Part shown: positions 1 through 64,000 of the stretch, in pieces
How the letters are laid out: each line of letters begins with the position of its first letter
Numbering within the stretch: position 1 is the stretch's first letter
Assembly: GCF_014218805.1 (NCBI RefSeq)
Contig: NZ_JACJUV010000001.1
Location: 3,670,501-3,734,500, forward strand
Reading direction: 5' to 3'
DNA length: 64,000 nucleotides
DNA from: Teredinibacter franksiae
Lineage (GTDB): Bacteria; Pseudomonadota; Gammaproteobacteria; Pseudomonadales; Cellvibrionaceae
The notes under the pieces: model-generated
Database searches by the model: none
The model's input: the letters and a program-made list of their open reading frames with translations, nothing else
Told to the model about the DNA's origin: nothing
Translations under genes and position numbers: made by a program

Positions 1-797
1 ACACCTACGCTGTAGTACTGCGGGCGCTGAGGGAAACTGAAGGCGACTATGGTCGATTCAGGTTGCGGGAAACGGCACACGCGATGGTTCGCGATCGCCA
101 GTTTTCGGCTCTTCACAAGGGCAAGGACCTTACGGTTCTAACTTCGCCACCAAAACGACAGTGGTCTAAAAAAGTGATTCGGGTGCCGTTCCCGATTCAG
201 CGGGGGATCTCCAGCTACCGTATTTTCATGTTGATGGAGGAGCACAAAGAATTATTGAAAAATGTGCATACGTTGGCGCAATTAAAGGCCGTTTCAACGG
301 GCTCCAGCTCTGATTGGTCTACAACCCAGATTTTGGCCGATCACGGGTTTAATCTGGTGGTGGGTTACGGTTATGCGACTATGTTCGATATGCTCGCCCA
401 GGGTCGTTTTCAAACATTTAACCGTGGCGTAAACGAAATCCCCATTGAACTCGAGATATTCTCACGCAAACATAAACAGTTGACGTATGACCGATATGTA
501 GCGGTTTATACCTACCTGCCGAATTACTTTTATGTGTCACCGCAGCACAAACGCCTTGCGCATCGAATAGAGGCCGGTCTTATTAAGATGCATAAAAGTG
601 GTGCATTGGATGAGCTATTTACTGCACATTACGGTAACTTGGTAAAGGGTTTTGACTTAAAAAATCGGCGTATTTTTTATATTGAAAATACCAATCTCGA
701 GCCGGGTATGTACGCGCAGGACAAACAGTATTTGCTGGGTTTTCAGCAGAAGCCAGAGGCGATATTGGAGAGTAGCCCAGCTAAGCGCCAAGAGTGA
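1..797 (+). CDS. Periplasmic substrate-binding-type protein, C-terminal part (partial)
   Basis: The reading frame is open from base 3 at the window edge, so the true start lies upstream and only about 264 C-terminal residues are seen. The fragment resembles the second lobe of family 3 (amino-acid type) solute-binding proteins: a hydrophobic VVGYGYATMFDML stretch, then a Tyr-rich segment ending in YFYVSPQHKRLAHRIE, and a helix with IKMHKSGALDELFTAHYG, the usual closing helix of these domains. Many such proteins in marine gammaproteobacteria are stand-alone secreted proteins without ABC partners, and no permease or ATPase gene follows here. Ligand cannot be inferred. The family call is by motif impression, so moderate confidence. 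Confidence 0.6.
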   Translation, partial: TYAVVLRALRETEGDYGRFRLRETAHAMVRDRQFSALHKGKDLTVLTSPPKRQWSKKVIRVPFPIQRGISSYRIFMLMEEHKELLKNVHTLAQLKAVSTGSSSDWSTTQILADHGFNLVVGYGYATMFDMLAQGRFQTFNRGVNEIPIELEIFSRKHKQLTYDRYVAVYTYLPNYFYVSPQHKRLAHRIEAGLIKMHKSGALDELFTAHYGNLVKGFDLKNRRIFYIENTNLEPGMYAQDKQYLLGFQQKPEAILESSPAKRQE

Positions 798-885
798 GGC
801 TCCGCATCCTTGCGGGCGATTCCTTAAATACCCCGAACTCGGGTAGCGGAGTTCGGGGGGCGCCATAGTAAAAGCTTGACCTAGG

Positions 886-1185
886 CTAGCCCGCTATGGA
901 GGTAACGATTGCTTCGCCGGTCGCTTTTTCTTCGGTAGAATTTTCGCTGGCTTCCAGCAGTACCGAAGGCTTGCCTTTGCAGGCTCTTACTAGATCTTCG
1001 CTGCGTTTTGCCAGCAGCAGGCCAATGGCCTCGCAGGCTTGTTCGCTAACATCGGGGATTTCGCTCTCAATAAGGCTGGTGATATTGGCTGCTAACTCCA
1101 GCATTTTATCGTGAGCTTCTGCGGACTTTTTATCTTCGAACATACTACCATCCCGGTCACATTTCCAAACTGCAATTACCGCCAT
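886..1185 (-). CDS. yebG: SOS-inducible protein YebG
   Basis: Small protein of 99 residues that begins MAVIAVWKCDRDGSMFEDKK and continues SAEAHDKMLELAANI, the conserved YebG N-terminus. YebG is a DNA-damage-induced cytoplasmic protein of unclear biochemical role. The start at 1185 was chosen over the upstream in-frame ATG (1224) because the YebG family begins at MAV, because an AGGAG ribosome-binding site lies about 8 bases before it, and because the upstream start would lie inside the LexA operator. The C-terminal third (a Ser/Glu/Ala-rich tail after about residue 75) is not conserved. The gene is alone on its strand, transcribed away from the first gene, and controlled by the operator at 1215-1234. 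Confidence 0.92.
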   Translation of the reverse strand: MAVIAVWKCDRDGSMFEDKKSAEAHDKMLELAANITSLIESEIPDVSEQACEAIGLLLAKRSEDLVRACKGKPSVLLEASENSTEEKATGEAIVTSIAG

Positions 1186-1214
1186 AACGGGCTCCTTAGG
1201 GTGAAAATTCACAA

Positions 1215-1234
1215 TACTGTACAAGGATACAGTA
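1215..1234. promoter_or_regulatory. LexA (SOS) box upstream of yebG
   Basis: The sequence TACTGTACAAGGATACAGTA matches the gammaproteobacterial LexA consensus: CTGT, eight bases, ACAG, with the flanking TA on both sides. It lies 30 bases before the yebG start codon, where repressor would block transcription until RecA-stimulated LexA cleavage. The arms are a perfect TACTGTA/TACAGTA inverted repeat. Confidence 0.93.
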
Positions 1235-1264
1235 TTGTTTGTGATGTAGTAAAGGGCGGAGTAC

Positions 1265-1582
1265 TCAGGTGGCGTGTATTTTATTAAACTTTTTGGTGAT
1301 TATGACCGTAATCAGTACGGTAAGACGTTGAATGATGTCTTCATCGGTACTGTTGGCGAGACGCTCGCGCACTAGCGCTTGAACCTTTTGGAATCGTTCA
1401 CTATCAATTGAGTCTAGCGTTTGCAGAAGGTTGATTGTGGCGCGCATAAGTTCGTTATAATCACCATTGCCATAGTTTAGGGTGAATTTGTTTGCGTGGC
1501 GTTCTAGTTCCTTTATCTTCATAGCCTGCAGGCTTTGAACGTAATCAGCTTCAGTTGCCGTGAGAAGATCGCGAGTTTTCAT
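1265..1582 (-). CDS. Hypothetical protein, helical, 105 residues
   Basis: Not recognised. The product (MKTRDLLTATEADYVQSLQA...) looks all-helical with regularly spaced Leu/Ile, many Glu/Arg/Lys and no Cys, signal peptide or membrane span. The C-terminal part has a hydrophobic VLITVIITKK patch. It sits between yebG (same strand, about 80 bases downstream) and the divergent DTW-domain gene, whose start lies under 50 bases away, so both share a very short promoter region. Amino-acid composition is protein-like and no competing frame is better, hence called a gene. Function unknown. Confidence 0.6.
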   Translation of the reverse strand: MKTRDLLTATEADYVQSLQAMKIKELERHANKFTLNYGNGDYNELMRATINLLQTLDSIDSERFQKVQALVRERLANSTDEDIIQRLTVLITVIITKKFNKIHAT

Positions 1583-1629
1583 AATGGGGAGGGGCTTCCT
1601 GCTTTGGGTACATATAAGGGGTTACAAGG

Positions 1630-2187
1630 GTGGATTATAAACGACCTTGTTGTAAAAGTTGCGGGCGACCGGAAATTGCCTGTTTGTGCCGCTTGGTGGA
1701 GGCGGTCGAAACGTCTGTAGAGCTGGTAATTTGGCAGCACCCTAGTGAGCAGCGGCGGGCTAAGGGTACGGCGAAGTTACTGCATTTGTGTTTACCGAAC
1801 AGCCGATTGGTGTGCGCGCAGCAGCAATTGCCAGCCGATCTGAAACTCGACGTTACTCGCTGTGCACTGCTCTATCCTGCAGCTCAGGGTGAAGAAACTA
1901 CTGCTAGTGAGGGCTGCCGTGTAGACCAGCTATTGGTGCTGGATGGCACTTGGCGAAAAAGTCGAAAACTGCTCTACCTGAACCCCTGGTTGGCGGCGCT
2001 ACCTCGGCTATCGTTGAGTGATGTGCATGGGCAGTATCGAATTCGCAAGGCCGAAAAAGGCAGTCAATTATCGACTTTCGAAGCGGCGGTGGCGGCCTTA
2101 GCTGGCCTTGAGGGGGGCAATAAATTACGGGCTTTGGACGTGGTTTTTGAGCGCTTCCAGCAGCAATATGAATCATTCATAGGTTAG
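1630..2187 (+). CDS. DTW-domain protein, putative tRNA-uridine aminocarboxypropyltransferase
   Basis: DTW-domain proteins (TapT/YfiP and TuaA types) transfer the 3-amino-3-carboxypropyl group of SAM to uridine in tRNA (acp3U). Visible marks: an N-terminal zinc-type cluster CCKSCGRPEIACLC (residues 7-20), a VIWQHPSEQRRAKGTAKLL block after it, and LLVLDGTWRKSRKL around residue 100, which contains the D-x-T-W signature. The tail VDVVFERFQQQY-like helix is also typical. The length of 185 residues fits the short single-domain members. It is monocistronic, divergent from the 105-residue hypothetical gene. The position modified in tRNA cannot be predicted. Start ATG at 1630 precedes the Cys cluster closely, as in the family. 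Confidence 0.8.
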   Translation: MDYKRPCCKSCGRPEIACLCRLVEAVETSVELVIWQHPSEQRRAKGTAKLLHLCLPNSRLVCAQQQLPADLKLDVTRCALLYPAAQGEETTASEGCRVDQLLVLDGTWRKSRKLLYLNPWLAALPRLSLSDVHGQYRIRKAEKGSQLSTFEAAVAALAGLEGGNKLRALDVVFERFQQQYESFIG

Positions 2188-2281
2188 CCGGCGCTTTACG
2201 TTGATGAGATGAAATTACGTTTGCTATACTCGGCCCCTGGCTCTTCTTGGGGCTATTCCTTAGATATTAGGAGAAGGTTTG

Positions 2282-2725
2282 ATGAAAAAAGTTATTGTAA
2301 TCTCTTTATTGGCAGTACTAGTTTTAGCCGGTTGCGGTAATGTTAAAGATGGCGCCTCAACGCCTAAAATTAAGGATGTGCTAAAAGAGCAAACCGGGCA
2401 AAACGGGCGTGCTTGTGTGCGTATTTCCGATATAAATGGTTATGGTTATCAGAATAACGTTATAACGATCGACGGTCGTAGGAATTACTACCTAGCAACA
2501 ACCGTTATGCGCTGTAACGCCATGAACACTGCTGTTGCCGCGCGATTTGAGGGGCCATCAGGTTATGAAATTTGTGGTGGAGGGAGTAGTAAGATTCGCT
2601 CCGGTGGCGACACTTGCACGATAAGCCAAATATTTGAGTTTGAGAGTAGAGAAGTGGCCTTTGCAGCGCTTGATACCGCGGACACGAAGCTTAAAGAGTT
2701 GCAGGAAGCGGTAAAGGCTGAGTAA
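2282..2725 (+). CDS. Hypothetical outer/inner membrane lipoprotein
   Basis: A 147-residue secreted protein with a type II signal peptide: MKKVIVISLLAVLVLAGC places a clear lipobox (LAGC) at residues 15-18. The mature part has Cys pairs (ACVRIS, MRCNAMN, YEICGGG, DTCTIS) that could form disulfides, and a predicted helical tail. The start was set at ATG 2282 rather than the adjoining TTG because of the AGGAGAAGG ribosome-binding site 5 bases upstream. No family recognised. It is followed at once by a strong intrinsic terminator, so it is a single-gene transcript. Confidence 0.75.
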   Translation: MKKVIVISLLAVLVLAGCGNVKDGASTPKIKDVLKEQTGQNGRACVRISDINGYGYQNNVITIDGRRNYYLATTVMRCNAMNTAVAARFEGPSGYEICGGGSSKIRSGGDTCTISQIFEFESREVAFAALDTADTKLKELQEAVKAE

Positions 2726-2759
2726 ATAATACCAATAGATACAGTTCAATAGAAACAGA

Positions 2760-2786
2760 AGGCCGTGCTTAGCACGGCCTTTTTTT
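2760..2786 (+). terminator. Intrinsic terminator of the lipoprotein gene
   Basis: AGGCCGTGC (2760-2768), a TTA loop and GCACGGCCT (2772-2780), followed by a run of T to 2786. The loop TTA is also the stop codon of the convergent rhomboid gene read on the other strand, so the two genes end within the same hairpin. Confidence 0.9.
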
Positions 2787-3650
2787 ATGCTCCCTTTTTT
2801 TGTATTTGCGAAAAATAATCAACGGGATCGCAACGGCTGAACCAGATAAAACACCCGCGATATGCGATAGGAAGTAGATGTTGGCGTCGTTTCTCCTGAT
2901 AGTTATGGAGTACACGTCTGAGCCGATATAGCCGATGGTAATGAGCAGTAGAGGAAGGCGGAACGTACCGGAAACAAATATCAACCAGAAGAAAAATTTT
3001 AGGAAGCGATGCGGGTAAACAAGGGTGGCCAATATCATGGTGCTAGTGACAACTCCAGATAAGCCAATTTCGGGCGCGCTATTGTGCAGATTCATTGCGC
3101 CCAGGCTGTAGATGATTGAGGTACTAATTGCGCTGTAAAATAGGAATAAAGCGAAGCCCAAGTGCCCCAGTATTTGTTCGGCGGTTATGGCAAATGCAAG
3201 AAAGAAAGCCAAGTTGAAAAGCAGTTGTTGCCAATTAATATGGCTGAGTTTTGACGAGATCATAGATAGTGGGTTAAAGCTTTCGGGTTCATACCACCAA
3301 TCTATAGTAGCGGGGTTAGGCACAATACTTTGCATACGTTTGAGTTGATACGCAATATCGCTGGAATAAGGTTTAATTTTAGGGTGGCGGCTGAGCAATA
3401 GTTGCGTAGTGTTTTTTCGGTCTTGGCTTAAGTCAAGCTTTACAAAAATATCGAGACACTCTTCACGCGTTAATAGCTCGTCAAGATTATTTCCAATTTC
3501 GTAGCGACAAAAATTTTCTACGTTTCGTTCATAGTTGTGCCAGGAATACTGTTGTACGAAAAAAATTAAAAGACAGGCTAGGGCAACCAGGGTTGTGACT
3601 ATGGGAAGCCCAGCCATTTCGGAATCTACTTTATAAGGTATGAGGATCAT
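2769..3650 (-). CDS. Rhomboid-family intramembrane serine protease
   Basis: A 293-residue polytopic membrane protein. Rhomboids cleave transmembrane helices inside the bilayer with a Ser-His dyad. Visible: first membrane helix at about residues 16-34; a large loop (35-130) rich in charged residues; the SHINWQQLLFN segment with Asn146 (oxyanion-type helix 2 motif); the catalytic GLSG motif with Ser198; and a late helix with SHIAGVLSG supplying His263. The C-terminus is a basic tail (RKYKKREHKKRP) that should be cytoplasmic. The roughly 90-residue insertion between helix 1 and the core is longer than in GlpG. Its gene ends inside the terminator hairpin of the convergent lipoprotein gene. Substrate unknown. 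Confidence 0.85.
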   Translation of the reverse strand: MILIPYKVDSEMAGLPIVTTLVALACLLIFFVQQYSWHNYERNVENFCRYEIGNNLDELLTREECLDIFVKLDLSQDRKNTTQLLLSRHPKIKPYSSDIAYQLKRMQSIVPNPATIDWWYEPESFNPLSMISSKLSHINWQQLLFNLAFFLAFAITAEQILGHLGFALFLFYSAISTSIIYSLGAMNLHNSAPEIGLSGVVTSTMILATLVYPHRFLKFFFWLIFVSGTFRLPLLLITIGYIGSDVYSITIRRNDANIYFLSHIAGVLSGSAVAIPLIIFRKYKKREHKKRPC

Positions 3651-4451
3651 GGGTGTCTGGCTCTTTCCGTGGCTCTCTCCACCGTTTTAACAGTTTACGC
3701 CTTGGTGCTCTCAAATAGTATTGTTGGTATAGCTCAGCCTTTTTACCTTCTTGCTAGGCACTTCACGGCAGAGACGAAGTTGCTAGAGCAAAATTTTTCT
3801 GGGTGTTGACGCTTACCTGTGTGTTGTTGTCAATGTTGGCGGGCACGCGTGCGTCTCATTGCGGACTAAAATCAATTATTAGGGGTACTCTTAATTGTGG
3901 CTGTGTATTTCTGTACAGGCTAATAATGGGTTTCAAGGATTGTACTGTTTACCATTGTTCTGGTTTGTTTGTGTTCTTTTGTGGGCCGTTCTCGGCGTGT
4001 GTTGGTTGAGCTCCCTTAGGTGCGTACCCCTCGCCTGTGAATGAAACCGACGTGAGTGGTGGCGTCGGCGGGGTAGAGAGCCTTGGCTCAAAAAGTCCGA
4101 CCGGCAGAATACATACTTGCACTGGCGGAGTTGTCTGTAGCCGGAGCCGATAAGGTTATACCGGCGAACATCCTGGATCGCTCGCTTGCCACCTGCCTGC
4201 CTGAGCTGAAAGTCTTAGCCCCTCAATGTACCGTGCGTTCCACTGCAAGTGAATATTCGTGCCAGTGGTAAAGTTGGTCGCACTTATAGTAAGTATGTGA
4301 GTGCTCACATACTTTGTGTTGTACTGGCTGCGACAGCTTTACATGGGAGATCAACGCGCGACCTTGCGCCGGGCAGGCAATACACAGGCATGCAATTCTC
4401 TTTGTGTGGGCTATAGTCAAAGAACGAATAGGGTAATTTTGAGCAGATAAC
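3651..4451. other. 800-base gene-poor region with RNA-like hairpins and a possible tiny ORF
   Basis: No convincing gene. A 62-codon frame (4083-4271, TTG start) encodes a plausible but unrecognised peptide (MAQKVRPAEYILALAEL...) without a clear ribosome-binding site. Before it, TACCCC (4025-4030) can pair with GGGGTA (4070-4075) around an inner stem CCGACG/CGTCGG (4047-4052/4063-4068). After it lies a near-perfect hairpin, AAGTATGTGAG/CTCACATACTT (4291-4301/4304-4314), itself enclosed by GTCGCA (4277-4282) and TGCGAC (4329-4334). This could be a structured leader, a small RNA or the 3' end of a small gene. It ends at the chemoreceptor start. Confidence 0.4.
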
Positions 4452-6089
4452 ATGAATAACTGGTTCAATAATATTGGCTTCGCTTGGAAGCTAAGAATTC
4501 CTCTGGCCATTATCGGTTCGTTGATGTTACTGATTGTGATGTTGGCTATTGTGAACGTTAATCGGGTTAGTGAGGAAACGGAAGTGGCGGTCGACAGCTA
4601 CCTTCCAGCAACAGGTTTTTTACTGGAGGCCGACCGGGATTTATACCAGGCGTTGCTCGCCGAGCGTATTCTAGTCCTGGCGAACCCAGGCAGTGTAAAT
4701 CAACGGGAGCTGGCCAATACCATCAATGAGAACCTCGGTCAGGCGGAGGCTAGGGTTACAAAATATGTTGAGGCGATGAACGAGCCAGAGCTTACCCAAA
4801 AAGCTGAACGTTTTTTTACGCTTTACCAGCAACATATGCAGTCGGTTAAGAAAATACTGGATATGGTTGATGCCGATCAGGAGTCTGCCGCGCAGCTCAG
4901 CTTGGGGCAGGCGGGGCAAGAATTTGAAGCGATGCGCGATGTCATCGACAAGCTGACTGAGCGAACAAATGAGTATTCTACTGATTTGAGCGCGCGTGTC
5001 GCCGGCGTGAATGCTTCAGCGATGTTTCAATTAACGACACTTTTGGTGTGCGGGCTGATAACTTTAGCGCTGCTGTGGGTTGTGCTGCCGAATTTTGCCA
5101 CTAAGCGTTTGGGTACTCTACTGAATCGCATAGAAGATATGGCTGAGGGTGAGGGTGACCTTACAAAGCGGCTGGAAGTTCGTGGAGAAGACGAGTTTGG
5201 GAAAATCTCCAGCGAATTCAACAAGTTTGTAGGGAATTTACAGGTCAGCGTGCGTGATATTTTTGAGGTTTCGGAGCAGCTGAGCGAGCGTTCCTCCTCT
5301 ATTGATGGCGAAAGTGATCGAACCAGTAATACCATCGAAAGCCAGCGTCAGGAAATTAGCATGGCAGCGGCTGCTATTAACCAGCTGGGGGCCACCATTA
5401 CCGAGGTTGCGCGCAATACTACGGACGCAGCGGACCGCGCTAAAAGTGCGGAAAGAAATGCCAGTGAAGGTCAGAGCATAGTGGGTAGCCTAGTCGCTGG
5501 TATTGAAGGTTTGGCCTCAGATATTGAAACATCAGCGAATGCCATTCAAAGCCTGAAGGAGGATACCGTTAATGTTGGCACCGTACTGGATGTGATCCGT
5601 GGCATTGCCGAGCAAACAAACCTACTAGCGCTGAATGCTGCAATTGAGGCGGCGCGCGCCGGTGAGCAGGGCCGGGGATTTGCAGTAGTGGCAGACGAAG
5701 TGCGGACATTGGCTCAGCGTACCCAAGAGTCTACCCAGGAAATTCAAGATGTAATTTTGCAATTACAAAACGGTGCCGACCAAGCGGTTGCGCAAATGGG
5801 CTCAAGCCAAGACAAAGTGATCGCCAGTGTTGGAAGCGCACAACAGGCAGGGTTGTCCTTAGATGAAATCACCGAATCGGTACGGCAAATTGTGGATTTG
5901 AATGTGCAAATTGCAACCGCGGCAGAGCAGCAGTCTACGGCCACCGAAGAAATTAATCGCAATATGAATAATATTACCCACCAAACAGAAGACACCGCCG
6001 ACAGTGCGCGTTCGCTGTCTAGTTCGGCGCAAAACATACACCAGCTTTCACAAACGCTGGATCAAACCCTTGGGCGTTTTAAGGTATAG
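4452..6089 (+). CDS. Methyl-accepting chemotaxis protein
   Basis: A 545-residue transmembrane chemoreceptor that signals to CheA/CheW. Order of parts: TM1 about 15-35; a helical periplasmic domain about 36-188 of the four-helix-bundle type; TM2 about 190-212; HAMP domain (about 213-265, with [20 protein letters not shown]); then the cytoplasmic coiled coil with the invariant hairpin tip around residues 382-425 ([20 protein letters not shown], then [20 protein letters not shown]). No C-terminal NWETF-type CheR tether; the protein ends LGRFKV, common in Pseudomonas/Cellvibrio-type receptors. No che genes adjoin, so it is an orphan receptor. Ligand unknown. Confidence 0.95.
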
Positions 6090-6198
6090 AGCCGTTTTAT
6101 CTGTGGGTGTTTGGGCGCTCACTATAAAAACGGATTTTACCGGTACATTTGTTGGCGGGTCAGTTTTGCGGTGCTTAGTTGCTAACCGCAGTGTTGTA

Positions 6199-7578
6199 CT
6201 ACAAAAAATCGAAAGAAACAGAAATTCGATTGTTTTTCTGGGCAACATCATTCCATATGTCGGCGGTAAGCTCGGGAGCTATTCGAGGGTAGTCATAGCG
6301 AGGACTGTCGTTACCGCTGGTGACTACATTGAGGTCGATAATACCTTCCTGAACGGGAAGGGCGTTTTGCTCGAAATTCAGGTATGGCAGGCTTAGATAG
6401 GAGTCTCTGGAATACTCGGTGGTGACATCTGCGCTAAAAACACACTTAGTTGTTGGTAGTGTAGGGTCTGCTAAAACAAGTGTGCCCTCTGCGCTCTGCT
6501 GCAAGCAGTAATTGCCAGAATGTATGTCTAGCTCTATGGCACCATTAAAGCCTACGCTGGAGAGCCGATAGACTAAGTTGCTGATTTTCAGCATCTGTTG
6601 TTCGTTTAGCGGTGCGGCTCGCCAGGGAAATTCTAAGTCTATATCCAGTGCCCAGCTCAAGGCGTCTAGTAACGCTGGGGCGACTCTCTGCGGTGCAAGT
6701 GTGGGCGGGGGCGCTCGCCTGCTGGCGTAGGTGTTCAGCAGCTTTACATTTTCATTGTTTAATTTAACTAGCTCGCCGTAATCCCGTTGTAGGCCCTTCA
6801 TTTCACCTTTGGTCTGAAAGATTTCATAGGCGATTAACGCTAGGCCGATAAAAATTAATACTAATAGAGAGCTGGAGATAAACGAAGACTTTCGCTGGTC
6901 AGCATCTATTTCTGCGTTTACAACCGACAGGGGCACATCACCAATGGTGGGCTCTTTACTGCTGTTTTTAACAATTTCTTCGCCTAGCCTACGCACAACA
7001 AAGCGAGAGTTTTCTGCAATTTGCTGCCGCATTTCTGCTATGTGCATTTTAAATAGGCGCGCAACTTGAGTGGCTACCTGTTCTTGTGCGGTGTCTTCCG
7101 GGGTGGGTTTGGGTTCGGCGACGACTGGTGGCGAGACCTGAGCAATTGCTGCCGGATTTTCAGTGGCGGCGGTTTTGGTGCTTTTAGCACTTTTTTCGGC
7201 GTTGTCTTTCGGTAATATTTTAAGGCTGGACAGCACGCGCTGGAGGTTAGAAGGTTTTATCGCTTCCTTAGAAAGAATATCCAACGCTCCGAGAGCTCGA
7301 GCTTGCCCGACATACACATCGCCTTTTTGTGCGGTGTACATGATCACCGGAATCATGGCTGTTTTGGGGTTGGCTTTAATGATTTTCAGCGCTTCAAATC
7401 CGTCCATCCCTTCCATGTGGTGATCCATAAAGATAACCGCGGGGTGACGATAACTGAGGTAACCTAAGGCTTCTTCAGCGCTGAAGCTTACGTCAACAAT
7501 AATGTCATACTGGGTGAGCATTTTTCTAAGACGAATCTGTGCCGTTTTGGAATCGTCAACAATCAATACCCGCTGCAT
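6199..7578 (-). CDS. Membrane-anchored response regulator (receiver + TM + C-terminal domain)
   Basis: Residues 1-120 form a CheY-like receiver: MQRVLIVDDSKTAQIRLRK with acidic pair D8/D9, phosphoacceptor Asp52 (VIFMDHHMEGMDG), Thr82 (MYTAQKGD) and Lys104 (DILSKEA). A Pro/Ala-rich linker (125-165) and a helical region lead to a single strongly hydrophobic segment at about 233-252, then a coiled coil (255-285) and an unassigned domain (about 300-459). No DNA-binding, GGDEF or kinase domain is visible. A receiver covalently joined to a transmembrane segment is unusual. Start ATG 7578 was preferred over the upstream in-frame start at 7626 because it begins exactly at the receiver beta-strand. 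It is divergent from regB and convergent with the chemoreceptor. Confidence 0.75.
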   Translation of the reverse strand: MQRVLIVDDSKTAQIRLRKMLTQYDIIVDVSFSAEEALGYLSYRHPAVIFMDHHMEGMDGFEALKIIKANPKTAMIPVIMYTAQKGDVYVGQARALGALDILSKEAIKPSNLQRVLSSLKILPKDNAEKSAKSTKTAATENPAAIAQVSPPVVAEPKPTPEDTAQEQVATQVARLFKMHIAEMRQQIAENSRFVVRRLGEEIVKNSSKEPTIGDVPLSVVNAEIDADQRKSSFISSSLLVLIFIGLALIAYEIFQTKGEMKGLQRDYGELVKLNNENVKLLNTYASRRAPPPTLAPQRVAPALLDALSWALDIDLEFPWRAAPLNEQQMLKISNLVYRLSSVGFNGAIELDIHSGNYCLQQSAEGTLVLADPTLPTTKCVFSADVTTEYSRDSYLSLPYLNFEQNALPVQEGIIDLNVVTSGNDSPRYDYPRIAPELTADIWNDVAQKNNRISVSFDFL

Positions 7579-7793
7579 TACTATTGCCTCACTTATTATT
7601 CTTTGGTGTGCCCGACATTTAATCAATCTTAAGCTCTATGCGCCAGCTTCGTCGGATGATATTGGCGCATAGTGTGGGATGTGTAGCACTTTTGGGGGGT
7701 ATTTCACCTAAAATGAAGGCATAGAACGGGCCAGGATTTCCTGCTGAGGCTATCCTCGTTTACACTTTAGGCTCTTTTAGATGAGTGCGTACC

Positions 7794-9044
7794 ATGTTTC
7801 AGCTTACCCGAACTCAGGGCGGTGACCGCAGGCAAATTTTGCGGGGCATGCTGTGGCTGCGAGTAATTGCCTTGGTGGGGGCGTTCTCCATGCTGGCTAT
7901 GTTCCAGTTGGCTTTAGCGAGGGAATTAGACTATCCGTTGCTTTACAGTATTGCCTTTGCTGCCGTGGCCTATACGATTGCGAGTTTTTTGCGGTTGCGC
8001 AGTGGCCTACCGGTTACCGACCTGGAGTTACTGGTACATTTGCTCATGGATGCGTTAATCCTACTGGTGTTGGTGGCGTTTTCTGGGAGGGCAACTAATC
8101 CGTTTATATACTACCTGTTGGTATTGGTTGCCGTTAGCGGGACTATTTTTACCCGTAAAGTAAGCTGGGCTTTTGCTGCGCTGGCCGTTGTGGCTTATAC
8201 GATGTTGTTGTATTTCGACCTCGAGGCGCACATACATCACCTGTTTAGTGATTTTCAGTTACACCTTATTGGCATGTGGGTGAACTTTGTTGCTAGTACA
8301 CTGTTGATGAATTTCTTTGTGTCCTCTCTGGCAACGGCTCTGCGGGACAGAGAGGTGCGTTTAGCGCATGCCCGCGAGCAAACGCTGAAAAACGAACAGT
8401 TAATTGGTATTGGTACCTTGGCCGCATCCACTGTTCACGCGCTGGGAACGCCTTTGTCGACAATGGCGGTCATGTTGGGGGAAATGCGGGCCGAACAGGA
8501 TGAAACCGAGGATATAGAGCTGCTGCTGGGCCAGGTCGATCGGTGCAAGAGTACGTTGGGGAGGTTGTCTCAGCTTGCGGGTGCCGAAGATCAGAGCGAA
8601 ACGCTGTTGGTAAAAGCGCTGGTAGAACAGCTACAGGAGCACTACTTTTTAGCAAATCCTGCGGTTATGCCCACATTTAACCTCGACGGGAGTGCCGCTG
8701 ACGTAAGACTGCATAGCAGCCTTTCCTTACCCTATGCGCTCATCAACCTGATTGATAACGCTATACGTGCAGCCCGAAAACGGGTGAGTGTGAATGTGAA
8801 TGCTTCTGAGGATGGAGTACATGTCGCCATTGTGGACGACGGTGCGGGGGTGCCTGAAGCGCTAGTCGAAAATTTCGGCATGCCCACCCTGTCGCGTCAG
8901 CAGGGTGGCCTTGGCATTGGTATTTTTTTGGCAAACACCACCATTGATAAGTTGGGCGGTAAAATTATGTTGTTCAACCCTGGTGAGAGTCGAAGCGGTA
9001 ACACAACGGTGTTGGTGGAATTAGCGCGAGCTGGAGAGGCGTGA
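7794..9044 (+). CDS. regB: RegB/PrrB-type redox sensor histidine kinase
   Basis: Inner-membrane kinase that senses redox/quinone state and phosphorylates RegA. Six hydrophobic segments occupy residues 18-180 and include GRATNPF (98-104), the RegB quinone/redox signature. The H-box has His215 (STVHALGTPLSTM), and QVDRCKSTLGRL holds Cys251 at the position of the redox-active cysteine of RegB. The ATP-binding domain has the N-box (NLIDNAIRAA), G1 (DDGAGVP) and G2 (GGLGIGIFLA). ATG 7794 is used; an in-frame GTG at 7785 is equally possible because neither has a good ribosome-binding site. The stop overlaps the start of regA. The Pseudomonas counterpart is called RoxS. Confidence 0.9.
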   Translation: MFQLTRTQGGDRRQILRGMLWLRVIALVGAFSMLAMFQLALARELDYPLLYSIAFAAVAYTIASFLRLRSGLPVTDLELLVHLLMDALILLVLVAFSGRATNPFIYYLLVLVAVSGTIFTRKVSWAFAALAVVAYTMLLYFDLEAHIHHLFSDFQLHLIGMWVNFVASTLLMNFFVSSLATALRDREVRLAHAREQTLKNEQLIGIGTLAASTVHALGTPLSTMAVMLGEMRAEQDETEDIELLLGQVDRCKSTLGRLSQLAGAEDQSETLLVKALVEQLQEHYFLANPAVMPTFNLDGSAADVRLHSSLSLPYALINLIDNAIRAARKRVSVNVNASEDGVHVAIVDDGAGVPEALVENFGMPTLSRQQGGLGIGIFLANTTIDKLGGKIMLFNPGESRSGNTTVLVELARAGEA

Positions 9045-9586
9045 TGGAACTTGATTTGGACCGTTTTTTTTATATTGAAGACGATGATGTCCTGGCTAGG
9101 GTGACAACCGCTGCGCTGACAAAAAGAGGGTATACAGTAGAGCATTTCCCCTCTATTGCGCTGGCGCGGGCTTGTCATTATCTGGACGAATTTGACTATG
9201 CTTTATTGGATCTAAAACTGGACGACGGTAATGCCATGTCACTTATTGAATTGTTGGTTAAGGCTAATCCGCAGATGCAGGTGCTGGTACTAACCGGCTA
9301 TGCCAGTATTGCCACAGCGGTGCAGGCGGTAAAAATGGGGGCTACAAATTATCTGGCAAAACCAGCAACGGTCGATGAAATTTTACGCGCGCTAGACCCT
9401 GAAGATACGAACGTTTTGGATCTACCGCAAGGTGAGAGTGAAATGTCTTTGCGTCGTCGGGAGTGGGAGACTATCCAGACAGCCCTCATGGCTAACGATG
9501 GCAATATTTCGGCTACCGCACGTCAACTCAAAATGCACCGCCGTACCCTGCAGCGAAAATTGCAAAAAAAACCCGTTATGGAATAG
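9044..9586 (+). CDS. regA: RegA/PrrA-type response regulator
   Basis: A 180-residue DNA-binding response regulator that controls respiratory and redox genes. The receiver has acidic residues in YIEDDDV, phosphoacceptor Asp56 (LLDLKLDDG), and the highly conserved LTGYASIATAVQAVKMGA and NYLAKPA segments typical of RegA. The C-terminal Fis-type helix-turn-helix (GNISATARQLKMHRRTLQRKL) is almost identical to family members. ATG 9044 overlaps the last base of the regB stop (TGATG), after a GGAGAGG ribosome-binding site, indicating translational coupling. The cognate kinase is the gene directly upstream. Confidence 0.93.
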   Translation: MELDLDRFFYIEDDDVLARVTTAALTKRGYTVEHFPSIALARACHYLDEFDYALLDLKLDDGNAMSLIELLVKANPQMQVLVLTGYASIATAVQAVKMGATNYLAKPATVDEILRALDPEDTNVLDLPQGESEMSLRRREWETIQTALMANDGNISATARQLKMHRRTLQRKLQKKPVME

Positions 9587-9666
9587 CGCTGTTGTTTATA
9601 TTTCAGCTACGTACGCCATAGTAGTATTACCCCCTTATTCTCTCCCGCCGTATAAACGGAATCCTC

Positions 9667-11001
9667 ATGCAGGCTAAATTTACTGAAGGCTCTATCTTTC
9701 GGCACGTTTGTGTCATGACGTTTGCGTCGACGGCAGGGCTATTGTCGCTATTTCTCGTAGACTTGGTGGACATGTATTGGCTGAGCCTGCTGGGTATTGT
9801 CGAATTGGCCGCGGCTATCGGGTATGCAGGGTCTATCCTGTTTTTCACCTTATCATTTGCCATCGGCCTATCAATTGGTTGTAGCGCCATGGTTTCTCAT
9901 GCCGTAGGCGGTGGCGACAAGGGGGAAACCGCGCAGTTAATCGGTAACCTGTTTCTAACTATATTCACGGTTAGTTTGGTTGTTTCGCTAGTAGCGCTAA
10001 TCTATGCGCCTTGGTTTTTGACAAAGTTAGGGGCTGAAGGGGCTGCGTTTGATTTCGCTCTTTCCTATTTGCGCATTGTTTTACCTAGCCTGTCGATAAT
10101 GTCGGTTGCCATGGCAACCGGAGGTGTTTTACGTGCGTTGGGCCACGCCAAGGAATCAATGTACCTCACTTTGTTTGGCGGCCTTGTGAACGCAGTATTG
10201 GACCCTATTCTTATTTTTTGGGTGGGGTGGGGCATTGAAGGTGCGGCTGTAGCGACGGTGTTGGCCCGAGTAGCGATGGTAACCTATGGTTTCTACCGAG
10301 TGGCGGGTGCTTATCAACTTCTGCGTATGCCGAAGATGTCTAGATTGCTTGCCGACATCCGCGAATATTTTGCAACAGCACTTCCTGCCGTTTTGACCAA
10401 CCTAGCAACGCCTATAGGCGTCGCCTATGTGACGGCTACCATGGCTCAGTTTGGCGATGGTGCGGTTGCCGGTAATACTATTATCAGCAAGTTACAGCCG
10501 CTGGCATTTGCGGGCTTGTTTGCGCTTTCGGGTTCTGTAGGGCCTATAGCCGGGCAAAACTTCGGTGCAGGAAAAATAGACAGAGTTATGGAAACCCTAA
10601 GCAGCAGCATCAAATTTATTGCCGTTTATTCTATAGTGGCTTGCTTAGTACTACTGACATTAACCGATGTTTTGATTTGGGCGTTCAAGGTGAAGGATGA
10701 AGCCGCAAGGTTAATTCGCTGGTTCTGTTACGGACTTAGCAGCATGTTTTTCTTCTCTGGTATAACCTTCGTTACCAACGCACTTTTTAATAATTTGCGC
10801 TTGGCTCATTGGGCGACCCTGTTTAACTTTTTTAGAGCAACCGTATTTACCATTCCATTTGTGCTATTTGGCGCAAAGTGGGGCGGGCCGGTTGGTATTA
10901 TGGTTGGCCTCTATATTGGCGCAGTGTTGGTGGCATTGGCTGGATTATTGATGGCGGTATACAAAATTCGCCAGCTGCCAGTTCAAGATAAAGTGGTTTA
11001 A
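9667..11001 (+). CDS. MATE-family multidrug/metabolite exporter
   Basis: A 444-residue inner-membrane protein with twelve hydrophobic helices in two similar halves, the MATE arrangement. It exports drugs or metabolites using Na+ or H+ gradients. Typical segments: FRHVCVMTFASTAGLLSLFLVDLVDMYWLS at the start (no cleavable signal), ALGHAKESMYLTLFGGLVNAVLDPILIF in the middle (the conserved N-x-x-LDPxLIF) and GPIAGQNFGAGKIDRVMETL in the second half. It is separated from regA by 80 bases and from the next porin-like gene by 38 bases, so it may be co-transcribed with the latter. Substrate cannot be told. Confidence 0.9.
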   Translation: MQAKFTEGSIFRHVCVMTFASTAGLLSLFLVDLVDMYWLSLLGIVELAAAIGYAGSILFFTLSFAIGLSIGCSAMVSHAVGGGDKGETAQLIGNLFLTIFTVSLVVSLVALIYAPWFLTKLGAEGAAFDFALSYLRIVLPSLSIMSVAMATGGVLRALGHAKESMYLTLFGGLVNAVLDPILIFWVGWGIEGAAVATVLARVAMVTYGFYRVAGAYQLLRMPKMSRLLADIREYFATALPAVLTNLATPIGVAYVTATMAQFGDGAVAGNTIISKLQPLAFAGLFALSGSVGPIAGQNFGAGKIDRVMETLSSSIKFIAVYSIVACLVLLTLTDVLIWAFKVKDEAARLIRWFCYGLSSMFFFSGITFVTNALFNNLRLAHWATLFNFFRATVFTIPFVLFGAKWGGPVGIMVGLYIGAVLVALAGLLMAVYKIRQLPVQDKVV

Positions 11002-11038
11002 AGAATTGATTCAAGAAAAATGATAGTGGAGTGAAATA

Positions 11039-11761
11039 ATGAAAAAAGCAGTGGCAATAATGTGTTTAGGCTTGTCTCTTAGTAGTGCACAGGTGCTTGC
11101 CGGTTCATATCAAGCGGAAGTTAATGGCGAATTAGCCCGAGTTGGTGTAGATGAGGGCAGTGACGGCACATTGTTTGCGGTGGGCGGTGAGTTCCATTTT
11201 TCACCTGTTGATACGTCGAATAAACCTTTAGCTGAAGCGGCGTTTCTTAACCGTTCTTCCAATATCAATGCCCAGATATTCGACAACGGCGGGACTGATG
11301 TAGCGTATACGCAATTGGGCGGCGAAGTGTATATTCCGAACTCTATTGTATATGTGGGCGTAGATTACACGCGCTGGGATATCGGTGGTGAAAGCGATGG
11401 CCGTATTTCAATTACGGGAGGGCTAACACCGATGCACGGGTTGTTGGTAACCACTACCTATGTTGAAGACGAAGGCTACGACCTGAACCTTTCGGCCAAA
11501 TATGTTACTAACCTTGCTGATCATGCCGTGAGCTTTAACGGCAGCTTTATCAATGATGATAACAATACATTAATTGCGGGTATGGATTTTTATGTAAGCA
11601 GAGCGACGAGCCTAGGTTTTGAATTGGTCGACACAGGTGCAAATACTCAATATACCTTGCGCGGCAAGCATTTCTTCACCCCGGATGCCTATGTGGGAGC
11701 CTATTTTTCCGATGGCGATGAGTCAAACACCTTTGGTGTTTTGGGTGGGTTAAGGTTCTAA
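11039..11761 (+). CDS. Putative outer-membrane beta-barrel (porin-like) protein
   Basis: A 240-residue exported protein. A Sec signal peptide (residues 1-22, ending VLAGSYQAE, AxG-type cleavage) precedes alternating hydrophobic/polar strands typical of small barrels, and the chain ends in GVLGGLRF with the terminal Phe required for BAM recognition. It resembles the putative porin family found in Shewanella and related genera, but I do not assign a specific function. A good ribosome-binding site (AGTGGAGTG) lies 8 bases upstream. It ends just before a strong terminator. It may be co-transcribed with the MATE gene. Confidence 0.7.
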   Translation: MKKAVAIMCLGLSLSSAQVLAGSYQAEVNGELARVGVDEGSDGTLFAVGGEFHFSPVDTSNKPLAEAAFLNRSSNINAQIFDNGGTDVAYTQLGGEVYIPNSIVYVGVDYTRWDIGGESDGRISITGGLTPMHGLLVTTTYVEDEGYDLNLSAKYVTNLADHAVSFNGSFINDDNNTLIAGMDFYVSRATSLGFELVDTGANTQYTLRGKHFFTPDAYVGAYFSDGDESNTFGVLGGLRF

Positions 11762-11770
11762 AATGGTAGC

Positions 11771-11800
11771 GATTGCTGGTGGCACACCAGCAATCTTTCT
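11771..11800 (+). terminator. Intrinsic terminator after the porin-like gene
   Basis: GATTGCTGGTG (11771-11781), loop GCA, CACCAGCAATC (11785-11795), an 11-bp perfect stem followed by TTTCTT. It separates the porin-like gene from the convergent acr3 gene. Confidence 0.85.
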
Positions 11801-11842
11801 TGGTTGGCAGGAGGTCTAGTATAGCAATTTCAAAATCAACCT

Positions 11843-12859
11843 TCATTCAAACCAATGGCGAGTTCGATTGGCAAAAGCTACCAGCGAGAGCATTACAGGT
11901 ACTTCGACCAGTACACCCACCACCGTCGCTAAAGCCGCGCCAGACTGTAATCCAAAGAGTGAGATAGCAACGGCAACGGCAAGCTCAAAGAAGTTTGATG
12001 TACCAATCATGCAGGCCGGAGCGGCGATGTTGTGAGGTAGTTTTAGCGCTTTGGCTGCGGCGTAGGCAATGGCGAATATGCCGTACGTCTGTATGAGCAG
12101 GGGGATCGCAATTAAAACAATTGCCAAAGGTTTTTGTAGTATCACTTCGGCCTGAAAGCCAAACAGTAGTACTACGGTGGCCAATAAACCAATGATGGAC
12201 CAGGGTTTTAGCTTGCTTACCAGGGCGTTAACTTCATGATGGTCCGATGATTTGTCTAGTAGCTTGCGGGTGAAAAGCCCGGCTAGAAGCGGGAGCAGAA
12301 CATACAGAAGTACAGATAGTAGTAAGGTTTCCCAGGGAACTTGTATGTTGGTAATACCCAGTAATAATGCGGCGAGCGGGGCGAACGCAAATATCATAAT
12401 AATATCGTTCACCGATACTTGCACTAAGGTGTAATTGGGGTCGCCTTTGGTTAATTGGCTCCAAACAAATACCATCGCGGTGCAGGGCGCTACGCCCAAT
12501 AAAATCATGCCCGCGATATATTCGTTAGCCGTTTGCGGGTCTACTAGGTGTGCGAAAAACACACGAAAAAATAGCCAGCCCAAAGCGGCCATAGTGAAGG
12601 GCTTAACTAGCCAGTTTATTATCAAGGTTAAAGCCAGCCCCTTGGGCTTTTTGCCAATATCCTTAATCGATGAAAAGTCGACCTGTATCATCATCGGGTA
12701 AATCATAATCCAGATAAAAACAGCGACTGGCAGGTTTACGTGAGCGACCTCTAGTGCAGCAAACACCTGGAAGATTCCAGGGGCCAAATTGCCAAGGGTG
12801 ACGCCGATTAATATGCATAGGCCTACCCAGACTGTTAGGTAACGCTCAAAAATACCCAT
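11843..12859 (-). CDS. acr3: Arsenite efflux permease, ACR3 family
   Basis: A 338-residue inner-membrane transporter with about ten helices, exporting As(III). Recognised by the ACR3 hallmarks [22 protein letters not shown] near residues 53-75, the [24 protein letters not shown] block containing the conserved thiolate Cys and nearby residues, [14 protein letters not shown], and [24 protein letters not shown] in the last third. Last gene of the arsR-arsC-acr3 operon: its ATG overlaps the arsC stop by one base (TAATG). Together the operon reduces arsenate to arsenite and exports it. Confidence 0.93.
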
Positions 12860-13332
12860 TAGTTTTCGCCTCCAATTTTAGTCAGTGCAGAATCTAGTTG
12901 AATTCGGTTTAGCTTGGTAATATCGAGTTTAAGCAGTTCTGAAACACGGGTTTCTATGGTTTTCATAAGGGCATAGAACGCGGTACGCTTTTTCTCTTCG
13001 CTACATTCCAGCTTGGATGGATCGGGTAGCCGCCAGTGAACGACTAGCGACTGGCCGAACCACGCGGGGCAAGTTTCTTTTGCTGCGCTGTCACACACGG
13101 TAAAGACTACATCCGGTGCGAAGGCTTCGTGTTCATCCCATGACTGGCTTTGCAAACCATCGGTACTAATGCCTTGTTCCTGCAAATATTTCAACGACAG
13201 CGGGTGCACTTCACCTGTCGGCGAGCTGCCGGCACTGCGGGCTATTATTTTGCCATTGCTCAGGTGGTTGGTAATGGCTTCTGCCAATATGCTGCGGCAG
13301 CGGTTGTGGGTACAAATAAACAGAACTTTCAT
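12859..13332 (-). CDS. arsC: Arsenate reductase, low-molecular-weight phosphatase (thioredoxin-coupled) type
   Basis: A 157-residue cytoplasmic enzyme reducing As(V) to As(III). It starts [14 protein letters not shown]: the Cys7-X5-Arg13 P-loop of the LMW-PTPase fold. Cys80 (FTVCDSAA) and Cys88 (ETCP) are at the positions of the second and third cysteines of the thioredoxin-linked ArsC triad, and the loop DPSKLEC follows with the general acid Asp. It lies between arsR (28 bases upstream) and acr3 (one-base overlap), so the three are one operon. Confidence 0.92.
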
Positions 13333-13360
13333 AGGAACCTTTTTTCGAATAGCGCTGAAT

Positions 13361-13693
13361 TTAACAGCGATTTAACACGCGCTTATTGACGCTAAGTTTA
13401 CGGGTAAGGCGCTCGACCCTGTCGAATTCTGCCTCGCCAGCATGGCGAACAATGGCTTGCGCCCATACTGGAAGCTGGGGGTGAAGCCGGTAAAATACCC
13501 ATTGCTCATGTCGGCGGTCGGCCAATACGCCGCACTTACGCAGTTGCGCTAAGTGGCGAGATATCTTGGGTTGACTCTCGTCTAGCAGCAACATTAATTC
13601 GCACACGCACAGCTCCCCCTGCCGCGCAATTAACAGGGTGGAAAGCTGCCGGGTTTCATCAGCAAAACATTTGAACAGGCTGAGGGGTGTCAT
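13361..13693 (-). CDS. arsR: ArsR-family arsenic-responsive repressor
   Basis: A 110-residue winged-helix SmtB/ArsR repressor that leaves DNA when As(III) binds. The metal site ELCVCEL (Cys29, Cys31) is the classic ELCVC motif on helix 3. It is followed by the recognition region LDESQPKISRHLAQLRKCGVLADRRHEQWVFYRL. First gene of the ars operon, beginning 36 bases from the inverted repeat at 13729-13748, its probable operator. Confidence 0.92.
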   Translation of the reverse strand: MTPLSLFKCFADETRQLSTLLIARQGELCVCELMLLLDESQPKISRHLAQLRKCGVLADRRHEQWVFYRLHPQLPVWAQAIVRHAGEAEFDRVERLTRKLSVNKRVLNRC

Positions 13694-13728
13694 TAAAAGC
13701 CGTCGATAGCGTATTGTTGGTGGTTAGT

Positions 13729-13748
13729 ATATACGTTTTTTCGTATAT
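13729..13748. promoter_or_regulatory. Putative ArsR operator
   Basis: ATATACG (13729-13735), six T, CGTATAT (13742-13748): a perfect 7-bp inverted repeat 36 bases before arsR. Position and symmetry fit an ArsR binding site overlapping the ars promoter. Binding itself is inferred. Confidence 0.7.
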
Positions 13749-14250
13749 GCGTGTGCGGTTTGTAGGCCTTAGGCAGATCGGTGACTGGATGAATAAGTTT
13801 TGCGTATAAAGTATGTAAGATGAATTTGTTGTGTTGCTGAAAAAGTGTGAAATTCACACTGTACAAGCTGTAGGGCCCAGATCTGTGGCTTGGTTAACGC
13901 TTTTAGGGCGCTCGTATTCAGCGTGGCTCGGCCTTGGTGTTTATAGATAATAAGAATTTTTTCCACAACCATGGCAGTTGTGGTAAGTTATTGTAACGGT
14001 GAGCGCCACGTAACATAAAAATCAAGCGCGCTCCTATATTTGGGCTTGGCCTTGTTGATTGAACGCCTTACGGAATCCAGTCCACCGAAGGTGGTTTCGT
14101 CAGTGAAATAGGCCTACTTAAATAATAAAAACAGCGCTCATTACCTTTCTTCTGGCAGGTTGCTTCCTTCCTTTTTCACTATTGGGATGATGTTAATTCC
14201 TGTCTTTGGTGTCCCGAGTGCTCCACGATTTTTGGCCTTTGGAGCTCAGT
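13749..14250. other. Intergenic region between ars operon and DUF4956 operon, with palindromic operator-like site
   Basis: No gene supported; a 67-codon minus-strand frame here has no family look. The notable item is AGTGTGAA-A-TTCACACT (13844-13860), a 17-base palindrome with one central unpaired base. It has the form of a transcription-factor operator, but its half-site spacing is too short for CRP (TGTGA, 3 bases, TCACA). A small CCACC-GAA-GGTGG hairpin lies at 14082-14094. Both would act on the downstream DUF4956/CotH/VTC operon. Confidence 0.45.
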
Positions 14251-14919
14251 ATGCAAGCTTTACTTAATCAGTTAGTGGAATATTCAGATTTTGCTTATGC
14301 CATGGCGCTTTCTGGCATTCTCCCCATCATTGTCGGCATGGTATATAAAAAGTACGGTAGCTCTGTCTCCAACAGAACGGTGTTTGCTCGTAATTTTCTT
14401 ATCATCACAATGTCTACCACATTAATTATTATAGTGGTTAAATCTTCCATCGCTCTATCACTCGGTCTAGTGGGAGCTTTGTCGATTGTGCGTTTCAGGG
14501 CGGCGATTAAAGAGCCTGAAGAAATTGCCTACTTGTTCTTTATTATTGCCATTGGCATTGGCCTAGGTGCCTTTCAGTTCGTCATCATTTTGGTTGCTAT
14601 CCCGTTTATTATTGGGCTGATAATTTTGCGCGCTCATATAGGTGGCAAGGTGAATAAGACCACGCCCATGGGCAACTACAATATTAATGTTATTAGTAAG
14701 CTGGCAAAAACCGCTGGTGTTGGCCCCATCAGTAATATTGTTAAAGAGCACACCACTAAGGCTGAGCTAAAGCATTATTCAGAAGATGAGCAATCAACTT
14801 CTATGCTGTTTTTTGCTGATATTTCGAGTTTGGAAAAGCTTGATGGATTTCGCAAATTATTGGTTGAGTATGAGCCTGGTATTGCTATCGATGTGGTAGC
14901 GAATCGCGAAATTAGCTAA
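14251..14919 (+). CDS. DUF4956 integral membrane protein
   Basis: A 222-residue membrane protein. Helices lie at about residues 12-30, 45-66, 70-80 and 95-135; the signature stretch is IALSLGLVGALSIVRFRAAIKEPEEIAYLF, diagnostic of DUF4956, followed by a soluble C-terminal domain of about 80 residues. DUF4956 proteins have no established activity but regularly neighbour VTC-domain polyphosphate polymerases and CotH-type proteins, exactly as here. ATG 14251 is chosen over an upstream GTG (14206) because GGAGCTCAG lies immediately upstream. First gene of a five-gene operon, 13 bases before the CotH gene, whose GGAGG ribosome-binding site directly follows this stop codon. Confidence 0.85.
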   Translation: MQALLNQLVEYSDFAYAMALSGILPIIVGMVYKKYGSSVSNRTVFARNFLIITMSTTLIIIVVKSSIALSLGLVGALSIVRFRAAIKEPEEIAYLFFIIAIGIGLGAFQFVIILVAIPFIIGLIILRAHIGGKVNKTTPMGNYNINVISKLAKTAGVGPISNIVKEHTTKAELKHYSEDEQSTSMLFFADISSLEKLDGFRKLLVEYEPGIAIDVVANREIS

Positions 14920-14932
14920 CGGAGGCATTGCC

Positions 14933-17900
14933 ATGATGGCCTCTAACGCCACAGAAAAAACGCAGAGGGTATCCCTTGTTGCGGCCCTATCTATTGTTGT
15001 TGCATTGCTTGCGGTGGCTATAGTCGCACTAGTGCTGCGCGAACTGCTCTCCTCGCCAGATGCCAGCGTCGTTATCGAAGAAGGAGGGGGGCGGTATACC
15101 GGTCACGCTTATGTCGATCGTACTTTAAAGCTCAGTCGTACAGTTTACAACGGTTCGGAAATAAAGTTAAAAATTGGTCATGTAATTTACAATAACCATA
15201 TTAGGCTAAATGTACCCGGAGCAAAGGAATACAGCGTTTCGTTTTTTAATAATAAGGATTTTATAGAATCGACGAAGTTTACTGCCCATAAAAACACCTT
15301 TAAAGTTACAGAGTTCGGCTATTTGCTTGAGGTTCCTGAGCGTGTGAGAGCGTTAGGTTTTGATGAGGTTATCGTCAGACCTAACTTCCAGTTCGACTTG
15401 AAAGTCTCCTTTGATGAGAGCGACCAGGTAAACATTGATCGCGGCTCCAAGCGAGTGACTATCCCGCAATTTATTTCAGAGCTGCCCAAAGATTATGTGG
15501 CGATTTTTTCCATTAAGGATGAGGGTACGCGCCATTTAAGCGATGAGCATAGAGATCAGCTCGCGAAAATGGGTTCAAAAATTAAAGACATTCGTTACCG
15601 CGGCTCGTGGGCTGCGATATGGCAAAATAATCGCCCACTGGCCGAAGATATTGGGTTGCCCAAAAAAATGGCGGAAATCGATGGTGCTAGTGTTGCAGCA
15701 CTTAAGCCGCTTCTTAAAGAGAAGGGTGTGAAACTTCTTGTGCAATCGGCGGGTTTTCAGGCCGGAAATGTTTCTCGCATCGTTATGAATGAAAAAGACC
15801 TTTCGCGAGACCGGCGCGGAATCAATATTGTCGTTTTAGATAATCATTTAAATACGGTTGCTTCTCTTACTGCCGATACATATTCAAAGGAAACGTTCTC
15901 GGTACCGAAATCGCTTAAACTCCATGCCAGTAGCTACGAAAGAATAAGTCTTGGCGAGGTTATGGCCAGCGTACCGAAAGATTTTTATACGCTTTTGGTT
16001 TCTAAGGGGCAGTACGTTCGTGCTCTCTCTGAGGGTAGTACAGAGTACTTTTCAGCGCTGGGTTCTACATTTGCGCAAGCGAAATCTGGTGAGTCTTATG
16101 TAGGGGTTTTCCGTGCAGGTAAAGTGTTAAGTGAAAAACTTGGGAAAGGTGGCCAAGCGTTGTCCTTGTTTGAGGTGCCCGAAATCAGTGAGGCTGCACA
16201 CAAAGCCAAAATGCCTGTCAGTTTGGTCTCCACAGCTGACGAGAGAGGAATGGCAGCCATTTATATTCAAGGCGAGGATGCCGCAGCCAATTCACCGGGA
16301 GTGAATATGGTGGTGTTAAGCCCTCAATTTGAAATCATTTCTCATCGTAGCTTTAATACTATTGTTAGCGATGATCATCGCAATATAACCCTGCTGGAAT
16401 CCTTTCCCCAGAAAGAATTAAAAACTGTGGCTGCGAAATCTGCGGCGCTTACTGAAGATAAGTTGCGCTTTACGATAAAGCCCAAGCACTACCAGCAACT
16501 GGTGGCCTTACGTGATGAAGCAATGTCGAGGGGGGGAGTTAAAGATGCGAGCAAGAAAAGCGTGCCAGCCAAACTCGATTTTCAGGGCGAGACCTATAAA
16601 GTTGACATGCGTTTTAAGGGTGACTGGTTAGACCATTTGGATACTGCACGCTGGTCGTACCGAGTTAATATGAAGGGCGCTAAGACTTTAATGGGAATGA
16701 AGCGGTTTTCTATTCAAACGCCGGGAACGCGTTCTCATATGTTCGAGTGGATTGTCCATGAGGTGTTTCGTCGGGAAGGTGGCATAACGCCGCGCTACGA
16801 TTTTGTTCCCGTTGATATTAACAATAAGGGCTTTGGTGTTTATGCTCTGGAGGAGCATTTCGGAAAGCGTTTGATTGAATTTCATGGGCGGAAGGAAGGG
16901 CCCATTTTGAAGTTTGATGAATCTGTTTTGTTTAAGTCAGCCGATGTTTTTGACGATGCCTTGGAAGATGGCGGTAGTTTTGATAATACGATAAAAACGT
17001 TGCTGAATTCAGATATAGACGTGTTCCAGACGAGTAAAACGTTGGAAGCTGATAATCTTCGAGAAAATTACCGTCGTGGTTATGCGCTGCTTGATGGTTT
17101 TAGAAAGAAGACGATGAAGCCTGGTGATGTGTTTGATATTGACGCCTTTGCGCGCTTTGTGTCCGTTACAGATATATTTCAGTCATGGCATGCGTTGCGC
17201 TGGCATAATCTACGCTTCTACTACAATCCAATAATTGATCGTCTTGAGCCTATTCTTTTTGATGCAGACAGACGAGGTGGATCCCAAAGGCTGCATTACT
17301 TTACCCGAAATCAAGACGAAATATTGGAATTGATGTTTAGCGATGATGAGTTTACGGCAAAATACTTTGCTAGGTTGGAAAAGCTTTCAGATCCCGATTA
17401 TTTTACTGAATTTCGCAACGATTATGCCGATGAGCTTAGTCATAAGAACAAGCTCCTGTCAGAAAATGGTGGCGATTATAAAATAAAATGGGAAGCGCTC
17501 AGTCGTAGGCAAGAGGTGATTCGTAACACGTTCTATGGTGGCAAGCCTTTGGATGCCATGGTATATCGTTTGCGGCCGGGCAAGCTGGACTTGGTGTTTG
17601 AGAATGACCTAGATGTGCCTTTTGAAATTAGAGGGCTGCGTATGGGTAGCAAGGAATATGCTCCAGCAAGATCGGGCGCCACCGTTAAAGCGAAAGGTAA
17701 AGGTGTACGGATTCGTTTTGCTATTGGTGCCGCCGACCTAGATTTGAGCAGCGAACCGATGCTGATCGATTACCGAGTACCTGGAACCTCCAAGTGGCGA
17801 GAATTGCAGGTTTTGCCTTTCAAAAACCCGCTAGCTGAGGTGGGCTTGAACGGTTTTGTTCGCAGCCCGGAAGCGGTTCTTCAGCGACCGTTTATTAAGC

Positions 17901-18817
17901 AGCCAAAAGCTGATGTGCTGCTTATAGCCAAAGGCGAGTGGACTCTAGATGAAGACTTAATAGTCCCTGAATCTAAACGGCTGATTATTGAGTCGGGTAC
18001 GCGTTTGGATCTTGTAAACCAAGCCAAAATCATCAGTTTTTCGCCGGTAACTATTGCGGGTTCAGTGGCCGAGCCTATTGTTATTCACTCAAGTGATAAT
18101 AGTTCCCAGGGGTTGACCGTTCTGCAGGCAAACAAATCAAAGGTTCATGACGGAAGCTCAGTGTTAAGCTTTGTAACTTTCGATGGGCTGTCTAACCCAA
18201 ATGATGATGGCTGGATGGTGCCCGGTTCCATTACTTTTTATCAGTCTGATGTATTGATTACCGAATCTGTTTTTAAAAACAATCATTGTGAAGATGCACT
18301 GAATATCGTGTCTTCGGATTTTTTGCTGACCAAGGTGGTATTTGAAAATACATACGGAGATGCTTTTGATTCGGATTTTTCAACAGGAAGGGTGATTGAT
18401 AGCCACTTCATCGATTCCGGTAATGATTCTGTAGATTTTTCCGGGAGCCGCGTGTTAATAAGTGATGTTAAAATTGATAACGCTGGAGACAAAGGCGTGA
18501 GCGCCGGTGAAGCAAGTACGCTAACGTTACGAAACCTTGTTGTAGACGGAGCCGAGATAGGTATAGCGAGTAAAGACGGTTCTAGGGTTGTTGGCCATGC
18601 CGTTGAAATAAAAAAATCCGTTATTGGTTTAGCCGCTTATCAAAAAAAGCCGGAGTACGGAAAAGCGCAGATCGATCTAAAGCAGTCCACCCTTAATTCT
18701 GAAATTAGCCTTCCCTTTATTTATGACGAGGGGTCGTCAATCTCGCTGAATGAGGAGCCCTTGTATATGGAGAAGAAAAAGAAAGAGCTGTTAATTGCAA
18801 AGATTGCAGGAGCCTAA
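14933..18817 (+). CDS. Large membrane-anchored CotH-kinase protein with ILEI-like and beta-helix regions
   Basis: A 1294-residue protein, N-terminal signal anchor at about 13-37, the rest outside the cytoplasm. Residues about 180-285, 295-400 and 455-490 carry repeated ILEI-like (interleukin-like EMT inducer) segments: RGINIVVLDNHLNTVAS, SPGVNMVVLSPQFEII, and GS-x-I-x-x-I-R-Y-R-G-S-W. Residues about 510-870 form the CotH kinase fold: MRFKGDWLDH (559-568), GVYALEEHFGKRLIE (635-649), HNLRFYYNP (758-766) and the DxD-like FDADRRGG (Asp777, Asp779). Residues about 1030-1250 look like a right-handed parallel beta-helix. CotH enzymes are atypical secreted kinases that phosphorylate proteins. A GGAGG site sits 7 bases before ATG 14933. 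The stop and the next start (GTG 18819) are one base apart. Confidence 0.82.
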   Translation: MMASNATEKTQRVSLVAALSIVVALLAVAIVALVLRELLSSPDASVVIEEGGGRYTGHAYVDRTLKLSRTVYNGSEIKLKIGHVIYNNHIRLNVPGAKEYSVSFFNNKDFIESTKFTAHKNTFKVTEFGYLLEVPERVRALGFDEVIVRPNFQFDLKVSFDESDQVNIDRGSKRVTIPQFISELPKDYVAIFSIKDEGTRHLSDEHRDQLAKMGSKIKDIRYRGSWAAIWQNNRPLAEDIGLPKKMAEIDGASVAALKPLLKEKGVKLLVQSAGFQAGNVSRIVMNEKDLSRDRRGINIVVLDNHLNTVASLTADTYSKETFSVPKSLKLHASSYERISLGEVMASVPKDFYTLLVSKGQYVRALSEGSTEYFSALGSTFAQAKSGESYVGVFRAGKVLSEKLGKGGQALSLFEVPEISEAAHKAKMPVSLVSTADERGMAAIYIQGEDAAANSPGVNMVVLSPQFEIISHRSFNTIVSDDHRNITLLESFPQKELKTVAAKSAALTEDKLRFTIKPKHYQQLVALRDEAMSRGGVKDASKKSVPAKLDFQGETYKVDMRFKGDWLDHLDTARWSYRVNMKGAKTLMGMKRFSIQTPGTRSHMFEWIVHEVFRREGGITPRYDFVPVDINNKGFGVYALEEHFGKRLIEFHGRKEGPILKFDESVLFKSADVFDDALEDGGSFDNTIKTLLNSDIDVFQTSKTLEADNLRENYRRGYALLDGFRKKTMKPGDVFDIDAFARFVSVTDIFQSWHALRWHNLRFYYNPIIDRLEPILFDADRRGGSQRLHYFTRNQDEILELMFSDDEFTAKYFARLEKLSDPDYFTEFRNDYADELSHKNKLLSENGGDYKIKWEALSRRQEVIRNTFYGGKPLDAMVYRLRPGKLDLVFENDLDVPFEIRGLRMGSKEYAPARSGATVKAKGKGVRIRFAIGAADLDLSSEPMLIDYRVPGTSKWRELQVLPFKNPLAEVGLNGFVRSPEAVLQRPFIKQPKADVLLIAKGEWTLDEDLIVPESKRLIIESGTRLDLVNQAKIISFSPVTIAGSVAEPIVIHSSDNSSQGLTVLQANKSKVHDGSSVLSFVTFDGLSNPNDDGWMVPGSITFYQSDVLITESVFKNNHCEDALNIVSSDFLLTKVVFENTYGDAFDSDFSTGRVIDSHFIDSGNDSVDFSGSRVLISDVKIDNAGDKGVSAGEASTLTLRNLVVDGAEIGIASKDGSRVVGHAVEIKKSVIGLAAYQKKPEYGKAQIDLKQSTLNSEISLPFIYDEGSSISLNEEPLYMEKKKKELLIAKIAGA

Positions 18818-18818
18818 C

Positions 18819-19496
18819 GTGGAGACTCAAAGTTACCGTTACGAACGAAAGTTCGTCGTAAACCAAAGTCGTATTACGGGGTTGTTCACGTTGTTGAAGC
18901 ATGGTGTACTTGGTTTTGCTGAAGCTTACCCCGAAAGAAAAATCAACAGCATTTATTTTGATGATTTGGCGCTCACCCAGTGTGCCGAGAATATTGATGG
19001 TATAGGGAAGCGCACAAAAATCCGAGTACGTTGGTATGGTGACAATAAAGGGATGGTGGTTAACCCTAAGCTCGAATTCAAAATCAAAAGTGCGTTAGTT
19101 GGCCGAAAAGAAATATTTCACGTTAATACCTTTGATGCTAATGGCTCTACACGGGATATTGTAAAGGCGTTGTTGGCGTCAGACTTGCCGCAAGACGTAA
19201 AGTTGCGTCTGCGTACGACTTCGCCCGTGGTGCAAGTGAGTTATTGGAGAAAATACTTTGAATCGCGAGACGGTCGCTATCGGCTGACATTTGATGATCG
19301 CATTCGATACTTTAATGCCGGTAACGGCGTTGTTCGCGGAGCCGGAAACCGGGATGATCGCAATATTGTTGAATTGAAGTATGATGTTGATAATGATGTA
19401 GAAGTGGAGCGCATTACTAATCGTTTCCCCTTCCGGTTGAGTAAAAATTCAAAATATGTGAACGCCATTCAATCCATTTATAGATTAAAAGTATAG
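18819..19496 (+). CDS. VTC-domain (polyphosphate polymerase type) protein
   Basis: A 225-residue soluble protein with the tunnel-fold (TTM) pattern of VTC4-type polyphosphate polymerases: ERK at residues 9-11, RVRWY with Arg69/Arg71, LEFKIK (Glu86, Lys88, Lys90), YWRKY (Arg144), RYRLTFDDRI (Arg153, Arg155, Asp159), VELKYD (Glu185, Lys187) and SKNSKY (Lys209, Lys212). These basic and acidic residues line the phosphate tunnel and bind metal in the family. GTG 18819 is chosen because a GCAGGAG site lies 6 bases before it and it follows the CotH stop directly. Whether the protein makes long-chain polyphosphate or supplies a phosphoryl substrate to its neighbours is not known. Confidence 0.85.
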   Translation: METQSYRYERKFVVNQSRITGLFTLLKHGVLGFAEAYPERKINSIYFDDLALTQCAENIDGIGKRTKIRVRWYGDNKGMVVNPKLEFKIKSALVGRKEIFHVNTFDANGSTRDIVKALLASDLPQDVKLRLRTTSPVVQVSYWRKYFESRDGRYRLTFDDRIRYFNAGNGVVRGAGNRDDRNIVELKYDVDNDVEVERITNRFPFRLSKNSKYVNAIQSIYRLKV

Positions 19497-19504
19497 GCAG
19501 CACT

Positions 19505-20326
19505 ATGACAATGCTAATGCGTGTTGTGTTGCTGATGCTGGTATGTGCCAGTATCAGCGCTTGCAAACAAAAAGTCGATGAGGGCCCCTTGCGTGTGGCG
19601 TTTCTATCGCACACTTACCACTTGCACACACATAAAGATATTCAAGCTATGTTGGTGGATAGTATTAACAAGGCAAATCCAAAATACATATTCTCGCTGG
19701 GTGATGTTGTTTTGGTGAACGATGCTTACCGCTGGGAGCATGCTAAGGCATTTCATTCCGGTTTTATGTCGCCAGTTTACTACTCACCAGGCAATCATGA
19801 TTTGCATAGCTTTTACGAAGTGGAGAGCCTAGAAACGAATCGCCACTATCCTCAACGGCGGCAGGAATATATTGATCAAATTGGATATGTGAATAAACAC
19901 GTTCAGGATGATAGGGCAGATTTCATTCTTTTCAACTCCAACGACCCCTATGTCACAACTAAGCCTTTTCTCGATCAGGCCATCGCAAGTGCAAACCCGG
20001 ACACTCCGAATTTTATGCTCACCCATCATCCCATATGGATTGATCGATTTGGTAAAAACTGGATTCAGTGGTACTGGAAGAGTATTAAACGCGAAGAGGT
20101 TGCGCCTCACCTGAAAGACTACAAACGTATTGTGGTTGGGGATGTTTCCGGTCGAATCCAAAATCATGAATTCGATGATACACCGGTTACTATGGTGGGT
20201 ATTGGCAATGATGGAGATCCGATATTTTGGGTGCTCGCAACGCTTCAGGAAAACGGCGATTTTACCTTCGAGGAGCAGCATATTCAGTTGCCACTTAACC
20301 ACCCTTATTTAAAGAAAAAGCACTAG
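19505..20326 (+). CDS. Calcineurin-like phosphoesterase lipoprotein (divergent metal site)
   Basis: A 273-residue lipoprotein: the signal peptide ends SISAC with lipidated Cys20. The mature part follows the metallophosphoesterase order: an FLSHTYHLH strand-turn (33-41), LGDVV (65-69), PGNHDL (95-100), LTHHPIW and VVGDVSGRIQNHEF. In the usual family the first motif is D-x-H and the last G-H-x-H; here these are altered (SHTYH and GDVSG), so the binuclear metal centre may be incomplete or rearranged. It sits 8 bases after the VTC gene and 9 before the next gene, so it belongs to the CotH/VTC operon and may act on a phosphorylated product in the envelope. Confidence 0.72.
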   Translation: MTMLMRVVLLMLVCASISACKQKVDEGPLRVAFLSHTYHLHTHKDIQAMLVDSINKANPKYIFSLGDVVLVNDAYRWEHAKAFHSGFMSPVYYSPGNHDLHSFYEVESLETNRHYPQRRQEYIDQIGYVNKHVQDDRADFILFNSNDPYVTTKPFLDQAIASANPDTPNFMLTHHPIWIDRFGKNWIQWYWKSIKREEVAPHLKDYKRIVVGDVSGRIQNHEFDDTPVTMVGIGNDGDPIFWVLATLQENGDFTFEEQHIQLPLNHPYLKKKH

Positions 20327-20335
20327 GAGGTTGTC

Positions 20336-20737
20336 ATGAAAACAAAGAAAACTTTTTCTGTTCTTTTTCTGTTTTGCCTATTTGTGGGTGTTTGGAGCCT
20401 GCCGGCCTACAGTGATATTCGACAGCAGTTGGTCGGCCAAGTGTGGAAAAAAGAAAGAGCGAATACGTTTAAAGGTGATTTAACCACGCTGTGGATGTTT
20501 TTTGAGGATGGCACGGGAATCGCTTATCAACGTTTTAATCGTAACGGTAGCATAAAGACACTCAACCATAGATTTACCTACATTATTGAGCAAAATAGAG
20601 TAACGATTCAGGAGGAAATTGATAAAGAGTGGGAGGGCTTGTACGGCGTTACGCACTGGACCTTGCAGCAGAACCAATTAATCGGTGATGTGAAGCTCGG
20701 TAAGAATCAATTGGTGTACACACCGGTTCAAATTTGA
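20336..20737 (+). CDS. Small secreted hypothetical protein ending the CotH/VTC operon
   Basis: A 133-residue exported protein with a Sec signal peptide (about 1-26, cleavage after PAYS). The mature domain of about 107 residues (VGQVWKKERAN, TLWMFFEDGTGIAYQRF, HWTLQQNQLIGDV) has the alternating-strand, Trp/Gly-rich look of a small lipocalin-like beta-barrel, but no family is recognised with confidence. A perfect AGGAGG ribosome-binding site precedes the ATG, 9 bases after the phosphoesterase stop, placing it last in the operon. Confidence 0.65.
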   Translation: MKTKKTFSVLFLFCLFVGVWSLPAYSDIRQQLVGQVWKKERANTFKGDLTTLWMFFEDGTGIAYQRFNRNGSIKTLNHRFTYIIEQNRVTIQEEIDKEWEGLYGVTHWTLQQNQLIGDVKLGKNQLVYTPVQI

Positions 20738-20798
20738 ATCGCGAGCCTTGTTGAAAATACGCTAGAGTGTTGTAGGCTGAAAATGCTAGTTGCTAGCT

Positions 20799-20825
20799 AC
20801 CCGCTCACGGTTGAAGCGGGTTTGG
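20799..20825 (+). terminator. Possible terminator of the CotH/VTC operon
   Basis: ACCCGCT (20799-20805) and AGCGGGT (20815-20821) form a 7-bp stem with a 9-base loop followed by only a short T run (TTTGG). Position at the end of a five-gene operon, before the convergent xylanase gene, supports the call; the weak T tract argues against it. Confidence 0.45.
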
Positions 20826-20862
20826 TGTGGCTAGCGGCATAGTTGAGTTGCTGTGATTGTTT

Positions 20863-22812
20863 TTAGTCTTTGGGTGAAAAGGTGAAAGCGTTGTCGTTAC
20901 CCTTTGCAACCGTAAAGTTGAATGTCTGGTTTTCGCCATTTACAAAAACTATGGCTTCGTATTCTCCGTAAAAGCCCCGCTGAGAATATTGTCCTTCTGT
21001 ATTTGTTTGCCCCTTAAAGTTATTCCACCAAACCGTATATATCTGGTTTTTCCACGCCGTGGCATTAGGTTTTTCTCGCCACTCTTCGGTAAATAGCGCT
21101 GCTTTTGGTGAGTAGTGAGCCCCCGCCCAAAAACCCCATAATTGAACGCCAACAGTAGCTGGATGGCTGAACATAATGGTGAGAAAGTCACGCGTGTAGT
21201 CCGCCTGTAGTTCTTCATCTTCACTGTTCACATCAAATTCCGTAACGCGAATATCAAGCTCTGGAAAGGCGGTGTTATAGCGGTTGAGAATGTTGTACAC
21301 CAATTCAATTCCGGTGGGCGAATCACCAAAGTGCCCCTGCATGCCTATACCGGTAATCGGTGCTTCATTGTCGACTAGGTATTGAAGCGTATCTTCAAAA
21401 TGTTGCTGGTGTACTGCATTGCGGCCGCCGGCCGAGAGAATGCTGTAGTCATTTAGGTAAAGCTTGTGGTCGGAAAGGTTGGTTCGGGCGCGGTTGAACC
21501 AGTCGACCATTACTTGATCGCCAAAGGCGTCCATTAGATAGTGGTTGTCGTAGGGTTCATTGATTACATCCCATTCATCTAGATAATTGGCTGAAGCGCT
21601 GGCAATGTCATCAATATGGCCGAGTACAGCCTGCTTGGCTTGAGGGTTGGCACTAGCCGGGTCGCCTTCAGGTAAGTATTTTTGCATCAGCTTGGGCAGG
21701 TTACGTTTAGACGGCCACACCATGACATGGCCACGGGTGTATAGGCCGTTATCGCGCAGCCACTGTAGGCCTGCAAGGGTTTGGACCTTGTTATAATTGT
21801 TACCCCACTCGCCTTCCCAGGGGGCCCACTTCAAGTCGTTCTCTGGGCCGCTTTGGTTAAATAGCTCCAGTACTTTTTCTTTATAGAGAGTGCTGTCTCT
21901 ATCGTTACCCGCCAGTACTTTACCGACTGTGACAGAGCCAAAGTGATAGGCGTGCTTAAGGAGGTTGATGTCAACGGTGGCGGCGCTTGCAGGTTTGCCA
22001 TCGGCGCCAATTACGGTGATTTCGAAGTCGCCCTTGCGGTGCAGCTCAATCCGCTCGCTGGCGGCGGCACGCCAGCTGGCATCTTCCGCTCGGCCTTCGT
22101 AGCTGGGGCGTGTACTGGGCAGTTGGGAGATATCGAAATCACCGTAATTATAGAGCTCCACACCGGCAATATCGAAAACCTGGACCCTACTTCCGGCACC
22201 AAAACCGAATTTTAGCTCTAGGTTACCGCCCGCTTGGGTGTCTGTGACGGTCGCTGGAAGGTAGTATTCAACCCATTCGAAGGAGGCGCTGACCTCTCGG
22301 GTAAGGTATTTGCCGTTGGTACTGATATCTTCCAGAAAAACGGTTACGAAGCTATTGCCCGACTCATATGTGTTTTCCACTGAGCGCATAAAAAAGTGTG
22401 CCAGTACCACATCACCGCTTTTCAGGCTGGTGGTTACCGGAAACATCAGTTGTCCCTTCCAGAATTCACCTGCAGGCCGCTCTACGCTGATACGTGACGC
22501 GCGGGAGAAGTCTTCGTGGTCCACTTCGATAATGGATTTATTGCCAACAGCGGCACCATCGTTTACGCCTTCCCAGAACCGAGCGTTGCCGAGGTTGCGG
22601 TCAATAATAAGATTGCCGCCCGTAGGCACGCCACCTGTGCTGGTGTTGGGCAGGATAGTTGGGGTCGAGGCTGGCGCTGTGGTTGGTGTTGCTGTTGGTT
22701 GTTGGGTGGGGGTAACAGCTCCGTTGTTAAGCCTTATATCGCCCCCGCCGCTGCAGGCGACGATGAGTAGGGACGGCAATAGAGTTGCCAATAGTATTTT
22801 TTTTATCGTCAT
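20863..22812 (-). CDS. GH10 endo-1,4-beta-xylanase lipoprotein with N-terminal carbohydrate-binding module
   Basis: A 649-residue surface lipoprotein (lipobox LIVAC, Cys20) that cleaves xylan. A Thr/Pro/Ala-rich linker (about 34-60) follows the anchor, then a jelly-roll carbohydrate-binding-type domain (about 68-220, with GEFWKGQLMFPV and FDIAGVELYNYG). The GH10 barrel starts near 235: acid/base Glu419 in WDVINEPYDN, nucleophile Glu525 in VTEFDVNSED, the WGFWAGAHYSP block near the end, and GHVMVWPS in barrel strand 3. The upstream gene is a divergent TonB receptor, so the pair share a 280-base regulatory region. Function is certain at family level; cleavage pattern is not. Confidence 0.95.
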   Translation of the reverse strand: MTIKKILLATLLPSLLIVACSGGGDIRLNNGAVTPTQQPTATPTTAPASTPTILPNTSTGGVPTGGNLIIDRNLGNARFWEGVNDGAAVGNKSIIEVDHEDFSRASRISVERPAGEFWKGQLMFPVTTSLKSGDVVLAHFFMRSVENTYESGNSFVTVFLEDISTNGKYLTREVSASFEWVEYYLPATVTDTQAGGNLELKFGFGAGSRVQVFDIAGVELYNYGDFDISQLPSTRPSYEGRAEDASWRAAASERIELHRKGDFEITVIGADGKPASAATVDINLLKHAYHFGSVTVGKVLAGNDRDSTLYKEKVLELFNQSGPENDLKWAPWEGEWGNNYNKVQTLAGLQWLRDNGLYTRGHVMVWPSKRNLPKLMQKYLPEGDPASANPQAKQAVLGHIDDIASASANYLDEWDVINEPYDNHYLMDAFGDQVMVDWFNRARTNLSDHKLYLNDYSILSAGGRNAVHQQHFEDTLQYLVDNEAPITGIGMQGHFGDSPTGIELVYNILNRYNTAFPELDIRVTEFDVNSEDEELQADYTRDFLTIMFSHPATVGVQLWGFWAGAHYSPKAALFTEEWREKPNATAWKNQIYTVWWNNFKGQTNTEGQYSQRGFYGEYEAIVFVNGENQTFNFTVAKGNDNAFTFSPKD

Positions 22813-23091
22813 TGTTAGGAAACCTCTTAAGCAATCTTCAATGTAAGGCTTTGCTGTTTCTGGCTCTGAGTACTTCCGTGCGCGCTGCTTGGGGCCAGAG
22901 TTCAGAGGGAGCCCCTAAATTGTACGGCGGTTTTGCGTCGCGTGTGAACTCTAACGCCAGATTAAAGCACCTTTGACGTATCGGCAAACCCTAAAGCGAC
23001 CGCCCTATGCTCTGCCAATTCAACTGCTAGACTAAAAATTGGGCCTCTTATGGCTCCAGTTTGATGTGGAACGAGGACGGAAGATAGTTTG

Positions 23092-25113
23092 ATGAAAGCT
23101 TATGGAAACACGGTGCTGGTTTTGGCTCTGCTGCAAGCCTGCCATGCTTTTGCCGAAAATGACCAAATGACAGCCGCCGATCTAATTGAAATGGATTTCG
23201 AAGATTTGGTGAATATGGATGTAGAGATCGAAAGTGCGGGTAAGAACAGCTCTAGGGCCATGGATTTACCTTACGCGGCTACGGTCATTTCTGCCAGTGA
23301 GATTCAGCAGAGTGGGGCCGCCAATATTCCCGATGCCCTGCGCTTGGCTCCGGGTGTTGTTGTGGGGCAAATATCCGCGGGTGAATGGGCTATAGGCATT
23401 CGTGGCGGTGAAGGCCGATTTTCTCGTTATGTGTTGGTGATGATCGACGGACGTATTGTCTACAACAGTGTATTCAGTGGCGTGAATTGGGACGAACTAA
23501 ACCTCTCGTTAGACGATATTGAGCGAATTGAAGTGATTCGCGGCCCGAATGCAGCGTCATGGGGCGCCAATGCTGTGAACGGGATCGTGCACATTATTAC
23601 CAACAAGCCGGATGCAGCGCGTGCCTCGCGGGTGAAGGCCTGGGGTGGATCGAGTGATCGTAGAGGTGTTTCTGTTTCTCATAGTATGGAAGTAGACAGT
23701 GACTGGGCATTAGGGGTGTCGGCTTTGGGGCAGCAGTGGGGTGGTATGAAAACGCTCTCTGAGGATATCTATGAGGCTCCCCACAAAAACTGGAGGCTCG
23801 CCATGAGCCTGGGTCGTGAGCTGCCGTCCTCTGCTACGCGCTTTAGTGCCGATGCCTTTGGTGTTGATCAGGTCACTGAATGGGGCTGGGACGACTTATC
23901 CTCGCTTTCGAACGTTACCCAAGACAACCAAGAAGATAAAAGTGGGTGGGCGATACAACTTGCGCACCAGCAGTCTGTGTTTGAACACGGGCACTGGAAG
24001 CTACGATTATCGGCCGACAGTACAAAAAGAGACACGGATCTCTACCAGTGGGATTCGTCTAACTATCAGCTGGACCTAGAGGTAGCAGGTAGCTGGGGCA
24101 ATCACTCGCTTGCTATGGGATTGAACAACCGAAACAATGACTCTACCGCCATCACGCCGCCTAATTTCGTTCTGGCGTTGGTACCGGAAAGGCGCAAACT
24201 CAATTACTTCGGCGTGTACCTCAGTGATCGCTGGGACATCACCCGCCAGCTGGAGCTTACCTTAGCGGCACGCCTAGACGATAACGAAATTGGTAATAGC
24301 AGTTTGCAACCCTCCGCCCGTTTATTGTGGGCACCGAATGACTCTCAGCGGCTTTGGATGGCTGCTTCAAAGGCGAATACTTCTGCGTCGCGCGCCTTAA
24401 AAGACATAACTTCAGTGGCCTATACCATTGAGAGCCCGAAGCTGAGCGGCACGCCTTACCCGGTGGTGGTGGTATTGGGGCGCAATAAAGGCGACAGTGA
24501 TGAGCCAAGTTTATCGGCGTTAGAATTCGGCTACAGGCAAACGTTCGAACATTTTAATGTCGATATTGCCCTATTTGATTTTGAGTATAAAAATGACGTA
24601 ACCGTGGCGTTAAAGGGGGACCCCGTTCTACGTTTTAGTGCAGATTATCAGCCGCAGTATATAGAAGTTAACGGAAGCTTCAGTAATAGTGAAAATTACT
24701 CGAGTCGTGGAGGCGAGCTGAGTATGCGCGGCAAGTGGGTGGCTAACTGGGAAAGCCAACTGGCTGTATCCAGGGTGAGGCGTTTGGAAGATGATGTCGG
24801 CTGGAGTTCCAAGGTTTCTTTTTTGAATTCAATCAGCCTGGCCGAGAATTGGCAGTGGAATATTTGGCTTCGTTACAGCGATGGAGATTCGGGATCGGGA
24901 GCACAGTATTCGGCATCACGCGGATTGCCTGATGTGCATAGCTATGCCGTTGTGGATACCAATTTATCTTGGTCGGCAAGTAATAATGTGGAATTGACCT
25001 TAATCGCTAATAATTTGGGTAGCGATCATACCGAGGCGCGGCGGGAGGAGTTTGTTACAGAGTTGAGAGTTGTAGAGCCCTACGCTCTGCTGAAGGTGGG
25101 TTATACGTTTTGA
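23092..25113 (+). CDS. TonB-dependent outer-membrane receptor linked to c-di-GMP signalling genes
   Basis: A 673-residue receptor: signal peptide (1-19, ending CHAFAE), short leader DLIEMDFEDLVNMDVEIESAG of the kind common to receptors encoded beside YfiR and GGDEF genes, plug domain about 55-170 (VLVMIDGRIVYNS, IERIEVIRGPNAASWGANAVNGIVHIIT), then a 22-strand barrel ending in VGYTF. No TonB-family substrate clue is visible. ATG 23092 follows the in-frame TTG at 23089; the ATG is preferred. The stop overlaps the start of the yfiR-like gene, so receptor, YfiR-like protein and diguanylate cyclase form one operon. Divergent from the GH10 xylanase. Confidence 0.9.
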   Translation: MKAYGNTVLVLALLQACHAFAENDQMTAADLIEMDFEDLVNMDVEIESAGKNSSRAMDLPYAATVISASEIQQSGAANIPDALRLAPGVVVGQISAGEWAIGIRGGEGRFSRYVLVMIDGRIVYNSVFSGVNWDELNLSLDDIERIEVIRGPNAASWGANAVNGIVHIITNKPDAARASRVKAWGGSSDRRGVSVSHSMEVDSDWALGVSALGQQWGGMKTLSEDIYEAPHKNWRLAMSLGRELPSSATRFSADAFGVDQVTEWGWDDLSSLSNVTQDNQEDKSGWAIQLAHQQSVFEHGHWKLRLSADSTKRDTDLYQWDSSNYQLDLEVAGSWGNHSLAMGLNNRNNDSTAITPPNFVLALVPERRKLNYFGVYLSDRWDITRQLELTLAARLDDNEIGNSSLQPSARLLWAPNDSQRLWMAASKANTSASRALKDITSVAYTIESPKLSGTPYPVVVVLGRNKGDSDEPSLSALEFGYRQTFEHFNVDIALFDFEYKNDVTVALKGDPVLRFSADYQPQYIEVNGSFSNSENYSSRGGELSMRGKWVANWESQLAVSRVRRLEDDVGWSSKVSFLNSISLAENWQWNIWLRYSDGDSGSGAQYSASRGLPDVHSYAVVDTNLSWSASNNVELTLIANNLGSDHTEARREEFVTELRVVEPYALLKVGYTF

Positions 25114-25676
25114 GTAATACTGGTTTCGCTAAGTTACAACGCAAAACAGTAGCGACAGGCTTATGCTGGCTGTCGGCGTTGCTGTTAGGTGTTTTCACCA
25201 GCTCGTCAGTTTCAGCTGAGCCGGATATTCACGCCCTGCGCAGCGCTTATCTGTACTATTTTTCTCATTTCATTTCATGGCCCGATGACTCAGAATTCCC
25301 TCAGTCCGAATTAAATTTGTGTGTTCGTACTGACGATAAAAAAGATCAATTCCAATTAACCACAATTGACAACAAATCGTTGGGAGCCAATACCCTAAAA
25401 ATCGTATTGCTGGCCCCCCGAGGGGTGAGTGCATTGGCTAGTTGCCATATGTTGTATGTGGCCGAAGAACATCGTGAGTGGTTGGCAGCTATCCGCCCAG
25501 AAATTTCCGTGCGCACGCTTTTAATAACGGAGGGCCTGTTAGATGAACGAGGCGTAATACATTTATTTATGCAAAATAGTAAATTAAAATTCAGTATCGA
25601 TAACCGATCGCTGGTAGACCGAAATTTTAAAGCAAGCTCAAAATTGCTGCGGTTGTCCGTTCGTAATGGAGCCTAA
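25110..25676 (+). CDS. YfiR-family (DUF4154) periplasmic regulator
   Basis: A 188-residue periplasmic protein with a Sec signal peptide (about 1-36, ending SVSAEPD). The mature region shows the YfiR pattern: LRSAYLYYFSHFISWPD, LNLCVRTDD, SCHMLYVAEEH, TLLITEGLLDERGVIHLFMQNSKLKFSIDNRSLVDRNFKASSKLLRL. In Pseudomonas, YfiR binds the periplasmic part of the diguanylate cyclase YfiN and holds it inactive; the cyclase here is the next gene, 5 bases on. The TTG start overlaps the stop codon of the receptor gene. Cys residues (LNLC and SC) are candidates for the redox-sensitive disulfide of YfiR. Confidence 0.85.
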   Translation: MSNTGFAKLQRKTVATGLCWLSALLLGVFTSSSVSAEPDIHALRSAYLYYFSHFISWPDDSEFPQSELNLCVRTDDKKDQFQLTTIDNKSLGANTLKIVLLAPRGVSALASCHMLYVAEEHREWLAAIRPEISVRTLLITEGLLDERGVIHLFMQNSKLKFSIDNRSLVDRNFKASSKLLRLSVRNGA

Positions 25677-25681
25677 ATTGT

Positions 25682-27727
25682 ATGCGGCTTAGCAACCTAA
25701 CTTTTAGGTCTCGTATCGTTGTTGTTACTTTGTTAGCCACGGTAATTTCCGGTATTGCCAGTGGCGCAGCCATTTTTTGGAATTCAGATCAAGTTGCACG
25801 TTACGTGCTCCTTTCTCGAACGCAAATTGAAGCCAAAATAATCAGTGAAAATATTGCTGCCTCTGTATTGTTTGATGATTCCGCCTCCGCCAGTGAGATA
25901 TTAGCAACGATCAAAGCCGATGCTGCCGTAATGCAGGCAACACTAACTAAAGAGAATGGTGAGGTATTTAGTCGCTATCAAGATATTGAGTTTCGCGAGG
26001 GCGAAGCCAACACCATTCATATATTGCGCGATATTGTATTCGAAGGTCGTACCATTGGTCACTTGAAATTTGTTGTATCAAAACAAGAAGTGTACGAGCA
26101 AAATTTTGCTAATATTAGTTTTTTAGCGGTATTGCTATGCCTTGTTTCATTGTTGGTGTATCTCCTTATTCGCCCAATCGTTGGCTCAATACTTGTTCCT
26201 CTATTAAACTTACATAACGTTACCGAAAAAATTGCCAGCACCCGAGATTACGCCTTAAGGGTACCCATAAAGTCCGACGATGAAATAGGCCAAGTGAGTC
26301 AAATGTTCAACCATATGGTTGAACAAATTGAGCATCGTGACGTGATGTTGGAAAAGCAGGTGGGGCAACGTACAAACCAGCTGGAAAAGCTGGCGGAGGA
26401 GTTTCGCTTTCGCGCGTTTCACGATAGTCTCACTGGATTGCCTAATCGTGCGCTGCTGCACGAACGTTTCGAATTTAGTGTTCAGCATGCGCGTCGATCC
26501 AATAGTTACTTTGCGCTATTGCTGCTAGACCTAGATGATTTCAAAACGATAAACGATACCAAAGGACACGAATTTGGAGATGAACTGCTTATCGATGTTG
26601 CCAGCCGACTAAAAGACAATGTGCGCGCAGAGGATATGGTATGCCGGTTGGGCGGAGATGAGTTTGTAGTGCTGCTAAACGATTTAAAGGAGGCTGAATC
26701 TGTAGGGGCCGTAGCCGAAAAAATACTGCGTAAATTGGGTGAGTCGTTTACCGTTAAGCACGAAAAAGTACGTACGGCGGTAAGTATTGGTGGCGCGGTA
26801 TTTCCTTTTCACGGTGAAAATTTGAGCACCATAAAGCGCAATGCCGATGTCGCCATGTATCGTGCTAAGGATGCGGGTAAAAACCGATTTTGCCTGTTTA
26901 GTAAAGGCATGGAAGAAGATGTTAAATATCGGTTGATGATTCAAACCGATTTGCGTACCGCGCTAAATGAAAAGCAGTTGGAGGTGTACCTACAGCCCAA
27001 GGTAGACCCAGCAAGATCGTTGGTTTTGGGTTGTGAAGCACTGGTTCGCTGGAATCATCCGACTGAAGGCTTTCTTACCCCCAATAAATTTGTTCCCTAT
27101 GCTGAAGAAGTAGGGATGATAGCTGAAATAGACTATTTTGTTATTCGTCGTTGTTGTGAGCTTCAAGTTGAGTGGGAGTCGATTCTTACACAGCCGATTC
27201 CGATAGCGTTCAATCTTTCGGGGCGACATTTTCATGACAATAAAATTGTTCATGTGTTGGCGGATGCGCTGGAAGAATACGGCATTAATCCAGACCTACT
27301 AGAAGCCGAGATCACCGAAGCTGTATTGATTCAAGATCCGGATAAGGCACAAAAAATTGTGCGTGAAGTTAAAGCCCTAGGGTTGGGCATTAGTCTAGAT
27401 GATTTTGGTACCGGGTACTCGTCGTTAAATTACTTAAGAACGTTACCTATTGATACGGTAAAGTTGGATCGTTCATTTGTTGCTGGTATTGATACCAATC
27501 TGCAAGATAGAAGGTTAACTCGCGGTATCGTGTCGTTAGCTAAGGGCCTTGACTTACAGTTGGTTGCTGAGGGCGTTGAAAACGAAAATGAACTTGCCAC
27601 CCTGCAAGATCTCGGCTGTCATTGTATGCAGGGGTATTACTTTTTGCCGCCTGCGCCAAATCATGAATTTCTTCAGTGGTATCTAAAAAATTATTCCCTT
27701 AAGCGTGCAGACAATATGTTGCGTTAG
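25682..27727 (+). CDS. Membrane GGDEF-EAL protein (YfiN-like N-terminus)
   Basis: A 681-residue inner-membrane protein for c-di-GMP turnover. TM1 about 10-32, periplasmic CHASE8-type sensor region about 33-150 (the region a YfiR partner contacts), TM2 about 151-172, HAMP about 173-225, GGDEF domain about 240-405 with intact RLGGDEF and an intact inhibitory I-site RAED five residues before it. The EAL domain, about 420-675, has CEALVRW, LSGRHFHD, DDFGTGYSSLNYLRTL and KLDRSFV, all intact. Both cyclase and phosphodiesterase activity are possible. Last gene of the receptor-yfiR-GGDEF/EAL operon. YfiN proper lacks an EAL domain, so this is a fused version. Confidence 0.92.
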   Translation: MRLSNLTFRSRIVVVTLLATVISGIASGAAIFWNSDQVARYVLLSRTQIEAKIISENIAASVLFDDSASASEILATIKADAAVMQATLTKENGEVFSRYQDIEFREGEANTIHILRDIVFEGRTIGHLKFVVSKQEVYEQNFANISFLAVLLCLVSLLVYLLIRPIVGSILVPLLNLHNVTEKIASTRDYALRVPIKSDDEIGQVSQMFNHMVEQIEHRDVMLEKQVGQRTNQLEKLAEEFRFRAFHDSLTGLPNRALLHERFEFSVQHARRSNSYFALLLLDLDDFKTINDTKGHEFGDELLIDVASRLKDNVRAEDMVCRLGGDEFVVLLNDLKEAESVGAVAEKILRKLGESFTVKHEKVRTAVSIGGAVFPFHGENLSTIKRNADVAMYRAKDAGKNRFCLFSKGMEEDVKYRLMIQTDLRTALNEKQLEVYLQPKVDPARSLVLGCEALVRWNHPTEGFLTPNKFVPYAEEVGMIAEIDYFVIRRCCELQVEWESILTQPIPIAFNLSGRHFHDNKIVHVLADALEEYGINPDLLEAEITEAVLIQDPDKAQKIVREVKALGLGISLDDFGTGYSSLNYLRTLPIDTVKLDRSFVAGIDTNLQDRRLTRGIVSLAKGLDLQLVAEGVENENELATLQDLGCHCMQGYYFLPPAPNHEFLQWYLKNYSLKRADNMLR

Positions 27728-28498
27728 CTGTGAGTTACTTTTTCGGATTGGTAGGGTGTGCCGGTGGGATAGCTGTGGGTGCTCTCAAAACACGCGGGCT
27801 TGTTACAGGGGGGGGCGCGTAAGTAAGAGTGGCACCCTTGCCCGTCGAAGCGCGAAACCCCGGATACTTTTTTTCACGTTGACACACGACTATATGGAAG
27901 TAAAGCGACATAGAAGGCCAAAGCTAAGTCGCCACCAGCCTCTATCAGCGGCTCTTTAGATAGGGTGATTGTCCGGCGTTCTAGAAACTTCTTTGCTGGC
28001 TATTCAATAGATTCAATAGGGTAATTAACCGATGTTTAGCGTGAGTTTCTACAGCGTCTTTATAGGCCACTATATTCTTGCCTATAGCCTAAACCCGCCT
28101 AAATCGGTTTGTATTTATCGATAGCAATTATAAATGCGTTTTGTTGTTCAAAGAGGGTAAATGAAGTCAGCGATTTAGACGAGTTTTTGCTCCATTCCCA
28201 CTGTTCCGCTGATTATCGCGCGGTTTTCACGTTTTGATCTATCGAGGGCTATTGACGAATAGCTGGGTGATGAACAGCCGCGTGATGTGGATATTGAGGC
28301 CATAAGACATCGCGATCACAACAATGAATATCTGTCGTTGCTGTTCCTTGGCGTGGGCTTCACGTCATGTCGGGGGGCAGGTATGGCCGCCCCTATCGGG
28401 TATAAAATTCAGTGATGATAATGTATTGGGAGCAACCATTTTGGTCGCAGTCATGTAAAATCTAGGTTATCGCTATTCGAATAATAGAGAGATTTTTG
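27728..28498. other. 770-base region without a supported gene
   Basis: No gene, known RNA or repeat-family copy is seen. Short frames exist. One around 28250-28400 (RFDLSRAIDE, stop, LGDEQPRDVDIEAIRHRD...) reads like protein but is broken by a stop and has no start, so it may be a decayed fragment or chance. The last part holds the promoter of the deacetylase-like gene. Confidence 0.3.
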
Positions 28499-29428
28499 AT
28501 GCCGGTAACTGCCTACCTCACACACCCCGTTTGTCTGCAGCACGATATGGGCGCAGGGCACCCCGAATGCCCCCAGCGCTTGTCGGCCATTAACGACGCG
28601 CTGGTGCATGCTCGAGTTATGGATTTTCTGCGGTGCCGTGAGGCGAAGCCTGTGGAAGTTCACCAGCTTAAGCGAGTGCATACCCGTGACTATATCGCCA
28701 GTGTGCACAGTGCTGCACCTGCAGAGGGGATGATTGCGTTAGATTCAGACATTAGTATGAACCAGTATTCGCTCGAAGCTGCACAGATGGCGGCAGGTGC
28801 AGCTGTGCAGGCGGTAGACCTTGTTATGCATGGTGAAGCAGACAATGCTTTTTGTGCGGTGCGGCCTCCGGGGCATCATGCAGAGCGCGAGCGCGCTATG
28901 GGGTTTTGTATCTTTAATAATATCGCTGTTGCGGCGGCCCATGCGCTTGAGCACTATGGTCTTGAGCGAGTAGCCATTGTTGACTTCGACGTCCACCACG
29001 GCAACGGTAGTGAAGATATTTTCAAAAATGAGCCTAGGGTGATGCTGTGTTCGTCATTTCAGCACCCTTTCTACCCCTATTCCTGTGGCCCATCGGCTGA
29101 AGGGCATTTGGTGAATGTTCGACTACCAGCCGGCACTGACAGCGAAACATTTCGGGCAGCCCTAGAAGAGCAGTGGTTTCCCCAATTACGTAGATTTAAA
29201 CCGCAAATGATTTTTATTTCCGCAGGCTTTGACGCCCATCGCCGAGACCCTCTAGCACAACTAAACTTACTGGAAGCGGACTACAGTTGGGTAACGCGAG
29301 AAATTAAAAAGCTCGCGGAGCAATGTTGTGAGGGCCGGATTGTGTCTTCGCTCGAAGGCGGTTACGACCTACAGGCTTTGGGTACGTCAGTGGTGGCTCA
29401 TATAAAAGTACTGTCGGGGCTGGAATGA
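28499..29428 (+). CDS. HDAC-family (class II histone-deacetylase-like) amidohydrolase
   Basis: A 309-residue cytoplasmic zinc amidohydrolase of the acetoin-utilisation/HDAC-like superfamily. These enzymes remove acyl groups from lysine or polyamines. Visible: HPECPQRLSAI at the start, AVRPPGHHAERERAMGFCIFNNIA (two His of the charge relay), VDFDVHHGNGSEDIF (zinc Asp/His), the SAGFDAHRRDPL loop (second zinc Asp) and EGGYDL with the usual Gly-Tyr-Asp near the end. ATG 28499 overlaps an in-frame TTG at 28496; ATG is preferred. It stands alone, with repeat copy A immediately downstream. Confidence 0.92.
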   Translation: MPVTAYLTHPVCLQHDMGAGHPECPQRLSAINDALVHARVMDFLRCREAKPVEVHQLKRVHTRDYIASVHSAAPAEGMIALDSDISMNQYSLEAAQMAAGAAVQAVDLVMHGEADNAFCAVRPPGHHAERERAMGFCIFNNIAVAAAHALEHYGLERVAIVDFDVHHGNGSEDIFKNEPRVMLCSSFQHPFYPYSCGPSAEGHLVNVRLPAGTDSETFRAALEEQWFPQLRRFKPQMIFISAGFDAHRRDPLAQLNLLEADYSWVTREIKKLAEQCCEGRIVSSLEGGYDLQALGTSVVAHIKVLSGLE

Positions 29429-29429
29429 T

Positions 29430-29636
29430 TTTTTATAGTTGGGCCTCGCAGCACAATTGTGTGTCTACGATGGATGTAAAAGACCACAGAGTGGCCTTCC
29501 GCGCGCGCTTTATGGGAACGGCCTACAGTGTGGCCTGCTTGGAAAGGCAGCCTGCCTTCCGTTACGCAGTCCAGTCCACCTTTCATAAAGCCTTGTTAGA
29601 TCGTGTAGATGCTAAAGCTAATGAATAGAGGTGCCC
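29430..29636 (-). repeat. Dispersed MITE-like element, copy A (reverse orientation)
   Basis: Read on the minus strand it begins GGGCACCTCTATTCATTAGC and continues through an AACGGAAGGCAGGCTGCCTTTCC hairpin core that matches copies B and E; its far half is the most diverged and the outer end (about 29430) is approximate. It abuts the HDAC-like stop on one side; on the other its terminal GGTGCCC (29630-29636) touches the stop codon of the GH31 gene (29637). Confidence 0.75.
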
Positions 29637-31886
29637 TCAATATTGGATTGAAATATCGATAGGCTTGCCTTTTATGGGGGTGGTGGTTAGCACCTTACTC
29701 ACACTATCGAATTCATATTCTATTTTGTTGCCATTCAGGTTAACGGACTTCGGTTTTTTATCGAGCAATACCTCAATGACGGCACTTACTGTTAGTGACG
29801 GCCCCGTAAGGCTTATTTGCTTTTTGAACGATTTAAGTTGAAACACCTTCTTCTTGTTACCGTCTTGCCGGTCGATATACTCGAAAGCTGTTTCTGCACG
29901 CCCTTTACCTGGCCATGCATGCAATACGAGGTTTTCAGCATGGTTTTTCCACAATTGGGTATTACCGGTGCGTGTATGGCCTGAAACAAATAAGGAGTTA
30001 CGTTTTACAAAGCGTGGAAGTTTTTCCGGCGGTGCTTCAATTTCAATGCGCTTCCCACCTTTATAGAGCATGCTGGGGTCGTCGAAATCTCGCCATTCAC
30101 CTATGGGGAGGTAAACGCTACGGCGCAATGTTTCATTAAATACTGGCGCGACCAGTAGCGCATCTCCTAGGTAAAATTGATCCCACAGTTGCCAGGTGTT
30201 TTTATCGCTTAGGTGCCGATAGGCCATTGGCTGCATTAACACACCATTGTGGTGGCTCGTATTGGCAAGCGAATATAAATAGGGAAGTAATTGCATGCGG
30301 TCTTCACATACGGCGCGTAATTTTTTTTGAAAGTCCTCGCTGTAGCGCCAGGGCATACGGTCGCGGCCTTCGCCTCCACTACCGTCAAATTTTATTTCAA
30401 ATAACCCCGTCATACTGCCTGCCTGCATCCAGCGTAGATAGAGATCCTCTGGAATAAACCCCTCACCGAGGTAGCCGCCGACATCGGTTCCCCAAATAGG
30501 GAACCCCATAAACGATGAGCGCATGGCGTTGGCGAAATTAGCTTGCATGCCCTCCCACGTTGAGCGCGGGTCTCCGCCCCAGATGGCGCTTAGGTAAGGC
30601 TGTGTGCGATGGAAAGCCGTACGGGCAAAAGTGAATTGGTCGTCGCCGAAGTGCTCGCGCAACCCTTGGTCGTGAATCTTCGCCGAGAGATAGGCATACT
30701 TATTCCGGCGTTCGAAGATGGGGGTGTTGTCGTGCCATAATTCATATTCAGGAAGGCGTTCGTCCAGGCGGTCAATTTTGTGTCCTTTTATGCCCAGTTG
30801 ATATTGATTGTTGGTTAGAACGTTCTGGTAGGCTTTCACGGAGGGCTGGTGAGAGAGGTCGATATAGCTATAGCGGCCTTCAAACTGCTTCTCAAAAATG
30901 TTATCGCCGAAGGTGGCCGGTGATACCCAAGTCATAAATTCAATGCCGAAGTCGTCGATTATTGTTTTAGTCCACTCTTCAGGATTGGCGAATTTTTTGT
31001 TGAAATTCATTTTCGACCATTCGTGGGCGCCATCACTATAGGGGCGGTCTACAAACCACCCTGTAAAGGGGATTTTACGATCGGTCATTTTTTGTAGATC
31101 GTCGATAATTTCGGCGGCGCCACCTGAATTTGCATCGCGCCAACCAACCGGGCCAAGCGCCCATAGAGGAATTTTTTTAGGGCTTCCAATTAAATCGAAA
31201 TAGGCCTTATGTATTTCGCGGCCGTCTCCACCGATGAAAATATGCCAGTCTAATGTGCCTGTTTCGTGGTGGATTTTGTTTTTACCGTTGATGGCAAAGT
31301 CGTAGCGACCTCTAGCAAAGGTATCGAAGAAAGCGCCATAGCCGAAACTGCTCATGTAAAACGCGGAAAACGCCGAAGCGTAGTTTTCGCGAAGAGCATT
31401 GGCATGGCTAACGGTATCTATCGTAATCATTCCCCCCGTGAGATCGGGTGATAACTGGTTGTCGGGTTGGAGCGGTTCAGATAATCCAAAAAAATGATCG
31501 CCCAGGTAGTGGAATTCCAGCGTCACCTGCGTGGCCCACTTTTCGTCGGCGAAAAAATGGAAACCGTTTTCGCTGGCGGTAATAGTTATGGTAAGCGGGT
31601 GTGGGGCGTTATCTTCCGCCGAGCGATGAAAGTCCACAGCGGCGGGCATGGATGCGCTCAACTGAAGGTATTTGTCATCGCGCTTTGTAATCACCCAGTT
31701 GTTAACCGTTTTGTAGTTAAAGGCGATCTTGGTGACATGCAGAATGGGCTTGTTGTTGCGATAAATTTTTATTGAATTATCGGCGACGCGCAATAGCGCT
31801 TCTCCGGATTCGATGCTGTTCGCAAAAACGACTGAAGGGGCAATCAGGCAGACAACCGTTACCCAAAGAAAACGCAAGAAACTCAT
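29637..31886 (-). CDS. GH31 family alpha-glycosidase (alpha-xylosidase/alpha-glucosidase type)
   Basis: A 749-residue exported enzyme with a Sec signal peptide (MSFLRFLWVTVVCLIAPSVVFA). N-terminal beta-domain about 25-215, then a (beta/alpha)8 barrel: nucleophile Asp372 in GHKIDRLDER, acid/base Asp439 in WGGDPRSTWEG, and the substrate-site block FPIWGTDVGGY; C-terminal beta-sandwiches follow. GH31 includes alpha-xylosidases acting on xyloglucan fragments, alpha-glucosidases and others; specificity cannot be fixed. Start 31886 (SFLRF) was preferred over an in-frame ATG at 31907, because the latter lies inside repeat copy B and would add MSKGAPI before the signal peptide. The gene is bracketed by repeat copies A and B. 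Confidence 0.9.
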   Translation of the reverse strand: MSFLRFLWVTVVCLIAPSVVFANSIESGEALLRVADNSIKIYRNNKPILHVTKIAFNYKTVNNWVITKRDDKYLQLSASMPAAVDFHRSAEDNAPHPLTITITASENGFHFFADEKWATQVTLEFHYLGDHFFGLSEPLQPDNQLSPDLTGGMITIDTVSHANALRENYASAFSAFYMSSFGYGAFFDTFARGRYDFAINGKNKIHHETGTLDWHIFIGGDGREIHKAYFDLIGSPKKIPLWALGPVGWRDANSGGAAEIIDDLQKMTDRKIPFTGWFVDRPYSDGAHEWSKMNFNKKFANPEEWTKTIIDDFGIEFMTWVSPATFGDNIFEKQFEGRYSYIDLSHQPSVKAYQNVLTNNQYQLGIKGHKIDRLDERLPEYELWHDNTPIFERRNKYAYLSAKIHDQGLREHFGDDQFTFARTAFHRTQPYLSAIWGGDPRSTWEGMQANFANAMRSSFMGFPIWGTDVGGYLGEGFIPEDLYLRWMQAGSMTGLFEIKFDGSGGEGRDRMPWRYSEDFQKKLRAVCEDRMQLLPYLYSLANTSHHNGVLMQPMAYRHLSDKNTWQLWDQFYLGDALLVAPVFNETLRRSVYLPIGEWRDFDDPSMLYKGGKRIEIEAPPEKLPRFVKRNSLFVSGHTRTGNTQLWKNHAENLVLHAWPGKGRAETAFEYIDRQDGNKKKVFQLKSFKKQISLTGPSLTVSAVIEVLLDKKPKSVNLNGNKIEYEFDSVSKVLTTTPIKGKPIDISIQY

Positions 31887-31891
31887 AATAG

Positions 31892-32152
31892 GGGCACCTT
31901 TACTCATTGATTTTAGTCTCTGCGCGAGCTGGCAAGCCTTAGTGTAACGTGAACTGCGCAGCGGAAGGCTGATTGCCTTCCCAAGCAGGCCAACGCTACA
32001 CTAAGGTTTGCCGGGCCGCGCCCTTCTGGGCTTTTTGTGCGAGCCATGCTTGGCGTTAAAATTTTCGCCAGGCCACTAGCATACTTATAAATATTGTTTG
32101 CGCACGAACCGCACACAAAGCCAGAGGCCAAAAGCAATTTATAGCGGTGCCC
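31892..32152 (+). repeat. Dispersed MITE-like element, copy B (best-preserved termini)
   Basis: A 261-base element with perfect 7-bp terminal inverted repeats GGGCACC (31892-31898) and GGTGCCC (32146-32152), extended as imperfect 35-base arms (TTGATTTTAGTCTCTG versus CAGAGGCCAAAAGCAA). Internally, GGCAAGCCTTAGTGTA (31931-31946) pairs with TACACTAAGGTTTGCC (31997-32012) at 15 of 16 positions and encloses GGAAGGC/GCCTTCC (31963-31969/31975-31981). Its left arm reaches to 5 bases before the GH31 start codon and supplies an AAAGGTG ribosome-binding-like sequence to it. Confidence 0.85.
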
Positions 32153-32217
32153 ATTGGCCTTTTTCCAAAAAAGTTCACAGTTTGAGTTGATGTAGCCGTG
32201 AAAAAACAGTGGAAACT

Positions 32218-32255
32218 CCAGTAGCCAGTAGCCAGTAGCCAGTAGCCAGTAGCCA
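32218..32255. repeat. Heptanucleotide tandem repeat, about 5.4 units
   Basis: Five exact copies of CCAGTAG followed by CCA, lying between repeat copies B and D. There is no ORF across it with gene-like features, so it looks like a slipped-strand repeat in non-coding DNA. Confidence 0.9.
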
Positions 32256-32283
32256 TGTAATGAAAGCGACCTTCTTGATTTTA

Positions 32284-32443
32284 GGGTATTTCACATAAGT
32301 GGTTTTAGCTTCTACGCGGCTTTGCGTAGGCATTCACATGCGGCGTTAAATTTTTGGCTAGGTCACCAACATACGTGTAAACATTGCTTTGCGAATGAAC
32401 CATGAGCAGTGCTAGAGCCTAAAACTACTTTATAGGGGTGTCG
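32284..32443 (+). repeat. Dispersed MITE-like element, copy D (internally deleted)
   Basis: A 160-base relative of copy B. Left arm GGGTATTTCACATAAGTGGTT then TTAGCTTCTACGCGGC, nearly identical there to copy C; right half CGGCGTTAAATTTTTGGCTAG through CTTTATAGGGGTGTC matches the right half of B. The central hairpin segment is missing, about 100 bases shorter than B. Confidence 0.75.
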
Positions 32444-32812
32444 TTTAGTTGGGGGCGGCTATTCTCATTCGTACCCATTGGGTATGCCTGAGTGTGCTGG
32501 CTTTCGGTTTCTTTTTCAACCAAGTGGGAATAATCTTAGTTGAGAATGTCCTTCACCTGGTCTATGGGCTTCCGTTACTTTCACTTTCACACCTCCAATG
32601 ACATAGGAGTATAGCCATTGCATATGAATAGTGTGCTTGTTAGTAAAAAAAACCGAAAAGCCTGTATGCTCTTAATGTGCCTGGGTGATTTAAGCTTCGA
32701 GGAGGAGTGAGCTGTTAGTGTTGCTGAAAGGTGTAGATGAGGGCATCGTAAAATACGGTATTTGTGCAACCTGTGTAACGGTGCTTTGACCGTTACACAG
32801 GTTGATTAGAGG
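32444..32812. other. Intergenic region ending in a long perfect hairpin
   Basis: No gene supported. The main structure is AACCTGTGTAACGGT (32768-32782), loop GCTTTG, ACCGTTACACAGGTT (32789-32803), a perfect 15-bp stem 10 bases beyond the stop of the minus-strand DUF805 gene. It could be that gene's terminator, but no T run follows on that strand. Confidence 0.5.
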
Positions 32813-33220
32813 TTACGCGCAGGGAGGACCGAAGCGGTTTACGCCTTCAGTGCCTCGCAGGAACCCGTTCTCTACCAGTGCCCAAATTGCACCAATAACG
32901 GGGATAAAACTGATGAAAACCCACCATCCGGATTTATCGCGGTCGTGCCAACGTTTTATTTGAACGGCCAAACCAATCCAGATCATTGGAACATAGAGAA
33001 CAAGTATGCCAATAGTAGCCGCTTGCTCGCTTAATGCTGCACCCAGAACGATAGCGATAATAAAAACCACTGCATAAATAGCGAGCAAACTGAACCAATA
33101 ATGTTTGCGTAGAATTCTTCCTTTGAATGAAAACAGAATTTCAGAAATACTAGGGGTTGCGAATTCTTCGTTTCCGCTTTCCAAGTTAGATTCTGGACTT
33201 TGATAGATGTCGTCGCTCAT
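32813..33220 (-). CDS. DUF805 membrane protein
   Basis: A 135-residue inner-membrane protein with three to four helices between residues 38 and 118. DUF805 signatures are clear: FKGRILRKHYWFSLL near the start of the membrane part and VQIKRWHDRDKSGWWVFISFIPVIGAIW, then the closing GTEGVNRFGPPC. An N-terminal soluble tail (MSDDIYQSPESNLESGNEEF) precedes it. ATG 33220 is chosen because GGAGGG lies 7 bases upstream. Function of the family is unknown. First gene downstream of a three-gene minus-strand group with the GNAT and lipoprotein genes, though 42 bases separate it from the GNAT gene. Confidence 0.88.
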   Translation of the reverse strand: MSDDIYQSPESNLESGNEEFATPSISEILFSFKGRILRKHYWFSLLAIYAVVFIIAIVLGAALSEQAATIGILVLYVPMIWIGLAVQIKRWHDRDKSGWWVFISFIPVIGAIWALVENGFLRGTEGVNRFGPPCA

Positions 33221-33262
33221 AAATTTTCCCTCCAAAGGGTAGTTGTGTAGTTTCTATAACGG

Positions 33263-33763
33263 TTACCAAGGGTTACTGGTTAAATTTAGCTCCGAGCCAA
33301 AAATAGTGTCACCTCGAAACATAAATGAGAAATCGGTCGTTACAAGTTGATTCATCTGCAAAATTTTGACTAGGCCTGTATATTTTTGATATCCATGCTT
33401 TTTATAATAGCACTCAAGTCTAGCTGGACAGAATAAGGTGTACAGCCGCAGGCAGTCGCTACTGGGGGTGTTTTTGTGTAATTGCTCAAATAGGCGTTTG
33501 GGTACACCTTGGCCCTGATATTCCGGGCGTACAACAACTCCGCCAACGCCAATTATCGAAAAGCTGTATGAGCCTGATTGCACAACAAAATGTCCGTAGC
33601 CAATATGGCCGACTGGTTTTTGGTCGTTGTCTCGCGCAATTACGTGATGTGTTGAGGGGCTCCATTGTATTTCTTTGCCTTCAATAGGGAATACTGTTTC
33701 ACGCCACTGGGTAAGGTATTCCCACTCTTTTGGTGAAATGTATTCGAGCGTTTCAAGCTTCAT
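33263..33763 (-). CDS. GNAT-family N-acetyltransferase
   Basis: A 166-residue cytoplasmic acyltransferase using acetyl-CoA. The core is GVGGVVVRPEYQGQGVPKRLFEQLHKN (motif A, with the Q-x-x-G-V/x pyrophosphate loop QGQGVP) and the later LECYYKKHGYQKYTG (motif B, the usual FYxxxGF place). Substrate unknown. Its start overlaps the end of the upstream lipoprotein gene by 11 bases, so the two are co-translated from one transcript. Confidence 0.85.
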   Translation of the reverse strand: MKLETLEYISPKEWEYLTQWRETVFPIEGKEIQWSPSTHHVIARDNDQKPVGHIGYGHFVVQSGSYSFSIIGVGGVVVRPEYQGQGVPKRLFEQLHKNTPSSDCLRLYTLFCPARLECYYKKHGYQKYTGLVKILQMNQLVTTDFSFMFRGDTIFGSELNLTSNPW

Positions 33764-34118
33764 TTACGGCTTCGGATTTGATTAATTTTACGTCATCAAC
33801 AATCATAAACCATTGCCCGCCTTTTTGGGTGGGTGGTTGTGAAACAATAAATTCAGTTGTTAAGCCCATGAAACCCACAATAAACCCTGTTTCGGTAAAT
33901 TCTTGGATGGGCGCATTAACGCTAACGGTTTTATTGAAATTGTCGCTCTTTACCCGTTGGTAATCGACTCGACCATCGAGGGTAATGAGAAGGCTCATAT
34001 TGTTGGCTTGCCAGAGGCCCGCGAAGTGTTTTTTGTTGTCGGGAATGGGCTTGCTACAGGCGGCAAGGGAGAGCAGCAATACGATACAAAAGCAAGATAC
34101 CCTTATTTTAGATTCCAC
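33753..34118 (-). CDS. Hypothetical lipoprotein
   Basis: A 121-residue protein with signal peptide MESKIRVSCFCIVLLLSLAAC: lipobox LAAC, lipidated Cys21. The mature domain (FAGLWQANNMSLLITLDGRVDYQRV, EFTETGFIVGFMGLTTEFIVSQPP) is beta-rich and resembles small lipocalin-like domains, but no family name is claimed. First gene of the lipoprotein-GNAT(-DUF805) run, overlapping the GNAT start by 11 bases. Confidence 0.7.
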   Translation of the reverse strand: MESKIRVSCFCIVLLLSLAACSKPIPDNKKHFAGLWQANNMSLLITLDGRVDYQRVKSDNFNKTVSVNAPIQEFTETGFIVGFMGLTTEFIVSQPPTQKGGQWFMIVDDVKLIKSEAVNEA

Positions 34119-34383
34119 TTTCCATAACTCCCTTTTGTTTTTTCTGACATATTGCGGGATCTTTTCCGAATGTTCAAATGCTAAAATAGCAAAACTTTGA
34201 TTTGGATGTGTGGTTGTATTCGAGTTTGAATCGGAGGGTTGCGGGACATAGAGGGGAGGGTAAGGTAGGTGATTAGTCGGTACTTATAGATAGGAGCTTC
34301 TTGCGAAGAAGCTTTAGGGAGAGTGTTTGCACGTTTTGACCTGATACCAGAAGCTAGTATCCGTTTAAAGAAGATCGCCAACA

Positions 34384-34521
34384 AACGCTGCTTTCGCGGA
34401 TGTATGTGCTTCTCAGGGTAAGAGTGTTGGTATTGGGTTGTAGGGTTTGTGCTTGGATATTACGTATGAGATGAATCTAACTAACGCTGCTCTCGCACAT
34501 CCATGTGCTTCGCAGCGTAAG
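34384..34521. repeat. Pair of imperfect 39-base direct repeats
   Basis: Copy 1 at 34384-34422 and copy 2 at 34483-34521. Conserved words AACGCTGCT, TCGC, ATGTGCTTC and GTAAG; the second copy extends into GCACATCC. They resemble a small REP-like unit, but only two copies are seen in the window. Confidence 0.6.
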
Positions 34522-34534
34522 CACATCCTTGTGC

Positions 34535-34558
34535 AAAAAAACCCCGCTGAGCGGGGCT
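34535..34558 (-). terminator. Intrinsic terminator of the 1116-residue TonB receptor gene
   Basis: On the minus strand: AGCCCCGC, loop TCA, GCGGGG, then a run of seven T. It lies 27 bases beyond the stop codon of the receptor gene. Confidence 0.9.
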
Positions 34559-34584
34559 GAGGGTTATGGTTAGTTGGTGCTTCC

Positions 34585-37500
34585 TTAGAATTTACCTTTC
34601 ACTACGAAAGCCACACGCCGATCGGCAACGAACCAAGAGCGCCCGGTTTCCAGTCCTTCATTGTTGAGTAGCATAATGGTCTCAGATTGAGAGTTGGTCA
34701 GGTTTGTACCTTGAACGCCCAGTTCGATATTGTCGGTCACATCGAAAAATACGGAGCCGTCGAGCTGGCCGTGATTGTCGTAAAATAGTGGTGCTTTGCT
34801 GATTACATCGCGGGTAGTTAGGAGGTATTTCGAACGCCAGTGGTAAGCCAAGCGGGCATTCCAGCGGTCTTTGTCGTAGAAACCAACTAGGTTTACAGTC
34901 TCTTTCGATTGGCCTTGTAGTGGAACACTGTCGAGTGATACGCGAATGCCAGTGTCGTTGGCATCGGCGCCAACCCAGCCAGCCTGATCGTAAGATTCTT
35001 CGTTGTTGGGTACACCGCTGGCATCGATGTAAGTGTAAGTTGCCTGTATACCAAAGCCGTCAAATACGCCTTCAAAAGCCTGTTGGTAGGCGAGTTCGAA
35101 GCCGTCCATTTTGGCGTTGCCGCCATTAACCGTGCCGTACATATCTACCTGTTGCGTTACGCCGGATGAGTTGTTCGTTACTGGTTGAAAATTACCTCCT
35201 TTAATGAAGTAATTACTCAGATTTTTGTGGAAAATTGTGCCGCTAAGTTGGCCTACATCGGAGAAATACCATTCCAGTGCCAAGTCATATTGCACAGAAC
35301 CCATTGGCTCCATGTAGGGGTTGTCACCGCTACCGTTCCAGCTGCTTACATAGGCGGTTTCAATCAATTGCTCTTCAGCGGTCGGGTTTTCTTCATCCAC
35401 CGGCGTCGGGCGAATCGTTTGCACCGATTCAGAGCCGAATACAACGCGGTTTTGTACATCGCCAATATCCGGTAAGGCAACCGCCTCCGCTAAGGCGAAG
35501 CGGGCTATTAGGTCGTCGGTGAGTTCTAGTTTGAAGTTAAAGCTAGGTAAGAACATTTTAAAATCTGCCTTCGCCGATTGGGCTTCGGCTGAATAGTCAC
35601 CAAAACCTTGCTCGGCATTACTCAGGTAGTTAATGTCTTCCGAAGCCCAGGGATTACCCGCCAGCCAAACTTCCATCTCGGCGCCGGTTGGGGGCTGGCC
35701 AAGTTCTGCCGTGGCATATTCGATAACACTTTGGGCCGTGATCGATGAGCCAAGCTCGGCCGGGGGGGCATCCACGGCCACCAGATCTGGAAAGCGAATG
35801 AAGCCATTAGATTCGCGGCTTAGTTCGACATAACGCAGGCCAATATTACCGGAGTAACGCAGCTCACCGTCGCCGCCAAAATCGAGGCGAATATAGAGGG
35901 CCTTATTGGTTTCAGTCGTTTCGAAGATTTGACTTTCGTCGAATACGTCGTAGACATCGTTACTGGAATAGCCTTCCCAGGAACCGCCTGCGGATGTGAT
36001 GAGGTCGCGGGTATTATTTGGCGCCAGTACTGCTCGCACAAAGTCTTCGGTGGCGTGAATGGTTTTGCCTTCGGGGATATTAACAACACCGCCGCCGTGA
36101 AAGTCGGACCAATCTACGTATTCCCAATCACCCGATTGTGCGGCGTAGTCTTCATCCATTAACCAACCCGCTCGCGCGCTTGACCATTCCGGTGCAACAG
36201 AGCTCCAGTCCCAGCCGGTATCGCGAATAAGTTGTTCGCGTTTGGCGTAGCGTATGCCTGCTTTTACTGATTTAAAGAAGTTGTCGCCTTCAAATTGATA
36301 GGTGCCGTCTATGGTTGCGGCTGTGGACTCACCTTCTGATCGCTCGTATTTGTCCATGGCGGAACGCCAGAAGTAGGAGTTAGGGTCGTTATAGTAATTG
36401 GTGTCCCCTGCGGGGTCGTTGCTGAAGCCTGGATATATGGCTTCGAAATAGGGGTTGCCATCACCGTCGACAGGTACATCACCCGGATAGGTGGTGAATA
36501 GGTCGGGGTTTGCATCTCTATATCCATGCCAGGGTTCTATCAGTGTCAGCGTTGGTGTTTTACCTGAAGTATCGTAGTTCTGAGAGGCGAAAGAGCCTAG
36601 GTGGATAACCAAATCATCAACGGAGGTTTCAGCATCGATATATTGTAGGTCGGCCTCCAGCTCAAGATTGTCACTGGCATGCCATTTTATATTCAGTGAC
36701 ATGTCTTCAATCAGGTTACGCGTGTCTTGAACTCGGCTGTCGGTCTGGAATTTGTGTCCAAACTGAGGGCGGGAGTTGGTGCCCCAAGTACGGGAGGCGT
36801 GGTCCACGTTTCCGCCGGATACACGCCAGCCGTTGTGGGTTGGGCCGCCCCAAACCAAGGTGCCTGATTCAAATAGGCCGTTTTCGTCAAAGGCTAGTAT
36901 GTCGGTTTCAGGATTGCCGGTATCGAGGGCTGTAGATTCTCGGCGATCAATATCTTGAAATCCGCCTTGATATTTAAGTGCCTGTTCATGCCAGGAAAGC
37001 TGTGCTTCAGAGCGGATGTAATCCAGGGTAACTTCTACAGTATCATTAGGATTGGCCCATTGTAGAGAGGTGGCAAAGCCCTGGCGTTCACGATCATCGG
37101 TTTTCATTAAGGCGTTGGCCGCATTCGGAAGCCATACTGTGCCATTGTTATCGACGCCTTCAAAGCTTTCGGCTCCTGGAATGTTGCGTGCCCAGTACTC
37201 TACATAGGCATCACTTTGAATGCCGTGGGATTCGCCCACTAGGGTGGAATCAGCAATATTCAGTAACAAGCCAAACTCACCCAGATCCGTGTCCCAGCGA
37301 TCGCTGAACAGCCCTGAAAAAGTGGGGCTCCATTCTTCGGCGAGGTCACCATAGGAGTAGTCAATAGTGAAGGCTGCTTGGCGATTATCACTGTCGAAGG
37401 GTTTGCGGGTGTGCAGGGTAATGGTGCCCCCTATACCGCCTTCAATCATATCCGCCGTCTGATTTTTAAAAACTTCCACTTTTCCCATAAGCTCGGGTGG

Positions 37501-37935
37501 CACATCTTGGAATGACAGGCCTCGGCCAGAATTGGCTGTAAAAGAGTCGCGACCATTAAACTCTGAACGGGTTTGAGTCATGCCTCGAATGATGGCGCCA
37601 GAACCTTCAACGCTGAAGTGGTCGGGGTCGTCTGGACCCGCAAATCGTTCTACGGCCACACCGGGCAGACGTTGAATGGCTTCGAGTACCGAGCGGTCGG
37701 GCAGGCTGCCAATATCCTCAGCCGAGATGGCGTCGACAAAAGTATCGGCTTCGCGTTTTATATCTTGGGCATTCTGCAGATTCACTCGGGTTCCACTGAC
37801 GACTACCTCCTCGAGCATGTCTGCGTCGTCTTGGGCATTGGCCTGATAGGAGCCAAGGGCGGATGTGAGTACGATGAGTGAAGAGGCCAGTGCTATGCTT
37901 TTTCGGCTATGAATTTTGCGCATTTTATTATTCAT
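34585..37935 (-). CDS. Large TonB-dependent receptor, carbohydrate-uptake type
   Basis: A 1116-residue outer-membrane receptor. Signal peptide about 1-34 (ending YQANAQDD), TonB-box region EEVVVSGTRVN (about 42-52), plug domain about 55-180 (DIGSLPDRSVLEAIQRLPGVAVERF, GAIIRGMTQTRSEFNGR, MIEGGIGGTITLHTRKPFDS), then a very large barrel ending AFVVKGKF. The length and the plug type match the receptors of oligosaccharide-utilisation loci in Cellvibrionaceae-like bacteria. The gene lies between a small-gene group and a broken BNR-4 gene, close to the GH31 enzyme, so a sugar oligomer is the likely cargo; identity unknown. Followed by a strong terminator, with an operator-like site 204 bases upstream. 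Confidence 0.9.
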   Translation of the reverse strand: MNNKMRKIHSRKSIALASSLIVLTSALGSYQANAQDDADMLEEVVVSGTRVNLQNAQDIKREADTFVDAISAEDIGSLPDRSVLEAIQRLPGVAVERFAGPDDPDHFSVEGSGAIIRGMTQTRSEFNGRDSFTANSGRGLSFQDVPPELMGKVEVFKNQTADMIEGGIGGTITLHTRKPFDSDNRQAAFTIDYSYGDLAEEWSPTFSGLFSDRWDTDLGEFGLLLNIADSTLVGESHGIQSDAYVEYWARNIPGAESFEGVDNNGTVWLPNAANALMKTDDRERQGFATSLQWANPNDTVEVTLDYIRSEAQLSWHEQALKYQGGFQDIDRRESTALDTGNPETDILAFDENGLFESGTLVWGGPTHNGWRVSGGNVDHASRTWGTNSRPQFGHKFQTDSRVQDTRNLIEDMSLNIKWHASDNLELEADLQYIDAETSVDDLVIHLGSFASQNYDTSGKTPTLTLIEPWHGYRDANPDLFTTYPGDVPVDGDGNPYFEAIYPGFSNDPAGDTNYYNDPNSYFWRSAMDKYERSEGESTAATIDGTYQFEGDNFFKSVKAGIRYAKREQLIRDTGWDWSSVAPEWSSARAGWLMDEDYAAQSGDWEYVDWSDFHGGGVVNIPEGKTIHATEDFVRAVLAPNNTRDLITSAGGSWEGYSSNDVYDVFDESQIFETTETNKALYIRLDFGGDGELRYSGNIGLRYVELSRESNGFIRFPDLVAVDAPPAELGSSITAQSVIEYATAELGQPPTGAEMEVWLAGNPWASEDINYLSNAEQGFGDYSAEAQSAKADFKMFLPSFNFKLELTDDLIARFALAEAVALPDIGDVQNRVVFGSESVQTIRPTPVDEENPTAEEQLIETAYVSSWNGSGDNPYMEPMGSVQYDLALEWYFSDVGQLSGTIFHKNLSNYFIKGGNFQPVTNNSSGVTQQVDMYGTVNGGNAKMDGFELAYQQAFEGVFDGFGIQATYTYIDASGVPNNEESYDQAGWVGADANDTGIRVSLDSVPLQGQSKETVNLVGFYDKDRWNARLAYHWRSKYLLTTRDVISKAPLFYDNHGQLDGSVFFDVTDNIELGVQGTNLTNSQSETIMLLNNEGLETGRSWFVADRRVAFVVKGKF

Positions 37936-38320
37936 GGAAACTCTCTTTTGTTATGGAATAGATCTAAGTACTGGAGCATTTATGAATGCGCCCTTAAGGC
38001 TACGGCCCCTCAAGGGTGGTTTGTGCGGCTCCAACTGCCAACATGAAGTGATGGTGATCTCCTAACTACAGGTAGCGAGCGTTTTTCCGGTTCTTCGGCC
38101 GGTTATTGGGTAGGTGACGAATTGGATTTTACGGCGTTCTAGTATACAAGTCTATATGATGATTTTTGCGCCGATTGGTTTGGGCTAGGTGAGGACGCCT
38201 GCTGAGACCCTGCGGGCAGGGGGTTGCTTTGAAGGGTGGTCCATTATGTCTGGAGTTTATGGGGCGCTATGGTTGTATTGGTTCTTACCTGAGGAGGCTC
38301 TGTCGGGGTGATGTGAGTGT
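37936..38320. other. Upstream region of the TonB receptor with a near-palindromic GTATAC site
   Basis: No gene supported. CTAGTATACAAG (38139-38150) is palindromic at 10 of 12 positions around GTATAC, the kind of core bound by GntR/LacI-type sugar regulators. It lies 204 bases upstream of the receptor start. The rest is unstructured leader and the end of the BNR-4 pseudogene. Confidence 0.4.
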
Positions 38321-39669
38321 TTACTCCGGCACCCACTCCAGTAGCTGGATAGCTGAGGGGGTAGAAGCTTTGGCTTGGGCGTCGTTGCCGTCTTGCTGGT
38401 TAACTTTCTGCAGCAACATATTTGCGCGTTTGTGTTTATTCCATTGTTGCGGGTCGATGCTAGGTTCCCATGCGCCTAGGTTTTCGCTCGTAAGAAAGCG
38501 GTGCCGCCACAGCGGGTTGTGCCAGTTGTCTATTGTTGAAGCAATAACTCGGCCGCTGTGGAAGTCATCGCGGTATATCAGGTGGATAGGCTTGTGTTCG
38601 GTGTCGGGGCTTGTTTCTACCAACAATGCTGCGCGCGACCACGGTGGGCGCTTGGTGCCTATACCGCTCAGGGTAAAGTTTTCCGGGGCAGGGGCAGTTG
38701 AGACTTCTTGCCAATGCCCATCTTGCATGAATAAAACTCTATAGCGCGGGCTGGCATTGGGGGTGTCGGCCCAATAGCTGGCAATGAACGGGTTGCTGTG
38801 TTCGTCGGCCGCGACCACCGGTGGGTTCATTAGCTTGTGATTTGAGGGATATGTTTTACGACATGAGCATTGCTCAATGTGATCGGAAGTTGATAGTGGT
38901 TGCCGATGTCGGTGAGCCAGGTTTTACCCCCGTCGTTTGAGCGTGCTTAGGCGATATCGTGATTACTGGCCACATCTGGGTTTTCTCTCCAAATCCACGC
39001 TAGATGAACAACGCCCCTGGCGTCTATGGCCATATCCCAATATGCGCTCCGCTGGCCTTCCCCATCAATTAGCGCGCTGTGTAGTCGCTGCCATGTTTGC
39101 GTGGCAACATTGTATTGGTTCATTACCAGCGTACCGCGTCCTGAGCCACCGTCCCGGTATTGGAATAAAAGATCGCCCGATGGCAGCTGGTAAAATTGCG
39201 GGTAAGTTACACTTTGGTCAAGCGTTTGGGCCATGGGCTGGCGTTTCAATTCAAGCCCGCCGGGCTCAATGCTACGAGCATAGTTGAGAGGGTTGTTGTG
39301 GTGGTCCCAGGCAATATGCAGAAAACTATCACCATCAACCATAAGGCTAATATGGTTGTGGGCGTCTACTACATTGCCGGAATACGGGGTAATGTATTTT
39401 TGCCAGTTTGTTGAATCGGATTGACGTTTGGCAACGACCAATTGTGCCTGCGCATTGTAATAGGCCGCGTATTGAACATTCCCGTGGGTGTAGAGTGTTT
39501 GTCTTGCGCCCGCCAACACGTTAACAGAGCTTCCTGCCCAGGCATTTTTGTCTATGGTGATAACGCGAGCGCCTGCGGTAACTTTCTGGGCCGCTTTCTC
39601 TGGATGTGTGCAGCCAAAGAAACACGGCACTATAAGGGATAAAAATATGAATTCGATTATTCGCTGCAT
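38321..39669 (-). pseudogene. BNR-4 repeat family protein, broken by a stop codon and a frameshift
   Basis: Two open parts belong together. The 5' part (39669-38947) encodes a lipoprotein start (lipobox FFGC) and the BNR-4 core (DAHNHISLMVDGDSFLHIAWDHHNNPLNYARS) and stops in NPDVASNHDIA. Directly after the TAA stop (38947-38949) the same frame continues ARSNDGGKTWLTDIG, the expected Asp-box repeat, so the stop replaces what was probably Tyr. The frame is lost again near 38841, where one base is missing in an A run (KHIPQ then NHKLMNPPVV), and the rest (to 38321, ending LLEWVPE) is intact. BNR-4 proteins include secreted polysaccharide lyase-like propellers (PL24/PL25 relatives). Sequencing error cannot be excluded. 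Confidence 0.82.
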
Positions 39670-39794
39670 TAATAGTGTTTGGCAGGATTAGGCGCGTGTT
39701 TGATTATGATTCAAGACAGTTGCAATGTCTTGCTGTATCTTTGTTGGACAATTGTTTTGGTGGTCTAGAATTCTTTGTCGGGTTGTATTTACAC

Positions 39795-40874
39795 ATGAAA
39801 AATTATGGCTTATTAACGATTATGCTGCTTATTGTGGGGTGTGATAACACCGCGCAGCCAGACGCTTTATCATCACACCATAGCGAAATCGCAGCTAAGA
39901 ATGTAGAGCTGTTGATATTGGAAAATTCACATGTGAGCTTGGCCGTATCACCACAAATGGGTGGGCGGGTGTTGGAGCTTTCTCTTAATGGCAAACCTAA
40001 TATATTGTCCGTTGGTGATGCTGTGGCGTTAAAGCCAGAACCCGAGGTAACCGCTAGCGCCGACAATATCGCCTACCTTGGACATACTGTTTGGTTGGGC
40101 CCGCAGTCGGAATGGTGGAAGCATCAGCAGGTAAACTCTGCTCGTCGCGATGCCGCTGCAGCCTGGCCACCGGACCCTTGGTTGGTGCAGTCAAAAAATA
40201 CAGTCGTGGGTCACAGTGAGCGGTTAGTTGAGTTTGCAGGGGTGCCTAGTCCGGTTTCTGGCGTGCAACTGAATAAACGTTTTTCACTTGACCCTATACA
40301 CCCATCACGGGTAAAGGTTGCCGCGGAAGCTATTAATATTCATGAAACAGAAAATGTAAGCTGGGATATTTGGTTTAACACTCGTGTGAATGCGGGAACA
40401 AAGGTGTATGTGCCGGTAGACGAGGAAAGTTCGTTGCGGAAACAAACACCCTTTTCCGATTCTGCTAGCCCGCTAACCTATGCGATAAAAGATAACCTGT
40501 TTACTTTGCTAACGCCTCCGCCAGATGCAGGGAAAAATGAACGCAGTGGAAAGTTTTTTATTCAGCCCTCGCAGGGCTGGCTGGCGGCCTTTAATGATGA
40601 CCAGTTGCTTATTATTCAGTTTCCTTTGTTAGATAAAAGCCTCATCCATCCGGAACAAGGCCACATTGAACTTTATATGCAGTATACCGGGGACAAGTCA
40701 GAGCAGGGTTTATTGGAGCTTGAAGTGCATGCGGCGTATAAAACTCTTCAGCCTGGTAAGCGTATGGCGGCCGAGGAAACGTGGATATTGTTGCCTTATT
40801 TAGGTGGAAATGACGAGGCGAGTCGGCTGTCATTTTTACAGCGGGAAATAATTCGTCTGGGTGCCCTGTATTAG
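39795..40874 (+). CDS. DUF4380-type lipoprotein (sugar-mutarotase-like fold)
   Basis: A 359-residue secreted lipoprotein. MKNYGLLTIMLLIVGC gives a clear lipobox (LIVGC, Cys16) at ATG 39795, so this start replaces the longer frame from 39675, whose extra 40 residues are unlike protein. The DUF4380 pattern is visible: SHVSLAVSPQMGGRVLELSLNGKPNIL, HTVWLGPQSEWW, VSWDIWFNTRVNAGTKVYVPV and AAEETWILLPY. The fold is a beta-sandwich of the aldose-epimerase type. Divergent from the BNR-4 pseudogene, with which it likely shared a regulatory region of about 125 bases. Activity unknown; a role in handling oligosaccharides fits the neighbourhood. Confidence 0.75.
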   Translation: MKNYGLLTIMLLIVGCDNTAQPDALSSHHSEIAAKNVELLILENSHVSLAVSPQMGGRVLELSLNGKPNILSVGDAVALKPEPEVTASADNIAYLGHTVWLGPQSEWWKHQQVNSARRDAAAAWPPDPWLVQSKNTVVGHSERLVEFAGVPSPVSGVQLNKRFSLDPIHPSRVKVAAEAINIHETENVSWDIWFNTRVNAGTKVYVPVDEESSLRKQTPFSDSASPLTYAIKDNLFTLLTPPPDAGKNERSGKFFIQPSQGWLAAFNDDQLLIIQFPLLDKSLIHPEQGHIELYMQYTGDKSEQGLLELEVHAAYKTLQPGKRMAAEETWILLPYLGGNDEASRLSFLQREIIRLGALY

Positions 40875-41574
40875 AATGTTGAGCTTACCTGTTACCTCAA
40901 TAATAAAGCTGACCTGTGTTTTAGGCAGAGCCTGGGGCCTTTGCTGCCGGGCCGTGTAATAAAACTGATTGCCCGTGTCCACTGGCAATGGCCTCACCAT
41001 CACCGCTTTGTGTTCGCGTAAGTTTCCTCGCAATCTTGGTCTGTGCATTGGCAAGCGAGGTGTTCCTGGTTTGTACTGATGGTAAAGACTGGCCGTGAAC
41101 ACCTGTGGAAACAGTGAAAGCTGCGCAGCCGTTTGCCAAGCGTTTCATTTTCATCGTTTAACCCCTAGGGATTAAATTGGGCTGCTCCTGCGCATGGCTT
41201 GTCAACCCGCCAGAACGAACGGGCGCCGGTATACCCAGCAGTCTAGGAAAGCTAGCTTCCCCATGTGTCAGTGCTATCGATTATGGGTTGAGGCCCCGGT
41301 ACTTCTTGCTGCTCGTGAGTTGACCGCCAGGAATAGGCCGCCTTCGCACAGCTAGTCACGTCGTATAAATACGCTTTCTGGCTGAAGTTGGCGTCATATC
41401 TTGCATCGATACTTGCGGGGAATCGCGCCGTATGCTCATGTCGGTAAAACTTACATATAATGCGTTTAGGTATTTCAAGTTATTGATATCTAAGGTAAAA
41501 ATATTTGGCATAAATAGTGTATGTAACAGTGCGGCTTGGCACGGTAGCCAACGGATTGATGGAGAATTTAGGTG
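40875..41574. other. 700-base region with a possible truncated secreted-protein remnant
   Basis: A minus-strand frame at 41154-40921 starts MKMKRLANGCAAFTVSTGVHGQ, which looks like a signal peptide, but runs into low-similarity sequence and stops after 77 codons; a second frame in the same stretch reads NQFYYTARQQRPQALPKTQVSFIIEVTGKLN. Together they could be the decayed start of a secreted protein. Nothing else is seen except the promoter area of the PEP-CTERM gene (about 41450-41570). Confidence 0.3.
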
Positions 41575-42312
41575 ATGACAATGAAGAAGCTCTTAACGGC
41601 GTTTGTAGGCATGATTTTGGTCGCTCAGGTAAGTGCCGCCCCTCTGGATTTTTGGGGTACGGAAGGCTGGGTGCAGGTTGATGATGATGAAGGTGTTGCC
41701 CGTAACGGGTTTGTCGACCCAGGTTGGGGAGGTCAGGATTTTGATGCCGAGTATCTCTACTACCGAGTAGAAGGCAGCACCCTGCATTTGGGTATTCAGG
41801 CTGGTTACGATCTGGTAGATGGGCATGTAAGCGCTTCGGGTCGCGATTATTATGCCGGTGACCTGGCACTTAGTTTTGGTGGTGATTTTGATTACGCGCT
41901 GGATTTTGGTCTGTTGACCAAAGACTACGATCTAGATCTTGTGGATGCTGGTAGCGGCACGGGTGTTGATGCTGCGGGTCTATATTCTGGCGTAACCTGG
42001 AATAACGATATCTACTTTGACGAGTCGGCTCCTTTTGCGATGACGGAGGGCTCTCTGGTGGGTGGTGCTTTGATTGGTACAAGTGCTGACTATGTTGCTT
42101 CTGCCGACAGTTACTTCCGTACGGCGTCTATTGACCTCAATGTATTGGGGCTAACTGAAGGCTTCGATCTGGGTATGCACTGGACAATGTCCTGTGGTAA
42201 TGACGTTGTTGAGGGTGTCACCAGCGTTTCGGTTCCAGAGCCAAAGACTCTGATGCTATTCGCCATTGGCTTTGCAGGGTTGATGATGCGACGTAAATTC
42301 GCCGACGCTTAA
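41575..42312 (+). CDS. PEP-CTERM sorting-domain protein
   Basis: A 245-residue exported protein: signal peptide MTMKKLLTAFVGMILVAQVSAA, an Asp/Gly/Tyr-rich beta-type middle region (about 25-205), and the C-terminal sorting signal SVPEPKTLMLFAIGFAGLMMRRKFADA: VPEP, hydrophobic helix, Arg cluster. PEP-CTERM proteins are cut and anchored by an exosortase (EpsH/XrtA type), but none is encoded in this window. Several start codons are possible (GTG 41572, ATG 41575, ATG 41581); 41575 is taken, 10 bases after a GGAG. The protein is a candidate extracellular/biofilm component. A strong terminator follows. Confidence 0.85.
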   Translation: MTMKKLLTAFVGMILVAQVSAAPLDFWGTEGWVQVDDDEGVARNGFVDPGWGGQDFDAEYLYYRVEGSTLHLGIQAGYDLVDGHVSASGRDYYAGDLALSFGGDFDYALDFGLLTKDYDLDLVDAGSGTGVDAAGLYSGVTWNNDIYFDESAPFAMTEGSLVGGALIGTSADYVASADSYFRTASIDLNVLGLTEGFDLGMHWTMSCGNDVVEGVTSVSVPEPKTLMLFAIGFAGLMMRRKFADA

Positions 42313-42330
42313 TAGCGAACGGCGACGAAA

Positions 42331-42362
42331 AACCGGGTGTTTTCTGAACACCCGGTTTTTTT
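42331..42362 (+). terminator. Intrinsic terminator after the PEP-CTERM gene
   Basis: AACCGGGTGTT, loop TTCTG, AACACCCGGTT (42331-42356), then a run of seven T. An 11-bp perfect stem. Confidence 0.92.
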
Positions 42363-42476
42363 GTGGCCAATTTTGACCATTTAAGCTATCTAATGAGCGA
42401 CAGTTTTTTTCAGATGGCTGTGAATTCAGCTACAATACCGTCCTGACCCATTCCCACCTGTTGCAAGAAACATCAT

Positions 42477-43886
42477 ATGACGAAAGTTTGTGCCCTTTTG
42501 GCGGGGTTATTACTTGCCAATACCTGCTGTGCCTCAATCGCTGATTACTTTAAAGACGATGATGGCCACACGAAATGGCAGCATGTCGCCAATTTTTCTG
42601 GCGCCATCTTAATCACGCTACTCAGCATCACCCTGATATTCCTATTCTTTAGTTACCGTGCTAGCCGCAAGGCGAACAATGCCCTGAGTGAGATACGTAA
42701 AGATTTGGAAATTCGCGTTCAAGAGCGTACCGCAAACTTGGCGCAATCTAACCAAGCGCTGGAATCTGAAATCAGCGAGCACCGCGCTACCATGTCGCGC
42801 CTGCAGGATTCCCAAGGCTATATCAAGAGCATTGTCGATTCGATGCCGCTGATGCTGATTGGTTTGAATCAGGATATGCAGATCACGCAATGGAACAGTT
42901 CATCTGAAAAGGTGACGGGCGCCAAGCGCGAACAAGTCTTAGGTAAAAATTTGTGGGAAGCCTACCCTACTATTACGCTATCGCGTGACCAAGTGCAGGA
43001 GGTGATCAAAACCAAAAAGACTACCACTCTTAAGCACAGCCAGCGTGGGCAGTACTATTTTGATATTACGCTTTACGCTCTGCACAGCAGTGCAGACGTG
43101 GGCATCGTTATTTTACTGGAAGACGTTACCAGTCGAGTGAAATCCGAGAACAGGCTAATCGAGTTGGATAAAATGGCGTCTATGGGCGAGCTAGCCGCCA
43201 CCATGGCCATTGACGTGGGTAGGCCACTCAAAAACATTATGGATAACCTGCAGTGTTTGCAATCTTCCTGTGCGGGTGACAAAGCTGATGCAAACCTCAC
43301 GCGATGTCTGGATGCGGCCTTGGAAGATGGGCAGCAAGCCAATGCTATTGTGCATAATTTGGTGGATTTCTCCTTAAATCAGGGGGGGCAGTTACAGTTG
43401 TCCTCCATTCCTGAGATTCTGGATCACACCATAGAGTTGGCGGGTGAAATCATGTCTAGCTCATCCGGGCTAAAGTTCAAGGATATCGAGCTGCAAATAA
43501 ATTATCAGGACGATATCAGTCGGGTTCCCTGTCAACTAGCTGAATTACAGCAGGTGTTCCTCGGTATTTTCCGCCATGCTTGCCACGCACTGAGCCAGTG
43601 TGAGCGCGATCATTTTTCGCCGCTGATATCTATCGATGTTAATGAGTTTTACGATGCTATCTGGATTAAGGTTAATCACAATGGCAAGGGGCTCTCGCCC
43701 GAAGAACAACAGAATATTTTCGAGCCGTACTTCGTTGATGAAGCGGGACAGCAAGTAGCAGGCGTGAGCTCCCAGCGCTTATCGTTTGCACATTTTGTGG
43801 TAACAGAGCACCATCATGGTCATATGGCGGTTACTTCAGATGTGGATGTTGGCACTACCTTTCACGTGCAAATGCAAATTCGCTAA
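42477..43886 (+). CDS. PAS-domain histidine-kinase-like protein with degenerate catalytic motifs
   Basis: A 469-residue membrane protein: signal/TM segment 1-20, second TM about 37-60, coiled coil (about 65-115), PAS domain (about 112-225: IVDSMPLMLIGLNQDMQITQWN), then a histidine-kinase-shaped region. The H-box has ELAATMAIDVGRPLKNI, where the phosphoacceptor His is Ile245. The N-box is FLGIFRHACHAL (His367 instead of Asn), G1 is NHNGKGLS (His401 instead of Asp) and the glycine-rich G2 loop is absent (VAGVSSQRLSFAHF). So it probably cannot autophosphorylate, though the fold may still bind a partner. It lies between the PEP-CTERM gene and a TonB receptor gene. No response regulator adjoins. 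Confidence 0.82.
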   Translation: MTKVCALLAGLLLANTCCASIADYFKDDDGHTKWQHVANFSGAILITLLSITLIFLFFSYRASRKANNALSEIRKDLEIRVQERTANLAQSNQALESEISEHRATMSRLQDSQGYIKSIVDSMPLMLIGLNQDMQITQWNSSSEKVTGAKREQVLGKNLWEAYPTITLSRDQVQEVIKTKKTTTLKHSQRGQYYFDITLYALHSSADVGIVILLEDVTSRVKSENRLIELDKMASMGELAATMAIDVGRPLKNIMDNLQCLQSSCAGDKADANLTRCLDAALEDGQQANAIVHNLVDFSLNQGGQLQLSSIPEILDHTIELAGEIMSSSSGLKFKDIELQINYQDDISRVPCQLAELQQVFLGIFRHACHALSQCERDHFSPLISIDVNEFYDAIWIKVNHNGKGLSPEEQQNIFEPYFVDEAGQQVAGVSSQRLSFAHFVVTEHHHGHMAVTSDVDVGTTFHVQMQIR

Positions 43887-44065
43887 GTGCAAATGACGGC
43901 AGAAGGGTTAACTTCCAAAGCTCTTCTGCCCTTCCCTCATGTAAGTGTTCACTTCTTGTGGGCCTCAATTTCGACCGTTTACTCCTCCGATAAGATTCCC
44001 GGCAATCCAAATCACGTTTCATCCGTATAACCTACGGGAAATAAACTTAAACTGAGAGATTCTTA

Positions 44066-46471
44066 ATGAAAGTGGATGACATTTTAAAGCGACACTGGTT
44101 AACAGGAGCTGTGATTGTTTTACTCAGCATGTTGGCAGCCCCGGTATTGGCTGGTGGCAATATCCGTGTTGTGGTAACCGATGTCGATAGCCATCGCCCT
44201 ATCACTGAGAGTGACGTTACGATTATTTCCCGCGATGGACAGCAGCGCACTTTTAAGGCCGATGAGGATGGCGAGCTACTGGTACAAGAGCTGGAAGCAG
44301 GGCTCTACGAAGTGCGTATTTCCCACCCAGATTACTTCGTTGACAGGCAACCCAGTGTGCGAGTGGTTAACGCCAAAACAACACCGCTGAATATCGCCTT
44401 AAATGATGCGCGGGGAAACCTCGAAGAAATGCTGGTGCAAGCGTCGAAAACGCGCGTGGATGTATTGAGCGCGGTGAGTAGCACTAGTGTTGACCGCGAA
44501 GCCTTGCGCAGTGCCGCTGGTGGTGGTGGTGATGTACTGCGCTCTCTCGATGGCTTGCCGGGCTTGTTCTCTGGTGGTGAGTTTTCCAGTTACACCGTGC
44601 GTGGCAATGGGCCACGCAATAACCTCATACTGGTTGATGGTATTCCATTCGCCGATGTTGTGCATTTTAGCGATGCTTTTGGCGAGCAAGAGGATTTAGA
44701 AGGCGGCGGTCGTTATTCGGTATTTGCACCTAATGTCATTGCCGAAGCAAAATTCCAGCCCGGAGGTTGGGGGCCAGGTTATGGTGGTCAAGCGGGGTCT
44801 CTGCTTCAGTTGGATGTGGCAGAGGCTAACAACGAGACACCATCGTCTACTGTTCGTTTTGATGTTGCAGGGCTGGAGGTAGGTTACGACGGCCCTAGTT
44901 ATATACACGACAAAACATCTGTGCTGTTTTCTGCCCGCAGTCTGGATTTCACTCAACTATTTGAAACTATAGGCTTGGACGATTTAGGTGAACCGAGACT
45001 GACAGATATTATTGTCAAAACGACAACGCAGCTCACCAACGACAAGTTTAATTTTTTGCTGCTCGACTCCTCGGAAGATTATTTACGCACAGTCAAACAT
45101 GTTATTGCGTCGGATGAAGACGAAATTGGCGATTATGCCAATGCCGGTTTGGCGCAAACTGAACGCAGTAACCGTTTGTGGGCTTTCACTTGGGAACATT
45201 TGACCGCTAATGATGGCGAGGTAGGGCAGCGCTTGTATCATCGTTCATTTGATGAAGAAGCGGCATCGGGAGAGGCTTACCCAGATTTGGTTCCACAGGG
45301 TTCCCCTGAAAATGAAGTGCCGGTTCGTCCAGAGCTATTGTTATCGACGCACAGCGAAACTGAAATGGGCTACCGTCTCGATTATCGGGTACCCAACATG
45401 CTGGGTTATTTTTCTACTGGGCTGCGCATTGCCAATATTGAACGTGATATGGGCCTAGAGTTAACCGACAACTGGATTCGGTACACCTATAATTATTACG
45501 ATTCTCGTCCCTCTGCAGATGCACGCTACATAGAACTTACGCCCGAGACAACTAATAACCAGTTCCGTGAATCGGCGACTAATTACACGCTTTATGTCGA
45601 TCAACAGTTAGAGACCGGTGATTGGGAGTGGCGTGCGGGATTGCGTTACGACCAAGACAACTTTGCCAACGAAACGATTTTCTCTCCGCGGCTAGGTGCC
45701 ACCTGGTTGGCGAGCCAGAACGTACGTATAACCGCAACGGCCGGGCGATATCATCAGGAGCCCGATGCAACCGAGCGGGCTAGCGATGCCAGCAATGCAG
45801 ACCTCAAAAATGAATTGGTTGACCAGCTTAGTGTTGGTTTTGCTTATTCGCTTTCAGACAGTCTTGAGCTGTTCGTAGAGCCCTATTACCAGAGCTTAAC
45901 CGAATTAATTGTTGAGCAGGACGGTACACGTCGAACCTTGGCGAATACCGGTGAAGGGCGCTCCTATGGTTTGGATACCGCGCTTACGCGGGTGTTCGAC
46001 AATGGCTGGTCGGCTGACGTGACCTATTCCTATAATGATTCCACGGTAAAAGATTCAGCCGATGGTGATTATTACGATGCGGATTTTGGCCGCCCCCATA
46101 GCATGAGTGTTGGCGGTATCTGGGAAGCCAATGCACGCTGGAAAATTTCCAGCCGTTGGAAGTACGCCTCTGGCCGCCCCAGCGATAGCTATGTAGTACA
46201 TGAGAACGTGTTGGGCGATGATCAGCCGCTGCGTTATTCACGAGAAACAGTGGCCTTTAATACTGACCGTTACGACAGCTACAACTCACTGAACGTGCGA
46301 GTGGATTACCGGAGAGCGTTTGGGCGCACGAATGTTATTGCGTTTGTGGATGTGATTAATTTACTGGGTTCCAGTAACCCGTCCAATACCGGTTTCAATG
46401 AGCGCAGCGGTGAAGATATTGCCGAAGAAGGCTCCGCTGTGCCCGTGATCGGATTTAGGCTGGAATGGTAA
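44066..46471 (+). CDS. TonB-dependent receptor with carboxypeptidase-regulatory-like N-terminal domain
   Basis: An 801-residue outer-membrane receptor. Signal peptide about 1-29 (ending PVLAGGNI), a CarbopepD_reg-like beta-sandwich about 30-115 (VVVTDVDSHRPITESDVTIISRDG, GELLVQELEAGLYEVRISHPDYF), plug domain about 120-240 (VLRSLDGLPGLFSGGEFSSYTVRGNGPRNNLILVDGIPFADVVHF), then a barrel ending GFRLEW with a terminal Trp. In the SusC-like architecture such a domain precedes the plug, but no SusD gene is seen. Upstream lies the degenerate kinase, 180 bases away, same strand. Substrate unknown. Confidence 0.88.
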   Translation: MKVDDILKRHWLTGAVIVLLSMLAAPVLAGGNIRVVVTDVDSHRPITESDVTIISRDGQQRTFKADEDGELLVQELEAGLYEVRISHPDYFVDRQPSVRVVNAKTTPLNIALNDARGNLEEMLVQASKTRVDVLSAVSSTSVDREALRSAAGGGGDVLRSLDGLPGLFSGGEFSSYTVRGNGPRNNLILVDGIPFADVVHFSDAFGEQEDLEGGGRYSVFAPNVIAEAKFQPGGWGPGYGGQAGSLLQLDVAEANNETPSSTVRFDVAGLEVGYDGPSYIHDKTSVLFSARSLDFTQLFETIGLDDLGEPRLTDIIVKTTTQLTNDKFNFLLLDSSEDYLRTVKHVIASDEDEIGDYANAGLAQTERSNRLWAFTWEHLTANDGEVGQRLYHRSFDEEAASGEAYPDLVPQGSPENEVPVRPELLLSTHSETEMGYRLDYRVPNMLGYFSTGLRIANIERDMGLELTDNWIRYTYNYYDSRPSADARYIELTPETTNNQFRESATNYTLYVDQQLETGDWEWRAGLRYDQDNFANETIFSPRLGATWLASQNVRITATAGRYHQEPDATERASDASNADLKNELVDQLSVGFAYSLSDSLELFVEPYYQSLTELIVEQDGTRRTLANTGEGRSYGLDTALTRVFDNGWSADVTYSYNDSTVKDSADGDYYDADFGRPHSMSVGGIWEANARWKISSRWKYASGRPSDSYVVHENVLGDDQPLRYSRETVAFNTDRYDSYNSLNVRVDYRRAFGRTNVIAFVDVINLLGSSNPSNTGFNERSGEDIAEEGSAVPVIGFRLEW

Positions 46472-46546
46472 TCGTACAGCCTTTCTTTTGATTTCGACGT
46501 TCTGTAGATTATTTTTTTTGGTTGACAGAACCCGAAGTGAAACAAG

Positions 46547-46570
46547 CTGAGGCGCAGCGATACGCCTCAG
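46547..46570. terminator. Hairpin between convergent TonB receptor and EF-G genes
   Basis: CTGAGGCG (46547-46554), loop CAGCGATA, CGCCTCAG (46563-46570). It lies 76 bases after the receptor stop and 19 bases after the convergent EF-G-like stop. No strong T run on either side, so the call as a bidirectional terminator is tentative. Confidence 0.4.
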
Positions 46571-46588
46571 TTCGATCCGGTTAATGAT

Positions 46589-48622
46589 CTAGGTCGCAAA
46601 CTCTGCAACTTGATAGTTTTTAGTTAAGGATTGTTGTGTTGTGGCAGGAACGGGGTCGTAATGACTAAATTCAAGGGTGAATGAACCCAAGCCTCCCGTC
46701 ATCGATTTTATTCTCGATTGATAATCAAAAAGTTCAGACAAGGGTAGTTTTGCGCTGATTTGAACTTTTTGTTTCTGCGTTGGCGTGGCGTCGGTCACCA
46801 TCCCCCGATGGGCGGAAATATCGCCGGTAATATCACCCATATTATCGGAGGGGGCAATGATAGTGACATTGACAATCGGCTCAAGTACCAGCGGTGCCGC
46901 CTTCGATACCGCATCCAGAAACGCCTTTCTTCCTGCGGCAACAAATGCTATTTCTTTGGAGTCCACGGCATGATGTTTGCCGTCAACAAGTGTTACTCGC
47001 ACATCCTGTAACTGAAAACCCGCGACCGCTCCTTCTTCTAATATATTTCGAATACCCTTTTCGACGGCGGGAATATATTGCCCGGGCACTACGCCGCCGA
47101 CAATGTTGTTGACGAACTCAAAACCTTCACCCCGCGATAGCGGTTCAATTTTGAGGGATACCTCGCCAAACTGACCTGCACCTCCCGTTTGTTTTTTGTG
47201 ACGGTAATGGCCCTCGGCGGGGCGAGCGATGGTTTCTCGATAGTCTATGGTGGGTGGTTGTGTATCGACGGTTATGTTGAAAACGGATTCCATTTTTTCC
47301 AGCGCGATACGCAGGTGGAAGGCGCCTACGCCCTGAATTATAGTTTCGTTAAGGTTTAGCCGGTGTTCAATTTTTAGGCTGGGGTCTTCAGCGGCAATTT
47401 TTTTCAGCGTTTCCGAAAGCTTTTGCTCGTCGCCTCGGCGGGTTGGGCGAATGGCCAGCCCATACATGGGCGCCGGGAATCTTAGCGATTTAAGTTGGAT
47501 GTGATCTTGCTCGTGAGAATCGTGCAGCACAGAGTCGAAATCGATGTCATCCACTTTCGCAATAGCACAGATATCGCCTGGAACAGCGCCGTTAATCTCT
47601 TCTCGTTTGCCGCCCTGTAATTTGTACAGGTGGCTGGCTTTAAAGGCCTTTCGTCCGTCTCCTAAAAATAACTGGCTGTCTGGGGTAATGGTGCCTTGGT
47701 GTACACGCATTACCGCCAGCTTCCCCATAAAGGGATCGATGGATATTTTGAAGACGTGGGCGAGAATATGATCATCGGCTTTTTCCGACAGTTCCACCGG
47801 TGTATCACCGTTCAAAAATAGCGGAGGGTTGCCCTCGGTGGGGGTTGGCATTAGCTGCGTTAAAATACGCATCAGTTCTGCAATACCGGCGCCGGTTTTT
47901 GCCGATACAAAGCATATTGGGATTAAGTGCTGGCTGCGCAGTGCCTGCTCAAAGGGATCGTGCAATTGCTCTGGTTTTAGCGCTTGACCCTGCTCCAAAT
48001 ACAGGTTCATTAATACTTCATCTACCTCCACCACCTGATCTACAAGCGCATCGTGTGCCTGGGTAACCGTGCAAAATTCGGTGTCAGTTTTTTTCGGTTC
48101 GAAATAGCAGTCTACAACAGCTTCATGGCCGGGCACTGGCAAATTTAATGGTAGACACTCGCTGCCGTAGCGTTGCTGTATTTCTCGGACTAATCCAGAA
48201 AGATCTTCTTCGGCTGCATCAATTTTATTGATAATGATGAGCCGGCATTTTTCGCGTTTTTTGGCTACATCCAACATGCGTTCAGTGACCTGCTCGATAC
48301 CGGCACTGGCATCAATAACGATAGCAACGCTCTCAACAGCGGGAAGGATGCTGATGCTGCGGCCGACAAAGTCTGGATATCCCGGAGTGTCCAATAGATT
48401 TACGTGTGTTTTATCGGTATCAAAACTGCAAATGGAGGTTTCTACCGAATGCTGTAATTGTTTAGATTGGTTGTCGTGATCGGTGACGGTGGTGCCACGC
48501 TGAATTTCGCCAAGTGTTGGTATGGCGCCGGCTTCGAATAGTAGTCTCTCTATAAGTAATGTTTTTCCGGCCCCTGAATGACCGGTAACCGCAATATTTC
48601 GAATGGACTCTGTGGTGTTCAT
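46589..48622 (-). CDS. Elongation factor G-like GTPase (EF-G2 type)
   Basis: A 677-residue translational GTPase. G1 GHSGAGKT (15-22), G2 RGTTVTDHD, G3 DTPGYPDF, G4 NKID and the G5-like SAKTGA are all present; the downstream domains II-V follow, with the domain IV segment HKKQTGGAGQFGEVSLKIEPL and GDITGDISAHRGMVTDATP in domain V. The sequence diverges from canonical FusA (about 700 residues) and matches the second EF-G class found beside FusA1 in many bacteria. Probable role: ribosome translocation or recycling under special conditions. Stands alone; gene symbol left open because FusA2, EF-G2 and TypA-like names are used for different proteins. Confidence 0.82.
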   Translation of the reverse strand: MNTTESIRNIAVTGHSGAGKTLLIERLLFEAGAIPTLGEIQRGTTVTDHDNQSKQLQHSVETSICSFDTDKTHVNLLDTPGYPDFVGRSISILPAVESVAIVIDASAGIEQVTERMLDVAKKREKCRLIIINKIDAAEEDLSGLVREIQQRYGSECLPLNLPVPGHEAVVDCYFEPKKTDTEFCTVTQAHDALVDQVVEVDEVLMNLYLEQGQALKPEQLHDPFEQALRSQHLIPICFVSAKTGAGIAELMRILTQLMPTPTEGNPPLFLNGDTPVELSEKADDHILAHVFKISIDPFMGKLAVMRVHQGTITPDSQLFLGDGRKAFKASHLYKLQGGKREEINGAVPGDICAIAKVDDIDFDSVLHDSHEQDHIQLKSLRFPAPMYGLAIRPTRRGDEQKLSETLKKIAAEDPSLKIEHRLNLNETIIQGVGAFHLRIALEKMESVFNITVDTQPPTIDYRETIARPAEGHYRHKKQTGGAGQFGEVSLKIEPLSRGEGFEFVNNIVGGVVPGQYIPAVEKGIRNILEEGAVAGFQLQDVRVTLVDGKHHAVDSKEIAFVAAGRKAFLDAVSKAAPLVLEPIVNVTIIAPSDNMGDITGDISAHRGMVTDATPTQKQKVQISAKLPLSELFDYQSRIKSMTGGLGSFTLEFSHYDPVPATTQQSLTKNYQVAEFAT

Positions 48623-49226
48623 AACTATTACCCTAATGTTGAATTATGTGGATTCTGGATGGGGTAAAACATTATTCCTGGCCAGGTGGACGGTCATGCG
48701 TTGCTGAAAGCACAAGTGCAGAGGGAGGGTAGATCTCATTTCGGTCATCGTGACCTCCGGAGAATGATTGGGTGTGTAGTGAAATAAATTTAGGTGCGTC
48801 TTGATCGCATACCTAAAGAAAAAGTTGGTTTTTAATATTAGCTATTCGCCATTATTCACCGCTGCAGACGGCTTAAAGTGACTTTCAGTTTGCCGGAATA
48901 ACCGCCGAGAGCGTTGACGGATATCAAAGTTTTTTTGAAGTAGGAGGCGGTTGTTTTGGATCTAGATATTTCAGTTGGCCTAATTGACCAATTGGCTGGC
49001 TATTTTTACTAACTATTAAAATGGCAGTGGCGCGGAATTCTTTCCGATAAACTCCGGTTTTATAAAACTACAATGAAAACAGTGGGTTACGGACTTTTAA
49101 AAAGTTGGCACACTTCCTGATATACCTAGCGTGTGTGGTTGAAACGCTTATTCGCATCGCTGGCCAAGCCCACATGATCGGAACGCCGGTGAATAGAACT
49201 CAGGAATTATTATCAGGAGATATGTC
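48623..49226. other. 600-base intergenic region between the EF-G gene and a small secreted protein gene
   Basis: No gene supported. TTGGCACACTTCCTGAT near 49106-49122 has the -24 GG of a sigma-54 promoter but not the -12 GC, so it is not called. The last 80 bases hold a ribosome-binding site (AGGAGAT) for the small secreted protein. Nothing else recognised. Confidence 0.35.
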
Positions 49227-49529
49227 ATGAAAACTTTGGTCAAAAAATTTGTATATGTCGGTGTATTGATTGCGTTATTTTCCAGTGTAAATGTAATGGC
49301 ACAAGCCGCAGAAGTAACTGTGCCGCAGGTTGGTGGCAGCGATAAAGTGGCCGTTGGTACTGGGCTTATTTCTGTTGCCCAAGACAAAATGGCCGAGATA
49401 CGAGTAAAGATTGAGGCCGTTATTGTGGAGGATGTGTCCAGCCGAGGTGTTGTAACCTCTGTTGAGCTTCCTCGCGGCAATGATCAAAAAATGGTTGTGA
49501 ATTATCGACAGACTTTGGCCGCAAACTAG
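49227..49529 (+). CDS. Small secreted hypothetical protein
   Basis: A 100-residue exported protein with a Sec signal peptide (MKTLVKKFVYVGVLIALFSSVNVMAQA, cut about residue 27) followed by about 73 residues with mixed charges and beta character (VTVPQVGGSDKVAVGTGLISVAQDKMAEIRVKIEAVIVEDVSSRG). No family recognised. AGGAGAT lies 8 bases upstream. It is followed by an unusually long terminator hairpin, and is monocistronic. Confidence 0.7.
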   Translation: MKTLVKKFVYVGVLIALFSSVNVMAQAAEVTVPQVGGSDKVAVGTGLISVAQDKMAEIRVKIEAVIVEDVSSRGVVTSVELPRGNDQKMVVNYRQTLAAN

Positions 49530-49549
49530 TAGCCCAACCGATGCCTTTT

Positions 49550-49613
49550 AGTCGCTCGCAATACAGTAAAATCGAGAGTCTCTCTTTTACTGTATTGCGA
49601 GCGACTTTTTTTG
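49550..49613 (+). terminator. Exceptionally long terminator hairpin
   Basis: AGTCGCTCGCAATACAGTAAAA (22 bases, 49550-49571) pairs without mismatch with 49585-49606; GAGAG/CTCTC extends the stem inside the loop region; seven T follow (49607-49613). Typical terminators have stems of 6-12 bp, so this one is extreme. It could also be a transposon remnant or a double-stranded-RNA source. Confidence 0.85.
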
Positions 49614-49821
49614 TTCATTGCTCAGTTTGAATGTGTTACGGCTGCATTAACCTAAGCTGTGAGCTGTGAATACAGGCTTGCTACTTGCGTTTAATTGGAA
49701 AAAAATAAATCTTTACGAGTTACTGCCGGGCAGACGTTGTTAAAAAGTCAGGCCTTTTAGTGGTTGTTGAAACGGCTACAGAAAACTGGACGGAGGTTAT
49801 GGTATTGACTGGTGATTTCAG

Positions 49822-51339
49822 TTAATGCTGATAACAGCTGGGCTCCCGCGGGCAAACGGCTCCCCTTGGGCAAATAAGCCGCGCTTCACCTTCAATGCCT
49901 CTGGATACCCAGGCGATATTTAATATGCGCGCCGTGGTGCTCAGATCGTTTTTGATGGTTCTAGGGATGGGCGTGGAGCCTCCGCTGGTAACACAGGTTT
50001 GCTTTAGGCTGTTGGCGAGGTCTAGCGCATTGCGCCCCTGCGCTTCGATAGCGTGGTTCAGGTCAATACCCGCGCAGAGTACATGATTGTTACCCGCTAA
50101 ATCGGCTACAGCGATAGATTCACAACAGTAAATATGTGGCTCGCCATTGACGTTCATAATCGAGATTTGTGAGGCCGTGCCCTCGGCGGGAACCTCTATC
50201 ATGCGGAAAACCGACCAGTGATGGCAGGGGTCTTTAACTTCACGCATATTTCCCCAAGGCAGGGGTATGCCGTTACCGCGGTAAACGGCTTTTAATTTGC
50301 CGGGGGTGTAGGCATCAAAGTAGTGCCAGTGAGGGTAAGGCGATACCGCCGTCATTCGGCGCATGGCGACCGCTTCAGAAACCTCTACTAATTGTGCTGT
50401 GTTTATCTCATAGCCTTGCCTGTCGAGTAGGTGGCGGAAAGGTACCTTTGGGCACAGTAGCGCGCCAGCAAAAAAACTGCATTCAAAATCCCGCCAAGCA
50501 TGGAGAATATCCTGTGGGTTGATGTTGGCTGAGGGGTTAATGTCATTATCATCTTCGAGCAGCGTTGAGGCCTGTCCGTGGCCCGCTATTAATACATTTT
50601 TAAAGGTGTCTTTGTCGTGAAGAATGCAGTGGCCAATGTGTACAGCTAGGTCGTATTTGAAACGTAAGGGTCTCTGTTTTAGTGCCAGATTCACGTAAAG
50701 AGTATTAGGGGGCGAATAAAAAGACGTAACAATGGCAGCCCGTTCGTTGTGCAGCTCGCTTTTCACGGCCTCGGGCGTTTTATCAAACCATTGAATCGTC
50801 ATTCCCATGGTTTTAACTATTTCAAGTAGGTCTGCCGTATTCAGCGGCAGACGCTTCTGGCCCACCTCCTCAGCCGCGCGCTCTAAATCGGGAAAATGAT
50901 TTTGATGGTGTTCTTGATGGGCGCGAATGAGTAAGTGTGCAAATTGGCGCCCGGTAGTACCGGTTTGTGAGAGTAGCTCAGGGATAGCGATTTGTAATAT
51001 TTCATTGGAAAACAGGAAGTTGGGTTCTAGTGCTATGCCACTAATGCCGCCGCGGCTGCCTTTCACCGGGGTAATGGCCTGTTCTTCCGGTACGTCATCG
51101 AGAAACCAGCTCATTTCTTTTTGGAACACCGAGGCAATCACCTCAAGCATGGTCTCACTGGGTACGCGTTTGCCGCGCTCGATCATCGAAAGGTAGGAAA
51201 CCGACGGCGCGGATTCAGCGTTGATTTTTACGCAGCGTGAGGACAAGTCTTCCATCGTAAGGTGGTTTCGCTTACGTAGATTACGTATTTTTGTGCCGAG
51301 GAAGTGAGCCTTCCTCATCAGGCTTTTTGTGTCCTTCAT
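49822..51339 (-). CDS. DUF3612/short-chain-acyl-type regulator of the glyoxylate shunt
   Basis: A 505-residue XRE-type regulator. HTH at about 14-70 (LGTKIRNLRKRNHLTMEDLSSRC and PSVSYLSMIERGKRVPSETMLEVI), a long central region with the IrrE-like YDLAVHIGHCILHD (VxxxHxxxH-type) and DFECSFFAGALLCPKVPFRHLL, and a C-terminal Cys-rich tail ICPRGAVCPREPSCYQH. This matches DUF3612/RamB-like (ScfR) regulators, which sense acyl-CoA metabolites and control glyoxylate or propionate genes. The gene is divergent from glcB-aceA, with inverted repeats in the gap. Which acyl-CoA it binds cannot be read from sequence. Confidence 0.82.
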   Translation of the reverse strand: MKDTKSLMRKAHFLGTKIRNLRKRNHLTMEDLSSRCVKINAESAPSVSYLSMIERGKRVPSETMLEVIASVFQKEMSWFLDDVPEEQAITPVKGSRGGISGIALEPNFLFSNEILQIAIPELLSQTGTTGRQFAHLLIRAHQEHHQNHFPDLERAAEEVGQKRLPLNTADLLEIVKTMGMTIQWFDKTPEAVKSELHNERAAIVTSFYSPPNTLYVNLALKQRPLRFKYDLAVHIGHCILHDKDTFKNVLIAGHGQASTLLEDDNDINPSANINPQDILHAWRDFECSFFAGALLCPKVPFRHLLDRQGYEINTAQLVEVSEAVAMRRMTAVSPYPHWHYFDAYTPGKLKAVYRGNGIPLPWGNMREVKDPCHHWSVFRMIEVPAEGTASQISIMNVNGEPHIYCCESIAVADLAGNNHVLCAGIDLNHAIEAQGRNALDLANSLKQTCVTSGGSTPIPRTIKNDLSTTARILNIAWVSRGIEGEARLICPRGAVCPREPSCYQH

Positions 51340-51341
51340 TT

Positions 51342-51378
51342 TGTAAAATTTACACTGTGTAATTTCTATTGTGAAATT
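51342..51378. promoter_or_regulatory. Putative operator(s) in the regulator/glcB divergent promoter
   Basis: TGTAAA-A-TTTACA (51342-51354) is a perfect palindrome with one central base, beginning 3 bases before the regulator start codon, so it overlaps its ribosome-binding site. AATTTC (51361-51366) and GAAATT (51373-51378) form a second inverted repeat. Both fit binding sites for the divergent regulator; autoregulation is inferred. Confidence 0.6.
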
Positions 51379-51521
51379 CTAGTTCACTCTCACCTACACT
51401 GCTTATCATGCAACGCAGCAATGTCGCTACTCTAAGCTTAGACGAGTAAATAAGACGGCTTGCGTATATGGATTACGACAAAAGTAACATTTTGTTATTG
51501 AGTATTACACAGGTGTATACG

Positions 51522-53693
51522 ATGAACATTCCGCTCGAAAATAGCTGTTTCATTAATGATAAGTTCTACAAATTCATCAACGATGAAGTTTTACCCCTGC
51601 GTTCAATGAACGTAGCAAAGTTCTGGAATGGGCTCAATGATTTGGTCGACGAGCTGGCCCCCCTTAATCAACATTTGCTGCAAACGCGTAATGAGCTTCA
51701 GGCAAAAATTGACGGTTGGCACCGAGACACCAGTAACGAGGGATTTAGCCCTAAAAACTACCGTCAATTTCTATTGGATATTGGCTACTTAGTGGAGGAA
51801 GGTGAGGATTTTTCGGTAACAACTGACGATGTTGACGAAGAAATATCGGCCATTGCCGGACCGCAACTGGTTGTACCGCTAAAAAATGCACGTTTTGCGC
51901 TAAACGCGGCTAATGCTCGCTGGGGTAGCTTATACGATGCGCTCTACGGTACGGATGCGATTCCCCACAGCGAAGGATTAAAGCCCTGTAGCCGTTATAA
52001 CCCTGCGCGTGGCAACCATGTCATTCAATATGCGAAAGAATTTCTCGATGAGGTCTTCCCTTTGGCCTTAGGTTCGCATTTAGATGTCACCAGTTACATT
52101 GTGTATTACCAGCATTTACTGGCTTTTTTCCCCGATGGAAGTAAAACCGGGTTAAAAATGCCTCGTCAATTTGTCGCCCTTTGCGGACATAAAGATGACC
52201 CAGAATCGATTCTGCTCTGCAACAACGGCTTACACGTCGAGGTTCAGTTCGATCGCAACGGCAGCATTGGTTGCCATGACCTTGCGCACATTCAGGATGT
52301 TGTCGTTGAAGCTGCAGTAACCACCATTATGGATTGCGAAGACTCCGTAGCGGCGGTCGATGCCGAAGACAAAATTGAAATTTACCGTAACTGGCTTGGA
52401 TTGATGGCGGGCAGCTTGATGGCCTCGTTTGATAAGAATGGCGTGACCTATACTCGAAAATTAAATCGCGATAGATATTTCACCTGCCCAGACGGCGAGG
52501 AATATCGTGTGCCTGGGCGCGCACTGATGCTGAATCGAAATGTGGGCCATTTAATGGAAAGTGATTTACTGCAAACCCGTGATGGTCATTTTGTGCCAGA
52601 AGGCATTATTGATGCTGTGATTACAGCACTCATTGGTTCACTCGATTTGAATCGAGAAAACAGCGCAATCCGCAATAGCCGTAGTGGCAGTATCTATATC
52701 GTTAAACCCAAAATGCATGGCCCCGATGAGGTCGCGTTTACCTGTCGATTATTTGAGCGTGTGGAAGACTTGCTGGAGCTTGAACGCAACACCATCAAAT
52801 TGGGCATTATGGATGAAGAACGTCGCACAACGGTAAACCTAAAGGAATGTATTCGTGTAGCTAAAGCACGAGTGGCGTTTATTAATACCGGGTTTCTTGA
52901 TCGTACCGGTGATGAAATTCACACCAGTATGCAGGCCGGCCCGTTCTTACCCAAAGCGCGTATTAAAGATCAGCCGTGGATTAAAGCATACGAAAATTGG
53001 AACGTTGATATAGGCCTTGAATGTGGTTTGCCTGGGCATGCACAAATCGGTAAGGGTATGTGGCCCATGCCCGATGAAATGAATCAGATGATGATGGCGA
53101 AAATCGATCACCCTCTCGCCGGAGCGAATACGGCATGGGTACCTTCGCCAACAGCCGCTGTGTTACACGCACTACATTATCACAAAGTAAATGTGCATGA
53201 CGTTCAATCAGAGTTGCGTGATAGGCCACGAGCTAGCGTGGACGATATTCTAGAAATTCCGTTAATGCCCAGTTACACCAGCCTCAGTGCCGAGCAAATT
53301 GAGCAGGAACTGGAAAATAATATCCAAGGAATTCTTGGTTATGTTGTGCGTTGGGTGGAGTTGGGTGTTGGCTGTTCAAAAGTGCTAGACATTAACAATA
53401 TCGGCCTAATGGAAGACCGCGCGACCCTACGTATTTCCAGTCAGCATATCGCCAATTGGTTAATGCATAGTGTTTGTAGCGAACAGCAGGTACGCAATGT
53501 TATGCAGCGTATGGCTGCGGTAGTTGACAGTCAGAATGAAGGAATATCCGGGTACCGAAACATGGTGCCCGATACAGATCAGAGTCTTGCCTTTAAAAGC
53601 GCGCAAGACTTGATTTTTCTCGGCGCCAAACAACCCAACGGCTACACCGAACCGCTATTACATAGTTATCGCTTAAAGGCAAAGCAGCGATAG
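51522..53693 (+). CDS. glcB: Malate synthase G
   Basis: A 723-residue cytoplasmic enzyme that condenses glyoxylate with acetyl-CoA to malate. Starting at MNIPLENSCF (ATG 51522) the length equals the usual MSG length of about 723; a start at 51468 would add a hydrophobic leader, so it is rejected. Recognised by TTIMDCEDSVAAVDAEDK (about residue 270), LNRNVGHLMESD, GPFLPKARIKDQPWIKAYE, and RDRPRASVDDIL with the catalytic Arg/Asp region. Upstream of aceA by 90 bases, same strand, and divergent from the DUF3612 regulator: the glyoxylate shunt locus. Confidence 0.93.
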   Translation: MNIPLENSCFINDKFYKFINDEVLPLRSMNVAKFWNGLNDLVDELAPLNQHLLQTRNELQAKIDGWHRDTSNEGFSPKNYRQFLLDIGYLVEEGEDFSVTTDDVDEEISAIAGPQLVVPLKNARFALNAANARWGSLYDALYGTDAIPHSEGLKPCSRYNPARGNHVIQYAKEFLDEVFPLALGSHLDVTSYIVYYQHLLAFFPDGSKTGLKMPRQFVALCGHKDDPESILLCNNGLHVEVQFDRNGSIGCHDLAHIQDVVVEAAVTTIMDCEDSVAAVDAEDKIEIYRNWLGLMAGSLMASFDKNGVTYTRKLNRDRYFTCPDGEEYRVPGRALMLNRNVGHLMESDLLQTRDGHFVPEGIIDAVITALIGSLDLNRENSAIRNSRSGSIYIVKPKMHGPDEVAFTCRLFERVEDLLELERNTIKLGIMDEERRTTVNLKECIRVAKARVAFINTGFLDRTGDEIHTSMQAGPFLPKARIKDQPWIKAYENWNVDIGLECGLPGHAQIGKGMWPMPDEMNQMMMAKIDHPLAGANTAWVPSPTAAVLHALHYHKVNVHDVQSELRDRPRASVDDILEIPLMPSYTSLSAEQIEQELENNIQGILGYVVRWVELGVGCSKVLDINNIGLMEDRATLRISSQHIANWLMHSVCSEQQVRNVMQRMAAVVDSQNEGISGYRNMVPDTDQSLAFKSAQDLIFLGAKQPNGYTEPLLHSYRLKAKQR

Positions 53694-53783
53694 TGAGTTT
53701 CCCTTGAGTAATAGCTAAAACAGAACAGCATAAAACGTTGAGCCGGTAGAGCTTAATTAATTACGAATTTAGTTGAGGTAATT

Positions 53784-55382
53784 ATGAACAAGTATTCTTT
53801 TGAGTCAAAGCATGCATCCAAAGCCGTTTCGGGCCATAACCACACATGGGATGCAATTAACCCCGAGTCGGTAGCGCGTATGCGATTGCAAAACCGCTTC
53901 TCCACCGGTTTGGATATCGCTCGTTACACTGCAAAAATTATGCGCGACGATATGAAAGCTTACGATAAAAACCCCGAACGCTACACGCAATCGTTAGGTT
54001 GCTGGCACGGTTTTATTGGTCAGCAAAAAATGATCTCTATTAAAAAACACTTTGGTACAACCAAAGGTCGCTACCTTTATCTTTCGGGTTGGATGGTTGC
54101 CGCGATGCGCTCGGAATTTGGCCCTCTGCCGGATCAGTCCATGCATGAAAAAACGGCTGTGCCGGAACTCATTGAAGAGCTGTATACATTTTTGAAGCAA
54201 GCCGACGCTCGTGAGTTGCGGCAGCAGTTTAAAGATTTGGATGTGGCTCGTGCGGCTGGCGACAATGTGAAATCAAAGTATATTGAAAAATGTATTGATA
54301 ATTTTGAAACCCATATTGTGCCAATTATTGCCGATATCGATGCGGGGTTTGGTAACGAAGAGGCTACCTACCTATTGGCCAAAAAAATGATAGAAGCGGG
54401 TGCTTGCTGTATTCAAATTGAAAACCAAGTGTCGGACGCAAAGCAGTGCGGTCATCAAGACGGTAAAGTGACGGTTCCTCACGAAGATTTTCTGGCAAAA
54501 ATTAATGCGGTGCGCTACGCCTTTATGGAATTGGGCGTTGAGGATGGCGTAATTGTTGCGCGCACAGATTCGTTGGGCGCCGGCCTTACACAGAAAATAC
54601 CCGTGTCGCAGTCTGCGGGTGATTTGGCCGAGCAGTACAATAACTATATTGATGGTGAGCCTATTAGTACGTTGGATAACCTAAAGTCTGGTGAGCTGGT
54701 AATTGCACAGGCCGAGGGTAATATAAAAGTGGATCGTCTCGCCAATGGTTTAATCCGCTTCAAACCCAATACCGGTGAAGACCGCGTAGTACTGGACTGT
54801 ATTACGTCATTGCAACATGGTGCGGACCTTTTATGGATTGAAACTGAAAAACCCCATGTAGGGCAAATTGCAAGTATGGTTAATCGTATTCGAAAAATCA
54901 TTCCCAATGCAAAGCTGGTGTACAACAACAGCCCGTCATTTAACTGGACACTGAGTTTTCGACAACAGGTGTTCGACACTTGGCAGGAGCGAGGCAGCGA
55001 TATGTCGGCCTACCAACGCGATAATTTGATGAGTGTGCAGTACGACGGTAGCGATTTAGCCCAAGCTGCAGATGATAAAATTAGAGCCTTCCAGAAAGAT
55101 GCGGCAAAGCAGGCTGGAATTTTCCATCACCTGATTACGTTGCCCACTTACCATACGGCTGCGTTGTCCACGGACAATCTTGCCAAAGATTACTTCGGCG
55201 ACGAGGGAATGCTGGCTTATGTGAAAAATGTGCAGCGTAAAGAGATTCGGGAAAGCCTAGCCTGTGTTAAGCACCAGGATATGGCTGGCTCCAATATTGG
55301 TGATGATCACAAAGAGTATTTTTCCGGTGGCCAGGCGCTAAAGGCCTCCGGGGACAGCAATACAATGAATCAGTTTTCCTGA
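53784..55382 (+). CDS. aceA: Isocitrate lyase (long form)
   Basis: A 532-residue enzyme that splits isocitrate into glyoxylate and succinate. Core signatures: a mobile-loop motif AKQCGHQDGK (catalytic Cys within QCGHQ), DIDAGFGNEEATYLLAKKMIEAGACCIQIENQV for metal and substrate binding, and VIVARTDSLGA. The usual KKCGH loop has Gln for the second Lys (KQCGH), as in the longer gammaproteobacterial class of about 530 residues, compared with about 430 in E. coli AceA. It follows glcB; both serve growth on acetate or fatty acids. Confidence 0.93.
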   Translation: MNKYSFESKHASKAVSGHNHTWDAINPESVARMRLQNRFSTGLDIARYTAKIMRDDMKAYDKNPERYTQSLGCWHGFIGQQKMISIKKHFGTTKGRYLYLSGWMVAAMRSEFGPLPDQSMHEKTAVPELIEELYTFLKQADARELRQQFKDLDVARAAGDNVKSKYIEKCIDNFETHIVPIIADIDAGFGNEEATYLLAKKMIEAGACCIQIENQVSDAKQCGHQDGKVTVPHEDFLAKINAVRYAFMELGVEDGVIVARTDSLGAGLTQKIPVSQSAGDLAEQYNNYIDGEPISTLDNLKSGELVIAQAEGNIKVDRLANGLIRFKPNTGEDRVVLDCITSLQHGADLLWIETEKPHVGQIASMVNRIRKIIPNAKLVYNNSPSFNWTLSFRQQVFDTWQERGSDMSAYQRDNLMSVQYDGSDLAQAADDKIRAFQKDAAKQAGIFHHLITLPTYHTAALSTDNLAKDYFGDEGMLAYVKNVQRKEIRESLACVKHQDMAGSNIGDDHKEYFSGGQALKASGDSNTMNQFS

Positions 55383-55403
55383 GGGTTGAATGTTGGGGGT
55401 TAA

Positions 55404-55657
55404 AAGCACCTCTATTGATTGCTTTTGGCCTCTGGCTTTGGGTGCTGTTCGTACGCAGTAAAAATTGATAGGCATTTGGGTTGTCTAGCGGAAAATGTTA
55501 ATGCCTTGCATGAATCGCACACAAAGCTACGAAGGCTGGCAAACCTTATTGCAGGGTATTCTGCTTGGAAAGGCAGCCAGCCTTCCGCCGCACAGTCCGC
55601 CTTACTCTAAGGCGTGCTAGTTCGCGCAAAGGCCAAAATCAGGTAATAGAGATGCCC
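55404..55657 (-). repeat. Dispersed MITE-like element, copy E (reverse orientation)
   Basis: On the minus strand it runs GGGCATCTCTATTACC ... AGAGGTGCTT and matches copy B along nearly its whole length: AACGGAAGGC-type core hairpin (GCGGAAGGCTGGCTGCCTTTCC), GTTTGCCAGCC, GCGATTCATGC, and the right arm AAAGCCAGAGGCCAAAAGCAA. It lies 22 bases after the aceA stop. TAAA occurs directly on both sides (55401-55404 and 55658-55661), a possible target-site duplication. Confidence 0.85.
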
Positions 55658-55658
55658 T

Positions 55659-55691
55659 AAAGCAAGGGCGATGAACATCGCTCCTTGCTTT
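55659..55691. terminator. Hairpin between aceA/repeat E and metE
   Basis: AAAGCAAGG-GCGATG, loop AA, CATCGC-T-CCTTGCTTT: 15 paired bases with one bulge. It touches the right edge of repeat E and lies 21 bases beyond the metE stop. A short T/A tail on each side makes a bidirectional terminator plausible. Confidence 0.6.
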
Positions 55692-55711
55692 ACCGCTATC
55701 GTTGCTGAGTG

Positions 55712-58027
55712 TTAGGCGCTTACCATTGATGCTGGTTTTAGTTCTGCGGTTTGACCCGCGTGCTTTTTTCGCAGCTCTTTTGCCGCGCTCACCATGTTTG
55801 TGAGTGCAGGCATTACGTCTTCCCATTGGCGGGTTTTTAAGCCGCAGTCTGGGTTTATCCACAATTGCTTTTCCGGAAGGTGCGCGGCAGCATTACGGAT
55901 GATTTTTACCATGTCGTTTACGTTCGGCGTGTTTGGCGAATGAATATCATAAACGCCCGGACCGATAGCATTGGGGTAGTGAAAAAAATTAAATGCATCG
56001 AGTAGTTCGCCGTTTGAACGTGATGTTTCTATGGTGATAACATCAGCATCCATTGCTGCAATGGCTTCGATAATGTCGTTAAAATTGGAATAGCACATGT
56101 GTGTGTGAATTTGAGTAGAATCTTGTACGCCGTTTGCACACAAACGAAAAGAGTCTACGGCCCATTCAAGGTATTGTTGCCATTCCGATTGCCGCAAGGG
56201 AAGACCTTCACGTAATGCGGCTTCGTCTATTTGAATAATCTTTACGCCCGCGTCTTCCAGGTCCAGCGTCTCTTCGCGTATTGCCAGTGCCAGTTGGTAG
56301 CAAGTGAGCTCCCGATCTTGGTCATCGCGAACAAACGACCAGTTCAAAAGGGTTACAGGTCCGGTGAGCATGCCCTTAACGGGTTTTTGTGTAAGTGATT
56401 GTGCGTAGGTTGTGCAATCCACCGTCATCGCCTTGGGCCGGTGAATATCGCCAAATATTATCGGCGGTTTTACGCAGCGGGAACCGTAAGATTGTACCCA
56501 GCCGTAGCGGCTGAAAACGTAGCCTTCCAACTGTTCTCCAAAGTATTCGACCATGTCGTTGCGTTCAGCTTCGCCGTGCACTAGCACATCGAGTTCCAAT
56601 TCTTCCTGCTTACGAATGCAGTAGTGTATTTCAGTTTGAATATTTTTTTGGTAAGTGTCGCTGTCGATTGCGCCACTTTTAAATTGCGCTCGTAACTGGC
56701 GAATGGATTTTGTTTGCGGAAATGAACCTATCGTGGTTGTGGGGAATGCGGGCAAAGGCAAATGTTGAGATTGTAACAGTGAGCGTTCTCGAAAAGGGCT
56801 TTGCCTTTGGCTTTGGGCTGCAGAAATGTTCTGTACTTTATTGCGCACCGCGAGGTTATGTACACGCGGTGATTGGCGTCGGCTTTGCTGTGCTTGATGG
56901 TTTGCGCTTAACGCTTGTGCAATCGATTCTCTGCCACTATTAATGGCGGTTTTCAGCAGGGTTAGCTCCGTGATTTTTTGTACCGCAAAGGCCACCCAGG
57001 TTTGAATCTCGGGTTCGAATTCCTGTTCTGTTGTGAGGTCGACAGGTACATGCAGTAGTGAGCAGGAGGGCGCCAGCCACAATCTATTCTGTAATCGTTC
57101 TGCAATGGGCTCAAGCCAGTCGAGTGTTTTTGTCAGGTCTGTTTTCCATATGTTGCGACCGTCAATTACGCCCAGCGATAAAACTTTGTGCGCCGGTAGC
57201 CAGTCAATCACTTTATTCACTTCGGCACGCGCGCGTGTTGCATCTAGGTGTAGACCTGCGCAAGGAAGGTTGCAGGCCAATTGTAGATTGTCTTCCAAGG
57301 TACCAAAGTAAGTCGTGAGTAGAATCTTAAGTGGTGAGTTTTTAAGTGAGTGATAGGCTTTTTCTAGCGCATGTTTCCATGGAGCTGATAACTCGGTAAC
57401 TAAAATAGGTTCGTCGATTTGCAGCCACTCAACACCGCTTTTTTTCAAAGCATCTAAGAGTTGGTTATACACCACCAGTAGGGGTTCGAGTAAATCCAAG
57501 GGTTGAGTGTTATCTTTAGTTTTACTTAACCACAAATAGGTCACGGGCCCAATCAAAACGGGCTTGGCGTTAACGCCACTGGTTTGGGCTTCGGCAATTT
57601 CAGCGAGCAAACGCTTTGGTTGAAGTTGGAAGCGCGTCTGTGCGGAAATTTCCGGCACAATGTAGTGATAATTGGTATCGAACCACTTGGTTAATTCGCC
57701 TGCCTGTGTGCACTGACATTGGTTGGAGGATCGTCCTCGCGCTAATTGAAAGTACTTGTCTAGCTCCGGCGCCTGGGAATAGGCAACCCGTTCTGGCACG
57801 TGCCCCAGTAAAAAACTCATGTCTAGCACTTGATCGTAGAGTGAAAAATCGCCTACCGGTACCCAGTCGATCGCCTCTTGATGCTGCCAGTTTTGTTGTC
57901 GAATGGCCGCCGCGTGTTGTTGCAGGTTTTCGGCACTCGCGTCGCCTTTCCAGTATTTTTCTAGTGCGAACTTTAGCTCGCGATGTTTTCCTATTCTGGG
58001 AAAACCTAAGTTGTGTGTAATTGCCAT
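55712..58027 (-). CDS. metE: Cobalamin-independent methionine synthase
   Basis: A 771-residue enzyme transferring the methyl group of 5-methyl-THF-triglutamate to homocysteine. N-terminal half begins [19 protein letters not shown]; the C-terminal zinc domain has [24 protein letters not shown] and [12 protein letters not shown], holding the His, Cys, Glu and second Cys zinc ligands. An inter-domain Ser/Gln/Arg-rich insert (about residues 365-415) is a little longer and more polar than usual. Divergent from metR, with direct repeats in the intervening promoter. Confidence 0.95.
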
Positions 58028-58078
58028 AGTGAACTCGAGGGGTTTCGGGTTTAAGTGGCGATGAGGTTAAGGCAAATA

Positions 58079-58131
58079 ATTCATGAGGAATAATGGTAAT
58101 ATTTCAGTCAATCATTAAAATTATTCATGAG
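58079..58131. promoter_or_regulatory. Putative MetR sites in the metE/metR intergenic region
   Basis: ATTCATGAG appears twice, at 58079-58087 and 58123-58131, 44 bases apart (about four helical turns), between divergent metE and metR. The spacing on one helix face suits a LysR-type tetramer. The usual MetR consensus TGAA-N5-TTCA is not matched exactly, so this is tentative. Confidence 0.5.
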
Positions 58132-58136
58132 TTGCT

Positions 58137-59021
58137 ATGATCGAACGTATTCACCTCACGGTACTAAGGGAAATTGAGCTGCAGGGCTCGCTCACGGCGG
58201 CGGCCGGCAAACTACACCTTACGCAATCGGCCCTAAGCCATACCATGAAAAAATTTGAGGCACAGGTAGGTACTCGTTTGTGGACGAAAGAGGGCCGTAA
58301 TCTCCAACTTACCGAGGCTGGGCGCTACTTACTCAAAGAGGCAAAAAGGTTGTTACCACAATTGGAACGGTTAGATGACGCCCTCGGTCAGTTCGCAAAA
58401 GGGGAGCGGGGCAGTTTGCGTATTGGTATGGAGTGCCATCCTTGTTACCAGTGGTTACTGACAATCGTAGGTGAGTTTCTAGCGGTATCTCCAGGTGTGG
58501 AAGTGGACGTGAAACAGCGTTTTCAGTTTGGTGGTATGGCGGCACTGTTCAATCATGAGATCGATTTATTGGTCACGCCCGACCCGTTGCAGCGTAAAGG
58601 TATATGTTTTACACCCGTGTTTGATTATGAGCAGGTGCTGGTGGTGAGCCGCAATCACGCACTGGCTGGGCACACCTACGTGCAGCCAGAAGATTTAAGT
58701 GACCAGTGTTTGTATACCTATCCGGTTGAGATAGAGCGGCTGGATATCTACAGGTTATTTCTTCAGCCCGAAAACTGTGTGCCAGCGCGCCGTAAAACCG
58801 TTGAAGCAACGGAAATTATGCTGCAACTTGTCTCGGCCGGTCGTGGGGTTGCCTGTTTGCCGCGCTGGTTAGTTGAGCAATTTGCCGGGCAGTTTGCGGT
58901 AGTTCCGATATCGCTGGGTTGTGCTGGCGTGTCTAAGCAGATCCATCTGGGGATGCGTGCTAGTGAAAATGAAAGCTCCCACGCGGTGGGGCTATTACGA
59001 TTGGCGCTTGCACGTACATAA
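58137..59021 (+). CDS. metR: LysR-type regulator MetR
   Basis: A 294-residue activator of methionine genes that responds to homocysteine. The N-terminal HTH is MIERIHLTVLREIELQGSLTAAAGKLHLTQSALSHTMKKFEAQVG, and the effector domain begins RIGMECHPCYQWLLTIVGEFL, the characteristic MetR ECHPCY segment. The gene is divergent from metE with a 109-base gap, the standard metE-metR arrangement. Start is ATG 58137. Confidence 0.93.
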   Translation: MIERIHLTVLREIELQGSLTAAAGKLHLTQSALSHTMKKFEAQVGTRLWTKEGRNLQLTEAGRYLLKEAKRLLPQLERLDDALGQFAKGERGSLRIGMECHPCYQWLLTIVGEFLAVSPGVEVDVKQRFQFGGMAALFNHEIDLLVTPDPLQRKGICFTPVFDYEQVLVVSRNHALAGHTYVQPEDLSDQCLYTYPVEIERLDIYRLFLQPENCVPARRKTVEATEIMLQLVSAGRGVACLPRWLVEQFAGQFAVVPISLGCAGVSKQIHLGMRASENESSHAVGLLRLALART

Positions 59022-59147
59022 GCTTTGCCCGCAAAGCTGGGGGCCACTAAAGCACTATGTTTGATATGGTTCAAACTGACTTCAAGCACAGCATGTAGTA
59101 TTTTATTGTTATATAATTCACAACATATAGGGTTTGAGGTAGGTGTT

Positions 59148-59360
59148 ATGCCGCATCACGAGATTTTGCCGTGCCCTCGCTGCCAGGCCTCCTTCGAGTG
59201 CAAAATGGGTTCAATTACTCTGTGCCATTGCAGCAGTGTTGAGCTGAGTAGGCAGCAGCGTGAAATTATCGCGCAGCAATGGGATAGTTGCTTGTGTCAC
59301 CAGTGTCTGGTCGAAATTGTCACTCAAACGACGCTTAAGCCAATACTTTCCTCCTCCTGA
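59148..59360 (+). CDS. Cysteine-rich CWC-type small protein
   Basis: A 70-residue protein with nine Cys that likely bind metal: CPRCQASFEC (residues 9-18), LCHCSSVELS and SCLCHQCL. The order CPxC, FxC, xCxC, CLCxxCL matches the cysteine-rich CWC family (PF14375). The family usually reads CWC where this has CHC. ATG 59148 is chosen because it starts right before the Cys motifs and follows GAGGTAGG; the longer frame from 59025 adds a chain that does not look like part of the family. Function unknown. Confidence 0.8.
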   Translation: MPHHEILPCPRCQASFECKMGSITLCHCSSVELSRQQREIIAQQWDSCLCHQCLVEIVTQTTLKPILSSS

Positions 59361-59430
59361 ACTCGCGTGATTACGGAGTAGGATCGTTGCTAAAACGTCA
59401 ACTTTTTGCTTGCTGCTGTTGATTTTTTTC

Positions 59431-59682
59431 GACACGGCGATTCAGTGGCTTTAAGCTTCTACGCGGCCTGGAAAGCTTAGTGTAGGGTCGCGCAAGGCGA
59501 GCTGCTTTCCCAAGCCGATCTGCGCCGTATAAGTCTTGCCAGACTCCGCGCTTCGGGGCTTTACATGCGATTCAAGAACAGTGCCTAAATTTATCGCCAG
59601 ACCACCGGTGTGCCTGTAAATTTCCCCCTGCACATGAATCGCATGCAAAGCCAGAGGCCAAAACACATTAATAGCGGTGTCC
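59431..59682 (+). repeat. Dispersed MITE-like element, copy C
   Basis: A 252-base copy in the same orientation as B: left end GACACGGCGATTCAGTGG then TTAAGCTTCTACGCGGCCTGG; central GAGCTGCTTTCCCAAGC; right end GCAAAGCCAGAGGCCAAAAC and ATTAATAGCGGTGTCC. It lies 70 bases after the CWC gene and 320 before ackA. Confidence 0.82.
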
Positions 59683-60002
59683 TTTATCCTTTGGGTGCTT
59701 TTGTTGGGTGACTTCTGTCTATACTTGGGCCTGCGTTCATGGGATTTTCTACTGAAAGGGAATGCTTGGCTTGCCTGAATAGCTTGCGCAGTTCAGGGGG
59801 GGGAGAGCACCTTTCGTGTCTATGTCTTCTATCGTGAGCGTTGAAAAAGTAACATCATTACCATTTATCTTTTTGTATATTCGATAAATTTGATGAATTG
59901 TCAAGCCAAATCAAAAACTGGCCTGACAATCTCGTTTACTATAGGCTCCGCCAGGGCCTCTAAGGCCCTTTTTATCTGATATAGGTGCGAGCGAAACGAA
60001 AT
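59683..60002. promoter_or_regulatory. ackA-pta leader with an operator-like inverted repeat and a terminator-like hairpin
   Basis: TTGTCAAGCCA (59898-59908) and TGGCCTGACAA (59919-59929) pair at 10 of 11 positions around an A-rich 10-base spacer, a regulator-binding-type dyad. Downstream, AGGGCCT-CTA-AGGCCCT (59953-59969) is a 7-bp GC-rich hairpin followed by TTTTA, so it reads like an intrinsic terminator that would lie in the 5' leader of ackA, 30 bases before the start. This suggests attenuation or the end of a short transcript. Confidence 0.55.
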
Positions 60003-61205
60003 ATGCAGCATGTTCTTGTTTTTAACAGTGGAAGTTCGTCTTTCAAGTTTTCTCTTTTTTCGACTGAATCTGAAGCGCCACTGCTTACCGGGATAGCCGA
60101 AAAGTTGGGTACCTCTGAGGCTTTTATGAGCCTAAAAGCCGTCGATGGGCGAAAGGAGCAATTAGATATACACCGTGATCACGAGGCGGCGATTCAAACC
60201 TTGGTGGAAAAGTTGCCGGCCTATGATTTAAGTTTTGATGATGTTGCCGTAGTGGGTCACCGGGTTGTACACGGGGGCGAAACCTTTTCGGCATCGGTTA
60301 AAATAGACGACAAGGTGCTTGCAGACATTCGCTCTTGCTCTGCGCTGGCGCCTCTTCATAACCCAGCGAATGTACTGGGTATTGAGTTGGTGAAAGAGCT
60401 TTACCCAGAATTACCACAGGTCGCTGTTTTTGACACAGCTTTCCATCAAACACTTCCGAGCAAGGCCTTTTTGTACCCCATTCCCTACAAGCTCTATAAA
60501 GAGCAGGGTATTCGTCGATACGGTTTTCATGGCACCAGCCATCGCTACGTTGCTGAAACCGCTATCGAGCAATTGAAACTTAGCGAAGATGACAGCCAAA
60601 TTCTGGTGGCACACCTCGGTAATGGTTGTAGTGCTACGGCGGTGGTTAACGGTAAAAGTGTTGATACCACCATGGGTCTTACCCCGTTAGAAGGGCTGGT
60701 GATGGGAACCCGTTCTGGGGATGTTGATCCGAGCCTTCACCAATATTTACAGGACACGCTCGGTTGGTCGTTAAGCCGTATTACCGATGTACTAAACAGA
60801 GAATCGGGTTTGCTGGGTTTATCTGAAGTCAGTAATGACATGCGAACCCTTGTTGCCGCAGCAGAGTCGGGGAGTGAAGGCGCTATTATTGCGATAGATG
60901 TATTTTGCTTCCGCCTGGCACGCCATTTGGCGGCGCTTACGGCGTCCCTCTCTCGTGTGGATGCGTTGATATTTACCGGGGGAATTGGCGAGAACAGCCC
61001 AGGTATTCGAGCGCGGGTATTAGAGCAACTGGTTATTTTTGGTTTCCGCGTGGATGTTTCCAGTAACGATATTCATGGTCGCGAAGCCGGTGGTGTTATC
61101 ACCGAGGCCGGCAGTACGGTCGCAATGGTTATTCAAACAAATGAAGAAGCGATGATCGCGCGAGATGCGCTCAGTCTATTAAATGGGAAGGAGGTCGCTC
61201 AATAA
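60003..61205 (+). CDS. ackA: Acetate kinase
   Basis: A 400-residue enzyme making acetyl phosphate/ATP from acetate. Begins MQHVLVFNSGSSSFKFSL (the NSGSSS phosphate loop); VVGHRVVHGGE, FDTAFHQTLP, RRYGFHGTSHRYV and VAHLGNGCSATAV are all present, with FTGGIGENSPGIRARVLE near the end. Start 60003 is set at the first ATG before the NSGSSS loop; an upstream GTG (59985) is possible. Overlaps pta: the stop TAA shares its last base with the pta ATG. Regulated probably through the leader upstream. Confidence 0.93.
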   Translation: MQHVLVFNSGSSSFKFSLFSTESEAPLLTGIAEKLGTSEAFMSLKAVDGRKEQLDIHRDHEAAIQTLVEKLPAYDLSFDDVAVVGHRVVHGGETFSASVKIDDKVLADIRSCSALAPLHNPANVLGIELVKELYPELPQVAVFDTAFHQTLPSKAFLYPIPYKLYKEQGIRRYGFHGTSHRYVAETAIEQLKLSEDDSQILVAHLGNGCSATAVVNGKSVDTTMGLTPLEGLVMGTRSGDVDPSLHQYLQDTLGWSLSRITDVLNRESGLLGLSEVSNDMRTLVAAAESGSEGAIIAIDVFCFRLARHLAALTASLSRVDALIFTGGIGENSPGIRARVLEQLVIFGFRVDVSSNDIHGREAGGVITEAGSTVAMVIQTNEEAMIARDALSLLNGKEVAQ

Positions 61206-63346
61206 TGCGCAGCTTTTATCTTGCTCCAACTACTTCAGGTACCGGGTTAACGTCGGCGTGTCTCGGTTTGGTTCGTGCTCTTGATCAAATTGGCGTGCGC
61301 GTAGCCTTCTTTAAACCCGTTGCACAAATTTACGGTTCCGATTCCGGTTCTACTCGCTCTACCGAGCTGATTAAGCAGACGGTAGGTTTGCAATCTGGTG
61401 ATTCGGTAAGCCTTTCCTATGCTCAACAGAAAGTGGCGAACGGCGATTTTGACACGCTTATGGAAGAAGTGATTACTAACTATCAGGTGTCCTGTGGTGA
61501 TGCTGATGTGATGGTGATCGAAGGCTTGGTGCCGCGCCCAAATGAAGACTACATTGCGCGCTTGAACCAGCGCATGGCGGCTACATTGGGCAGTGAAGTT
61601 ATTATTGTGACCGCCAAAAAGCACTACACCTCCGCTGAGTGGAGCGAGCGTATTAATATTACCGCCAGTATATTCGGCGGTTTTGATAACCCACGTTTGC
61701 TTGGTTGTATCATCAATAAAGTGGGGGCACCGCCTAAGGGCAATAAGCGTGTTTCTGCTGATGACAACGTTAGCGGTTGGGAAGTACAGGAACGTAGCTT
61801 TGAAGATTTCAAACGGAAAACGCCGGTATTCAACCACAAGAATTTTCGTTGCTTGGGTATTATTCATTGGAACCCACATTTTGTTGCGCCGCGTACACAG
61901 GATATTGCCAATAGTGTAAGTGCCCGTATTGTGAATGCGGGGCAAATGGACACACGCCGTGTGAGCAACGTTGTGCTTTGTGCCCGTACTGTTCCCAATA
62001 TGCTCTACGCCCTAAAGGCGGGAACCTTGATTGTTACCCCGGGTGACCGTATCGATATTTTACTCGCGGCCTCCCAAGCCGTGCTTAACGGCGTGCCGCT
62101 TGCGGGCATTCTTTTTACCGGCGAAATGGTACCCGACGAGAAGGTTTTACAGCTTTGCCGTGGAGCCTTTAATACCGGGTTACCTGTGCTTGTTACGCGT
62201 TATGACTCACTCGAAACCGTTCAGTTGCTGGATGGCATGAATAACGAAGTGCCAGCCGATGACGTACCCCGCATGCTGGAGGTAATGGATGAGGTCGCTC
62301 GCTCCATTGATATTAAATGGTTGGCGGAGCGTGCCGCGCTGCCTCAGGATTCACGCATGTCACCCCCGGCTTTCCGCCATCATCTAATGACTTTGGCGCA
62401 GAGTGCAGCAAAGAAAATTGTGCTGCCCGAGGGCAACGAACCGCGTACTATTCAGGCCGCTATTGAATGTACTCGACGTAAAATTGCGCAGTGTTTATTG
62501 CTGGGTGATCGCGAAGAAATTACTCTGGTTGCAGAGGCCAATGGTCTGGTGCTGCCAGACGACATTGAAATTCTTGACCCTGCGACCATTCGCCCGCGCT
62601 ATATTCAGCCAATGATGGAGTTGCGTAAACACAAAGATGTGAGTGCGCCCCAGGCCGAAGCCTTGCTGGAAGACAAAGTGGTACTTGGCACCATGATGTT
62701 GGCTCAAGACGAAGTGGATGGTTTGGTGAGTGGCGCAGTGCACACCACCGCCAACACCATTCGCCCAGCCTTGCAGCTCATCAAAACACGCGACGACACC
62801 CGTCTGGTATCCTCCATTTTCTTCATGTTGATGCCGGATCAAGTGCTGGTATACGGCGATTGTGCGGTTAACCCCAACCCCAATGCGGAGGATTTGGCTG
62901 ATATTGCTATCAGTTCGGCCGATTCGGCTAAGGCCTTTGGAATTGAGCCGCGAGTAGCGATGATCAGTTACTCCACGGGGGTTTCCGGGGTGGGTAGCGA
63001 CGTGGATAAGGTGCGCGAAGCAACAGAAATTGCGCGCAAATTGCGTCCAGATCTGGTCATTGACGGCCCACTGCAATATGATGCAGCCGCAATTGCCAGC
63101 GTGGCGGCGTCAAAAGCGCCCGATAGTCCAGTGGCAGGTAAAGCAACTGTATTTGTCTTCCCGGATTTAAACACGGGGAACACTACCTACAAGGCGGTGC
63201 AGCGAAGCGCCAATGTTGTCAGCGTTGGCCCGGTTCTACAGGGATTGAAGAAGCCGGTGAATGATTTGAGTCGCGGTGCTCTGGTGGAAGATATTGTCTA
63301 CACCATCGCCCTCACAGCAATACAGGCAGAACAAAATAATAATTAG
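61205..63346 (+). CDS. pta: Phosphate acetyltransferase (long, DRTGG-containing form)
   Basis: A 713-residue enzyme converting acetyl-CoA and phosphate to acetyl phosphate. The N-terminal region (about 1-190) is P-loop-like (YLAPTTSGTGLTSACLGLVRAL, MVIEGLVPR), the DRTGG region about 210-330 (VVLCARTVPNMLYALKAGTLIVTPGDR), and the C-terminal catalytic domain about 385-710 has KIVLPEGNEPRTIQAA, GTMMLAQDEVDGLVSGAVHTTANTIRPALQLI and VFPDLNTGNTTYKAVQR. With ackA (one-base overlap) it forms the acetate overflow/assimilation operon. Confidence 0.93.
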   Translation: MRSFYLAPTTSGTGLTSACLGLVRALDQIGVRVAFFKPVAQIYGSDSGSTRSTELIKQTVGLQSGDSVSLSYAQQKVANGDFDTLMEEVITNYQVSCGDADVMVIEGLVPRPNEDYIARLNQRMAATLGSEVIIVTAKKHYTSAEWSERINITASIFGGFDNPRLLGCIINKVGAPPKGNKRVSADDNVSGWEVQERSFEDFKRKTPVFNHKNFRCLGIIHWNPHFVAPRTQDIANSVSARIVNAGQMDTRRVSNVVLCARTVPNMLYALKAGTLIVTPGDRIDILLAASQAVLNGVPLAGILFTGEMVPDEKVLQLCRGAFNTGLPVLVTRYDSLETVQLLDGMNNEVPADDVPRMLEVMDEVARSIDIKWLAERAALPQDSRMSPPAFRHHLMTLAQSAAKKIVLPEGNEPRTIQAAIECTRRKIAQCLLLGDREEITLVAEANGLVLPDDIEILDPATIRPRYIQPMMELRKHKDVSAPQAEALLEDKVVLGTMMLAQDEVDGLVSGAVHTTANTIRPALQLIKTRDDTRLVSSIFFMLMPDQVLVYGDCAVNPNPNAEDLADIAISSADSAKAFGIEPRVAMISYSTGVSGVGSDVDKVREATEIARKLRPDLVIDGPLQYDAAAIASVAASKAPDSPVAGKATVFVFPDLNTGNTTYKAVQRSANVVSVGPVLQGLKKPVNDLSRGALVEDIVYTIALTAIQAEQNNN

Positions 63347-63453
63347 CCCATAGAAACGTTGCGCTGTTGGAGGGAAGTGCAGGTATAGCCCATAGCATAA
63401 GGGCTAAACACCTGTGCCAACCCGCCGCATTACATGATTGAAATCTTCTCAGG

Positions 63454-63490
63454 AACCGCGAGGGGTCATCCCGCGCGGTTTGTTTGTCTG
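63454..63490 (+). terminator. Possible terminator after pta
   Basis: AACCGCG (63454-63460) pairs with CGCGGTT (63474-63480), enclosing GGG/CCC, then TGTTTGTC. The T run is short. Lies 108 bases after the pta stop and about 26 before gltB. Confidence 0.55.
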
Positions 63491-63515
63491 AGAAATATGA
63501 AATACGAGAATGTTT

Positions 63516-64000
63516 ATGAGAGAAAAAGAGCAGTCGCAAGGACTCTACCATCCTGATTTTGAGCACGATGCCTGCGGTATCGGCTTTGTGGCTAACCTGA
63601 AAAGCCGTGGGTCTCACGAGATTGTGCGCAATGCGCTCACCATGCTTACCTGCATGGAGCACCGCGGTGGTACCGGTTACGACGTAAATAGCGGCGATGG
63701 CGCCGGTATTCTTATTCAGATCCCTCACGATTTCTTGGCCGAAGAAACGGTCAAGCTGGGCTTTGAGTTGCCCGCTGTGGGTGATTACGGCGTGGGTATG
63801 GTTTTTTTCCCGCAGAGCGACGATCACGCAAACCAGTGTCGCAGTGTTTTCGAGTCTATTATGGCCAAGATGGGCCTTAGCTCACTGGGCTATCGCAGTG
63901 TGCCGGGCGATAATTCCAGCCTAGGCTACGCGGCACGCGAAACCGAGCCAAAAATTGAGCAGGTGTTTATCGCCAAGCCTGAAGGCTTGAGCCAGCAGGA
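63516..64000 (+). CDS. gltB: Glutamate synthase large subunit, N-terminal part (partial)
   Basis: The frame runs off the window after 161 residues. MREKEQSQGLYHPDFEHDACGIGFVANL: the DACGIGF sequence carries the nucleophile Cys of the class II glutamine amidotransferase domain, exposed after propeptide removal. LTMLTCMEHRGGTGYDVNSGDGAGILIQIPHDF is the standard GltB N-terminal segment. NADPH-dependent glutamate synthase makes glutamate from glutamine and 2-oxoglutarate. ATG 63516 lies after a weak AGAA-type ribosome-binding site. Confidence 0.93.
   Translation, partial: MREKEQSQGLYHPDFEHDACGIGFVANLKSRGSHEIVRNALTMLTCMEHRGGTGYDVNSGDGAGILIQIPHDFLAEETVKLGFELPAVGDYGVGMVFFPQSDDHANQCRSVFESIMAKMGLSSLGYRSVPGDNSSLGYAARETEPKIEQVFIAKPEGLSQQ

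Follow-up and report, generated by a model that had tools for sequence, protein, structure and literature searches.

What links a VTC-domain protein, a protein with a CotH-type kinase fold and a DUF4956 membrane protein in one bacterial operon, and is polyphosphate the link? We addressed this question in a 64,000-nucleotide stretch of Teredinibacter franksiae DNA (hereafter the window; the host genome spans 5.4 Mb), in which five plus-strand open reading frames (ORFs) occupy positions 14251-20737, separated by gaps of 13, 1, 8 and 9 bases (Table 1). The reading we favor, to which we give a probability of roughly 0.4, is that a Pel-independent DUF4956-CotH-VTC module is a polyphosphate-linked machine that builds or modifies a surface glycan. 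It builds on the gene set, its recurrence, an intact VTC tunnel, predicted folds and a missing catalytic aspartate, from which we infer polyphosphate synthesis, export and a glycan target.

Table 1 Features of the five-gene locus, in window coordinates.
Feature	Coordinates	Strand	Basis
DUF4956 membrane protein, 222 aa	14251..14919	+	PF16316 E 9.9e-12; AlphaFold2 pLDDT 86.8
Membrane-anchored multidomain CotH protein, 1294 aa	14933..18817	+	Pfam, predicted folds
Best ILEI stretch, residues 170-232	15440..15628	+	PF15711 E 5.3e-19
CotH-type kinase fold, residues 507-868	16451..17536	+	Pfam CotH E 2.2e-8; fold match
Ala754, replaces catalytic Asp228 of B. subtilis CotH	17192..17194	+	Column alignment
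Asp777, equivalent of CotH Asp251, kept	17261..17263	+	Column alignment
Right-handed beta-helix, residues 973-1281, many near-invariant Asp, Glu, Lys	17849..18775	+	Predicted fold
VTC-domain protein, 225 aa, soluble, GTG start at 18819	18819..19496	+	PF09359 E 5e-27
Metallophosphoesterase-fold lipoprotein, 273 aa, motifs I and V altered	19505..20326	+	PF00149 E 3.9e-6
Small secreted protein, 133 aa	20336..20737	+	Kept in three five-gene genomes

A five-gene unit with a recurrent core

An earlier note on this DNA had described five tightly packed genes with gaps of 1 to 13 bases, and these ORFs are indeed found there. Pfam bore out its family assignments for DUF4956, ILEI, CotH, VTC and Metallophos, but the note had missed the C-terminal beta-helix of the CotH protein, the lost catalytic Asp of its CotH domain and the altered metal motifs of the phosphoesterase. 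Lipoprotein and signal-peptide assignments were made by judging N-termini by eye. A scan of the window returned 14 promoter-like and 6 terminator-like sites, against shuffle means of 13.7 and 7.4, so the case for co-transcription is made by spacing and conserved gene order alone. The GC3 of the five genes is 0.43-0.48, compared with 0.499 (sd 0.044) for the 39 other ORFs, a gap too small to prove gene transfer.

Searching genome contigs with a 41-protein VTC profile, we identified 247 confirmed loci and kept the best 80, a sample that therefore leans toward near relatives of the window's VTC type. Neighbors were counted when they lay on the same strand within 4.5 kb of VTC, using profiles built from these loci. 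Among the best 80 of 247 loci, DUF4956 lies beside VTC in 75 and CotH in 68; both occur together in 65, and both plus a beta-helix in 54. Only DUF4956 is present in 10 and only CotH in 3, and L012 and L079 carry VTC with neither partner within 4.5 kb; several of these loci are near contig ends. By record title, trio loci come from Sedimentisphaerales (L007), Acidimicrobiia (L010), Nitrosomonas (L013), Krumholzibacteriia (L016), Gammaproteobacteria (L018), Planctomycetota (L032), Poribacteria (L046), KSB1 (L048), Deltaproteobacteria (L061), Curtissbacteria (L085) and many Bacteroidota. VTC is rare in the window's own order (19 of 390 genomes). There, DUF4956 accompanies VTC in 15 of 19 distinct loci of ~3.6 kb or less (L087-L105) and in all 15 longer stretches; for L113, one of these longer stretches, our overlap rule had dropped the frame that contains VTC.

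Judged by protein names, the closest named relative is Teredinibacter haidensis. Another genome of the genus (G440) has the full set of five genes in the window's order. In G484 the phosphoesterase and the small protein come first, followed by DUF4956, CotH and VTC, and the CotH protein is shorter, with no ILEI part detected. Of 144 family genomes, only G000, G440 and G484 carry the small protein, for which we found no Pfam family above cut-off. Among eight genus genomes, the phosphoesterase-like gene occurs in G000 and G440; a marginal match in G442 (E 7e-4, 27% identity, inside a 755-codon frame) was not counted. Beyond the five genes, the sole match to the window in the stretches compared is a G440 ORF resembling the window's GH10 protein (26% identity), and the nearest flanking genes typed in G440 are AnmK and M23; those typed in G484 are HemN, Crp and SdiA-regulated. 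Because the five genes stay together though their order and site differ, we regard them as a functional unit, of which genes four and five are part in this lineage (three genomes, one permuted). That the genes are chance neighbors is hardly credible: promoter and terminator counts close to those of shuffled sequence would suit such a view, but the trio recurs across phyla and the five-gene unit sits at three different sites. The earlier note had proposed a recurrent unit and had named lack of recurrence in other genomes as the result to set against it; the set does recur, with the trio in 65 of the best 80 of 247 loci and all five genes in three genomes.

Two papers, in their accessible text, describe the same three families as accessory to pel clusters of Gram-positive bacteria (PMC7112168, PMC12345266), and the second states that its authors' analyses did not detect this arrangement anywhere but at the Pel locus (PMC12345266). 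PelG, the pel gene for which we searched, is absent from the window's whole genome, and we rejected a Pel link in this organism on that ground. Across 68 genomes with VTC loci (covering 50 of the 80 loci and 18 order genomes), PelG was found in two: in G376 PelG and VTC are on different contigs, and in G427 PelG is on contig 492. In this sample, the trio is mainly Pel-independent, a general module in many phyla and not a Pel peculiarity. A literature search with scant coverage of subscription journals and bioRxiv returned neither a prior report of a Pel-independent trio nor an assay of any bacterial VTC domain.

The VTC tunnel and two apparently altered active sites

The VTC protein scores 95.4 bits against a curated cut-off of 23 (PF09359), and Pfam found VTC as its sole domain, with no SPX domain. 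Searched against the PDB as single sequences, neither VTC nor CotH gave more than weak or chance matches; the VTC profile reached Vtc structures. In a profile alignment with the Vtc2 and Vtc4 structures, from which we took the tunnel-residue numbering, R69, R71, K88, Y142, R144 and R155 align with Vtc4 R264, R266, K281, Y359, R361 and R373, and E185 was matched to Vtc4 E426 by its position in the last strand, outside that alignment. We take Vtc4 K281, Y359, R361 and R373 to be tunnel residues. The VTC tunnel residues, E185 included, are invariant in all 41 aligned VTC proteins, and the claim that the protein has all the tunnel residues holds for those checked. In the accessible text on the yeast complex, a Vtc4 R264A/R266A/E426N form served as the catalytically impaired version, and an unbroken basic path leads from the tunnel to the transmembrane (TM) channel (PMC9911596).

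This Vtc4-like tunnel pattern bears on the idea that VTC instead hydrolyzes polyphosphate or triphosphate, or produces a cytosolic storage polymer, while its neighbors do unrelated envelope work. In the source text available, the other tunnel metalloenzymes act as phosphatases or cyclases, and a PPK1-family gene is also present in the genome, both of which would suit the idea; the tunnel pattern and the retention of DUF4956 beside VTC in 75 of the best 80 of 247 loci speak against it, and we think it improbable. Since PPK1 is present, VTC is not the sole polyphosphate route, and a dedicated rather than a general polyphosphate role is expected.

The CotH protein consists of an N-terminal hydrophobic helix, ILEI-type modules (two stretches by Pfam), the CotH-type kinase fold and the right-handed beta-helix. 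An ILEI stretch occurs in 3 of the 16 relatives listed (the window's own, P0002 and P0003), and no ILEI match was found in the collection loci (best 80 of 247 VTC loci). In a 57-row alignment, the column of the catalytic Asp228 contains no Asp (29 Gly, 11 Ala, 11 Ser, 3 Thr, 1 Pro, 1 Asn and one gap), and the residue just before the lost position is a near-invariant His. The 23-residue spacing from the Asp228 to the Asp251 position is the same in 5jd9 and in the window, which supports the register of the alignment. An automated helix-by-Asp tally had returned nine helix-bearing proteins with "D" and was set aside, the Asp being off-site or the rows poorly aligned. The helix-bearing L110, outside the 57 rows, reads HFDSQHN and is an ambiguous case. 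A D228Q change inactivates the B. subtilis enzyme, according to the accessible text of PMC7821199, and together with an Asp count of 0 of 57 this makes ordinary kinase activity of the CotH domain unlikely, judging from the alignment.

The phosphoesterase-like lipoprotein is also altered. In all five close relatives compared, motifs II (GD), III (GNH) and IV (H) are invariant at D67, N97/H98 and H174, motif I reads [SG]HTY and motif V reads GDxxG; the corresponding PF00149 motifs are D-x-H and G-H-x-H. A further 19 relatives lie no more than 5 kb from VTC, on either strand; 18 of them lack the motif I Asp, mostly reading AGHxY at motif I and GD at motif V, and L064 keeps D-x-H. Same-strand phosphoesterase relatives lie within 4.5 kb in 13 of the best 80 of 247 loci. 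From these motifs, the lipoprotein site is likelier to be rewired or inactive than that of an ordinary phosphatase.

These observations weigh on the scheme of the earlier note, in which an active envelope kinase, CotH, draws on a phosphate product of the cytosol and a lipoprotein phosphatase reverses its action. The CotH fold itself is present, with Lys562 kept in 55 of 57 rows, Glu641 in 56 and the Asp777 position in 51 (Glu in the other 6), and activity is known for some pseudokinase-like proteins in the source text available. But the catalytic Asp is found in none of the 57 rows, its loss inactivates the B. subtilis protein, and with motifs I and V missing, phosphate removal by the lipoprotein is doubtful; we consider the scheme quite unlikely. 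The automatic labels "CotH kinase" and "phosphoesterase" may thus mislead here.

A model for the module

The DUF4956 protein scores 45.3 bits against a curated cut-off of 30.6 (PF16316). Its AlphaFold2 model predicts five long N-terminal helices, which we took as TM, and fold matches identify residues 138-222 as an ACT/PII-like ferredoxin-fold domain that, in the model, is probably cytosolic. The fold matches listed all fell on this C-terminal domain, and no channel appeared among them for the TM part.

In the polyphosphate-linked machine that we favor, soluble VTC would convert ATP to polyphosphate on the cytosolic side of the inner membrane. Anchoring and regulation of VTC would fall to DUF4956, which, by analogy with the TM and SPX parts of the yeast complex, would probably pass the chain, or a phosphate signal, to the periplasm. 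The membrane-anchored CotH-fold/beta-helix protein would be the periplasmic partner, its beta-helix holding or acting on polysaccharide and its Asp-less kinase fold binding nucleotide or polyphosphate, or catalyzing an unusual transfer. Genes four and five, for the phosphoesterase-like lipoprotein and the small protein, would be lineage accessories. The envelope destination proposed in the earlier note fits this arrangement. A stricter version is a split VTC machine, in which cytosolic VTC and the DUF4956 membrane subunit make and export polyphosphate. The polymer would act as the phosphoryl donor, or the anionic partner, of a CotH-fold enzyme whose active site is rebuilt, with His-Gly/Ala/Ser at the place of the catalytic Asp, and which modifies a surface polysaccharide bound by its own beta-helix; we hold this version to be rather unlikely. 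If true, many phyla would have an extracytoplasmic glycan-modifying system powered by polyphosphate, which would serve beyond the cytosol, where little ATP is available.

Within 7.5 kb of VTC, across 78 loci in which a VTC frame was called and with one representative typed per neighbor cluster, we found GT2 in 22 loci, MBOAT in 7 and inorganic pyrophosphatase in 6, all 6 on the same strand as VTC. In these counts, made without a background control, the GT2 association is only suggestive. The window falls in none of these clusters.

It is also possible, though we lean away from it, that the module regulates or modifies surface polysaccharide by sensing: VTC and the DUF4956 ACT/PII-like domain would sense or buffer nucleotide or phosphate and signal across the membrane to the CotH/beta-helix protein, and polyphosphate would not be the exported product. 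The DUF4956 C-terminus does resemble nucleotide-sensing ACT/PII-like domains. In the accessible text on S. intermedius, the DUF4956 mutant makes more Pel, not less, as for a negative regulator, and the VTC mutant still aggregates, with no decrease or other phenotype reported (PMC7112168 / PMC12345266). These phenotypes count against a simple supply line. The fully conserved, polymerase-like VTC tunnel argues against sensing, as does the recurrence of a phosphate/polyphosphate-type porin family beside a related version of the module with a canonical CotH. Porin_O_P occurs in eight order genomes. None of the collection loci (best 80 of 247 VTC loci) has it, and it does not accompany any of the four beta-helix CotH loci in the 15 order stretches; G328 (L101) has a remnant, a 62-residue porin end that shares its frame with a partial VTC match. 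A second locus in the window's genome (L006) reads DUF4956-Porin_O_P-CotH-GH9. It has the DUF4956 and CotH families in common with the window, but it carries a porin and a CotH with the catalytic Asp, and the genome holds no VTC match outside the window.

The commonest surface partner in our sample is an Asp-less kinase fold fused to a polysaccharide-type beta-helix. The module bears on the energy source for extracytosolic phosphate transfer and on the role of bacterial VTC proteins.

Comparison with known systems

The S. intermedius pel accessory genes SIR_1592 to SIR_1594 place the three families side by side, as here, in a set that includes CotH, a poly-P polymerase, DUF4956 and DUF4832; from its TM and ACT description, we read SIR_1592 as the DUF4956 gene. 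The pel accessory clusters are Gram-positive, whereas the window has a Gram-negative host, no PelG in its genome and two extra genes, and its CotH protein differs from the pel accessory CotH in its fused beta-helix and ILEI modules and its missing catalytic Asp. C. perfringens NELoc-2 reads VTC-'tubulin'-resolvase-VTC-'tubulin'-CotH-...-glycosyltransferase in the accessible text of PMC2879425. It likewise holds VTC, CotH and glycosyltransferase in one locus, but it is Gram-positive and differently arranged, with no beta-helix reported in that text; our guess is that its 'tubulin' products are of DUF4956 size. A Zetaproteobacteria stalk cluster contains a CotH protein, according to the accessible text of PMC8250860, in which the words "VTC" and "DUF" do not occur, and we therefore left it out of the comparison.

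The CotH spore-coat kinases (5jd9/5jda) share the fold of the window's protein, but in the 57 aligned rows the catalytic Asp is replaced, mostly by Gly, Ala or Ser. The beta-helix resembles the right-handed beta-helices of the alginate C5-epimerases AlgG and AlgE, at the level of fold only. In the yeast VTC complex (Vtc1/3/4), polymerase and TM parts are not split between separate proteins as they are here, and the VTC protein of the window has no SPX found. The DUF4956 fold matches are C-terminal only and show no relation between its TM part and the Vtc TM channel. The Vtc4-type catalytic tunnel is common to both systems, and the membrane and sensor parts that belong to the yeast complex would here, by analogy, come from the partner protein.

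Porin genes beside VTC-DUF4956

Besides the window's genome, 18 genomes of its order carry VTC; in 8 of them a Porin_O_P gene adjoins VTC-DUF4956, and at several of these eight loci CotH keeps the catalytic Asp. Such loci could possibly encode a complete phosphate route from the inner to the outer membrane. On L101, a locus from another genome of the order, a single frame runs from a partial VTC match into the end of a porin, and looks like the leftover of a VTC-DUF4956-porin operon whose middle was lost. The window's own genome carries a further DUF4956 locus (L006), from which VTC is absent and whose CotH is of the canonical type, with LTD and chitobiase-type domains.

Other neighbors and DUF4956 topology

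Close to the DUF4956, CotH-fold and VTC trio, six loci carry a member of one protein cluster, labeled inorganic pyrophosphatase from the typing of one representative. Elsewhere, in a genome of the window's order, a Cthe_2159 carbohydrate-binding protein directly adjoins DUF4956. The DUF4956 proteins of two loci (L008 and L010) have a PF06439-type (sugar-related) N-terminal stretch, below the cut-off, which hints at an N-out topology.

Features at the operon and the compared loci
Feature	Location	Remarks
ACR3-like transporter, ArsC-type phosphatase, ArsR regulator	window 11843-13693	divergent from operon; ORF reading, ArsR alone typed
Secreted GH10 protein	window 20863-22812	convergent with operon
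DUF4956, Porin_O_P, CotH, then GH9 protein	L006 (G000:C1:2564000-2583999), 6298-13461	
Porin_O_P next to VTC-DUF4956	L114, L116, L117, L118, L120, L121, L123, L093	
VTC/porin frame	L101:1279-2019	- strand
Pyrophosphatase cluster near trio	L025, L033, L036, L038, L044, L077	same strand
Cthe_2159 protein	L113:6187-7725	
DUF4956 with N-terminal stretch	L008:879-2459	
DUF4956 with N-terminal stretch	L010:8590-9984	

CotH domains and the catalytic Asp

In the CotH domains of loci L054 and L072 the PWD motif is present and the catalytic place, D228 in B. subtilis CotH, reads NGSTYYHN; these apparently form another group without the catalytic Asp.
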